Below are positions 1 through 40,040 of a DNA stretch of 40,040 bases, piece after piece. The notes under the pieces were generated by a model. That model worked only from the letters and a program-made list of their open reading frames with translations. It was not told the DNA's origin and made no database searches. Made by a program: the position numbers and the translations under genes. The stretch is from Candidatus Nanopelagicaceae bacterium (lineage in GTDB: Bacteria > Actinomycetota > Actinomycetes > Nanopelagicales > Nanopelagicaceae): the NCBI GenBank assembly GCA_018882885.1, contig VERG01000014.1, forward strand, positions 1 to 40,040. The letters are read 5' to 3'. Every line of letters starts with the position of its first letter. Positions within the stretch are counted from its first letter, which is position 1.

Positions 1-1
1 G

Positions 2-913
2 TATGCGACCTACACTGGATCAGATCCCCGTAAGGTTCCTGCGGTTCTGCTAACTATTGCTTTTGTTGAAGAGGCCTTTGGTGCCTGGCATGTCGAAGGT
101 GGTTTGGGAGGCCTAGCCACAACTTTGGAGTCGCGGGTTAAAGATTTAGGTGTCGATCTAAGGCTTAATTCTTCGGTCGCAAATATCCTGCTGAAGGGGA
201 CGGTTGCAGTTGGGGTTCAGTTAGAAGATGGTTCTGAGCATTATTCAGATGTTGTAGTGGCTAATGCTGATGCTGATTTAATCTACAACAAACTGCTGCC
301 CAAAGTTAAGAAGACTAGTCGCGCCAGAAAAGCTTTGAAAAAGGCAACCCCTTCACTCTCTGGTTTCAGCTTGTTGCTCGGCTTATCTGGAAAATCCGAT
401 CTGGGCCACCACACCGTGTTATTTCCAGAAAATTACGATGCTGAGTTTGACCAGATCTTCAAAGAAAAACAACCAGTAAGTGATCCAGCAATTTACATTT
501 GCAACCCCAATGACTCAAAAATGATAAAAGACCAGTTTTCAGAGAATTGGTTTGTATTAGTTAACGCACCACGGCATGAACCAGATTTGGGTTTTGACTG
601 GCGCAAGCCCGGAATAAAAGAGGGTTATGCCAACCACATTATTGATTTGATGGAAAAACGTGGTTTAGAGGTTCGTTCACGATTGAAAGTAATGGAGATA
701 CGTACGCCGGCAGATTTAGAGATGAATGTACTCGCTCCTGGCGGATCTATTTATGGAACTTCCAGCAATGGCATGCGCTCCGCTTTCTTGCGCGCCAAAA
801 ATCGTTCTCCGATCAAAAACCTTTATTGCGTAGGAGGATCGGCTCATCCCGGCGGTGGACTTCCACTGGTTGGAATTAGCGCTGAGATTGTTGCAACAGC
901 TGTCGAAGAGTAA
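2..913 (+). CDS. CrtI-family FAD-dependent carotenoid desaturase/oxidoreductase (5' end outside window)
   Basis: The reading frame is open from the first bases, so the N-terminal FAD-binding Rossmann motif lies before the window and only about 303 residues are visible. The C-terminal part ends with the CrtI/CrtD-family FAD-binding signature: 'NLYCVGGSAHPGGGLPLVGI'. It also has the family-typical 'EGGLGGLATTLE' segment, as in phytoene desaturase-like proteins. It is a paralogue of the complete CrtI at 3437-4918, sharing its family but clearly different in sequence. With crtE, crtI, crtB and crtYcd nearby, a carotenoid-modifying desaturase or related oxidoreductase is likely, but the substrate cannot be read from sequence. 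Its 3' end overlaps the convergent CDP-alcohol transferase gene by 38 bases. Confidence 0.85.
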   Translation, partial: YATYTGSDPRKVPAVLLTIAFVEEAFGAWHVEGGLGGLATTLESRVKDLGVDLRLNSSVANILLKGTVAVGVQLEDGSEHYSDVVVANADADLIYNKLLPKVKKTSRARKALKKATPSLSGFSLLLGLSGKSDLGHHTVLFPENYDAEFDQIFKEKQPVSDPAIYICNPNDSKMIKDQFSENWFVLVNAPRHEPDLGFDWRKPGIKEGYANHIIDLMEKRGLEVRSRLKVMEIRTPADLEMNVLAPGGSIYGTSSNGMRSAFLRAKNRSPIKNLYCVGGSAHPGGGLPLVGISAEIVATAVEE

Positions 914-1505
914 AGAAAACAGTTATCGCCGAGATACTTTGTAGTACCGCCCAGATAATTGAAATCCCAAAAGTAAAATCAAGTTCAACAGCTCTGGCCA
1001 CCAAAACTATGAATACCATGCTGGCTCTGATAGGTCTTTCTGCAAAAGTGACTACGCCAATGTTATGAAAACCCAATCCTCCAGCACGGGCTCTCATGTA
1101 CTCCTGCACAAAGGCCGCCAACCAAGCTAATACAACCATCTCTAAAGGAGCACCTAACAGGAAAAGTCCGTATGCCCAAAGAGCTTCAACGATTCGATCA
1201 GCCAAGGCATCCAGTGCAGCGCCCCATTTACTTACCCGGCCAGTGATTATCGCCAAGGTTCCATCTAGACCATCTGCCGTTAACGATAGAACCAAGAACG
1301 CTATCGCCCAATTTGAATCAATAAAAAACACAAAACCCGCAGCTAAAAGCAGTGAAAGATAACTTAATCCATTAGGTGTAATCCGCAATTTAGCGATAAA
1401 ACTACAGATGGAATAGCTGATTGAGAGCCATCCTTTGACTATGCCTTTTACCTTTGCATCTCCATGGAGATTACTCCACTCGGAAAAATACTTTTCACGC
1501 TTCAT
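876..1505 (-). CDS. CDP-alcohol phosphatidyltransferase family membrane protein
   Basis: A 209-residue, multi-helix membrane protein of the CDP-alcohol phosphotransferase family, which transfers a phosphoalcohol from a CDP-linked donor (phosphatidylglycerol-phosphate, phosphatidylinositol or cardiolipin-type reactions). The motif region reads ADGLDGTLAI, eight residues, then GAALDALAD. All four metal-binding aspartates of the family pattern D-x2-D-G-x2-A-R-x8-G-x3-D-x3-D are present, but the usual Arg after Ala is Ile. The start codon overlaps the metF stop as ATGA, so it is probably the second gene of a metF operon. The 3' end runs 38 bases into the convergent crt gene. The acceptor alcohol cannot be assigned. 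Confidence 0.85.
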   Translation of the reverse strand: MKREKYFSEWSNLHGDAKVKGIVKGWLSISYSICSFIAKLRITPNGLSYLSLLLAAGFVFFIDSNWAIAFLVLSLTADGLDGTLAIITGRVSKWGAALDALADRIVEALWAYGLFLLGAPLEMVVLAWLAAFVQEYMRARAGGLGFHNIGVVTFAERPIRASMVFIVLVARAVELDFTFGISIIWAVLQSISAITVFFTLRQLLQQSQR

Positions 1506-2350
1506 CTCAAACCAATCCGCTTAATGACTTCCTTGGTCGAAGCAGCGGAGTTCATAGTGTAGAAATGCAGACCAGGTACTCCGACATTTAATAACTTCTG
1601 ACAAATTTCAACCGCAATCTCGATTCCAGCCTCTCTTAAACCGATGGGATCTGACTCATGTTGAGAGATTTTCTCTCTCACAGAGTCCGGAACTGGAGTT
1701 CCTGAGAGCTGGGCCATGCGATTTAGCTGTGAAATATTCGTGATGGGCAAAATTCCCGGATAAATAGAGAGTTTTGAATCTGAGGCTTTAAGTTGTTTTG
1801 TCAAAGCAAAATACTTATCTACATCAAAGAAGAATTGGGTCGTTGCAAAACTCGCCCCTCTTCTTTCCTTTTCCAGCAATACTTCAACATCCTTTGCAAA
1901 ATCCCCTTTGGAAGCTGGATGTCCATCAGGAAAAGCAGCCACACCAACTTCAAAGCCATTTTGCGTTGCTAAGGAAACTAATTGATCAGCGTGGTCAAAT
2001 CCATTTGGAGTTGAGACCCAATCAGCCTCCGGCCCACCTTGTGGATCTCCTCTCAACGCCAAGATAGATTTGATTCCAGAAACAGCATATTGTTGCAAAA
2101 TCTTTTCTAGCTCAGCTTTGGTAGAGCCAACGCATGTTAAGTGAGCGATAGTAGGAATGCCGGTTCGAGCGGTTATGGCAGAGGTAATTCTTATAGTTCT
2201 ATCTCTAGAAGAACCTCCGGCACCATAGGTGACCGATGCAAAATCAGGTCGACAATCTTCGAAAGCGGCTAAGGCATGCCAGAGTCGGTTCTCTCCCGCC
2301 TCATCTTTGGGCGGAAAGAATTCAACAGAGAAGGTGGGCGCGCCAGACAT
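1502..2350 (-). CDS. metF: Methylenetetrahydrofolate reductase (MetF-type)
   Basis: Reduces 5,10-methylene-THF to 5-methyl-THF for methionine synthesis, using FAD; cytosolic. The N-terminus MSGAPTFSVEFFPPK carries the family SxEFFPP motif with the likely catalytic Glu at residue 10. It is followed by SVTYGAGGSSRDRT, PTIAHLTCVG and ALRGDPQGG, all typical of MTHFR. I chose the ATG at 2350 (282 residues) over an ATG at 2407. The shorter protein starts where family members start, and the longer form would overlap the divergent crtE start. A TACCCT box lies 8 nt upstream and there is no Shine-Dalgarno, suggesting a leaderless mRNA. The gene is followed directly by the CDP-alcohol transferase. Confidence 0.93.
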   Translation of the reverse strand: MSGAPTFSVEFFPPKDEAGENRLWHALAAFEDCRPDFASVTYGAGGSSRDRTIRITSAITARTGIPTIAHLTCVGSTKAELEKILQQYAVSGIKSILALRGDPQGGPEADWVSTPNGFDHADQLVSLATQNGFEVGVAAFPDGHPASKGDFAKDVEVLLEKERRGASFATTQFFFDVDKYFALTKQLKASDSKLSIYPGILPITNISQLNRMAQLSGTPVPDSVREKISQHESDPIGLREAGIEIAVEICQKLLNVGVPGLHFYTMNSAASTKEVIKRIGLR

Positions 2351-2358
2351 ATAGCGGG

Positions 2359-2368
2359 AGGGTACCGT
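2359..2368. promoter_or_regulatory. Overlapping divergent -10 boxes of metF and crtE
   Basis: Only 24 bases separate the metF ATG (2350, minus) from the crtE GTG (2375, plus). In the middle, TACCGT on the plus strand (2363-2368) and TACCCT on the minus strand (2364-2359) share the same TA dinucleotide. The plus box ends 6 nt before the GTG and the minus box 8 nt before the ATG, which would place transcription starts at or within a few bases of the start codons. No clear -35 boxes are seen. Confidence 0.5.
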
Positions 2369-2374
2369 TGCGCC

Positions 2375-3436
2375 GTGAAATCTTTGGAACTGACTCAGAT
2401 TCGACATGAGCTGAACCAGATTTTGGCAGCGTTTACCAGTTCTCGAAGCGCCAAACTTGAACAGATCGGTTCGGAGTTAACTCCGGTTGCTAAGGCGATG
2501 TCAGATTTCATAAACGATGGTGGAAAGCGATTTAGACCTCTCTTTGCCTACCTTGGTTATTTGGCAAGTGGTTCAATGCAGCGCCCCGAGATTCTGAAGG
2601 CCTGCACCGCTTTGGAGTTGGTCCATGTTTGTGCCCTAATTCATGATGATGTGATGGATGGATCAGATACCAGACGCAACAAACCAGCGATTCACAAATC
2701 ATTTGAGGCGATTCACCGCTCGGAAAATTTAAATGGCGATGCACAAAGATTTGGAGTTGCCTCAGCGATTTTATTAGGTGACTTAGCTTTAGTATGGGCC
2801 GATCGCATGTTGGTCGAATCTGGAGTAACTCAGGCCGAATTTATGAATTGCCAAGAGGTATTTTGTGAGATGCGGGATGAGTTGATGGCAGGACAGTACC
2901 TAGATGTATTGGAAGGTGCACTTGCCACTACAAGTGTAGAAAGATCATTAAAGGTCGCTCGCTTCAAATCAGGTAAATACTCAATTGAAAGGCCGTTGCA
3001 CTTTGGAGCTGCGCTAGCCGGTCGCAACGATCTCTTTCAAACTTTCTCAAATTATGGTTTACCTCTTGGAGAGGCTTTCCAATTGCGCGATGATCTTCTT
3101 GGAGTTTTTGGTGATCCAAAGATAACTGGCAAGCCATCTGGAGATGATTTACGAGAGGGTAAGCGCACCGTACTTATCGCGACAACAATGGAGCTTGCAG
3201 AGCAATCAGCCAAAAATAAATTGCAGGATGGACTAGGCAAGCAGGATATTTCTGAACATGAAATTCAGGAGTTGCAGCAAATTATTGAAGGCTGTGGCGC
3301 TAGCGCCAAGGTTGAGAAGCTCATCACAGAGCTAACTGAGCAGGCAATTTCTGCGTTGCAGGATCCCCGTATTGATACCAAGATTGCCTCTGCATTAGAG
3401 GAAATGGCCATCATCGCTACACAACGGAGCTTATAA
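2375..3436 (+). CDS. crtE: Polyprenyl diphosphate synthase, probably geranylgeranyl diphosphate synthase
   Basis: Condenses isopentenyl diphosphate with allylic diphosphates to give the C20 precursor for phytoene. The 353-residue protein has GGKRFRP (49-55), the first Asp-rich motif DDVMD (91-95) and the second DDLLGVFGD (239-247), all standard for trans-prenyltransferases. A GTG at 2375 was chosen because the longer frame from 2276 would run into metF and adds no family-like sequence. Its stop directly abuts the crtI ATG, giving a crtE-crtI-crtB operon. The neighbourhood (metF, a PASTA kinase and aroG nearby) resembles the mycobacterial idsA2-pknL-aroG region, so this may be a resident actinobacterial GGPP synthase that also serves carotenoids. 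Product length is inferred from context. Confidence 0.9.
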   Translation: MKSLELTQIRHELNQILAAFTSSRSAKLEQIGSELTPVAKAMSDFINDGGKRFRPLFAYLGYLASGSMQRPEILKACTALELVHVCALIHDDVMDGSDTRRNKPAIHKSFEAIHRSENLNGDAQRFGVASAILLGDLALVWADRMLVESGVTQAEFMNCQEVFCEMRDELMAGQYLDVLEGALATTSVERSLKVARFKSGKYSIERPLHFGAALAGRNDLFQTFSNYGLPLGEAFQLRDDLLGVFGDPKITGKPSGDDLREGKRTVLIATTMELAEQSAKNKLQDGLGKQDISEHEIQELQQIIEGCGASAKVEKLITELTEQAISALQDPRIDTKIASALEEMAIIATQRSL

Positions 3437-4918
3437 ATGCGTACCATCAAAGGTAAAAGCGATCATGTTGTTGTAGTCGGGGCGGGATTAGCGGGATTGA
3501 GCACCGCCTTGCGTCTCACTGGTGCTGGTCGCAAAGTAACTGTAATAGAGCGGGAATCAGTCCCTGGTGGCCGTAATGGCTTGCTTGAAAAATCCGGTTA
3601 TGCATTTGATACCGGGCCTACCGTACTTACTATGCCTGACTTAATTTCTGATGCTTTGGCCTGTGTTGGAGAAAGGTTGGAAGACTGGCTCGAACTAATG
3701 CCGCTTCAGCCTTTATACAGAGCCTTTTACCATGATGGCTCGCAGCTAGATGTCCATGCTGATACCGCACAAATGGAGGCGGAGATTGAAAAGGTTATTG
3801 GCAGTGAGGAAGCAGCCGGTTATCGCCGTTATGTAGATTTTGTAACCAAGCTTTACCGCTATGAAATGAATGATTTCATCGATAGAAACATCGATACGCC
3901 ACTAAATTTGCTAACTCCGAATTTGGCACGCTTAATTGCAATTGGCGGATTTAGAAGATTAGCTCCTAAAGTTTCACAATTCTTAAAGGATCCTAGGACC
4001 CAGAAGGTTTACTCTTTTCAAGCCATGTACGCAGGTGTCTCGCCACAACAAGCTCTGGCAATTTACGCCGTTATTGCATACATGGATTCGGTAAATGGCG
4101 TTTTCTTTCCAAAAGGTGGTATGCATGCTGTTCCGCGGGCTTTGGCTGGAGCAGCTGCAAAACATGGGGTGGAGTTCAAGTACAACACTTCTGTAGAAAA
4201 GATTGAAAAGAATGGTTCTCGGGCTACCGCAGTTATTACCTCCAATGGTGAACGTATCGAATGTGATGCGCTGGTACTCAATCCTGATTTACCGGTCGCC
4301 TGGAGAGATCTATTGGGAAAGAGCCCGATATCCATAAAACGTCTTAATTACTCTCCATCATGCGTAACGATTTTGGCGGGCTCTTCACGAAGCTATGACC
4401 ATTTAGCTCATCACAACATTCATTTTGGCCAGTCATGGGATGGTGTATTTGATGAGCTAATTAAGAAAAAAACCTTGATGAGTGACCCAAGCTTGCTAGT
4501 TACAGTTCCTTCAAAGGATGATCCTTCTCTAGCTCCCAAAGGAAAACACAGTTACTACATCCTCTTCCCTACCCCAAACCTTGATGCAGATATCGATTGG
4601 AAGAAAACTAAACTTCAGTACCGCGATCAAATGTTGAAAACTATGGAACAGCGCGGATATGACGGATTCGGCGATTCCATTGAGGTGGAGCACATCACCA
4701 CTCCATTGGAGTGGGAAGCGATGGGGTTGGAGCGCGGCGCGCCTTTTGCTAGCGCACACACCTTCTTCCAAACCGGGCCATTTAGACCAAAGAATTTAGC
4801 CAAAGGTTTTGAAAATGTTGTGTTTACCGGAAGTGGAACTCAACCTGGAGTTGGAGTCCCTATGGTTTTGATTTCTGGCAGATTAGCTGCCGAAAGAATT
4901 GTTGGGCCGGTCAAGTAA
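3437..4918 (+). CDS. crtI: Phytoene desaturase
   Basis: FAD-dependent desaturase that converts phytoene stepwise to lycopene, membrane-associated. The 493-residue protein opens with the dinucleotide-binding motif VVVGAGLAGLSTALRL, followed by ERESVPGGRNG and FDTGPTVLTMPDL. It ends with the CrtI signature FTGSGTQPGVGVPMVLISGR. Length fits the bacterial CrtI family (about 490-510). The ATG follows the crtE stop without a gap, and crtB begins 14 bases after its stop, so translational coupling in one operon is likely. Four-step desaturation to lycopene is assumed from the lycopene cyclase genes next door. Confidence 0.94.
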   Translation: MRTIKGKSDHVVVVGAGLAGLSTALRLTGAGRKVTVIERESVPGGRNGLLEKSGYAFDTGPTVLTMPDLISDALACVGERLEDWLELMPLQPLYRAFYHDGSQLDVHADTAQMEAEIEKVIGSEEAAGYRRYVDFVTKLYRYEMNDFIDRNIDTPLNLLTPNLARLIAIGGFRRLAPKVSQFLKDPRTQKVYSFQAMYAGVSPQQALAIYAVIAYMDSVNGVFFPKGGMHAVPRALAGAAAKHGVEFKYNTSVEKIEKNGSRATAVITSNGERIECDALVLNPDLPVAWRDLLGKSPISIKRLNYSPSCVTILAGSSRSYDHLAHHNIHFGQSWDGVFDELIKKKTLMSDPSLLVTVPSKDDPSLAPKGKHSYYILFPTPNLDADIDWKKTKLQYRDQMLKTMEQRGYDGFGDSIEVEHITTPLEWEAMGLERGAPFASAHTFFQTGPFRPKNLAKGFENVVFTGSGTQPGVGVPMVLISGRLAAERIVGPVK

Positions 4919-4932
4919 CCTTTACTCCAACT

Positions 4933-5841
4933 ATGGATGAGTTAAGCGCAGCCGGGATAACCCAGCCGGCACTTCGAGCCTCTTATGCAGAATGTAAGAG
5001 ACTTAACTCGCTTCACGGCAAGACTTATTACTTGGCAACCTTACTTCTACCAAAAGCTAAACGTCCTCACGTTCATGCTTTATATGGTTTTGCCCGTTAT
5101 GCAGATGAGATTGTCGATGACCTATCATCAAAGCTTTCAAATCAAGAAAAAGCAGATTATCTCCGACGTTGGAGTGATCAGATGCTTCAGGACATCTCCA
5201 ACGGAAGAAGCTCTGACCATGTCGGCGCGGCCCTAGTAGATACTGTACAGAAATTTCAAATTCCTATTTCTTACTTTGAAGCCTTCTTACATTCAATGGC
5301 GATGGATTTAACAGTTACCGAGTATCAAAGCTTTGATGATCTAATGGAATATGTCTATGGATCAGCCGCAGTAATCGGCCTTCAAATGGTTTATGTATTA
5401 GGAACTTTGGAAGGAAAGAAATCTGAGGCTCTTCCACTAGCCGAAAATCTTGGGGTTGCATTTCAATTAGCCAACTTCATTAGGGATGTTGGAGAGGATC
5501 TAGAACGCGGGCGTATTTATCTACCCTTGCAAGAATTACAGAGTTTTGGCGTGTCAAAATCAATGTTAGAACAGCGCAAACTTACGCCTCAAATTATTGA
5601 GGCTTTGAAGTTCCAAATTGCGCGGGTTCGTGTGCTACAAGCAAAAGCTGATTCCGGAATTGCCTTGTTACAGTCTGAAGCTCGCCCGTGCATTGAGGCG
5701 GCTAGTGAACTTTATTGTGGCATCGTTGATGAGGTTGAAAACATTGATTACGACATCTTTAATCACCGCGCCAAGACTTCAACTTTAAGACGCGCAAAAG
5801 TGGCCCTACCAGCTTGGTTCAAAGCCATACAGGCTCGTTAA
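4933..5841 (+). CDS. crtB: Phytoene synthase
   Basis: Head-to-head condensation of two GGPP molecules to phytoene. The 302-residue protein shows both squalene/phytoene synthase Asp-rich motifs: DEIVD (58-62, within YGFARYADEIVDD) and DVGED (185-189, within ANFIRDVGEDLERGRIYLP). It is the last gene of crtE-crtI-crtB. Its stop codon is only 3 bases from the stop of the convergent crtYd, with no recognisable terminator between them. No clear Shine-Dalgarno precedes the ATG, so it may rely on coupling to crtI. Confidence 0.95.
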   Translation: MDELSAAGITQPALRASYAECKRLNSLHGKTYYLATLLLPKAKRPHVHALYGFARYADEIVDDLSSKLSNQEKADYLRRWSDQMLQDISNGRSSDHVGAALVDTVQKFQIPISYFEAFLHSMAMDLTVTEYQSFDDLMEYVYGSAAVIGLQMVYVLGTLEGKKSEALPLAENLGVAFQLANFIRDVGEDLERGRIYLPLQELQSFGVSKSMLEQRKLTPQIIEALKFQIARVRVLQAKADSGIALLQSEARPCIEAASELYCGIVDEVENIDYDIFNHRAKTSTLRRAKVALPAWFKAIQAR

Positions 5842-5844
5842 TCA

Positions 5845-6150
5845 TTAATCTCGCTGTACGCCTTTTTTGCCCCAATACATCCAGAGAGAAATAGTCATCA
5901 CAATCATTGTGAAACCGAAAAGTAAATCTTCTGCGGGAGCGGCAGCAATTCTTAATCCCGTGATTGCATCCGGGCTATAGGTAAGTATTCCTCGTGAGGT
6001 TAACCACCAATTAGTTATTAACTGGAAAAATACCAAAATGGCATACGCATTCCAAAAACTTTTGCGTTTCAAAATTCTAGAGCGGGTTATGTAAAGGTCA
6101 AATAAAACTACTAAAGGAACCGCAACAACGGCCAATTGAGTGTAGGTCAT
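5845..6150 (-). CDS. crtYd: Lycopene cyclase, CrtYd-type subunit
   Basis: Small (101 residues) integral membrane protein with about three helices and the conserved APAEDLLFGF motif of the CarR/CrtYd lycopene cyclase domain. In actinobacteria two such half-size subunits form the heterodimeric lycopene cyclase that closes the end rings of lycopene. Its ATG overlaps the crtYc stop as ATGA (6147-6150), so the two subunits are translationally coupled. Whether the rings are beta (CrtYc/d) or epsilon (CrtYe/f type) cannot be told by eye; beta is assumed. Confidence 0.88.
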   Translation of the reverse strand: MTYTQLAVVAVPLVVLFDLYITRSRILKRKSFWNAYAILVFFQLITNWWLTSRGILTYSPDAITGLRIAAAPAEDLLFGFTMIVMTISLWMYWGKKGVQRD

Positions 6151-6479
6151 ACTTCATCTCCAAAAGACCAGTTTCTCTTAACCGCACGAACCGCTTCAAT
6201 TGTCATTAGAGCGGCGAGCGGAACTACCAAGAAAAATAGGAACTCCTCCAGTGGAATTCCAGAAGGTCCATAAATCCCGACAACTTGTTTTTTATCAAAA
6301 AACCAATGTCCGGAGTGAACTGCGTAATAATCCCAGATCAGAAAAACTGTTGCAGTTGGAATAATGCTTAACAACGCCCTCTTTACTCTTCTCAACACAC
6401 CTACTTTGAAAATGAACTCAAGCCAAAAAGATCCAACTATGGTGAAGGCCAGCATGGCAAAGTAACTGTATTGGAGCAC
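6147..6479 (-). CDS. crtYc: Lycopene cyclase, CrtYc-type subunit
   Basis: Partner subunit of the heterodimeric lycopene cyclase: 110 residues, three predicted membrane helices, with the domain's PLEEFLFFLVVP motif (the PxE(E/D) signature). It starts at GTG 6479 with no Shine-Dalgarno; a TAACAT box on the minus strand (6490-6485) ends 5 nt upstream, suggesting a near-leaderless message. It is transcribed divergently from the TPP riboswitch and overlaps crtYd by four bases. Together the pair converges on crtB, so all core genes for a cyclic carotene are within 4.1 kb. Confidence 0.88.
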   Translation of the reverse strand: MLQYSYFAMLAFTIVGSFWLEFIFKVGVLRRVKRALLSIIPTATVFLIWDYYAVHSGHWFFDKKQVVGIYGPSGIPLEEFLFFLVVPLAALMTIEAVRAVKRNWSFGDEV

Positions 6480-6483
6480 GTCT

Positions 6484-6490
6484 TATGTTA
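6484..6490. promoter_or_regulatory. Overlapping divergent -10 boxes of crtYc and the riboswitch-pnuT transcript
   Basis: TATGTT on the plus strand (6484-6489) and TAACAT on the minus strand (6490-6485) occupy nearly the same bases. The minus box sits 5 nt before the crtYc GTG. The plus box would start transcription near 6496, close to the predicted start of the riboswitch P1 stem (6493). This is the third divergent pair in the window with opposed, overlapping TANNNT boxes. Confidence 0.4.
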
Positions 6491-6492
6491 AT

Positions 6493-6579
6493 CTCTATTC
6501 CAATCGGGAGCCAAAAGTTGGCTGAGAGGACCTTAAGGTCGACCGTTAGACCAGTTCGGTAATGCGAATTGGAAGGGAG
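6493..6579 (+). promoter_or_regulatory. TPP riboswitch (THI element)
   Basis: The sequence carries the THI-box landmarks in order: GGGAGCC then CTGAGA (6522-6527), two GACC blocks (6541-6544 and 6549-6552), and GGTAATGC (6558-6565) followed by GGAAGGGA. Arms 6493-6501 (CTCTATTCC) and 6571-6579 (GGAAGGGAG) can form P1 with eight of nine pairs. CAGTTCG/CGAATTG forms the P4-like stem. The 3' P1 arm contains the GGGAG Shine-Dalgarno of the next gene, six bases before its ATG. Thiamine pyrophosphate binding should therefore lock P1 and block translation. No terminator is seen, so control is probably translational. Confidence 0.92.
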
Positions 6580-6585
6580 AAAATC

Positions 6586-7167
6586 ATGTCTGTTTTTTTC
6601 ACAGCCTGGGGTTACGGGGTTACCTATTTGGAGTTTGCCTCAGTTATCGCTTCATTTGTCGCTGTAACACTCGGGGCTTTAGGAAAGAGAATTGCCTGGC
6701 CGTGGTGGGTAATTAGTAGCGCCCTATACGGCATCTTCTTTTACCAGGTTGATCTTTTTGCCAGCGCTTTGCTACAGATTGTTTTCATTGCGGCTGCAGT
6801 TTGGGGTTGGTTCGGATGGAAATCTACTGGTGCCCAACCCAGATACATGAAAAATAAGGAGCGCGGGCTTTGGGCTTTAATTTTGGTAAGTATGTGGTTA
6901 ATTAGCGCTCCTATTCTCGCCGATATCGGAGCAGCGGCTTCTAGACCGGATTCATTCCTCTTGGTTTCCAGCACTGTCGCGCAGATCGTAATGGTGCTAC
7001 AACGTCATGAAGCCTGGAGCTTATGGATTGTTATAAATTTGTTTGCTACCTATCACTATTCAAATCAAGAGTACTGGTTTACGGCGGTTCTTTATGTTGC
7101 ACTAACTATTCTTGCCATCTTTGGTTGGTTCAGCTGGCGGAAATTGCAGCAGAACGTTCAATTATGA
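6586..7167 (+). CDS. pnuT: PnuC-family transporter, probably thiamine-specific (PnuT)
   Basis: A 193-residue membrane protein with about six to seven helices and PnuC-family features: an LQIVFIAAAVWGWFGW segment (the family's LQxxFxxxxxxGWxxW) and a late WIVINLFATYHY helix. PnuC proteins are facilitators whose substrate is trapped by phosphorylation inside the cell. The TPP riboswitch directly upstream points to thiamine rather than nicotinamide riboside, as in described PnuT proteins. The ATG at 6586 was chosen because GGGAG lies six bases upstream. An in-frame ATG at 6562 is inside the riboswitch. The stop overlaps the start of the kinase gene as ATGA. Confidence 0.87.
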   Translation: MSVFFTAWGYGVTYLEFASVIASFVAVTLGALGKRIAWPWWVISSALYGIFFYQVDLFASALLQIVFIAAAVWGWFGWKSTGAQPRYMKNKERGLWALILVSMWLISAPILADIGAAASRPDSFLLVSSTVAQIVMVLQRHEAWSLWIVINLFATYHYSNQEYWFTAVLYVALTILAIFGWFSWRKLQQNVQL

Positions 7168-7742
7168 CCAAAAGTTCAGCTTTATCCCTTTCTGAAGTAA
7201 TTAAAATTATTGATACGGGCGAGCGGCGAAATGAATTCGCTCGCATAATTGCAATTGACGGACCAGCAGGTGCTGGAAAGACCACCTTGGCCAAGAAGTT
7301 AGAGATGAACTATTCACACCTTAAGGTTGAAGTAGTTCATATGGACAACTTGTATGACGGCTGGGATAACGCCCTAAGCGCCTCCCTAACTCGTGTTTTG
7401 GAGTATGGCATTGCCAAGCCCGTAAGCGAGGGCAAATCATTTGAATATCGTAAATTTGATTGGCTAGAAATGGAGTACGGCCAGCTGCAACGATTTCCAG
7501 CCCCGGATTTATTAATACTCGAAGGGGTTGGCTCTGGACAGCGCGCGGTACGCAAGTATCTTGATCAGTTAATTTGGATTGATATTGCATCAGAGGTTGG
7601 TTTAAATCGAGTTCTGCGCCGTGATGGTGATTACATCAAAAACCATATGATTATCTGGCAGATGCGGGAAACAGAACACTTTAAGCAGGAAAACACCCGC
7701 GATTGCGCGACTATTCGCATCGACGGGATGAGTTTCATCTAA
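7164..7742 (+). CDS. Uridine kinase-like P-loop kinase, candidate thiamine kinase
   Basis: A 192-residue P-loop protein of the uridine kinase/AAA-like family annotated in many actinobacteria. The Walker A GPAGAGKT is at residues 33-40, followed by HMDNLYDGW (58-66) and the strand LLILEGVGSGQR. The last part, DQLIWIDIASE...LRRDGDY, resembles the LID region of small-molecule kinases. The ATG at 7164 overlaps the transporter stop (ATGA), so both are made from the riboswitch-controlled mRNA. PnuC-type transport needs phosphorylation trapping, so thiamine is the natural candidate substrate here. This is inference: the family as a whole has no firmly known substrate that I can name, and nucleoside kinase activity remains possible. 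Confidence 0.75.
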   Translation: MTKSSALSLSEVIKIIDTGERRNEFARIIAIDGPAGAGKTTLAKKLEMNYSHLKVEVVHMDNLYDGWDNALSASLTRVLEYGIAKPVSEGKSFEYRKFDWLEMEYGQLQRFPAPDLLILEGVGSGQRAVRKYLDQLIWIDIASEVGLNRVLRRDGDYIKNHMIIWQMRETEHFKQENTRDCATIRIDGMSFI

Positions 7743-7745
7743 AAT
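7740..7745 (+). promoter_or_regulatory. -10 box for a leaderless pknB transcript
   Basis: TAAAAT, overlapping the stop codon of the preceding kinase gene, ends 7 nt before the GTG of the PASTA kinase at 7753. No Shine-Dalgarno is present. This spacing puts the transcription start at the GTG. Confidence 0.45.
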
Positions 7746-7752
7746 TCCAGCC

Positions 7753-9639
7753 GTGTCAGATCTATCGGGCGAGGTCATTGATAGTCGCTATCAACTCACT
7801 CGAATTGTTGCCTCAGGTGGCATGGCCACCATTTATGCCGCTTTAGATTTACGTCTTGACCGCCAAGTTGCGGTGAAGGTCATGCATCCGCATTTAGCGC
7901 AGGATGAGCAATTCGTCTCTCGCTTTATTCGGGAAGCCAAAGCGGCGGCATCCTTATCTCATCCCAACATAGTGGCTGTTTTGGACCAAGGTTGGAATCA
8001 AGGTGGTACGCCTTGTGTCTTTATAGTTATGGAGCTAATTGAGGGTGCAACCTTAAGAGATTATCTTCACGAGCAAGGTGCGCTACCTGTCGAAAGAGCT
8101 CTTCAATTAATAACCCCTGTTGCAAGTGCACTTGCTGCGGCACATAGATTGGGAATCGTTCACCGCGACATTAAGCCGGAGAACATCTTGGTTTCTAAAG
8201 AAGGTCGCATAAAGATTGCTGATTTTGGTTTAGCCCGAGGAGCGTTGCTAGGCAACACCATGACCGCCGAGTCAAGTGTGATTCTGGGAAGTGTTTCTTA
8301 TCTTTCCCCAGAACAGGTGCAAAGAGGTGTCTCTGACGCCAGAAGTGATGTCTATTCACTTGGAATAGTTTTATTTGAACTGCTAACCGGACAAAAGCCA
8401 TATCAAGGCGAAGATCCGGTACAGATAGCGATTCGCCATGTCAACGATCGTGTACCAGCACCTTCGAGCCTAAACTCAAATATCTCACCAGAGGTAGATG
8501 ATTTGGTTCTAAAAGCAACCAATATTGATCCAGATAAACGACCTAGAGATGCCGGCGAGTTACAGGAGTTACTGCGCGCGCTCTCTGAAAAGCTTGATCC
8601 AAAACGCAGACAGTTAAGTTTGGAGTTGGATCTTCCTCCACTGCCAATAAACTCAAACACCAAAGAAAGTAAGAACCGCAATAGGAAAACAACCCAGAAA
8701 GAGGAGACCGTGGCGAAAAAAGAGAAAACCACGCCGACAAAGAAAAGCGCAACCTCTCCAAGGGTCAAGAGAAACCGGCGTATAGCTGCAGGGCTAGCAA
8801 TCACACTTGGTGTTCTAGCTTGGTACTTAGTTGTAGGTCCAGGCTCCAAGGTTGTAGTGCCCTCATTGGCTGGCTTAACCACGAATCAAGCCAAAAGCCA
8901 ATTGGAGGATTTGGGATTAAATCTTGATATCACCAACGAAGAGTTCAGTGAAGATATTCCGGAAGGAAAAGTTATCTCCTCAGAGCCGGCTGGAGGTGGA
9001 CGGGTAGATCCTAATGGCACTGTGGCCGTAACTGTCTCTCGTGGTAAAGAGCGTTATGCAGTTCCAAATCTACAAGGTTTAAAGATTGAAGTTGCTGAGA
9101 ATTTATTGAAAGACAACAAATTAGTTTTAGGCGAAGTTGTCGAAGAGTTTTCAACTGAATTTCCTAAAGGTTTCATAATGCGCTCTGCACCAACTGCTGG
9201 CGAACGGATTAAGCGCGATAGTCAGGTCAACATATTTGTTTCAAAAGGTATTGAGCAGATTGGGGTAAGCAGTTACAAAGGCAAGAGCGGAGAGCAAGCT
9301 TTAAATGAGTTAACTGAGGCTGGCTTCGAGGTAGATACCAAGTACATATTCAGCGAAGATTTACCCATTGGCGCGGTTATCAGTCAATCCCCCGCATCTG
9401 GTGAATTGGATAAAGGAAGTAAGATTACGCTCTTGGTATCAAAGGGATCAGAGTTTGTATTTATTCCAAATATCTTCTCTCTCACGCAGGCCAAAGCGGT
9501 TGCAACCTTGAAAGATTTAGAGCTCAAGGTCGTCGTAAAATCCGTTGGAAACAAGAAAACTAAGGTAGTAACCAATGTCGCACCAAAGGTCGGCACGAAG
9601 GTTAAACGTGGCTCAACAGTTACCATCACTGTAGGGTGA
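7753..9639 (+). CDS. Transmembrane Ser/Thr protein kinase with PASTA repeats (PknL/PknB-type)
   Basis: A 628-residue membrane kinase that senses cell-wall peptidoglycan fragments and phosphorylates cell-division, wall or metabolic proteins. The N-terminal kinase domain has the Gly-rich loop near 20-24, the ATP-binding Lys 42, HRDIKPEN (137-144) and DFG (157-159). After a Lys/Thr-rich juxtamembrane linker comes one membrane helix (about residues 345-365). About four PASTA repeats follow outside the cell (motifs such as VPSLAGLT, VPNLQGLK and IPNIFSLT). It begins with GTG. The position near aroG parallels the mycobacterial pknL neighbourhood, so it may be the PknL orthologue. Its stop lies four bases before the nfo start. 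Confidence 0.95.
   Translation: MSDLSGEVIDSRYQLTRIVASGGMATIYAALDLRLDRQVAVKVMHPHLAQDEQFVSRFIREAKAAASLSHPNIVAVLDQGWNQGGTPCVFIVMELIEGATLRDYLHEQGALPVERALQLITPVASALAAAHRLGIVHRDIKPENILVSKEGRIKIADFGLARGALLGNTMTAESSVILGSVSYLSPEQVQRGVSDARSDVYSLGIVLFELLTGQKPYQGEDPVQIAIRHVNDRVPAPSSLNSNISPEVDDLVLKATNIDPDKRPRDAGELQELLRALSEKLDPKRRQLSLELDLPPLPINSNTKESKNRNRKTTQKEETVAKKEKTTPTKKSATSPRVKRNRRIAAGLAITLGVLAWYLVVGPGSKVVVPSLAGLTTNQAKSQLEDLGLNLDITNEEFSEDIPEGKVISSEPAGGGRVDPNGTVAVTVSRGKERYAVPNLQGLKIEVAENLLKDNKLVLGEVVEEFSTEFPKGFIMRSAPTAGERIKRDSQVNIFVSKGIEQIGVSSYKGKSGEQALNELTEAGFEVDTKYIFSEDLPIGAVISQSPASGELDKGSKITLLVSKGSEFVFIPNIFSLTQAKAVATLKDLELKVVVKSVGNKKTKVVTNVAPKVGTKVKRGSTVTITVG
9632..9637 (+). promoter_or_regulatory. 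Possible internal -10 box for nfo
   Basis: TAGGGT at the very end of the kinase gene ends exactly 6 nt before the nfo GTG at 9644, the same geometry as at other leaderless-looking starts in this window. The nfo gene may also be read through from the kinase. Confidence 0.35.
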
Positions 9640-9643
9640 CCGG

Positions 9644-10525
9644 GTGGCGACAAAGAGCAAAAACTCATCAGAGAGAAAACCAAGAATTGGAGCCCATGTT
9701 CCCACTACTGGGGGCATGGCTAAACGTTCCATTCAATATGCCCAAACCATTAAAGCTGAGGCGATTCAGGTATTTGCATCTAGCCCCAGAACCTGGGCGA
9801 TGCCTGCCGCTAATCCAGAAGCGGATCAAGCTTTTGTTGCCAAGGCCCAAGAGTTAGATATTGAAACTTACGTACATGCTCCATTCCTAATAAACCTGGG
9901 CTCCCCCACCGAGGCAACCTACAAAAACTCACTAGCCTCAACGCAGTATTCGTTACAGCGAGGTCGCGATATTGGTGCGCTAGGCGTAGTAATTCACACC
10001 GGATCAGCGGTTGATGAGGCTCATGTAAAACAGGCTTGGAAACAGATTCACGAAGGCATGATGCCTATCTTGGAGAAATTAGATGAAAAAGATCCTTGGT
10101 TACTTCTTGAACCAACTGCTGGTCAAGGACAATCTTTAGTTAAGAAATTGGATGATTTAACTAAATACTTTGAGGCTCTAGAGTGGCATCCTAAAGTTGG
10201 TGTTTGTTTGGACACCTGCCATGTTTTTGCAGCAGGACATGACATAAAAACTAAAGGTGGCATGACTAAAACCATTGACCTTTTGGTTGAAGTAGCGGGC
10301 AAGGAAAGAATTCAACTTATACATGCCAACGACTCAATGGATGTTCTAGGTTCACTAAAGGATAGGCATCAAAATCTCGGCGCCGGAGAATTAGGGATAA
10401 AACCTTTTGCTGAATTAATCGCTCATCCAGCTGTTGCTAACGCACCCCTGATCTTGGAGACCCCTGGCGAGGAGCCAGAGCACGGTAGCGAAGTAGCAGC
10501 ACTTCGAAAAATGAGAGACAAATAA
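9644..10525 (+). CDS. nfo: Deoxyribonuclease IV (AP endonuclease, Nfo family)
   Basis: Zinc-dependent endonuclease IV that cuts DNA 5' of abasic sites in base-excision repair. The 293-residue protein shows the family's RIGAHVPTTGGM start and YVHAPFLINLGSP. Metal-ligand strands LGVVIHTGS, LLLEPTAGQG, VGVCLDTCHVFAAG, IQLIHANDS and LILETPGEE follow in the usual order, matching the TIM-barrel zinc site. It begins with GTG four bases after the kinase stop, and no Shine-Dalgarno is visible. Its TAA overlaps the next ATG by one base (TAATG), coupling it to the permease gene. It is a normal full-length family member. Confidence 0.95.
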   Translation: MATKSKNSSERKPRIGAHVPTTGGMAKRSIQYAQTIKAEAIQVFASSPRTWAMPAANPEADQAFVAKAQELDIETYVHAPFLINLGSPTEATYKNSLASTQYSLQRGRDIGALGVVIHTGSAVDEAHVKQAWKQIHEGMMPILEKLDEKDPWLLLEPTAGQGQSLVKKLDDLTKYFEALEWHPKVGVCLDTCHVFAAGHDIKTKGGMTKTIDLLVEVAGKERIQLIHANDSMDVLGSLKDRHQNLGAGELGIKPFAELIAHPAVANAPLILETPGEEPEHGSEVAALRKMRDK

Positions 10526-11397
10526 TGCAGATGAAATTAGCGCCGTGGGCATTACTAGCGGTTGCTGCAATGTGGGGCATCTCTTTCGTTTGGATGAAAG
10601 ATATTTTGGATCAGCAGGATGTTTATAGCTTCCTAGTATCTCGATTCTTAGTTGCTGCATTTGCAATGGTTCTAATCAAACCGTCAGTGCTTCGCAACAT
10701 CAATAAAGAATTGGCCGTTAAAGGTTTAGTTATCGGGAGCGCGTTAGGCCTTGGCTACATCCTGCAGACCCTTGGCCTGGAGAGGACAACGCCAGCAATA
10801 ACCGGGTTTATTACTGGACTTTACGTTGTATTTACACCTCTGTTGGCTTTCCTATTTCTCAAAGAAAAATTCACTCTATTGATGGGTTTTTATATTGCGC
10901 TGGCCGTTGCGGGTCTTGCCATACTTTCAGTAGATGGTTGGAGTGTTGGAGTCGGAGAGCTGCTTGTCCTAGCTTCGGCGCTTTGTTTTGCTCTTCACAT
11001 AATTCTTTTGGGCGCCTGGAGTAAGAACTTTGATGCTTATGCATTAACAGTTATTCAATTGATTGGGTGCGCGATTTTGTCAGCCATACCGGCATCCCTA
11101 AATGGCTATAAAGCCCCGCCAGATTTACATGTCTGGTCTGTAGTAGTTTTCACTGCGGTATTTGCGACAGCTTTTGCTTTTGTAATTCAAACCTGGTCCC
11201 AAGCCAGAATTTCAACTACAAAGGTAGCGGTAATCCTCACAATGGAGGTGGTATTTGCCGCCTTGTTCTCCTTTATGTACGGCATGGAGCCATTCACTCT
11301 ACGCCTTGCTTTGGGCGGTAGCTTCGTATTAATCGCAATGCTTGCCATTGTCCAACCTCAAGTTTCCGCAGGGGTTCCAAAGAATGCCACTAACTGA
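10525..11397 (+). CDS. EamA/DMT-superfamily permease
   Basis: A 290-residue membrane protein with ten predicted helices in two similar halves, the layout of drug/metabolite (EamA) exporters. The first half opens LLAVAAMWGISFVWMK, a common EamA beginning, and the end of each half carries PLLAFLFLKEKFT- or VVFAALFSFMYGMEPFT-type segments. Substrate is unknown; this superfamily exports amino acids, nucleosides or small metabolites. Translation is coupled to nfo by a one-base stop-start overlap. The stop is 12 bases before ltaE. Confidence 0.88.
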   Translation: MQMKLAPWALLAVAAMWGISFVWMKDILDQQDVYSFLVSRFLVAAFAMVLIKPSVLRNINKELAVKGLVIGSALGLGYILQTLGLERTTPAITGFITGLYVVFTPLLAFLFLKEKFTLLMGFYIALAVAGLAILSVDGWSVGVGELLVLASALCFALHIILLGAWSKNFDAYALTVIQLIGCAILSAIPASLNGYKAPPDLHVWSVVVFTAVFATAFAFVIQTWSQARISTTKVAVILTMEVVFAALFSFMYGMEPFTLRLALGGSFVLIAMLAIVQPQVSAGVPKNATN

Positions 11398-11409
11398 GAT
11401 TATTTATCT

Positions 11410-12471
11410 ATGACAAACTCTCTTGAGTTAATCGATCTACGCTCAGATACGGTTACAAAACCTTCCGCAGCGATGCGAGCTGCGATTGCAAATGCCGTAG
11501 TTGGTGATGACGTTTATAGTGACGATCCCACAGTCAACTCTCTCGAAGAACGGGTTGCAGATTTGTTTGGCAAGGAAGCAGCGGTTTTTACCCCTACTGG
11601 TTCACTTGCTAATCAATTAGGAATTAGAACTCTAGTCGCTCCCGGAGAAGAGTTATTGTGTGAGGCTAACTCTCACATTGCACGTGCAGAGTTGGGAGCA
11701 GCCGCAGTATTTAGTGGAATAACCACCAGGACCTGGCGTGATGAGAGAGGATTGTTAGACCATGCCAACGTTCTTAGTTACGCAAGACCCAACTCCGGAC
11801 CATATTTAGTATCTACAACTGCGATTGCAATTGAAAACACCCACAATTTCGGGGGCGGAACTGTGCAGTCAATCAAGGAGATAGAGAGATTGCATGCTGC
11901 GGTTCAGGGCCAGGGAATTGCTCTTCACTTAGATGGTGCGCGAATCTGGAATGCTCATGTTGCCAGTGGAGTAGCTTTAAAAGAGTACGGAAAATATTTC
12001 GACACCATAAGCGTTTGCTTATCTAAAGGGCTCGGTGCGCCCGTGGGTTCGATAATGATTTCAAGTAAAGAGCGTGTTTCAAAAGCTCGCGTTTGGCGCA
12101 AGAGATATGGGGCGGGTATGCGCCAGATTGGCCTACTTGCCGCAGCTGGACATTACGCCCTTGATAACAACATTCCGCTACTTGCAAATGACCACGAAAA
12201 CGCTAAAAAGTTAGCAAAAGCATGCCAGGAGGCTCAAGCAACAGTTGTGAATCCAGATTTTGTTGATACCAATATCGTTGGATTGGATCTTCTAGGAGCC
12301 AAGTTATCAGCTACAGAGTTTGCAGCTGAAGCAAAAGCGGCGGGGTTATTAATTAGTGCCTTAGGGCCGAATTACGTTCGCCTGGTAACACATATGGACA
12401 TCACAAAATCACAGATTGAGCGGGCTAGTGAAATCCTGCAAAGTTTATTAAAGCGCGCCTTCATGGCTTAG
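11410..12471 (+). CDS. ltaE: Low-specificity L-threonine aldolase
   Basis: PLP-dependent enzyme that splits L-threonine or L-allo-threonine into glycine and acetaldehyde. The 353-residue protein begins DLRSDTVTKPS, then GDDVYSDDPTVN and the cofactor-contact segment PTGSLANQ. LHLDGARIWN supplies the PLP-ring aspartate, and SVCLSKGLGAPVGS carries the Schiff-base lysine. These are the family signature motifs in the normal order. It sits downstream of the permease. Its last 24 bases overlap the convergent ogt gene, an unusually tight arrangement with no room for a terminator. Confidence 0.93.
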   Translation: MTNSLELIDLRSDTVTKPSAAMRAAIANAVVGDDVYSDDPTVNSLEERVADLFGKEAAVFTPTGSLANQLGIRTLVAPGEELLCEANSHIARAELGAAAVFSGITTRTWRDERGLLDHANVLSYARPNSGPYLVSTTAIAIENTHNFGGGTVQSIKEIERLHAAVQGQGIALHLDGARIWNAHVASGVALKEYGKYFDTISVCLSKGLGAPVGSIMISSKERVSKARVWRKRYGAGMRQIGLLAAAGHYALDNNIPLLANDHENAKKLAKACQEAQATVVNPDFVDTNIVGLDLLGAKLSATEFAAEAKAAGLLISALGPNYVRLVTHMDITKSQIERASEILQSLLKRAFMA

Positions 12472-12939
12472 TAACCACTCTTTTGCTTTTAAACCATAAG
12501 CGTAATTGCCTAAACCGCCACCAGTTTTTACTATGCGATGACAGGGAACAACTATTGCAACACGATTTTTAGCGCAGGCAGAGCCAGCTGCTCGAACCGC
12601 TTTAGGTGAACCAGCCTTAACAGCAAGTTCGGCATATGAAATTAATCTTCCACTTCTTACTTTACGCATCTCCCGCCACGCAGCTTGCGAGAACTCTCCT
12701 CCTGGCTGCCTTACCTTGATGGCATTTATCGCCGACAAATCCCCCTCAAAGTAATCTCTGATTAATCTTGTAATTTGAAGGGGTTTATCGCTCTGCTTTA
12801 TCTCTATATCAAGGGAGCCTCTCATCAACTTATTCACTGAGAGAAAGCCACATGCCACCAATGTATCGGCCGCTGTGACTATGGTTAGCTTTCCAATTGG
12901 AGTCTTTAACTCATTGGAGCTAAGAATCTCAAGGTTCAT
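12448..12939 (-). CDS. ogt: Methylated-DNA--[protein]-cysteine S-methyltransferase
   Basis: Suicide repair enzyme that takes methyl groups from O6-methylguanine (and O4-methylthymine) onto its own cysteine. The 163-residue protein has the active-site motif IVVPCHRIVKTGG with acceptor Cys 133. Upstream, GSPKAVRAAGSACAKN supplies the DNA-binding helix with its arginine finger. The N-terminal ribonuclease-like domain is short but present. It begins nine bases after the aroG stop on the same strand, so it is probably co-transcribed with aroG. Its 3' end overlaps ltaE by 24 bases. Confidence 0.93.
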   Translation of the reverse strand: MNLEILSSNELKTPIGKLTIVTAADTLVACGFLSVNKLMRGSLDIEIKQSDKPLQITRLIRDYFEGDLSAINAIKVRQPGGEFSQAAWREMRKVRSGRLISYAELAVKAGSPKAVRAAGSACAKNRVAIVVPCHRIVKTGGGLGNYAYGLKAKEWLLSHEGAL

Positions 12940-12948
12940 TTGGTTGAA

Positions 12949-14307
12949 CTATTTACGATCGCGCAACATCTCAGCGACTAAAAAGGCTAGTTCGAGAGAT
13001 TGGGTGTGGTTCAACCGCGGATCACATGCGGTTTCATATCGAGTTGCCAAATCTTCATGGGAAATTTCCTCTCCCCCTCCAACGCACTCAGTTACATCAT
13101 CGCCAGTTAATTCGATATGAATTCCCCCGGGATGGGTGCCGAGATTTTGATGAACTTCGAAAAATCCTTTTACCTCTTCTAAAACATCATCAAACTTGCG
13201 GGTTTTATATCCACTTGGCGCCTCATAGGTGTTTCCATGCATCGGATCACAAACCCAGAGAATCTTTGCGCCAGAATCTCGTACCGCCTCAACTATTGCT
13301 GGCAATACCGCTCTGATGTTGCCGGCTCCCATACGGGTTATAAAGGTCAATCGACCAGGTTCATTGTTGGGATTCAACTCATTAATAAGTGATAAAGCAT
13401 CTTCAGGTGTAGTTTTTGGACCGATTTTTACACCGATGGGATTTTTAATCTTCTTGGCAAAATCCATATGCGCGCCATTAATCTGTCTTGTGCGCTCGCC
13501 GATCCATACAAAGTGTGCTGACACATCATAAGGATCACCAGTTCGAGAATCGATTCTGGTGAGTGCTTTTTCATACTCCAGAATTAATGCTTCATGGCTG
13601 GCGTAAAAATCAACTGTCTTAAACTCTTCAGGGTTGACACCTGCACTGCGCATGAAATCAAGTGCTCTACCAATTTCATTTGCCATAGCTTCATAACGGG
13701 CACCAATCTTTGAGTCCTTGATAAATCCCTTGTTCCATTCATGGACCAATCTCAAATCAGCGAATCCACCTTGAGTGAAAGCTCTAACTAAATTTAAAGT
13801 AGCTGATGATGTGTGATAAACCTTTACAAGACGGGAAGGATCTGGGTTTCTAGCCTCAGCGGTGAACTCAAGATCATTGACAGCATCTCCGCGATAGGCG
13901 GGAAGTGTTACATCGCCACGCTTTTCAAAATCATTACTGCGAGGTTTAGCAAACTGTCCGGCCATGCGGCCCACTTTGATCACCGGCAAACTCGCGCCAT
14001 ACTGCAAAACCGCGGCCATCTGCAAAATAGTCTTGATGCGATTTCTAATTGAATCAGCGGTCGCAGCAGCAAAGGTTTCAGCACAATCTCCACCCTGCAA
14101 CCAGAAAGCTTTGCCATCAGCAGCTTCGGCAATTCGTGACTTTAAGTTGTCGCATTCACCAGCAAATACCAATGGTGGCAGAACCTTTAACTCGCCTACT
14201 GCGTTACCTAAAGCTTGAGCATCTGGCCAGGCAGGTTGTTGGGCAGCAGGCAAAGCTGAATCAAAAAGATTCTCTAGCCCAACTGCGCTGCTCGGATTGC
14301 TATTCAT
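12949..14307 (-). CDS. aroG: Class II 3-deoxy-7-phosphoheptulonate (DAHP) synthase
   Basis: First step of the shikimate pathway: phosphoenolpyruvate plus erythrose 4-phosphate gives DAHP. The 452-residue length and motifs are those of the plant/actinobacterial class II type: WLQGGDCAETF, VGRMAGQFAKPRS, SSATLNLVRAF, TITRMGAGN-like FITRMGAGNIRAVLP and WVCDPMHGNT. The metal-binding Cys, His and Glu positions appear intact. It starts at ATG 14307; a TACCCT box ends 7 nt upstream and no Shine-Dalgarno is seen, suggesting a leaderless message. The actinobacterial habit of placing aroG near a PASTA kinase is kept here. Confidence 0.96.
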   Translation of the reverse strand: MNSNPSSAVGLENLFDSALPAAQQPAWPDAQALGNAVGELKVLPPLVFAGECDNLKSRIAEAADGKAFWLQGGDCAETFAAATADSIRNRIKTILQMAAVLQYGASLPVIKVGRMAGQFAKPRSNDFEKRGDVTLPAYRGDAVNDLEFTAEARNPDPSRLVKVYHTSSATLNLVRAFTQGGFADLRLVHEWNKGFIKDSKIGARYEAMANEIGRALDFMRSAGVNPEEFKTVDFYASHEALILEYEKALTRIDSRTGDPYDVSAHFVWIGERTRQINGAHMDFAKKIKNPIGVKIGPKTTPEDALSLINELNPNNEPGRLTFITRMGAGNIRAVLPAIVEAVRDSGAKILWVCDPMHGNTYEAPSGYKTRKFDDVLEEVKGFFEVHQNLGTHPGGIHIELTGDDVTECVGGGEEISHEDLATRYETACDPRLNHTQSLELAFLVAEMLRDRK

Positions 14308-14314
14308 GGCTCTA

Positions 14315-14320
14315 AGGGTA
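14315..14320 (-). promoter_or_regulatory. -10 box for a leaderless aroG transcript
   Basis: TACCCT on the minus strand (14320-14315) ends 7 nt before the aroG ATG, with no Shine-Dalgarno. The same TACCCT hexamer occurs before metF and parE. Confidence 0.45.
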
Positions 14321-14349
14321 GATAACTTGATATGGCTCGCGTCGAGTAA

Positions 14350-15375
14350 TTATCCGAAGAAGACTTCTGCTTCAGCTAACAAGGCTGGATCTACTGTCTT
14401 CAACTTTTCAGTTGCTGAAGCTAGTGGAACACGTGCGATGTTGGTTCCATGCAGAGCAACCATCTTGCCCCAATCACCCTCATGGGCAGCGGTTATTGCA
14501 TGAAGTCCGAAACGGGTTGCTAGCACTCGATCAAATGCGGTCGGAGTTCCTCCACGTTGAATGTGACCCAGGATCGATGTGCGCGCCTCTGTACCTGTGC
14601 GCTTTTCAATCTCTTTGGCTAACCACTCGCCGATTCCCGATAATTTAACATGGCCAAAAGCATCCAAGGTGGCATCTTTAGTAATTAGATCTCCATCCTT
14701 CGGCAGCGCACCCTCGGCCACCACAATGATTGGTGCATATGACTGCTCGAACCGTGACTCGACATACTTACAAACCTTGTCGATATCAAAGGGAACCTCA
14801 GGAATCAAAATACAGGAAGCTCCGCCAGCAAGACCGGAGTGCAATGCAATCCAGCCAGCATGACGACCCATAACCTCAACGATTAAGGCGCGGTGATGAG
14901 ATTCGGCAGTAGTGTGCAAACGATCAATCGCTTCAACTGCGATATTCACAGAGGTATCGAAACCAAATGTGTAATCGGTGTTGTTGAGGTCGTTATCAAT
15001 AGTCTTAGGAACGCCGATGACCTTGACGCCAAGGGCATCTAGCTTGGTAGCGACACCCAAAGTATCTTCGCCGCCGATGGCGATTAAGGCATCGATATTC
15101 ATTTTGGCAAGATTTTCCTTAATGCGTTCAACACCATTCTCAATCTTGAATGGATTGGTGCGAGAAGAACCAAGAATGGTTCCGCCTCGTGGCAAGATAC
15201 CTCGAGTTGCAGCGATATTTAGCGGCATGGTTAGACCTTCAAGCGGTCCCTTCCAGCCATCACGGAAACCTACAAACTCGTAGCCGTACTCTTTCTCACC
15301 TTTGCGAACTACTGCGCGGATTACCGCATTCAATCCCGGACAATCTCCGCCACCTGTAAGCACACCAAAACGCAT
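14350..15375 (-). CDS. pfkA: 6-phosphofructokinase, residues suggest pyrophosphate-dependent type
   Basis: Phosphorylates fructose 6-phosphate at C1. The 341-residue protein begins MRFGVLTGGGDCPGLNAV and carries the substrate-binding segments VEVMGRHAGWIA and PKTIDNDL. Two positions separate ATP- from PPi-dependent enzymes: the residue after GG[DE] is Asp 104 here (GGEDT), and the residue before TIDND is Lys 124 (PKTIDND). ATP enzymes such as E. coli PfkA have Gly at both. This Asp/Lys pair is the PPi-PFK pattern, as in the Amycolatopsis enzyme, so the reaction is probably reversible. GGAG lies 8 nt before the ATG. A TAGAAT box is at 15438-15433. Confidence 0.93.
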   Translation of the reverse strand: MRFGVLTGGGDCPGLNAVIRAVVRKGEKEYGYEFVGFRDGWKGPLEGLTMPLNIAATRGILPRGGTILGSSRTNPFKIENGVERIKENLAKMNIDALIAIGGEDTLGVATKLDALGVKVIGVPKTIDNDLNNTDYTFGFDTSVNIAVEAIDRLHTTAESHHRALIVEVMGRHAGWIALHSGLAGGASCILIPEVPFDIDKVCKYVESRFEQSYAPIIVVAEGALPKDGDLITKDATLDAFGHVKLSGIGEWLAKEIEKRTGTEARTSILGHIQRGGTPTAFDRVLATRFGLHAITAAHEGDWGKMVALHGTNIARVPLASATEKLKTVDPALLAEAEVFFG

Positions 15376-15432
15376 AACAATAACTCCGATTAATTTGGAA
15401 TCTAGTGAATTAGTCTTCTTTGACCTGAGGCA

Positions 15433-15438
15433 ATTCTA
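15433..15438 (-). promoter_or_regulatory. Probable -10 box of the pfk promoter
   Basis: TAGAAT on the minus strand lies in the 85-base gap between glgC and pfk, about 58 bases before the pfk ATG. That gives a leadered mRNA with GGAG at 15387-15384. No convincing -35 box is seen. Confidence 0.4.
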
Positions 15439-15460
15439 GCCTATGAAAAAATCCTTGATT

Positions 15461-16684
15461 TTAGCGACTTACCGTAATGCCTTTGCCGACCACAACTATC
15501 CCACCAGGTGAAACAGTGAAACGTTGGCGATCACGCTCTAGGTCATAACCGATTGTTGCCCCTGGTTCAACAACTACATTCTTATCCAAAATTGCATTCT
15601 TTATCTTGGCGCCCTCGCCCACTTTGACAGCTGGCATTAAAACCGCACTTTCAATTGCAGCATCCCGATTCACCATAACATCGTAAGAAGCGACTGTTCT
15701 ACGCAGCTCGCCACCAGAAATAATGGAGCCGGCACCTACTACCGAATCAAAGGCAATTCCGCGCTCAGAGAACTTTGCTGGTGGATTTGATGGAGGATTG
15801 GTGAGTATGGGCCATTGTCTGTTGTAAAGATTGAAAATGGGCAGTGGAGAAACTAAATCCATGTGGGCGTCAAAATAAGAATCAATCGAACCCACGTCCC
15901 GCCAATAGCCTTTGTCGCGTTCTGTTTCACCAGGAACAACATTGTTAGCAAAATCGTAAACCTTAGCTAAACCTGCCTTAGTCATAGCAGGGATTATGTT
16001 GCCACCAATATCGTGACGGCTTTCAATATCTTCGGAGTCAATTATCAAAGCTTCTTCCATCGCATCTCTTCGGAAGATGTAATTTCCCATAGATACTAAG
16101 GCCAAATCTGGATGACCAGGCATTGCCGGAGGATCTTTAGGTTTTTCATGAAAAGCTTTTATTGTGATCCCATCTTCGGCCAGCTCGATTACACCAAAAT
16201 CTGATGCCTCGCTGCGCTTAACTCTAATTGCCGCAACAGTTACTCCGGCATCGGTTTGTAGATGCTGTTGGTACATTTGATTTGGATCCATGCGATAAAC
16301 GTGATCTGCACCAAAAACTATTACATGTTTGGGATTTTCATCATGAATCAAATTGAAGTTTTGCAAAATCGCATCTGCGCTTCCTGTGTACCAACGCGGA
16401 CCTAGTCGCTGCTGTGCCGGTACTGGTGTTATGTAATTTCCCAATAAATTAGACATACGCCAAGTTGTAGTTATGTGACGATCTAATGAGTGTGATTTGT
16501 ACTGAGTTAAAACCGCAATTTTCAAGAAACCTGCATTAACGAGATTTGATAAAACGAAATCAACAAGGCGATAAGAGCCGCCAAATGGCACTGCTGGCTT
16601 TGCTCGATCCGCTGTTAATGGCATTAAACGCTTTCCTTCACCACCAGCGAGAACTATTCCCAGCGGAAGATCAAGGCGAGCCAT
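15461..16684 (-). CDS. glgC: Glucose-1-phosphate adenylyltransferase
   Basis: Makes ADP-glucose from ATP and glucose 1-phosphate for alpha-glucan storage. The 407-residue protein has the nucleotide-binding start [20 protein letters not shown], then [13 protein letters not shown] and [19 protein letters not shown] follows, and a C-terminal left-handed beta-helix part with repeated [21 protein letters not shown]-type hexads. Length and motif order are normal. It is divergent from glgA with just 22 bases between start codons, and the TATCGT box on the minus strand ends 6 nt before its ATG. Confidence 0.95.
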
Positions 16685-16690
16685 GTCCTA

Positions 16691-16700
16691 ACGATACTCT
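16691..16700. promoter_or_regulatory. Symmetric divergent -10 boxes of glgC and glgA
   Basis: TATCGT on the minus strand (16696-16691) and TACTCT on the plus strand (16695-16700) share the central TA. Each box ends exactly 6 nt before a start codon: ATG 16684 on the minus strand and GTG 16707 on the plus strand. Both messages would be leaderless, and both promoters fit within the 22-base gap plus coding sequence. Confidence 0.55.
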
Positions 16701-16706
16701 TGGTTG

Positions 16707-17873
16707 GTGGGCAATAAACAGGTCAAAGTAGCCATGATTACTAAGGAATGGCCCCCACATATTTACGGCGGCGCCGGAGTTCACGTAACAAATCTGGTCT
16801 CTGCGCTAGAGCAATTGCCTGAGATTTCCGCAGAGGTGCATTGTTATGGCCCTAATCGCTCGGGCGCAATTGGCCACGAACTATCTGAAGAGTTGGGTCA
16901 AATAAACCCCGCCTTTCAAGCACTTCTTTTAGGTGAGGATATTTCAAGATCTTTGGACGGAATTGATTTAGCCCACAGCCATACCTGGTACGCAAACTTC
17001 GCCGGACATCTCGCTTCGAGAATTTTTGATATTCCTCATGTATTAACCGCGCACTCGCTGGAACCACTCCGGCCGTGGAAGGCTGAGCAATTGGGAGGCG
17101 GTTATCAAATCTCTTCCTGGATTGAAAAAACCGCTTATGAAAACGCTGCCGCCATTATTGCTGTAAGTGATGGAATGAGAGCCGATGTTCTCAAATCCTA
17201 CCCACAGATTCCTGAAGACAAGGTTGTTACCATTCGAAATGGAATAAATACCGAACTCTTCCGACCTAATTCAGATAATTCGATTCTAGAAAAATACGGA
17301 ATCAAAACTCCATTTGCCTTGTTCGTTGGTCGAATCACTAGACAGAAAGGTTTGGCACATTTACTACGGGCATGGAGAGATATCTCTTCTGAGTACACAT
17401 TGGTCCTAGCTGCGAGCTCACCGGACGAGCCAGCCATTGGTAAAGAGGTGGAGCAGCTCATCTCGGAGTTATCGGCATCAAAAGGTAATGTGATTTGGAT
17501 TAAGGAGATGTTGAGTAGGCATGAACTGACCGCACTTCTCACGGCAGCGCGGAGCTTTGTTTGTCCATCAATCTATGAACCACTCGGAATTGTTAATTTA
17601 GAAGCGATGGCCTGCGAAACAGCGGTAGTTGCTTCGCGAGTTGGCGGAATTCCAGAGGTGGTAAATCACGGCGAAACTGGGTTGCTAGTTGATTACACGG
17701 AAGATTCCCATACCTTTGAAGAGAATCTGGTGAAGGCATTGAATGAAGTATTAAATGATGGTGATTTGGCGCACCGCATGGGCCAGGCTGGTCGTTCAAG
17801 AGCAATAAGCGAATTTGGCTGGGATAAGGTTGCCAATCAAACATTGAATCTGTATCGGAGCGTATTGAAGTAA
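16707..17873 (+). CDS. glgA: ADP-glucose-dependent GT4 glycosyltransferase (actinobacterial GlgA/GlgM)
   Basis: A 388-residue retaining GT4 transferase. The N-terminal half has KEWPPHIYGGAGVHV. The C-terminal half has FVGRITRQKGLAHLL and the nucleotide-sugar motif YEPLGIVNLEAM with its E-x7-E pair. Bacterial GT5 GlgA proteins are longer (about 470). The size and the divergent pairing with glgC match mycobacterial GlgM (Rv1212c), which makes maltose 1-phosphate from ADP-glucose for the GlgE route and can elongate glucan. GTG 16707 is preferred over TTG 16704 because of the -10 spacing; an ATG at 16734 is also possible. The stop overlaps the next ATG by one base. Confidence 0.9.
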   Translation: MGNKQVKVAMITKEWPPHIYGGAGVHVTNLVSALEQLPEISAEVHCYGPNRSGAIGHELSEELGQINPAFQALLLGEDISRSLDGIDLAHSHTWYANFAGHLASRIFDIPHVLTAHSLEPLRPWKAEQLGGGYQISSWIEKTAYENAAAIIAVSDGMRADVLKSYPQIPEDKVVTIRNGINTELFRPNSDNSILEKYGIKTPFALFVGRITRQKGLAHLLRAWRDISSEYTLVLAASSPDEPAIGKEVEQLISELSASKGNVIWIKEMLSRHELTALLTAARSFVCPSIYEPLGIVNLEAMACETAVVASRVGGIPEVVNHGETGLLVDYTEDSHTFEENLVKALNEVLNDGDLAHRMGQAGRSRAISEFGWDKVANQTLNLYRSVLK

Positions 17874-18751
17874 TGACACGAAGAGGCTGGGGGCTATTCA
17901 CTCTTGTAGGTCTACTGTGGGGAATTCCCTACTTATTTATGAAGGTGGCTGTCGAAGAGTTTGCTACACCGGTCATCGTCTTTGCTCGCGTTTTCATCGG
18001 CGCGGCGGTTCTCATTCCGCTCGCGATTTATAAAAGAGAGTTAATTCCAGCCTTAAAGTATTGGAAATACATTGCCTTATATGCCGTCCTTGAGATGGTA
18101 ATTCCCTGGAGCCTTATTACTAGTTCACAGCGAAATCTGTCCTCTGGGGTGGTTGCACTTCTTGTTGCAACAGTTCCAATTTGGGCAACTTTTTTCGCTC
18201 ATCGCGCGGGAGATACCACCGCAGCTCATCGCACTAGGGTTTTCGGAATCGCTATTGGACTCATTGGTATTGCACTTATTGTAGGAATTGAATCACTCAA
18301 TGATGTTGGCAATCTTCAAGCGCTATTTGGCGTTTTGATCGCGGCATTCTCATATGCCTGGGCGGTCAACATGATTACTACAAAGGCTCCTAATGTCTCT
18401 GGAATCGCGATTAATGGATTGGCGATGGCAATTTCAACGGTGGTCTTTGCGCCGTTTGCATTAACTCACTTGCCAGAACAGATGCCTTCCAACGAGGCCA
18501 TTCTTTCTACTTTAGGTCTTGGTATTTTGTGCACCGCAGCTGCCTTTTGGATCTTCTTTAAAGTACTGGAGGATATTGGACCGGCCCGCGCTTCTTTAGT
18601 GGTTTACCCCAATACAGCTATTGCCGTGGTGCTCGGGATTATCTTGCTTGATGAAAAGCTAACTGTGGCCATTCTTATTGGCTTACCTTTAGTTCTAATT
18701 GGTTCTTACTATGCGAGTAGAAAACCTAAGCTTCCAATTATTGCTGGTTAA
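17873..18751 (+). CDS. EamA/DMT-superfamily permease (second copy)
   Basis: A 292-residue, ten-helix membrane protein of the drug/metabolite superfamily, with GWGLFTLVGLLWGIPYLFMK at the start and a second EamA repeat ending in a VLGIILLDEKLTVAILIGL segment. Substrate is not predictable. It is translationally coupled to glgA (TAATG). The 3' end overlaps the convergent era gene by 14 bases. It is only distantly similar to the permease at 10525. Confidence 0.87.
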   Translation: MTRRGWGLFTLVGLLWGIPYLFMKVAVEEFATPVIVFARVFIGAAVLIPLAIYKRELIPALKYWKYIALYAVLEMVIPWSLITSSQRNLSSGVVALLVATVPIWATFFAHRAGDTTAAHRTRVFGIAIGLIGIALIVGIESLNDVGNLQALFGVLIAAFSYAWAVNMITTKAPNVSGIAINGLAMAISTVVFAPFALTHLPEQMPSNEAILSTLGLGILCTAAAFWIFFKVLEDIGPARASLVVYPNTAIAVVLGIILLDEKLTVAILIGLPLVLIGSYYASRKPKLPIIAG

Positions 18752-19664
18752 AACCGAGCTTGAATAAAGCCTTGGCATCACTCTGCCAATTTGGCATGAC
18801 CTTTACGTGCAGTCCCAAAAAAACTCGCCCTTTTAACTTTTTCTCAATTTCTTGACGTGCGCTAGTTCCTACCTGCTTTAGTCGCTCGCCTTTAGCGCCA
18901 ATAATTATCGCCTTCTGACTCTCCCGTTCGACAACAACAGAGGCGTGAATGTCGAAAAATGGCCGCTCCTCCGGGGTGCGTCTTTCACGCTCTGAAATCT
19001 CATCGATTATCACTGCGATCGAGTGTGGCACCTCTTCAAAAACATCAGCGATGGCAGCTTCTCGAATTAGGTCAGCTAACTGATTCTCTAGCTCTTGATC
19101 AGAGGTCATATCTGCTGGGTAAAAGGCTGGAGACTCTGGAGCGTATTTTGCTAACAAATCCAGCAGCAGCTGTACCTGGTCATCAGTCTTGGCTGATAGC
19201 GGAACTATGTCATCCCAAGAAAAACCAGCCTGCTCTGCCAATTTACTAGCGGCTATAAGCTGCTCTGGAAGTTGAGATTTTTTAGCCATATCAATCATAG
19301 TTATCGCGCAGATCTTCTTAGCGTTTTTGTGGCTAGCTATCTCTTGTGCGATAAACAGATCCCCCGCGCCGATAGCTTCAACAGCTGGAATGCACAAAAC
19401 AATTGCATCGACTGAGTCCATGCTTTCGCTGACCATAGAGTTAAGCGCACCGCCCAGTAGTGTCTTTGGTTTATGGACGCCCGGGGTATCTACCACCACT
19501 AATTGAAAATCATCTCTCGTAACGATGCCACGAATTGCGTTGCGTGTGGTATTCGGGTGATGAGAGGTTATAACAATCTTTTCGCCAACCAAGGCGTTCA
19601 CTAAAGTTGATTTACCAGTATTGGGTCGACCGACAATCGCTACAAAGGCTGCTTTATGTGACAT
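18738..19664 (-). CDS. era: Ribosome-assembly GTPase Era
   Basis: GTPase that binds the 3' end of 16S rRNA and helps 30S maturation. The 308-residue protein has G1 GRPNTGKST, G2 around TTRNAIRG, G3 DTPG, G5 PLSAK and a C-terminal KH domain with IIGAKGERLKQVG. The G4 motif (NKxD, often TKxD in actinobacteria) reads TMID, so the usual lysine is missing. ATG 19664 was chosen; an upstream TTG at 19673 is less likely. It overlaps the dprA end by 11 bases, so it is probably the last gene of the rplS-to-era run. Confidence 0.93.
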   Translation of the reverse strand: MSHKAAFVAIVGRPNTGKSTLVNALVGEKIVITSHHPNTTRNAIRGIVTRDDFQLVVVDTPGVHKPKTLLGGALNSMVSESMDSVDAIVLCIPAVEAIGAGDLFIAQEIASHKNAKKICAITMIDMAKKSQLPEQLIAASKLAEQAGFSWDDIVPLSAKTDDQVQLLLDLLAKYAPESPAFYPADMTSDQELENQLADLIREAAIADVFEEVPHSIAVIIDEISERERRTPEERPFFDIHASVVVERESQKAIIIGAKGERLKQVGTSARQEIEKKLKGRVFLGLHVKVMPNWQSDAKALFKLGFNQQ

Positions 19665-20547
19665 CAACGCCAAGGGTACTAGTAATTTTCGGTGCTAATG
19701 GCATAAGTAGCTCAAGGGCATCGCTGACAGAGGTAACAATCTCAGCGCATCTTTCACCTATCAATCTGTGACAACCATCGCTAGTTGGCGATGAGATTGG
19801 TCCGGGAACCGCCATGACTGTACGCATTAACTCTGCTGCATCTCTAGCCGTGCGCAGGGATCCACTTCTAAAAGCAGCTTCAACGACTATGGTTCCCTGT
19901 GACATCGCCGCGATAATTCGATTTCGGGTTAAAAAACGATCCTGTCTAGCTTTTTCATTGGGCATAACCTCAGATATCAATGCACCGGTCTCGCAGATTT
20001 CCGCAAATAATCGCTCATTTCCAGCTGGATAGTTGATTGATACACCTGAAGCCAATACCGCAAAAGTCTTGCCCTCTGCGGCAATCGCTCCCCGATGAGC
20101 ATGGGTATCAATTCCGTAGGCTCCCCCACTAACAACTCGCCAATCTCGATCTGCAAAACCAGCAGCAAAATCACTGGCAACTTTCGCACCATAGATAGTG
20201 GGGTTTCTGGTTCCTACGATTGCAACAGTGTTTCCCTCTATTTCATTGCCCTTAACAATCAATCCAATTGGAGGGGCTGCTAAATCATTAAGGGAGCGAG
20301 GCCATTCTGCTGATTCATCAGTAATGAAACGTGCTCCTGAATAAAGTATTTGCTCATAAAGCTCATCAAAACTATTACTCAAAATCTTATTCTTGATGCG
20401 CTCGGCGGATTTACGTTGATTGAGATAAGTATCAGAAAGGATTCTCTCTATTAACTCAGCGGTGCCAAACTTACAAATTTCATCGCACCAGAACTTGGAA
20501 CCCCCTTCTATGGCATTAAACAAAATTAATTTGTCCTTGTCTTTCAT
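19654..20547 (-). CDS. dprA: DNA-processing protein DprA
   Basis: Binds incoming single-stranded DNA and loads RecA during natural transformation. The 297-residue protein contains the Rossmann-like core VAIVGTRNPTIYGAKVAS, RVVSGGAYGIDTHAHRGA, VLASGVSINYPAGN, FLTRNRIIAAMS and IVVEAAFRSGSL, all DprA hallmarks. The ATG at 20547 overlaps the comM stop as ATGA. A much longer frame upstream (from 20643) only reads antisense-frame sequence of comM. The N-terminal SAM-like part is short and divergent. Confidence 0.94.
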   Translation of the reverse strand: MKDKDKLILFNAIEGGSKFWCDEICKFGTAELIERILSDTYLNQRKSAERIKNKILSNSFDELYEQILYSGARFITDESAEWPRSLNDLAAPPIGLIVKGNEIEGNTVAIVGTRNPTIYGAKVASDFAAGFADRDWRVVSGGAYGIDTHAHRGAIAAEGKTFAVLASGVSINYPAGNERLFAEICETGALISEVMPNEKARQDRFLTRNRIIAAMSQGTIVVEAAFRSGSLRTARDAAELMRTVMAVPGPISSPTSDGCHRLIGERCAEIVTSVSDALELLMPLAPKITSTLGVDVT

Positions 20548-22067
20548 GCTGCAAGTTCCGTGGCAGATCGCAAGCTCATGGCAATATCTAGCTCTTCCAT
20601 TCCAGGTATTTCCACATCTCGAAGATCGGCAATGCTCCAACATAAGCGAAGTAATTTATGAAAACCTCTTGCGGTTATCTCTTCACGATCGATGAGATTG
20701 TGTAAAGCGCTCATGGCTTTCTGCTGCGCCTTGAAACGATTTCTAAGTAACTCGGAAGGAATCTGAGAGTTTAAGGAAAAGTTGTACGAAGCAAATCGAT
20801 TTGTTGCCACTTGACGGGCTTTTTCGACCCGCGCTCTAATCTGAGCACTTCCTTCTCGAGGTGAATTATCTGCCAGTTCTACACGGGATGGAGTGTCTAC
20901 TTTGAGTCGGAGATCAATACGATCTAGCAAAGGTCCAGAGAGTTTGCTCAAATACCTTCTGACTTGCAGTGAAGTGCATTGACACCCTCTGCCTTTTCCA
21001 GAAAATCTGCCACAGGGACATGGATTGGCCGCTAGGACCAACATGAACTGTGCGGGAAATACGAAGCTGCCGATCGCCCGAGTTATTTCGACTACTCCGG
21101 ATTCAAGTGGTTGGCGTAGTGAGTCAAGAATGCCATTGCCACACTCAGGTGCTTCATCTATGAAGAGCACTCCGTTATGAGCAAGAGAGCAGGCACCAGG
21201 TCTGATAATTTTTCCGCCCCCTCCGACCATCGCCACTGTTGTCGTGGTGTGATGTGGGGCGATAAATGGCGGACGTTTTTCTAACACATAACCGATATCA
21301 AATGTGCCAGCGACAGAGTGGATGGCGGCAACCTGCTTAGCCTGAAAGCTGGAGAGTCTCGGCAAGATGCTCGGCAACCGCTCAGCCAACATGGTTTTTC
21401 CAGTCCCGGGTGGGCCAATCATCAAGAGATGATGTCCGCCAGTTGCCGCGACCTCTAAGCCAAACTTTGCAGTTTGTTGTCCAGCAACTTGGGATAAATC
21501 AAGATTGTAATTAGGCTCAACAACATCCCTCTGCGAAGTCGGGGTTAGCTGACAGGTTCCAATAAGAAATCCAACAACTTGAGAAAGATTACTGGCTGGC
21601 AAAATTTCCAGATCCTCAATCATGGAGGCTTCAGCAGAGTTTTCAATTGCAATTATGGCTCGCTTTTTTCCATGCTTGGCAGCAGCTAGCAACATCGGCA
21701 AAATTCCTCGAATCGGCTTTAACGTACCCTCTAAGGAAAGCTCTCCAATCAAAATCATTTCACTTAAGCCGTTTATTGGAATCTGGCCACTTGCCGCAAG
21801 AATTGCAATACTGATTGGTAGATCAAAACCTGAACCACTTTTTGGTAACCACGCCGGAGAAAGTGAGACGGTAATCTTATTTTGCGGCCAATTAAGTTTT
21901 GAATTCTGAATTGCAGATCGGATGCGATCTCGAGATTCATTTAAGGCGGCATCTGGTAAGCCCAATAATTGATAACTCGGTAAGCCCTTAGATACATCGG
22001 CTTCAATGCTGACTAACTCACCATCAATTCCAAGCAGTGCAACACCTTGAGTCATAGCAAAGCTCAT
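20544..22067 (-). CDS. comM: YifB/ComM-family Mg-chelatase-like AAA+ ATPase
   Basis: AAA+ helicase-like protein; the Vibrio homologue ComM drives branch migration when transformed DNA is integrated. The 507-residue protein has an N-terminal Lon-protease-like fold (MSFAMTQGVALLGIDG...). The AAA+ core has Walker A GPPGTGKTM and Walker B VLFIDEAPE. The C-terminal Mg_chelatase_C part is marked by ITARGFHKLLRLCWSIADL. Cysteines in ANPCPCGRFSGKGRGCQC form the usual zinc-like cluster. ATG 22067 overlaps the yraN stop as ATGA; the frame extended to 22175 lies over yraN and is not used. Followed directly by dprA. Confidence 0.94.
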   Translation of the reverse strand: MSFAMTQGVALLGIDGELVSIEADVSKGLPSYQLLGLPDAALNESRDRIRSAIQNSKLNWPQNKITVSLSPAWLPKSGSGFDLPISIAILAASGQIPINGLSEMILIGELSLEGTLKPIRGILPMLLAAAKHGKKRAIIAIENSAEASMIEDLEILPASNLSQVVGFLIGTCQLTPTSQRDVVEPNYNLDLSQVAGQQTAKFGLEVAATGGHHLLMIGPPGTGKTMLAERLPSILPRLSSFQAKQVAAIHSVAGTFDIGYVLEKRPPFIAPHHTTTTVAMVGGGGKIIRPGACSLAHNGVLFIDEAPECGNGILDSLRQPLESGVVEITRAIGSFVFPAQFMLVLAANPCPCGRFSGKGRGCQCTSLQVRRYLSKLSGPLLDRIDLRLKVDTPSRVELADNSPREGSAQIRARVEKARQVATNRFASYNFSLNSQIPSELLRNRFKAQQKAMSALHNLIDREEITARGFHKLLRLCWSIADLRDVEIPGMEELDIAMSLRSATELAA

Positions 22068-22432
22068 GAAATATCCTCGCGGTAATCGATGCTTAACTCT
22101 CCAGAGCGGCCTAACAAAACCCCAGATACATCGATGCGATAGGCGCATCCCAGTCTCTGATTGGTGGCTAACCAAGCTAAGGCCAATCTCTGCAATCTGT
22201 GTAGCTTTGCAGCAGAGATTGCTTCTAATGGATCTCCATAATCATTACTGCTCCGAGTCTTTACTTCGACAAAGACAATTTCCTGGTTTGGAGAAAGGGC
22301 TACTACATCCAACTCCCCCTCTTTAATTCGCCAATTTCTATCCAGAATCCGATAACCCCTAGAAATCAGAAGCTCGGAGGTCGCTTGTTCTCCCGCGTGC
22401 CCGAGTAACTCCGCTTTTTTGTTGAGCGCCAT
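22064..22432 (-). CDS. YraN/UPF0102-family nuclease-like protein
   Basis: A 122-residue protein of the UPF0102 family with a restriction-endonuclease-like fold. GELDVVAL and VFVEVKTRSS supply the acidic and lysine active-site positions (E-L-D...E-V-K). The N-terminal LGHAGEQATSELLISRGYRILDRNWR is typical. The biochemical role is unsettled; conserved linkage with rnhB, comM and dprA suggests DNA metabolism or uptake. It overlaps comM by four bases. There is a 62-base gap to rnhB, where many actinobacteria carry a DUF2469 gene that is absent here. Confidence 0.9.
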   Translation of the reverse strand: MALNKKAELLGHAGEQATSELLISRGYRILDRNWRIKEGELDVVALSPNQEIVFVEVKTRSSNDYGDPLEAISAAKLHRLQRLALAWLATNQRLGCAYRIDVSGVLLGRSGELSIDYREDIS

Positions 22433-22494
22433 GGCGCGAAGATAGTTTTTAAGCGGTTCGCCTTAAATTAACTAAAGAAGAATTGTGTGAAAAT

Positions 22495-23097
22495 CTAATT
22501 GTTGATAAGTGCCGCAATATTGGCATAGGAGCGGCGATGGACATCGCTCACACCATATTTCTTTAAACTCTCTTGATGGCTTCGGGTCACATACCCTTTA
22601 TGCGATGCAAATCCGTAACTGGGATACTTGCCATCTAACTCCTGCATAATCCGATCGCGGTAAACCTTTGCCAAAATCGAGGCGGCGGAAATGGAGAGTG
22701 CAACTTGATCGCCCTTCCAAACCGCAAGCGAAGGTGCCGGCAAACCCTCAATTTCATATCCATCAGTCAAAATGTAATTAGGATTAGTAGATAGTGCGCT
22801 AATTGCGCGACGCATTCCCTCTAAGTTAGCGCGATGCAATCCGATGAGATCAATCTCGGAGGGAGTGATTTCAATAATTGAGTATGCGAGTGACTCATCG
22901 ATAATCACGTCGAAGACTTTGTCGCGTTTTTTTGGGGTTAACTCTTTTGAGTCCTTAACCTCTTTCAGTCTTGGAGAGTCCAGATCACGCAAAATAACCG
23001 CCGCAACAACTAGAGGCCCAGCGCAAGCGCCGCGTCCGGCCTCATCAACGCCCGCGATCTTGGAGATTCCGGCAGCGATTAACTTTTGCTCAATCAC
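22495..23097 (-). CDS. rnhB: Ribonuclease HII
   Basis: Removes RNA from RNA-DNA hybrids and single misincorporated ribonucleotides. The 200-residue protein has the catalytic GVDEAGRGACAGPLVVAA motif (Asp 18, Glu 19), a further Asp in ILTDGYEIEG, and the C-terminal KVYRDRIMQELDGKYPSYGFASHKGY stretch that is diagnostic for HII enzymes (quoted in parts: KVYRDRIM, YPSYGFASHKGY). It begins with GTG 14 bases after the lepB stop. Length is normal for the family. Confidence 0.94.
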   Translation of the reverse strand: MIEQKLIAAGISKIAGVDEAGRGACAGPLVVAAVILRDLDSPRLKEVKDSKELTPKKRDKVFDVIIDESLAYSIIEITPSEIDLIGLHRANLEGMRRAISALSTNPNYILTDGYEIEGLPAPSLAVWKGDQVALSISAASILAKVYRDRIMQELDGKYPSYGFASHKGYVTRSHQESLKKYGVSDVHRRSYANIAALINN

Positions 23098-23111
23098 GCG
23101 AGTTCAATAAC

Positions 23112-23792
23112 TTAAGATTTTGAATTTACTGGAATCTTTGAAAGATCTTTGCCAACCTCTAAGACACCGATATTTTTCCAGGGCCAAATGATGAAAAGCG
23201 CTCTTCCCGTCACTTTATCTAGTGGGACCATACCTTTATTTGGATCATCGGTATGAAACCGAGAATCGGCGCTGGCACCGCGATGGTCTCCCATCACCCA
23301 AATAAAATCCTTGGGAACGGTGACATCGAACTCTGAGTCAGATGGTTTATCCCCTGGGTAAATATATGGTTCATTTAAGGCAACCCCATTTACTTCAATT
23401 TTTCCATCAGCGTTGCAACAAACGACTCTATCGCCGCCAACACCGATTACTCTCTTAATTAGATATTGCTTAGCAGGATCTGGCATCACTCCTACAAATA
23501 CCAAAGAGTCTCTAAAAACTTTTGCTAACCCAGTTTTTTCATCATACGGAGCGGTTAGCCAATTTGCTGGATCTCTAAAAACAACTACCTCTCCCCTTTT
23601 TATCTCAGAGAAAAGTGCACCGAGCTTGTTGACTCCGACTCGATCATTTACCAGAAGAGTATTTTCCATGGAGCCAGATGGAATATAGAAAAACTGAACT
23701 AGAAAAGTTTTAACCAGTATTGATAAAACTAAAGCTGAAATCAACAAGATTGGAAGTTCGCGAAGCGTTGACTTCCTGGCTTTCGCAAACAT
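23112..23792 (-). CDS. lepB: Signal peptidase I
   Basis: Membrane-bound serine protease that removes signal peptides from secreted proteins. From ATG 23792 the protein is 226 residues. There is one N-terminal membrane helix (about 13-33), then PSGSMENTL with nucleophile Ser 41. LIKRVIGVGGD follows with general-base Lys 113, then GDHRGASADSR. A TTG one codon upstream (23795) is an alternative start. No Shine-Dalgarno is evident. Between the rplS stop and this start is only a 5-bp stem (CGACC/GGTCG), so read-through from rplS is likely, as in other actinobacteria. Confidence 0.94.
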   Translation of the reverse strand: MFAKARKSTLRELPILLISALVLSILVKTFLVQFFYIPSGSMENTLLVNDRVGVNKLGALFSEIKRGEVVVFRDPANWLTAPYDEKTGLAKVFRDSLVFVGVMPDPAKQYLIKRVIGVGGDRVVCCNADGKIEVNGVALNEPYIYPGDKPSDSEFDVTVPKDFIWVMGDHRGASADSRFHTDDPNKGMVPLDKVTGRALFIIWPWKNIGVLEVGKDLSKIPVNSKS

Positions 23793-23818
23793 CAATCTAC
23801 GACCGAATCAGGTCGGAT

Positions 23819-24316
23819 TTAAGACTTGGCTTCGTCAGTTGTGGTTTCTGCAGCCGGGGTTTCAGCAACTTGTGATTCTTCAACTGGCGCTGCTACCACT
23901 TCTGGTTCGACAACTGCTGGTGAAGCAGACTCGGTGACCACCGGAGCTGAGTAGATTGTTTCTAGATCCTCTGCACCACGACGCTCACGAATCTTTGCTG
24001 CCTTACCGCGTAGCTCGCGAAGGTAATACAGCTTGGCACGACGAACTTCACCTTTGCGTACCAACTCAATCTTTTCGATAACCGGTGCATGTACTGGGAA
24101 AATTCTCTCCACGCCAACACCATAGGAAAGCTTGCGAATTGTGAAGGTCTCGCGTGCGCCAGATCCCTGACGAGCGATTACTAGACCTTGGAAAACCTGG
24201 ATACGGCTCTTGTTACCTTCGATAACTCGGACGTGAACTTTAAGTTCATCGCCAGGACGGAAATTTGGGATGTCCTTACGGAGGGTGGCGGCATCAACCG
24301 CATCAAGAACGTTCAT
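23819..24316 (-). CDS. rplS: 50S ribosomal protein L19 with acidic C-terminal tail
   Basis: Ribosomal protein at the 30S-50S interface. Residues 1-113 are a standard L19 ([74 protein letters not shown]). After that comes an unusual tail of about 52 residues rich in Ala, Val, Pro, Glu and Thr, with no lysine until the last residues, ending TTTDEAKS; normal L19 is about 115 residues. AGGA lies six bases before the ATG. A 157-base leader region separates it from the imp gene, so a separate promoter is likely. It leads lepB-rnhB-yraN-comM-dprA-era. Confidence 0.95.
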
Positions 24317-24473
24317 GATTTGTCCTAACAGCTTGGTATCGAAAATCTTGAGGCTTAATAACGGCGGTATCTTGCCACACCAGCTCCCGAACCGCTAAAT
24401 CACGCTCAATCTAGGCTGGCCCATCGGGTACGAGGCGGCCCAGCTGGATAGCCTGGATTTAGTTAGCCTGGAA
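24317..24473 (-). promoter_or_regulatory. rplS upstream region
   Basis: This 157-base stretch has no gene. Nearest rplS is a GTTAGGA Shine-Dalgarno. Farther up lies a GC-rich hairpin (24415-24444), followed by 15-nt tandem repeats that run into the imp stop codon. No clean -35/-10 pair or known ribosomal-protein leader motif could be assigned. Confidence 0.4.
24415..24444 (-). terminator. GC-rich hairpin after the inositol phosphatase gene
   Basis: On the minus strand GCTGGGCC and GGCCAGC pair with one bulged base around a loop of about 15 bases. It lies about 30 bases past the imp stop but has no U tract, so it may be a weak terminator or part of the rplS leader. Confidence 0.3.
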
Positions 24474-24493
24474 TTAGTTGGCCTGGATTTGGG
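24449..24493. repeat. Three tandem 15-nt repeats spanning the imp stop codon
   Basis: Units 24449-24463, 24464-24478 and 24479-24493 follow the plus-strand pattern TRGCCTGGAWTTRGK. The first two differ at one base and the third at three. The imp TAA (minus, 24476-24474) is in the middle unit, and the same repeat puts a second in-frame TAA at 24461-24459. Confidence 0.85.
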
Positions 24494-25250
24494 CTAACAA
24501 TTCATCATGCAAGGCTGGCCCAGCCACAATCACCATGTGCTTTTCGCCATTCCAGATTCCAGATTTGATGGTCAGTTTGGCGCCAGCTTCAGTCGCTATG
24601 AGACCTGCTGCAGCGTAATCCCATTCATTTACACCTGCTTCAAAGTAGGCATCCAGTGAGCCGCTGGCCACATGACAAATATCTACCGCGCAAGCACCAA
24701 GGCGCCGAAGATCTCGAATCTCTGGAAGAAGTTTCTCGATAAAACCTGCTTGTTCTTTACGTTTCTCTAAATCATAAGCAAAACCGGAGCCAACTAAAGC
24801 TCGATTAAGCGCAATCGGATCATTGCATTTTAGGGGTTGGTTATTTAAGAAAGCTCCATTACCTCGGCTGGCTTTCCATAATGAATTAGTAGCTGGAGAG
24901 TAAACAACACCGATCAAGAAACCTTGTTGATCTTTAGCAGCAATACTGATGCACCAACCAGGTAGGTCGTAGAGATAATTAACGGTTCCATCAATCGGAT
25001 CAATAACCCAAGTGACACCGGATTTGCTCTCCTTGTTTGCGCCTTCTTCACCCAACAAACCGTCATCGGGGCGCGCCTTAAGAATCTGGGAAACAATCAA
25101 CTTTTCACTCTCATGATCCATTTGAGTAGCAAAGTCAAAAACTCCGCTCTTTTGATCTAATTCAAACTTTGAAGGGCGTTTCTGTAAAAGTTCGCCGGCC
25201 TGCAGAGCTATCTGTTCTGCTAATTTCAAAAGCTCAGAGCTTTGAGTCAT
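24474..25250 (-). CDS. Inositol monophosphatase-family phosphatase
   Basis: Mg-dependent, Li-sensitive-type phosphatase of the IMPase fold. The 258-residue protein has GEEG (67-70), the metal site DPIDGT (84-89) and WDYAAAGLIATEAGA near the C-terminus, all catalytic elements of the family. The substrate could be myo-inositol phosphate, histidinol phosphate (HisN) or 3'-phosphoadenosine compounds. Actinobacteria often use an IMPase-fold HisN, but no his gene is near. The last codons lie in a 15-nt tandem repeat. Divergent from the MFS gene with a 64-base gap. Confidence 0.9.
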   Translation of the reverse strand: MTQSSELLKLAEQIALQAGELLQKRPSKFELDQKSGVFDFATQMDHESEKLIVSQILKARPDDGLLGEEGANKESKSGVTWVIDPIDGTVNYLYDLPGWCISIAAKDQQGFLIGVVYSPATNSLWKASRGNGAFLNNQPLKCNDPIALNRALVGSGFAYDLEKRKEQAGFIEKLLPEIRDLRRLGACAVDICHVASGSLDAYFEAGVNEWDYAAAGLIATEAGAKLTIKSGIWNGEKHMVIVAGPALHDELLAQIQAN

Positions 25251-25302
25251 GCCTCATCTAATCACAAAAAATCATTGAAGATGTGAAATCTAGTCGCTCA
25301 AG

Positions 25303-25308
25303 TAGACT
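25303..25308 (+). promoter_or_regulatory. -10 box for a leaderless MFS transcript
   Basis: TAGACT ends exactly 6 nt before the ATG at 25315 and no Shine-Dalgarno is present. No good -35 box at the usual distance. Confidence 0.45.
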
Positions 25309-25314
25309 TGCAGC

Positions 25315-26535
25315 ATGTTCTCCTCCTATAAGCGGCTATTTGCTATTCCCGGAGGATGGAAATTCTCTTTTGCCGGATTCATATTGCGCATGCCAATCTC
25401 CATGCTTTATATCGCAATTGTCCTATTTGTAGTTTCAGAAACTGATTCATACGCTCTGGCGGGGGCGCTTTCCATGTTCGCCTCTGTTGTTCTTGCCATT
25501 GCCACTCCACTTTGGTCACGTGCAGCGGACCAATTTGGTCAAAATCGCGTTCTGGCGATTACCGCTCCCGTCCACATCATCTTTCTTGGACTCTTTGTTT
25601 ACTTAGTTAAATCTGATGCACCAACCTGGAGCTGGTTCTTGGCTGCCATGATTTTTGAAGGTTTTGTAATTGGTTCGGGACAGATGGTACGGCGCAGATG
25701 GATACACGCTATCGGCGAGGATCGAAAACTGATCGATACCGCTTACTCCTTTGAAGCGATGGTAGATGAAATTATCTTTACTAGTGGTCCGGTCATCGCC
25801 ACGATATTTGCATCAATGTTTTACCCAGCTGCGGCAATATTTGCCGCAATGGCATTTTTGTTGGTAGGAGCTGTGCTGTTCTTGCTGCAGCGGCGAACCG
25901 AGCCACCGGCTCATCCAAAAGAGCCAGGAGATGATCACTCTTTATTAATTAAAGACCGATTTATTAGAGCGCTCTTTATCCCAATGATGATGGTTGGAGC
26001 TTTTTTTAGCTCAACTGGATTAGTAATTGTTGGATATTCAGATGAGTATGGAATACGGGAGTACAGCGGTTTTTTTATCGCCATCTGGTCGTTTAGTTCA
26101 GGAATCTCCGCCTTCATAAGTGGCACTATTCATTGGAGGCTTAATGAAGCCAGAAGATTTATCAGGTCTCTTATCGCTTTGGCTTTATTGACTGTTCCGA
26201 TTTTTCTATCAGCTCAGATTTTCCCTGGAAATCTTTGGATCATGGCTGTGGTTTTGTTTTTTAATGGACTAGCAATTGCACCTTTATTAACCGCAGGGCT
26301 CGCTGTTGCCGAACGCTCTGTGAGTGAAAAGAGGACAACAGAGGTCTTGGCTTGGGCGATTGCCGCTCTCAATCTGGGTGGAGCTATACCTACCGCACTT
26401 ACCGGATACATCATTGACACATTTGGTCCATCTGTCGCATTTATTATCCCGGTGGGATGTGTGGCGATTGCAATACTGACACTTCTTCCCTATTACTCAG
26501 TTTGGCAGCAGAAAATGGCACAAATCCCTGCTTAA
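25315..26535 (+). CDS. MFS transporter
   Basis: A 406-residue membrane protein with about twelve predicted helices and the major facilitator layout. The loop after helix 2, SRAADQFGQNRVL, corresponds to the family's D-x-x-G-x-[KR] motif A. A hydrophilic central linker near residues 195-215 (RRTEPPAHPKEPGDDHS) separates the two halves. Substrate is unknown; it resembles actinobacterial efflux-type carriers. It stands alone between imp (divergent) and sepH. Confidence 0.88.
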   Translation: MFSSYKRLFAIPGGWKFSFAGFILRMPISMLYIAIVLFVVSETDSYALAGALSMFASVVLAIATPLWSRAADQFGQNRVLAITAPVHIIFLGLFVYLVKSDAPTWSWFLAAMIFEGFVIGSGQMVRRRWIHAIGEDRKLIDTAYSFEAMVDEIIFTSGPVIATIFASMFYPAAAIFAAMAFLLVGAVLFLLQRRTEPPAHPKEPGDDHSLLIKDRFIRALFIPMMMVGAFFSSTGLVIVGYSDEYGIREYSGFFIAIWSFSSGISAFISGTIHWRLNEARRFIRSLIALALLTVPIFLSAQIFPGNLWIMAVVLFFNGLAIAPLLTAGLAVAERSVSEKRTTEVLAWAIAALNLGGAIPTALTGYIIDTFGPSVAFIIPVGCVAIAILTLLPYYSVWQQKMAQIPA

Positions 26536-26563
26536 GCTCCAATGAATTTTGCATCTACTGTGG

Positions 26564-26569
26564 CAATCT
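26564..26569 (+). promoter_or_regulatory. Weak -10-like box before sepH
   Basis: CAATCT ends 6 nt before the sepH GTG. It matches the spacing of the other leaderless starts but lacks the initial T of TANNNT, so support is weak. Confidence 0.25.
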
Positions 26570-26575
26570 TTACCC

Positions 26576-27394
26576 GTGACTGAGTTAAGAGTTGTCGGGA
26601 AATCAGAAGATGGTGACCATCTAGAGATGGTTGACTCAGAAGGAAATAAATTTACCGTCAGAGTTAATGATTCTCTTAAAGCGGTAGTAAATGAAAGGCG
26701 ATTGGCACCGGTTGCCGAACCAACTCAACAGTTCTCAATTAAAGAGATTCAATCCCGTTTGCGAGCTGGAGAAAGTTATGCCGAAGTTTCGCGAATCTCA
26801 GGTTTATCGCTAGAAAAGATTGAACGCTACGCCAGTCCTATCATGCAGGAACGAGCTTGGATTATTGAGCAGGCAGAGAAGGCTTCACCAAAAGGAAGTT
26901 CTATGCCTTTGTCAGAATTAGTGATTCATAGATTGGCCCCCCGTGGCGTAAATATGAATCAAATTTCATGGAACACATGGCGTCTAGATGATGGAACTTG
27001 GAACTTGGTTTTGAGCTATCCATCAAGTGATGGTCACTCTGAAGCGACTTGGTGCTTTGATGCAAACAAAAGAACACTCTCCTCAAAGGATGACGGGGCA
27101 CGCTGGATCAATGGCGAGGAGATCCCTTCCAAACAAACTCAGAGAAATGACCGGATGAGTGATCATGGAGTTCTATTTCCCGTTGAGGGTGAACAACATC
27201 AGCCACCCAGACTGGTTGCAGTGCGAACTGACCCGCTAGTTGATGAGCGCAGCGGAATCGAGGATTCTCCAGCTAAGGAAATTACCCCTGATGCCAAGAA
27301 AGATGGCGTTACCAGGCGCATATCTATCCCATCATGGGATGACATCATGTTTGGAAAGAGCAAGAAAAAAGATGGCGAGGATGAAGATAACTAG
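26576..27394 (+). CDS. sepH: SepH-like septation protein (DUF3071)
   Basis: Actinobacterial cell-division protein that binds FtsZ and promotes Z-ring assembly. The 272-residue protein begins TELRVVGKSEDGDHLEMVD, the conserved DUF3071 start, followed by SLKAVVNERR. A helix-turn-helix-like part follows (IKEIQSRLRAGESYAEVSRISGLSLEKIERYASPI, seen in parts as SRISGLSLEKIERYASP). The C-terminal half is charged and low-complexity, ending with an acidic KDGEDEDN. The GTG at 26576 is chosen because the family starts with this TELRVVG sequence. It converges on a phosphodiesterase-like gene that often neighbours sepH in actinobacteria. Confidence 0.88.
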   Translation: MTELRVVGKSEDGDHLEMVDSEGNKFTVRVNDSLKAVVNERRLAPVAEPTQQFSIKEIQSRLRAGESYAEVSRISGLSLEKIERYASPIMQERAWIIEQAEKASPKGSSMPLSELVIHRLAPRGVNMNQISWNTWRLDDGTWNLVLSYPSSDGHSEATWCFDANKRTLSSKDDGARWINGEEIPSKQTQRNDRMSDHGVLFPVEGEQHQPPRLVAVRTDPLVDERSGIEDSPAKEITPDAKKDGVTRRISIPSWDDIMFGKSKKKDGEDEDN

Positions 27395-27417
27395 AGCGGC
27401 TTAAGCTAAAGCTGCTC
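27394..27417. terminator. Hairpin between convergent sepH and phosphatase genes
   Basis: GAGCGGCTT (27394-27402) and AAGCTGCTC (27409-27417) form a nine-pair stem (one G-U) with a six-base loop. It covers both stop codons and the 11-base gap. It has no U tract on either strand, so a bidirectional terminator is plausible but unproven. Confidence 0.45.
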
Positions 27418-28512
27418 AACCAACAAAGGAATCTCGAGCTCAGCTTGGGTAACACCACCGTGGTGTCCAACCATGGCAAGCTGCAACTCTTCTCGTTGTT
27501 GTTCTACCAAAATCAACTCTCCATTAGCGATCGCAATCAGATCCCCTACTCGCTGCTGATTTGTATCGGTAATTTTCGATCCAAATAAGTGATTACTAAT
27601 CGCTTCTTCTCTAGTAAAAAGAGTTACTTGATTACCAAAGTACTCCTGCCATTGTGACTTAGTCTCGTCAACAGCTCCCTCTCTAATGTATAAATAACGC
27701 ACCCGCGGTTCCCCGCCTAACAATTCAACGTTTTGCAGTAGGTCATTTCCTTTGCCAAGAACACAATAGTCGGAACGATTAATCATTCCGTGGTCGGCCG
27801 TAACCCATAACCTGGTTCCTTTAGGTAGATTCTCAATCAGTTTGGTTATCAACTCGGCAGCTTTACTCATTGCGACATGAAACCTCTCCGATCCAAAACC
27901 CTCTCTGTGTGAGGCATCATCAACATCATTTATATACACGTAGGCAAATGAATTAGGATTTCTTAAAGCGACTGCGGTATTTGATACTAAATCATCGACT
28001 TGATTAGCGCCTAAATAATCGGCGCCGCGCAGAGCGGCTCGAGTGAAACCGGTTTCTTCATATCGCTTCGCAGCAATATGTGAAACTTTCAAACCTTGAG
28101 ATTTCGCTCTTTCAAATAGCGTCTTCTCTGATTGCCATATGTAGGGATCAACACGTTCATCCCACTTCAACGCATTCAGCAAGCGCTCTGGAGTTCCGCT
28201 ATGAGGAACCCGCATTGTGTAGCCCACCATTCCATGTACACCGACCTCAGCACCTGTTCCCAATGAAGTCAGGCTGGTTGAAGTTGTCGAGGGAAAAGTA
28301 GCGGTCAATAGATCTAAAGAGGTTAGCTGAGTAAAAACTGGCAACTCTTTCTTGCACAACTCAAGAGCATTTCGTCCCATGCCATCCACCAACAACAAGC
28401 ACTCTCGCTGCTCAGGGTTATTAGTAATTCCAAGGGGGTTACTGGTTCCCTGCACTCCAAGAGTGGAGAAGACTGATTGAGATAGATCAGAGAGCAGTGC
28501 CATCACAGCCAT
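27406..28512 (-). CDS. Alkaline-phosphatase-fold phosphodiesterase (nucleotide pyrophosphatase family)
   Basis: A 368-residue metalloenzyme of the alkaline phosphatase superfamily, type I phosphodiesterase/nucleotide pyrophosphatase branch. LLVDGMGRNAL holds the first metal Asp, TATFPSTTSTSLTSL the likely Thr nucleophile, and VYINDVDDASHREG, VTADHGM and MVGHHGG the remaining metal ligands. There is no clear signal peptide, so it is probably cytosolic. It starts at ATG 28512, or at a second ATG at 28503. The divergent psuG gene begins 23 bases away. True substrate unknown. Confidence 0.87.
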   Translation of the reverse strand: MAVMALLSDLSQSVFSTLGVQGTSNPLGITNNPEQRECLLLVDGMGRNALELCKKELPVFTQLTSLDLLTATFPSTTSTSLTSLGTGAEVGVHGMVGYTMRVPHSGTPERLLNALKWDERVDPYIWQSEKTLFERAKSQGLKVSHIAAKRYEETGFTRAALRGADYLGANQVDDLVSNTAVALRNPNSFAYVYINDVDDASHREGFGSERFHVAMSKAAELITKLIENLPKGTRLWVTADHGMINRSDYCVLGKGNDLLQNVELLGGEPRVRYLYIREGAVDETKSQWQEYFGNQVTLFTREEAISNHLFGSKITDTNQQRVGDLIAIANGELILVEQQREELQLAMVGHHGGVTQAELEIPLLVEQL

Positions 28513-28522
28513 ATCTTTCCAG

Positions 28523-28528
28523 TAATCT
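28523..28528 (+). promoter_or_regulatory. -10 box for a leaderless psuG transcript
   Basis: TAATCT ends 7 nt before the psuG ATG at 28536. It lies in the 23-base gap between the divergent phosphodiesterase gene and psuG, and there is no Shine-Dalgarno. Confidence 0.45.
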
Positions 28529-28535
28529 TGAGTTC

Positions 28536-29441
28536 ATGATTCGCTATTCCGAGGAAGTAAAGAGCGCGCTCGCCAAGAATCAACCATTGGTGGCTTTAGA
28601 GTCGACAATCATCAGCCATGGACTTCCCCGGCCAACAAATATCGAGGTGGCTAAGGAAGTCGAACAGATTGTTCGCGCTAACGGTGCTACCCCGGCCACT
28701 ATCGCCATTATTGATGGCGATATCCATGTCGGACTAGAAAGTAGTTACCTCGATCGAGTCGCAAATGATGAATCAATATTGAAGGCCTCAATTAGAGATC
28801 TTGCCACAGTAACCGCTAAGAAATTGAGTGCTGCAACCACGGTGGCTGCGACTTCGCACATCGCAAATCTTGCCGGCATCTCCTTCTTTGCAACTGGTGG
28901 ACTAGGTGGTGTGCACCGCGGCGCGCAAGAAACTTGGGATGAATCAGCAGATCTACACTCTTTAGCTTCAATACCAGTTTTGGTTGTAAGCGCAGGGGCT
29001 AAATCGATATTGGATGTGGCCGCAACACTTGAAAGATTAGAGAGTTTCTCCGTACCCATAATTGGCTATCGAACCAACCGCTTCCCGGGTTTCTATCTCT
29101 CTGATTCCGGTTTTGATCTGGAGTATCGCGCTGATTCAGCTGTTGAGATTGCAGAAATCTGGCAGGCACGAAAAGTCGTGTCAACCAATAACTCCGGCAT
29201 GGTGGTGGCTAATCCAGTTAAGAATCAAATGGATAAGGCTTTGCATGAAAAAACTTTGCAGGAGGGTTTGGCGGCATCGCAACTAGCCGGAATCAAGGGG
29301 AAAGCGGTGACTCCATTTCTTCTTGAATACTTTCACTCCAACACAAACGGTGAATCTCTAAGAGTAAACATTGAAATCATCAAAGAAAACTCTGCTTTAG
29401 CCGCTCAGATTGCAGCTGCAGCATCAAAGTTGAAGAGTTAA
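28536..29441 (+). CDS. psuG: Pseudouridine-5'-phosphate glycosidase
   Basis: Cleaves the C-C glycosidic bond of pseudouridine 5'-phosphate to uracil and ribose 5-phosphate. The 301-residue protein begins MIRYSEEV and has ALESTIISHGLPRPTN (Glu 22), TVAATSHIA, FATGGLGGVHRGAQETWDES, SAGAKSILD and the late GKAVTPFLLEY segment, all typical of PsuG. ATG 28536 is preferred over GTG 28497, which would overlap the divergent gene. The kinase gene psuK follows after two bases, making a complete pseudouridine breakdown operon. Confidence 0.95.
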   Translation: MIRYSEEVKSALAKNQPLVALESTIISHGLPRPTNIEVAKEVEQIVRANGATPATIAIIDGDIHVGLESSYLDRVANDESILKASIRDLATVTAKKLSAATTVAATSHIANLAGISFFATGGLGGVHRGAQETWDESADLHSLASIPVLVVSAGAKSILDVAATLERLESFSVPIIGYRTNRFPGFYLSDSGFDLEYRADSAVEIAEIWQARKVVSTNNSGMVVANPVKNQMDKALHEKTLQEGLAASQLAGIKGKAVTPFLLEYFHSNTNGESLRVNIEIIKENSALAAQIAAAASKLKS

Positions 29442-29443
29442 AA

Positions 29444-30334
29444 GTGCCACGAATTCTTTGTGTTGGCGATTTAATGCTTGATGTCATGGTTCTAATTGAC
29501 TCTCCCATTAACTATGCCAGTGACACCCCGGCCAAAATTTCAACTCATGGCGGCGGTGCAGCTGCAAACACCGCTACCTGGCTATCTTATTCAGGCAATA
29601 ATGTTTACTTTGTTGCCCGAACCGGCGACGACGCTGCTGCAGATGCGGTTATTCAAGAGTTGGACTCCTGGAATATCGAACATGGCCAACTCCAGCAAAA
29701 AGGGTTAAAGACCGGCGTAGTTGTTGTAATCGTTGATGAGAGTGGACAACGCACCATGTTTCCCGATTCAGGGGCTAACTCTGGTTTAAGCAGAGTTGAT
29801 TTACCCAACCTAGAAGGATTTGATGCAGCCTTTATCTCCGGCTATTCACTTTTCAATAAGGCCTCCAGCTCAGGAGTGCTAGAAATGATTGAACAAATAA
29901 ACTCTGCTGGAATTCCTATATTTTTTGATCCAGCCTCAGTAGGAACGATTTCTCATTTTGGAAAAGATATAGCGGTTTCTTATCTTTCCAGAATGGATAC
30001 CTTGTTGATGAATGAGGAAGAGGCGTTGTATCTTTCAAATCAAAGCAGTTGTGAAGCTGCGCTTGTTGAGTTGACCAAATATGCTGAAACAGTTGTTATC
30101 AAGCGCGGCGCAAAAGGAGCGATTGGAATGTCTCGAAACAGCTCCGCCGTAGTTGCAAATACTGAAGTAATTGCTCCGGTTGATACCACTGGAGCGGGCG
30201 ATGCCTTTGCTGCTGGCTTTATTCCAAATTGGATCGAGAATCAACAATTAAATCTAGCTATGTCAGCTGGCAACAAGTTAGCAGCCCAGTGTGTTGCAAT
30301 TATCGGGGCTAGACCGAGCGTCAATCCCCAATAA
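29444..30334 (+). CDS. psuK: PfkB-family carbohydrate kinase, probable pseudouridine kinase
   Basis: A 296-residue ribokinase-fold protein. GGGAAANTATWLS is the N-terminal PfkB signature, and DTTGAGDAFAAGF the C-terminal one with the catalytic Asp and anion hole. Its position directly after psuG, starting with GTG two bases past the stop, points to phosphorylation of pseudouridine to its 5'-phosphate. The family alone would not reveal the substrate; ribose or another nucleoside is possible. Confidence 0.88.
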   Translation: MPRILCVGDLMLDVMVLIDSPINYASDTPAKISTHGGGAAANTATWLSYSGNNVYFVARTGDDAAADAVIQELDSWNIEHGQLQQKGLKTGVVVVIVDESGQRTMFPDSGANSGLSRVDLPNLEGFDAAFISGYSLFNKASSSGVLEMIEQINSAGIPIFFDPASVGTISHFGKDIAVSYLSRMDTLLMNEEEALYLSNQSSCEAALVELTKYAETVVIKRGAKGAIGMSRNSSAVVANTEVIAPVDTTGAGDAFAAGFIPNWIENQQLNLAMSAGNKLAAQCVAIIGARPSVNPQ

Positions 30335-30350
30335 ACCTCTATTTGCTTGG

Positions 30351-30356
30351 CAGAAT
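30351..30356 (+). promoter_or_regulatory. Weak -10-like box before parC
   Basis: CAGAAT ends 7 nt before the parC ATG at 30364, in the 29-base gap after psuK. It departs from TANNNT at the first base. Confidence 0.25.
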
Positions 30357-30363
30357 CCCGCCC

Positions 30364-31878
30364 ATGGCAAAAACTGATTCCGGTAAGAGCTCAAAGAAGG
30401 CGATTGGACCGAAGCCTGGCGAGTTCCCTGGCAAAATCGTTGATGTAGATGTTTCATCTGAAATGTCTGACTCCTTCTTGGAGTACGCCTATTCAGTTAT
30501 CTATTCACGTGCGCTTCCTGATGCGCGTGATGGATTAAAGCCGGTACATCGCAGAATTCTTCATCAGATGTCTGAGATGGGTTTACGCCCAGAAAAAGGA
30601 CATGTAAAGAGCGCTCGTGTTGTTGGAGAGGTGATGGGTAAGTTGCACCCGCATGGCGATGGCGCGATTTACGATGCATTGGTTCGTATGGCACAGGGAT
30701 TTTCGATGCGCCTGCCATTAATCGATGGCCACGGTAACTTCGGCTCCCTTGATGCTGGCCCAGCTGCAATGCGATACACCGAGGCACGTTTAGCTAATTC
30801 AGCTTTGTTGATGGTTGAAGAAGCAGATGAAGACACCGTTGATTTTGGCGCCAACTACGACGGCCAGATAATGGAACCGCTCGTCCTTCCGGCCGCTTTT
30901 CCAAATCTTTTGGTTAACGGTGCCACAGGTATTGCAGTAGGTATGGCAACAAATATGGCACCACATAATCTGGGTGAGGTTATTGCAGCTACAAAGCATC
31001 TCATTGAGAATCCAAATGCCACTTTGAAACAGTTGATGAAGTTTGTTCCAGCCCCAGATTTTCCTACCGGTGGCACCATTATCGGCAAGGAAGGAATCTT
31101 GGAGGCGTACCAAACCGGAAAAGGCGCATTCAAAGTGCGGGCCAAGGTTGAAATTGGCAAGGTCACCTCTCGCAAACAGGGCATAACAATCACCGAACTT
31201 CCCTTCAATATTGGACCGGAAAAGGTTGTAGAACGAATTAGCGACCTGGTTAAAGCTAAGAAGATTCAGGGAATTTCCGACATCATTGATCTAACTGATG
31301 GTCAATCAGGAACCAAGGTAGTTGTAGAAATTAAAAATGGATTTGAACCTGAGCAGGTACTAGAAAATCTTTACAAGCTAACTCCATTAGAGGATGCCTT
31401 CTCAATAAATGCAGTGGCATTGGTTGAAGGAAAGCCAAAAACTCTGGGATTAAAAGAGCTACTACAGGTGTTTATTGACCATCGCATCGAGGTAGTAACC
31501 CGTCGCTCTAACTTCCGCAAGGAAAAAGCAACTGCCAGACTCAATCTGGTCGATGGTCTACTAAAAGCGATTATTGATATTGATAAAGTAGTAAAAATTG
31601 TTCGTAGCAGCGATGACGCTAATGAAGCAAAAGCTGCCTTAATCAAGAGTTTCAAGCTCACTGATGAACAAGCGACCTACATACTTGATATGCCGCTTCG
31701 TCGCTTGACCAAGATGTCCAAGATTGAACTTGAAACTGAGCAGAAAGAGTTGAAGGCCACCATCTCTAAACTCACCGCGCTCCTAAAGAGTGATGAAGCC
31801 TTGCGCAAGCAGGTTGCTGATGAGTTAAGTGAGGTTGAGAAGAAGTTCGCTACTCAGCGCCGAACTCTTGTCGCTTAA
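30364..31878 (+). CDS. parC: DNA topoisomerase IV subunit A lacking the C-terminal domain
   Basis: Type IIA topoisomerase cleavage subunit. The 504-residue protein has the winged-helix domain with ARDGLKPVHRRILH and active-site Tyr 138 in AMRYTEARL, then the tower and coiled-coil domains. GVLIFLPMKR-type sequence is replaced by LDMPLRRLTKMSKIELETEQ near the dimer gate. It then stops at RRTLVA, so the whole beta-propeller DNA-wrapping domain found in most ParC/GyrA (750-850 residues) is absent, with no remnant downstream. ATG 30364 was chosen over TTG 30343. It converges on parE with 38 bases between. Confidence 0.9.
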   Translation: MAKTDSGKSSKKAIGPKPGEFPGKIVDVDVSSEMSDSFLEYAYSVIYSRALPDARDGLKPVHRRILHQMSEMGLRPEKGHVKSARVVGEVMGKLHPHGDGAIYDALVRMAQGFSMRLPLIDGHGNFGSLDAGPAAMRYTEARLANSALLMVEEADEDTVDFGANYDGQIMEPLVLPAAFPNLLVNGATGIAVGMATNMAPHNLGEVIAATKHLIENPNATLKQLMKFVPAPDFPTGGTIIGKEGILEAYQTGKGAFKVRAKVEIGKVTSRKQGITITELPFNIGPEKVVERISDLVKAKKIQGISDIIDLTDGQSGTKVVVEIKNGFEPEQVLENLYKLTPLEDAFSINAVALVEGKPKTLGLKELLQVFIDHRIEVVTRRSNFRKEKATARLNLVDGLLKAIIDIDKVVKIVRSSDDANEAKAALIKSFKLTDEQATYILDMPLRRLTKMSKIELETEQKELKATISKLTALLKSDEALRKQVADELSEVEKKFATQRRTLVA

Positions 31879-31921
31879 AGCTTATTGCTTAAAGCTTATT
31901 GCCTAACGCTTAATGCTTAAG
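31873..31921. repeat. Seven tandem heptamers between parC and parE
   Basis: The bases read as seven consecutive 7-mers: GCTTAAA, GCTTATT, GCTTAAA, GCTTATT, GCCTAAC, GCTTAAT, GCTTAAG. The array includes the parC TAA (31876-31878) and the parE TAA (minus, 31919-31917). Confidence 0.9.
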
Positions 31922-31924
31922 CGT
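31906..31924. terminator. Stem-loop at the convergent parC/parE ends
   Basis: ACGCTTAA (31906-31913) and TTAAGCGT (31917-31924) form a perfect eight-pair stem with loop TGC. It is AT-rich and has no U tract, so termination strength is doubtful. Confidence 0.35.
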
Positions 31925-33992
31925 CAATTCTTTCGCGGTCAATATCGGCGGTAGCGATGAACTCCTTGCGTGGCGCCACCTCGTTGCCCATCAATAGTTC
32001 AAACATCTTTTCAGCCTCGGCCGCATCTTTGATTGTGATGCGACGCAAAGTACGGTGATCTGGATCCATGGTTGTCTCCCGAAGCTGGTCAGCATCCATT
32101 TCACCTAGACCTTTGTAACGCTGGATTGGCTCTTTCCAACGCTTGCCATTTTTCTTCAAATCATTTAGCAGCTTTTTCATTTCATCATCGGAGTAGGTGT
32201 AATGCACCTCGCCCTTCTTGCCTCCCCCACCCATAACTTCAATTCGATGTAGTGGCGGAATTGCTGCAAAGACTCGACCATCATCAATTAGAGGTTTCAT
32301 ATAGCGATACAACAAGGTAAGCATCAAACATCTTATGTGCGCACCATCAACATCGGCATCTGACATCAAGATGACTCGTCCGTACCTGGCATCTTCTAAT
32401 GAAAAAGATTTTCCAGAGCCAGCGCCGATTACCTGAATGATTGCCGCGCATTCCGCGTTATCAAGCATCTGTGACAATGATGCCTTTTGCACATTAAGTA
32501 TCTTGCCCTTCAACGGCAAGATGGCTTGGAACTCTGAGTTACGAGCCGCTTTAGTAGTTCCCAAAGCTGATTCACCCTCAACGATAAACAACTCAGTTCT
32601 AGATACATCTTCAGAACGGCAATCAGATAACTTTGCTGGCAGCGATGAGCTCTCAAGAGCATTCTTTCTCCGCTGCAACTCTTTATGGGCGCGGGCTGAG
32701 ATTCTGGTTCGTGATGCGTTTGCAACCTTCTCCAAAATCAACAAGCCATTGGCTTTATCAATGCGCTTTGTAGTTGTGAAAAACTTCTTCAACTCATCTG
32801 AAACAACCTGCTGCACAATTCGGGTAACCGCCGGGGTACCCAAAACCTCTTTGGTTTGACCCTCAAACTGAGGTTCTGACATACGTACTGTTACAACGGC
32901 GGTCAAACCTTCGACAATGTCATCCTTAATTACATCTTGTTCATTTTTCTTCAAGACACCTTTGGAACGTAGAAACTCATTAAAGGTTTTGGTTAGAGCT
33001 TTTTCAAATCCCTGAACATGGGTTCCACCCTTTGGGGTAGCAATAATATTTACAAAGGATCTAACCGTGGTTTCATAGCCGTTGCCCCATTTGACGGCGA
33101 TATCTACATCCATATCCCGTTCAACCTCTTTAGGTTCGAGATGACCTTTCTCATCCAGAACTGGAACGGTCTCTTGATAGTGGCCCTTACCGGTTAAGCG
33201 GATTACATCGCCAACAGCTTGATCAGGTTGAATAAAGTCGCAGTACTCTGAGATGCCGCCTTTGTGGAAGAAAGTTTGTGAGCTTTTATCTTTAGTGCGA
33301 TTGTCATTTACTACCAGTGTTAAACCCGGAACCAAATATGAGGTTTGTCGAGCACGGGTATAAATCTCTTCTAAGTCATACTCTGCATCTTTTAGGAATA
33401 TTTGCTTGTCCGACCACCACTTAACTCTGGTGCCGGTTACCTTTGAGGAAATTTTTCCAATGACGCGCAACCCAGATTGCGGTTCAAATGAGGCATTAGG
33501 TCCATCGCCATCAAATACCCCAGCAACGCCACGCTTGAACGACATCCAATAAATCTTGCCTTCACGATCTACCTCGACATCAAGACGAGATGAAAGCGCA
33601 TTTACAACCGAAGCTCCAACACCATGTAGACCACCAGTGGCTGCATATGAGCCGCCGCCAAACTTTCCACCTGCGTGCAGTTTGGTCATAACAACTTCAA
33701 CGCCGGTTAATCCTGTCTTTGGTTCCTTATCGACTGGGATGCCTCGACCATCATCATGGACCTCTACTGAGCCATCTTTTTCTAAATTAATCTCAATCTT
33801 CTTGCAATAACCAGCAAGTGATTCATCTACCGCGTTATCAATTATCTCCCACAAGCAATGCATCAATCCGCGGCCATCGGTTGAACCGATATACATTCCG
33901 GGACGTTTGCGGACCGCATCTAACCCCTCAAGAACAGAGAGATCTTTTGCGGAGTAAGAGGTTTCTACGCTGCGATTATCTTTGTCAGCCAC
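31917..33992 (-). CDS. parE: DNA topoisomerase IV subunit B
   Basis: ATPase and TOPRIM subunit of a type IIA topoisomerase. From GTG 33992 it is 691 residues. The GHKL ATPase part has EIIDNAVDESLAG, DDGRGIPVD, KLHAGGKFGGGSY and GLHGVGASVVNAL. The TOPRIM part has VEGESALGTTKAARNSEFQ, the metal DxD in MSDADVDGAH, and the C-terminal RYKGLGEMDADQL. EGESALGT (rather than EGDSAGGS of GyrB) marks the actinobacterial ParE-like form. TTG 34001 gives three more residues but sits on the TACCCT box (34006-34001), so GTG is preferred. Its partner parC is convergent, not in an operon. Confidence 0.92.
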   Translation of the reverse strand: MADKDNRSVETSYSAKDLSVLEGLDAVRKRPGMYIGSTDGRGLMHCLWEIIDNAVDESLAGYCKKIEINLEKDGSVEVHDDGRGIPVDKEPKTGLTGVEVVMTKLHAGGKFGGGSYAATGGLHGVGASVVNALSSRLDVEVDREGKIYWMSFKRGVAGVFDGDGPNASFEPQSGLRVIGKISSKVTGTRVKWWSDKQIFLKDAEYDLEEIYTRARQTSYLVPGLTLVVNDNRTKDKSSQTFFHKGGISEYCDFIQPDQAVGDVIRLTGKGHYQETVPVLDEKGHLEPKEVERDMDVDIAVKWGNGYETTVRSFVNIIATPKGGTHVQGFEKALTKTFNEFLRSKGVLKKNEQDVIKDDIVEGLTAVVTVRMSEPQFEGQTKEVLGTPAVTRIVQQVVSDELKKFFTTTKRIDKANGLLILEKVANASRTRISARAHKELQRRKNALESSSLPAKLSDCRSEDVSRTELFIVEGESALGTTKAARNSEFQAILPLKGKILNVQKASLSQMLDNAECAAIIQVIGAGSGKSFSLEDARYGRVILMSDADVDGAHIRCLMLTLLYRYMKPLIDDGRVFAAIPPLHRIEVMGGGGKKGEVHYTYSDDEMKKLLNDLKKNGKRWKEPIQRYKGLGEMDADQLRETTMDPDHRTLRRITIKDAAEAEKMFELLMGNEVAPRKEFIATADIDRERIDA

Positions 33993-34000
33993 GATGCGCA

Positions 34001-34006
34001 AGGGTA
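34001..34006 (-). promoter_or_regulatory. -10 box for a parE transcript
   Basis: TACCCT on the minus strand ends 8 nt before the parE GTG at 33992. The same hexamer precedes metF and aroG. There is no convincing Shine-Dalgarno. Confidence 0.35.
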
Positions 34007-34184
34007 TCTATCACCCTCAATGCAGAGTGGATTACGCGCCGATGAGGCTGAGAATTTGTCGATAATTTCACAAAATCAGGCGAGAAAAGTAAAAATGTAT
34101 CGTTTTAACCTGCGGGGAATAAGTAAGAGGTGGTTTGATGTTCCACTGTAAGTATCTGTACGAGGTAAGAAAGGTAGGCTCCAA
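34007..34184. other. Largest gene-free gap, between parE and the DUF7455-like gene
   Basis: Within the gap is an 18-codon frame on the plus strand (34095-34151, beginning MYRFNLRG) with no convincing ribosome-binding site. A TTGATG at 34135-34140 could be a -35 box, but no good -10 follows. I see no RNA gene, repeat or hairpin. Confidence 0.3.
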
Positions 34185-34403
34185 ATGACCGAGAACGTAG
34201 TACTCGACTCCACGCCCCTTAACGCCCTTGACCGCTGTGACCGTTGTGGCGCGCAGGCTTATGTTCGCGCAGTTATGGCAAATGGATTTGAATTACTTTT
34301 CTGTGGTCATCATGCCAAGAAATACCAAGAGGGTCTGGCAAATGCTGCTACCCGAATTGATGATGAAACCGCTCGACTTAGCGAAGGATCAACGGCGCAA
34401 TAA
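34185..34403 (+). CDS. DUF7455-like small zinc-ribbon protein
   Basis: A 72-residue protein with RCDRCGAQAYVRA and LLFCGHHAKKY, a CxxC...CxxH arrangement that suggests one bound metal ion. Such proteins are widespread in actinobacteria near the primary sigma factor and ParE genes, as here, but no function is established. The C-terminal 20 residues are charged and probably flexible. AAGG lies 13 bases before the ATG, so the ribosome-binding site is weak. The final 26 bases overlap the convergent FAD oxidoreductase. Confidence 0.82.
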   Translation: MTENVVLDSTPLNALDRCDRCGAQAYVRAVMANGFELLFCGHHAKKYQEGLANAATRIDDETARLSEGSTAQ

Positions 34404-35721
34404 GCTTTGAGACCACGCTAGCTCTATTTGTTAAAGCTTCTTCTCGATCTGCAACACCACTTAATTTAACTAAGCTGTTCACCGCTAAATAACGTAGGGG
34501 CTCAGGTTCCCAACTACGAATCCTTCGATTCACAAAATGTAAACCAGTTAACTCGTTTGAATTTCCAACAACCAAATTGGAGATGATTTTTGCCGCGAGA
34601 TAACTCATTGTTACGCCATCGCCGGCGTAGCCACCTAGTCGTCCAAATCCAGTACTTGGATCAAATTGAATGTAAGGCTCCCAATCACGGGTAATGGCTA
34701 CCGCTCCACCCCAGGCATGGGTAAAGGAAACATCCTTTAACTGCGGAAACCATTTTTTCGCTAATTTACGGATGTTTTCATGAACTAAAACCGTGTATTC
34801 CTTACTTTCTTCTAATCGAGATTTAAATGGATAGGTAGCGCCTCTACCTCCTATGGCAAGCCGATCATCGGAGGTACGTTGAGCGTAATTAATCAGATGT
34901 GAACCTTCAGCAAAGGTAAATCGCTCTGCAACTCCAACCTCATCCCAGAAGCCCTGCGATAAAGGCTCTGTGGCAACCATTTGAGAGTAGAGCGGTATGA
35001 ATTCACGCCGTGCTGCGCCATAAACCTCAGTAGCCTGAATAACTACTTGGGTCTTTACTCTCTGACTATTTACTAGAACGCCCTGCTGTATGGGGGTAGC
35101 AAAGCAGTGTTCAAAGAGATCTACCTGTCTGAGCTTTAAGTATTCAAATAAGCCATTTAGTAAGCCAATGGGATTTACGGTTGCACACTCTGGATTGAAT
35201 AGGCCTCCACGCGCATCGCTAACCCTTATTAATTTAGAAAGTTCATCGGCAGTTTTCCAGATATGAAACTCATCTGCGGCCGCACGCAACCTGGTTTCTT
35301 GGGCTGCATTTCTAGCAAACATTACGGTGCCTGATTTGGTGAAGTTGGATTTCGGGGCAAAACTCTGGGAAAAATCACCGATCTCATTAATGGAGGTAAT
35401 TAAAGAGTCAAATAATGCATTTGCTTGATCTAAGCCATGTCGTTTGATTAGCGTGGATCGGGAGACTGGATAATCAGAGGAGGCCCAACCACCATTTCTA
35501 CCGCTGGCCCCAAATCCAAAAGTTTTAGCTTCAAATACCGCAATCTTTAACTTTGAATTGAGATTAATTAAATGATACGCGGACCAGAGCCCGGAAAATC
35601 CTCCACCGATGATTGCAACATCATATGAATCTGCAATCTGCTGTGTGGGTTCAAAGCGCTCTGCGGAATCAGCCCAGAGCGAGTTATTCGGCTTGGAATC
35701 CGGCTTCGCGGTGGGAGCCAT
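34378..35721 (-). CDS. FAD-dependent oxidoreductase of the DAO/OrdL (PuuB-like) family
   Basis: A 447-residue flavoprotein of the glycine/D-amino acid oxidase family, most like gamma-glutamylputrescine oxidase-type OrdL proteins. DVAIIGGGFSGLWSAYHL binds FAD and is followed by FGASGRNGGWASSDYP, a segment typical of this group. The C-terminal GRLGGYAGDGVTMSYLAAK supplies the rest of the flavin pocket. ATG 35721 was chosen because the upstream frame to 35805 lies in the CDGSH gene. The start overlaps that gene by 38 bases. Substrate (an amine or amino acid) is not known. Confidence 0.87.
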   Translation of the reverse strand: MAPTAKPDSKPNNSLWADSAERFEPTQQIADSYDVAIIGGGFSGLWSAYHLINLNSKLKIAVFEAKTFGFGASGRNGGWASSDYPVSRSTLIKRHGLDQANALFDSLITSINEIGDFSQSFAPKSNFTKSGTVMFARNAAQETRLRAAADEFHIWKTADELSKLIRVSDARGGLFNPECATVNPIGLLNGLFEYLKLRQVDLFEHCFATPIQQGVLVNSQRVKTQVVIQATEVYGAARREFIPLYSQMVATEPLSQGFWDEVGVAERFTFAEGSHLINYAQRTSDDRLAIGGRGATYPFKSRLEESKEYTVLVHENIRKLAKKWFPQLKDVSFTHAWGGAVAITRDWEPYIQFDPSTGFGRLGGYAGDGVTMSYLAAKIISNLVVGNSNELTGLHFVNRRIRSWEPEPLRYLAVNSLVKLSGVADREEALTNRASVVSKLIAPLILR

Positions 35722-35875
35722 CGCAGAATGGTTTTTCTTTGGAGTGGCCGCAGCGGCAAAGCGAGAAGTTTTCCTTGGTTTCGATGACATTGCCATCGGC
35801 ATCAATAAAATCCGCGGTTCCAGTTACTCGAACAGAACCATTTGGCTTCACATAAATCTTTACTCGATCTGACAT
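35684..35875 (-). CDS. CDGSH iron-sulfur domain protein
   Basis: A 63-residue protein with a perfect CDGSH motif C-x-C-x2-S-x3-P-x-C-D-G-S-H (Cys 40, Cys 42, Cys 51, His 55), which binds a [2Fe-2S] cluster as in mitoNEET. There is no membrane anchor, so it is probably a soluble electron carrier or redox sensor. AGGAG lies seven bases before the ATG. It starts nine bases after the rpoD stop and overlaps the FAD oxidoreductase start by 38 bases. It may transfer electrons to that flavoprotein (inference). Confidence 0.92.
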   Translation of the reverse strand: MSDRVKIYVKPNGSVRVTGTADFIDADGNVIETKENFSLCRCGHSKEKPFCDGSHREAGFQAE

Positions 35876-35884
35876 TACTAACTC

Positions 35885-37372
35885 CTAATCTAGATAATCG
35901 CGAAGTACTTGAGAGCGCGATGGGTGGCGCAGCTTGGACATAGTCTTTGATTCAATTTGGCGAATTCGTTCGCGTGTCACTCCATAAACCTTGCCGATCT
36001 CATCAAGGGTCTTTGGCTGACCATCGGTTAGACCAAAACGCATCGCTACTACCCCGGCCTCACGCTCTGACAAAGTATCTAGAACTGAGTGGAGCTGCTC
36101 CTGCAACAATGTGAAGGAGACCGCATCAGCTGGAACGATCGCCTCAGAGTCTTCAATCAAATCACCGAACTCTGAATCTCCTTCTTCACCAAGTGGAGTG
36201 TGAAGTGAGATTGGCTCGCGGCCATACTTCTGAACCTCAACCACCTTCTCTGGGGTCATATCTAGTTCTTTTGCCAACTCCTCTGGGGTCGGTTCGCGAC
36301 CTAGATCCTGCAACATCTGACGTTGTACACGTGCCAATTTGTTGATGACCTCAACCATGTGCACTGGAATACGAATGGTTCGAGCCTGATCTGCCATTGC
36401 GCGGGTGATGGCTTGGCGAATCCACCAGGTTGCATAAGTTGAGAACTTGTAACCCTTTGTGTAATCAAACTTTTCTACTGCGCGGATAAGTCCTAGGTTT
36501 CCTTCTTGAATTAGATCCAAGAACAACATGCCGCGACCGGTATAGCGCTTTGCAAGTGAGACGACCAGACGCAAGTTAGCCTCTAGCAGATGGTTTTTCG
36601 CACGTTTTCCATCTTCGGCAATCCACTCCAACTCACGCTTAAGTGAGCGATCTAGTTTTTCAGCGGAGTTCAAACGTTCTTCAGCAAATAATCCCGCTTC
36701 AATACGCATCGCAAGCTCAACCTCAAGCTCTGCATTTAGAAGAGCTACACGGCCAATCTGCTTTAGATAATCCTTAACCGGGTCTGCGGTGGCACCTGCG
36801 GTCAAAACTGTCTGAGGTGGCGCGTCATCTTCTTCAGAATCCTTAAGGGTGAACTCGCCCTCTTCCTGCTTTGCCTCTTCATTTAAATTAACAACGCGAA
36901 CATCTGATTGTGCATCGGTAACTTCTTCGCCAGAATCTGCGACAAGTTTTTCTAAATCCTCTAACTCAACCTCTTCAAGCTCTACATCTTCGCCATCAAT
37001 CTTCTCAACAAGTTTTTTACCTGATGGCTTTGTTGTCGCAGCTGTATCTACAGTTTGCCCGCCTACTGGTTGACCGGCAGCGACAGCCTTCATCGCCTCA
37101 AGTTCAGCTTTGGTTGGGAATCTGCGTGGACCTTTTTTCTCTACAGGCGCGGCCGCTTGAGCTTGCTTTGCGGCTTTCATCGCCTCGAGCTCAGCTTTGG
37201 TTGGGAATCTACGTGGACCTTTTTTCTCTACTGGCTTCTCAATCTTGGAGTTTTTCTTAACTGGTTTTTTGGCTGGTGCCGCTTTGGCAACTTTCTTAGG
37301 TGCAGATTTCTTCGCACTAGTTGCAACGCTCTTTTTCTTTGGAGCGTTTTTGGGCGCACGAGTTACAGCCAC
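35885..37372 (-). CDS. rpoD: Primary sigma factor (RpoD/HrdB/SigA)
   Basis: Housekeeping sigma-70. The 495-residue protein has a Lys/Ala/Pro-rich N-terminus with two copies of [18 protein letters not shown], then an acidic stretch. Region 1.2 follows ([16 protein letters not shown]), region 2 ([55 protein letters not shown]), region 3 and region 4.2 ([20 protein letters not shown]). Promoter recognition residues match other group 1 factors. A TATAAT box is at 37454-37449 and a small hairpin lies in the leader. The gene is followed directly by the CDGSH protein. Confidence 0.96.
37091..37231 (-). repeat. Duplicated segment inside rpoD
   Basis: Bases 37091-37144 and 37178-37231 match at 51 of 54 positions, 87 bases apart. 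They encode two copies of a basic [18 protein letters not shown] module in the N-terminal extension. Confidence 0.9.
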
Positions 37373-37392
37373 GAAATAATCCTTTGTTAATT

Positions 37393-37409
37393 TCTGACGA
37401 ATTGTCAGA
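37393..37409 (-). promoter_or_regulatory. Hairpin in the rpoD leader
   Basis: A perfect inverted repeat, TCTGAC and GTCAGA around a five-base loop. It lies about 20 bases before the rpoD ATG and downstream of the predicted TATAAT, so it should fold in the mRNA leader. It may also be a protein-binding palindrome. Confidence 0.45.
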
Positions 37410-37448
37410 GCTACTTGCCAGCCATTTGGGGAGATTGGCTATGGCTAT

Positions 37449-37454
37449 ATTATA
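37449..37454 (-). promoter_or_regulatory. -10 box of the rpoD promoter
   Basis: TATAAT on the minus strand in the 116-base gap between metX and rpoD. The predicted leader is about 70 bases. The -35 area (TGCATT at 18 bases) is weak. Confidence 0.55.
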
Positions 37455-37488
37455 AATTGTCCACAGGCCGAAATGCACATTTAAAGAG

Positions 37489-38586
37489 TTATCGACGGCT
37501 GGCGTGGGCCAAATCCAAGCTCTCTCTGATGATTTGCCCGACAGTTTCAACCTCAATTAGGAAGCCATCGTGACCAAAGGGCGAGGAGATCTGCTTTAAA
37601 GGGGCGGCGGTAGGGGTCAGATCAACTATTTCCTTTTGGAGCCGGGGAGGAAATAGACGATCGGTATCGATTGAAGCTACTACCACTGGAACCTGGGTTT
37701 GAGCCAAGGCCGCAGCTACCCCACCTCTTTCCCGACCAATATCGTGAGAGTTCATAGCCTCAGTTAGCGCAATGTAGGTATTGGCATCAAATCTTTTTTG
37801 CAGCTTCAAGGCTTGATGATCCAGGTAAGAGGCCACCGCATACCTACCGGTGTCATCCCCCTGCATGTCCCGACCAAAACGCATATCCATTTCATACTCG
37901 GTGCGATAGGTCAGATGGGCGATCTTGCGTGCGATTCCCATTCCCTCTACCGGCCCTTTTTCCAATTCATAGTAATCACCATTGTTGTAAAACGGATCAG
38001 CTTTAATTGCGTGAATCTGAGTAGCAGCGGTACCAATTTGATCTCCAGTTGCTACAGCCGATGAGCCGATGGTGCAGATAGCGCCAACTTTTTCTGGATG
38101 GGTAATAGCCCACTCCAGCGCCCTCATGCCACCAAGTGAAGGACCTACAGATAGTAAGTAATTTGCAATTCCTAGTTGTTCACTAAATTTCACTTCGGCG
38201 GCAACCATGTCGCGGATTGAAAGAAAGGGGAAACGCGATCCCCATCGCCTGCCATCGGGTGCCAACGATGAAGGACCGGTACTCCCTTGGCATCCACCAA
38301 CAACATTTGGGCAGATGACAAAGTATTTATCGGTTTCAAAGGGAAGTCCTGGGCCAACCATCTCTGGCCACCAAGAAGGTACATCAGACCAACCTGTTAA
38401 AGCATGATTAATCAAAATCGCGTTTGATTTTTCACCGTTTAACTCTCCCCAACTTTGATAAGCGATTGTTACATCAGGCAAAACCTCACCTGACTCCAAC
38501 TCTAAATCACCTAACTTATGGAATTTGCGGGCGCCTGGATCATGGAACTCCAGCCAGGCGCCGGTTACCGTATGAGTAATACTCAT
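37489..38586 (-). CDS. metX: Homoserine O-acyltransferase (MetX type)
   Basis: Activates L-homoserine, normally with acetyl-CoA, for methionine synthesis. The 365-residue alpha/beta-hydrolase has NHALTGWSDVP and the nucleophile elbow SVGPSLGGMRALEW with Ser 150. The Asp and His of the triad lie in SIDTDRLFPP and FGHDGFLIE. Length and order fit MetX. MetX proteins can be acetyl- or succinyl-specific, and the acyl group is not certain from sequence alone. Its ATG follows the metY stop with no gap (TAAATG), so it is coupled to metY and shares the SAM riboswitch. Confidence 0.94.
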   Translation of the reverse strand: MSITHTVTGAWLEFHDPGARKFHKLGDLELESGEVLPDVTIAYQSWGELNGEKSNAILINHALTGWSDVPSWWPEMVGPGLPFETDKYFVICPNVVGGCQGSTGPSSLAPDGRRWGSRFPFLSIRDMVAAEVKFSEQLGIANYLLSVGPSLGGMRALEWAITHPEKVGAICTIGSSAVATGDQIGTAATQIHAIKADPFYNNGDYYELEKGPVEGMGIARKIAHLTYRTEYEMDMRFGRDMQGDDTGRYAVASYLDHQALKLQKRFDANTYIALTEAMNSHDIGRERGGVAAALAQTQVPVVVASIDTDRLFPPRLQKEIVDLTPTAAPLKQISSPFGHDGFLIEVETVGQIIRESLDLAHASRR

Positions 38587-39909
38587 TTATTTCGCAGCAG
38601 CAAAAGCTTTTTCAAGATCGGCTTTAATGTCGGCGATATTTTCAATACCGAGACTTAAGCGAACTAATCCTGGAGTAACACCCGCTTGCAACTGCTCCGC
38701 TGGGGTTAATTGAGAGTGAGTGGTTGAAGCTGGATGAATAGCCAGCGAGCGCACATCACCGATATTGGCTACATGAGAGAAGATATTCAAGGCCTCAATA
38801 AACTTCTTTCCGGCCTCAACACCGCCTTTGATTTCAAAGGATAAAACTGAGCCACTACCCCGAGGGCAATACTTCTTCGCAAGAGCATTCCATGGCGAAG
38901 ATGGAAGTGATGCGTAATTAACCTTCTCAACCTGCGGGTGTTGTTCCAACCAACTAGCTACCGCAAGAGCGTTATCTACATGGCGCTCGATGCGAAGTGA
39001 GAGGGTCTCTAAACCCTGCGCCAATAACCAGGCATTAAATGGAGCAACCGCTGCACCAATATCACGTAACAAGGTTAAGCGAATCTTGAAAATGTAAGCC
39101 AAATTCGCACCAAATGCCGAGCCTACGCCGAGAGCTTGGGCGTAAACCAAGCCGTGATAGCTCGGATCGGGTTGGTTAAAGTTTTTGAAACGATCTGGAT
39201 GCTTCGCATAATCAAATTTACCGGCATCAACAATTGCGCCAACTACAGCGTTGCCATGTCCAGATAAAAATTTAGTCGCGGAGTGCACAACTACATCTGC
39301 ACCATGTTCGATTGGTCTAATCAAAAATGGTGTCGCTACTGTGTTATCGACAATCAGTGGCACTCCTACTGAGTGAGCAACTTCAGCAACAGCCGCAATA
39401 TCTAGAACATCATTTTTAGGATTAGCAATAGTCTCGCCAAAGAAAGCCTTGGTGTTTGGACGTACCGCTTTCTTCCAACTCTCCGGATCCTCTGGATTCT
39501 CAACAAAGGTGACCTCAATACCAAACTTCGGCAAGGTGTAATGGAAAAGGTTGTAGGTACCGCCATAGAGTGAAGGCGAAGAAACAACATGATCACCGGC
39601 TTCTGCAACATTCAAAATAGCAAATGTTGTTGCGGCAGATCCCGATGAAACTAACAATGCAGCAACTCCACCTTCTAGCGAAGCGATGCGCTGTTCCACG
39701 GCATCCTGTGTTGGATTCATGATGCGGGTGTAGATGTTTCCTAACTCTGCCAAACCAAATAAATCAGCTGCATGTTTGGTATCGCGGAACTGATACGCGG
39801 TGGTTTGGTAGAGAGGTAACGCTCTTGCTCCGGTAGCTGGATCTGGAACCTGCCCGGCATGAACCTGACGGGTTTCAAACTCGGCATTACTTACGGAAAA
39901 AGATGACAT
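38587..39909 (-). CDS. metY: O-acetylhomoserine sulfhydrylase (MetY)
   Basis: PLP enzyme of the Cys/Met metabolism family that makes homocysteine from O-acetylhomoserine and sulfide. The 440-residue protein begins FETRQVHAGQVPDPATGARA and has YTRIMNPTQDAVEQRIASLEG. VDNTVATPFLIRPIEHGADV holds the PLP-ring aspartate, and VVHSATKFLSGHGN the Schiff-base lysine. ATG 39909 was chosen because GGGGAGG lies seven bases upstream and homologues start here. An ATG-like extension to 39960 would lie in the riboswitch. First gene of metY-metX. Confidence 0.95.
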   Translation of the reverse strand: MSSFSVSNAEFETRQVHAGQVPDPATGARALPLYQTTAYQFRDTKHAADLFGLAELGNIYTRIMNPTQDAVEQRIASLEGGVAALLVSSGSAATTFAILNVAEAGDHVVSSPSLYGGTYNLFHYTLPKFGIEVTFVENPEDPESWKKAVRPNTKAFFGETIANPKNDVLDIAAVAEVAHSVGVPLIVDNTVATPFLIRPIEHGADVVVHSATKFLSGHGNAVVGAIVDAGKFDYAKHPDRFKNFNQPDPSYHGLVYAQALGVGSAFGANLAYIFKIRLTLLRDIGAAVAPFNAWLLAQGLETLSLRIERHVDNALAVASWLEQHPQVEKVNYASLPSSPWNALAKKYCPRGSGSVLSFEIKGGVEAGKKFIEALNIFSHVANIGDVRSLAIHPASTTHSQLTPAEQLQAGVTPGLVRLSLGIENIADIKADLEKAFAAAK

Positions 39910-39943
39910 GAAATAACCTCCCCAAATATCAGGGGGCCTGACT
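39910..39943 (-). promoter_or_regulatory. Translational expression platform of the SAM riboswitch
   Basis: Two alternative stems use the same bases: TCAGG/CCTGA around CCC, and CCCC pairing with the GGGG of the GGGGAGG ribosome-binding site. No U-rich terminator is present, so control is most likely at translation. Confidence 0.55.
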
Positions 39944-39949
39944 AACTTT

Positions 39950-40040
39950 GGCAGACCCACGCTTGTCGATTGCGCCTTGCTATCGACCTGGTCTTCACCC
40001 GGAGCACCCCACCGTGGTGGAGGGTTGCCGTCCAGTTAGC
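39950..40040 (-). promoter_or_regulatory. SAM-IV-type riboswitch (5' part outside the window)
   Basis: On the minus strand the SAM-I/SAM-IV core reads GGCAACCCTCC (40029-40019), GGTGGGGTGC (40013-40004), then CGGGTGAAGACC (40001-39990). A small GTCGAT/ATCGAC hairpin and CAAGCGTGGGTC (39965-39954), the downstream pseudoknot part of SAM-IV, follow. The start of P1 is cut off by the window edge. Downstream, a CCCCC run can pair with the GGGG of the metY Shine-Dalgarno, so high SAM should reduce metY-metX translation. Confidence 0.9.

Follow-up and report, generated by a model that had tools for sequence, protein, structure and literature searches.

The window, a 40,040-nucleotide stretch of DNA from the genome of a Candidatus Nanopelagicaceae bacterium (1.29 Mb, 99.87% complete), was found to contain a single unit on the plus strand, made up of a variant TPP-type aptamer (positions 6494 to 6591), the PnuC-family transporter gene pnuT (6586 to 7167), and a gene for a P-loop kinase (7164 to 7742). 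The pnuT product scored above the PnuC-family signature PF04973 (Pfam name NMN_transporter), with 124.3 bits, and gave 85.1 bits with TIGR01528. It is predicted to be a thiamine uniporter, with both thiamine transport and specificity for thiamine being inferred from the aptamer. The true start of pnuT was placed at 6586 rather than at 6562, because the ATG at 6562 falls within the aptamer. The kinase gene is an open reading frame of 192 amino acids, and its ATG start codon overlaps the TGA stop codon of pnuT in the tetranucleotide ATGA at 7164 to 7167, an overlap observed directly and in agreement with the initial annotation of this DNA. A carotenoid cluster adjoins the pnuT operon at 3437 to 6479 and encodes a phytoene desaturase-like protein, phytoene synthase, and two lycopene cyclase halves; several of these genes were also found beside the pnuT operon in other genera (L074 to L080).

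The kinase had been described earlier as a small uridine kinase-like P-loop protein, and the data bear this out. It matched the Pfam PRK/uridine kinase model PF00485 with 36.7 bits (gathering threshold, 22). The Walker A motif GPAGAGKTT occupies residues 33 to 41 (7260 to 7286, plus strand), and an alignment of 25 homologues revealed invariant or near-invariant positions at G33 to T41, H59-x-D61, Y64, W67, W100, E120-G-V-G, and R149-x3-R153-D154. With the P-loop, the catalytic Asp (D61), and the lid arginines R149 and R153, the criteria for the PRK/uridine kinase superfamily were met. The AlphaFold model was confident (pLDDT, 90.8; pTM, 0.88), and a fold search with it returned uridine-cytidine kinases, PRK, and pantothenate kinase at TM values of about 0.6 to 0.7 (about 0.65 to 0.7 for the uridine-cytidine kinases), while a PDB sequence search with the kinase protein alone gave P-loop matches only. 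Hence, the fold, the Walker A motif, and the lid-type RxxxRD are shared with the uridine-cytidine kinase/PRK superfamily (PF00485; PDB 1rz3, 6pwz, and 3asy), whereas identity to uridine-cytidine kinases is only ∼15 to 20%, the scores lie far below the equivalog cutoffs (31.7 versus 220.3 bits for Udk, TIGR00235), and the genomic context is that of thiamine. The nearest NCBIfam model, which is also the nearest curated family, was PRK06547 (NF005115; E value, 1.9e-31), a "hypothetical protein" family with no function assigned in NCBIfam. Its equivalog cutoff was not met by the window kinase (108.8 versus 173 bits) and was met by two relatives (L112 and L113) whose kinases end yko operons. Among the families listed in Pfam and NCBIfam searches of the kinase protein, there was no match to the APH or ThiK (TIGR02721) models, nor to the TPK catalytic domain PF04263. 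The protein was thus correctly regarded at the outset as unrelated to ThiK and TPK, being instead of the uridine-cytidine kinase/PRK P-loop fold. It may be speculated that the conserved Tyr and Trp residues hold the thiamine rings.

The aptamer was detected directly with the Rfam model RF00059 (cmscan; 42.4 bits, E value of 2.9e-7). Because this score lies below the Rfam gathering score of 54.3, the element is missed by a default scan. In relatives, the aptamers at pnuT loci scored 31 to 47 bits; all pnuT-linked aptamers of the lineage were under the gathering score, and default annotation misses them. The window aptamer was the sole TPP-type aptamer found in a scan of the genome. It shares with RF00059 the helices P2, P3, and P3a, the UAAU L5 loop, and the pyrimidine (HMP) pocket: the J3-2 motif CUGAGA is intact at 6522 to 6527 (plus strand) and was invariant across an alignment of 12 aptamers. 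The role of this motif in pyrimidine (HMP) binding has been described (PMC3764141, PMC7824784).

In contrast to RF00059, the window aptamer lacks the J4/5 nucleotides that contact pyrophosphate and Mg. Alignment to the Rfam model showed that the AU/CG internal loop separating P4 from P5 was deleted, and P4-J4/5-P5 was replaced by one continuous helix at 6553 to 6570 (plus strand), with 6553 to 6558 pairing with 6565 to 6570 around the UAAU loop. The equivalents of A61, U62, C77, and G78 of Escherichia coli thiM were missing, according to our own mapping of alignment columns to thiM; G60, C77, and G78 of thiM bind pyrophosphate or its metal (PMC3764141, PMC7824784). The replacement helix of 6 bp was supported by covariation among 33 distinct pnuT-linked sequences, with 97% of cells paired, 5 of the 6 pairs showing double-sided changes, and a covariation score that was not reached in any of 500 shuffles; slid registers failed. 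The J4/5 pyrophosphate pocket was missing from every pnuT-linked aptamer examined, the covarying helix being present instead, and the canonical GCG was absent from all 33 distinct sequences. The canonical aptamers of relatives, upstream of thiC, thiB, thiO, cytX, and ykoE, retained the J4/5 pocket, and the C77-G78 equivalent was kept by the aptamers of other thiamine genes, including those in three genomes of the same family (G026, G028, and G034). One regular-expression match (L112) was discarded as an antisense false positive. The earlier claim that the kinase is controlled by a TPP riboswitch therefore holds insofar as a TPP-type aptamer lies upstream of the pnuT-kinase pair, but the element is not an ordinary one, since it is without the pyrophosphate pocket.

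The Shine-Dalgarno sequence of pnuT, GGGAG, lies at 6575 to 6579 (plus strand) and pairs in the predicted fold with UCUCU at 6492 to 6496 as part of P1; the predicted fold of the leader was only modestly better than that of shuffled sequences (z-score, −1.6). From the placement of the Shine-Dalgarno sequence in the 3′ strand, immediately ahead of the start codon, control by a translational OFF switch is expected, the mechanism being inferred. In such a scheme, one mRNA would translate both pnuT and the kinase, and binding of the ligand to the THI-type aptamer in the 5′ leader would stabilize P1 and shut off translation.

As a check on the assignment, it had been suggested to survey whether homologues are found together with pnuT and TPP riboswitches, and the outcome was favorable. 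The kinase was identified in 21 of 24 members of the genus, with the 3 genomes lacking it being 67 to 73% complete. In the first set of relatives, pnuT was directly beside the kinase at 27 of 29 loci, all 27 with a THI-type aptamer (two of these, at L022 and L023, were identified by motif and through genome scans); of the two other loci, L009 lies at the end of a contig and L029 holds a distant homologue that stands alone. All three parts were also present at 9 more loci (L041 to L043 and L074 to L079) from other genera and a second family (f39), and at 30 of 30 further loci, one of which (L200) repeats the genome of L043. In all, the aptamer, pnuT, and the kinase were observed together at more than 60 loci of the same family and one other. 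The arrangement recurs in nearly every relative and is not due to chance.

The thiamine pathway of these organisms contains a gap at the step in question. In the window genome, ThiL scored above its cutoff and is encoded outside the operon, and none of ThiE, TPK (PF04263), or a ThiN-type TMP synthase was found. Neither was a recognizable ThiK, the two best APH-family proteins scoring 34 and 28 bits against a cutoff of 299. Both of these (L129 and L130) were rejected as ThiK candidates on account of these scores, and L129 adjoins an acyl-CoA dehydrogenase-like open reading frame; still, the two phosphotransferases cannot be fully excluded as the thiamine kinase of this genome. ThiE and TPK were absent throughout the genus sample (24 genomes), and ThiL was present in every genome at least 90% complete, including all those without ThiE. 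TPK matches in other Actinobacteria covered only 34 to 38 of 113 positions in proteins of ∼380 to 600 amino acids and were set aside as probably SteA-like, an identity that is inferred. With neither ThiE nor TPK, the TMP used by ThiL could come only from a thiamine kinase or from import. Therefore, in the absence of ThiE, TPK, a ThiN-type synthase, and a recognizable ThiK, imported thiamine needs a kinase that converts it to TMP, and the window kinase is the obvious candidate. The absence of TPK from cells that must nonetheless make TPP would also be explained if the window kinase were an unrelated thiamine pyrophosphokinase that transfers pyrophosphate and forms TPP in one step. However, ThiL, which would serve no purpose if the kinase itself formed TPP, is kept in all genomes at least 90% complete, and the fold is that of kinases that transfer a single phosphoryl group. 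This was regarded as the least probable of the alternatives considered, with a very small chance of being correct.

Natural controls on the substrate were available within the family. G028, the one sampled family member that lacks the kinase, has ThiE, ThiO, and ThiG encoded beside the lycopene cyclase pair that adjoins the pnuT operon in the window, and it also has a CytX-type HMP transporter; the thiE-thiO-thiG and cytX sets both lie beside canonical aptamers. This organism imports HMP in place of thiamine, and the kinase would be dispensable to it. G026 (L080) has thiC-thiM-thiE-thiD together with a ThiB-type thiamine transporter and has kept the kinase; its thiC and ThiB sets are each controlled by a THI-type aptamer in which the canonical pocket is present, with a score of 52.1 bits for the one at ThiB. 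In G034, a canonical aptamer precedes the gene for a ThiB transporter, and the kinase homologue is divergent; no pnuT stands beside the kinase, and no ThiE was found. The presence of the kinase thus tracked thiamine uptake and its absence tracked HMP uptake, which points to thiamine as the substrate, with the reservation that the numbers are small and include one absence.

Among Actinobacteria more widely, kinase homologues were identified in 276 of 394 genomes of a class-wide sample. A scan of genome contigs yielded mainly P-loop noise beyond rank 25, and neighboring genes in high-GC genomes were called with codon-position filtering, as antisense open reading frames confound an all-against-all comparison. 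In six loci of two high-GC families (L111, L113, L114, L115, L116, and L117), the kinase was the last gene of a TPP riboswitch-ykoE-ykoD-ykoC-kinase operon, with the riboswitches above the gathering score; YkoE was assigned by PF09819 in L114 to L116 and CbiQ by PF02361 in L068 and L113. A homologue also followed ykoDC in L112 and in Aurantimicrobium, and one followed a gene for an NMT1/THI5-like binding protein in L062 and L118. A tree built from 96 kinases placed the members linked to pnuT, to yko genes, and to NMT1 in separate parts, and the association with unrelated uptake systems therefore arose more than once. This repeated linkage argues for a common thiamine-salvage role in these branches rather than one frozen operon.

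The nature of these partners also bears on whether the kinase acts instead on HMP or hydroxyethylthiazole. YkoEDC and NMT1-type binding proteins often transport HMP or its precursors. In PMC6593275 (Table 1), HMP is assigned to YkoEDC and B1 to YkoEDC2. Against such a substrate, phosphorylated HMP and thiazole could not be joined in the window genome, which is without ThiE, and the kinase is missing from G028 with its CytX HMP transporter and present in the ThiB-bearing G026 and G034. Phosphorylation of HMP or hydroxyethylthiazole rather than thiamine was accordingly judged very improbable.

A nucleoside substrate was also considered. Nicotinamide riboside is the cargo of PnuC proteins of known function, and the NCBIfam name of the transporter follows this; the fold search matched uridine-cytidine kinases, and the eukaryotic nicotinamide riboside kinases belong to the same superfamily. 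The unit could hence comprise a true PnuC and a kinase for nicotinamide riboside or another nucleoside, with the THI-type leader being incidental. However, a THI-type aptamer with an intact HMP pocket was upstream in every examined pnuT locus, homologues stand beside ykoEDC under canonical TPP riboswitches, the HMP-importing G028 is without the kinase, and the Udk score is far below its cutoff. A nucleoside kinase remained the strongest of these improbable alternatives, with a slim chance of being correct.

Homologues scattered without linkage to thiamine genes would count against thiamine as the substrate, and on this point linkage was evident in relatives, with the qualification that in most high-GC Actinobacteria the homologue was a solo gene without a thiamine neighbor. 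In family f3, a fusion (L069, 2852 to 5035) joins a PRK06547-type kinase domain to a chorismate-binding enzyme resembling anthranilate synthase/PabB. Open frames of 704 to 735 amino acids, of the same fusion type, were noted in G038, G300, and G316. Given the solo homologues and the PabB-like fusion, specificity for one substrate is not shown across the family, and the substrate may vary. No kinase homologue was found in the family f5 genomes G040 and G068. G040 keeps ThiL, and ThiE, TPK, a kinase homologue, and a TPP aptamer were not found in it, which suggests that TPP is made by a different route in one lineage or more.

Taken together, the data support the inference that the 192-amino-acid protein, with its uridine-cytidine kinase/PRK fold, acts as a thiamine kinase that converts thiamine to TMP, to which we assign a probability of roughly 0.8; there is no biochemical proof. 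In the proposed mechanism, PnuT would equilibrate thiamine across the membrane, the kinase would trap it in the cell by phosphorylation to TMP, and ThiL would then convert TMP to TPP. That the kinase traps imported thiamine, as initially proposed, is thus supported by the pathway gap and the linkage, but specificity across the family has not been demonstrated and no enzyme assay is available. The predicted reaction (thiamine plus ATP to TMP, with ThiL completing TPP) is like that of ThiK/YcfN (TIGR02721), whereas the fold differs, ThiK being of the APH/choline-kinase fold. Operons of PnuT and TPK in Bacteroidetes likewise place a PnuC-family thiamine transporter and a trapping enzyme under the control of a TPP riboswitch. 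There, the trapping enzyme is a thiamine pyrophosphokinase, whereas here it is predicted to be a TMP-forming kinase, with ThiL providing the second step.

In the family libraries searched, no thiamine-activating enzyme was assigned for Actinobacteria that have ThiL and lack TPK and ThiK. The assignment, if true, defines a new, non-orthologous thiamine kinase family in Actinobacteria, and it provides a gene with which function can be tested in a large family known until now only as "hypothetical" or uridine kinase-like. Freshwater acI-type actinobacteria (Nanopelagicales) rank with the most abundant bacteria of lakes, and their dependence on B1 shapes cross-feeding. No paper was found on this kinase or on a TPP aptamer without J4/5, in a search that did not cover subscription literature or curated subsystem databases; priority for either is not established.

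Since the pyrimidine pocket is kept and the pyrophosphate pocket is lost, the ligand sensed by the variant aptamer may be unphosphorylated thiamine, or else TMP, and not TPP. This inferred ligand is put forward tentatively, at somewhat less than an even chance, and it is also possible that tight ligand binding was lost or that TPP is bound in another geometry. If a shift to thiamine or TMP did occur, these B1 auxotrophs would tune uptake by the imported vitamin or by the kinase's own product. In either case, the variant is a natural case in which a well-understood riboswitch has lost one half of its binding site, and for which the canonical copies in sister genomes serve as controls. Two other riboswitches were noted. 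At L060, an FMN riboswitch (287 to 419, plus strand) precedes a PnuC-family gene that probably encodes a PnuX-type riboflavin transporter, within a few kilobases of a solo kinase homologue. In the window itself, a SAM-IV riboswitch aptamer (39954 to 40040, minus strand; 64.9 bits) is cut by the window end.
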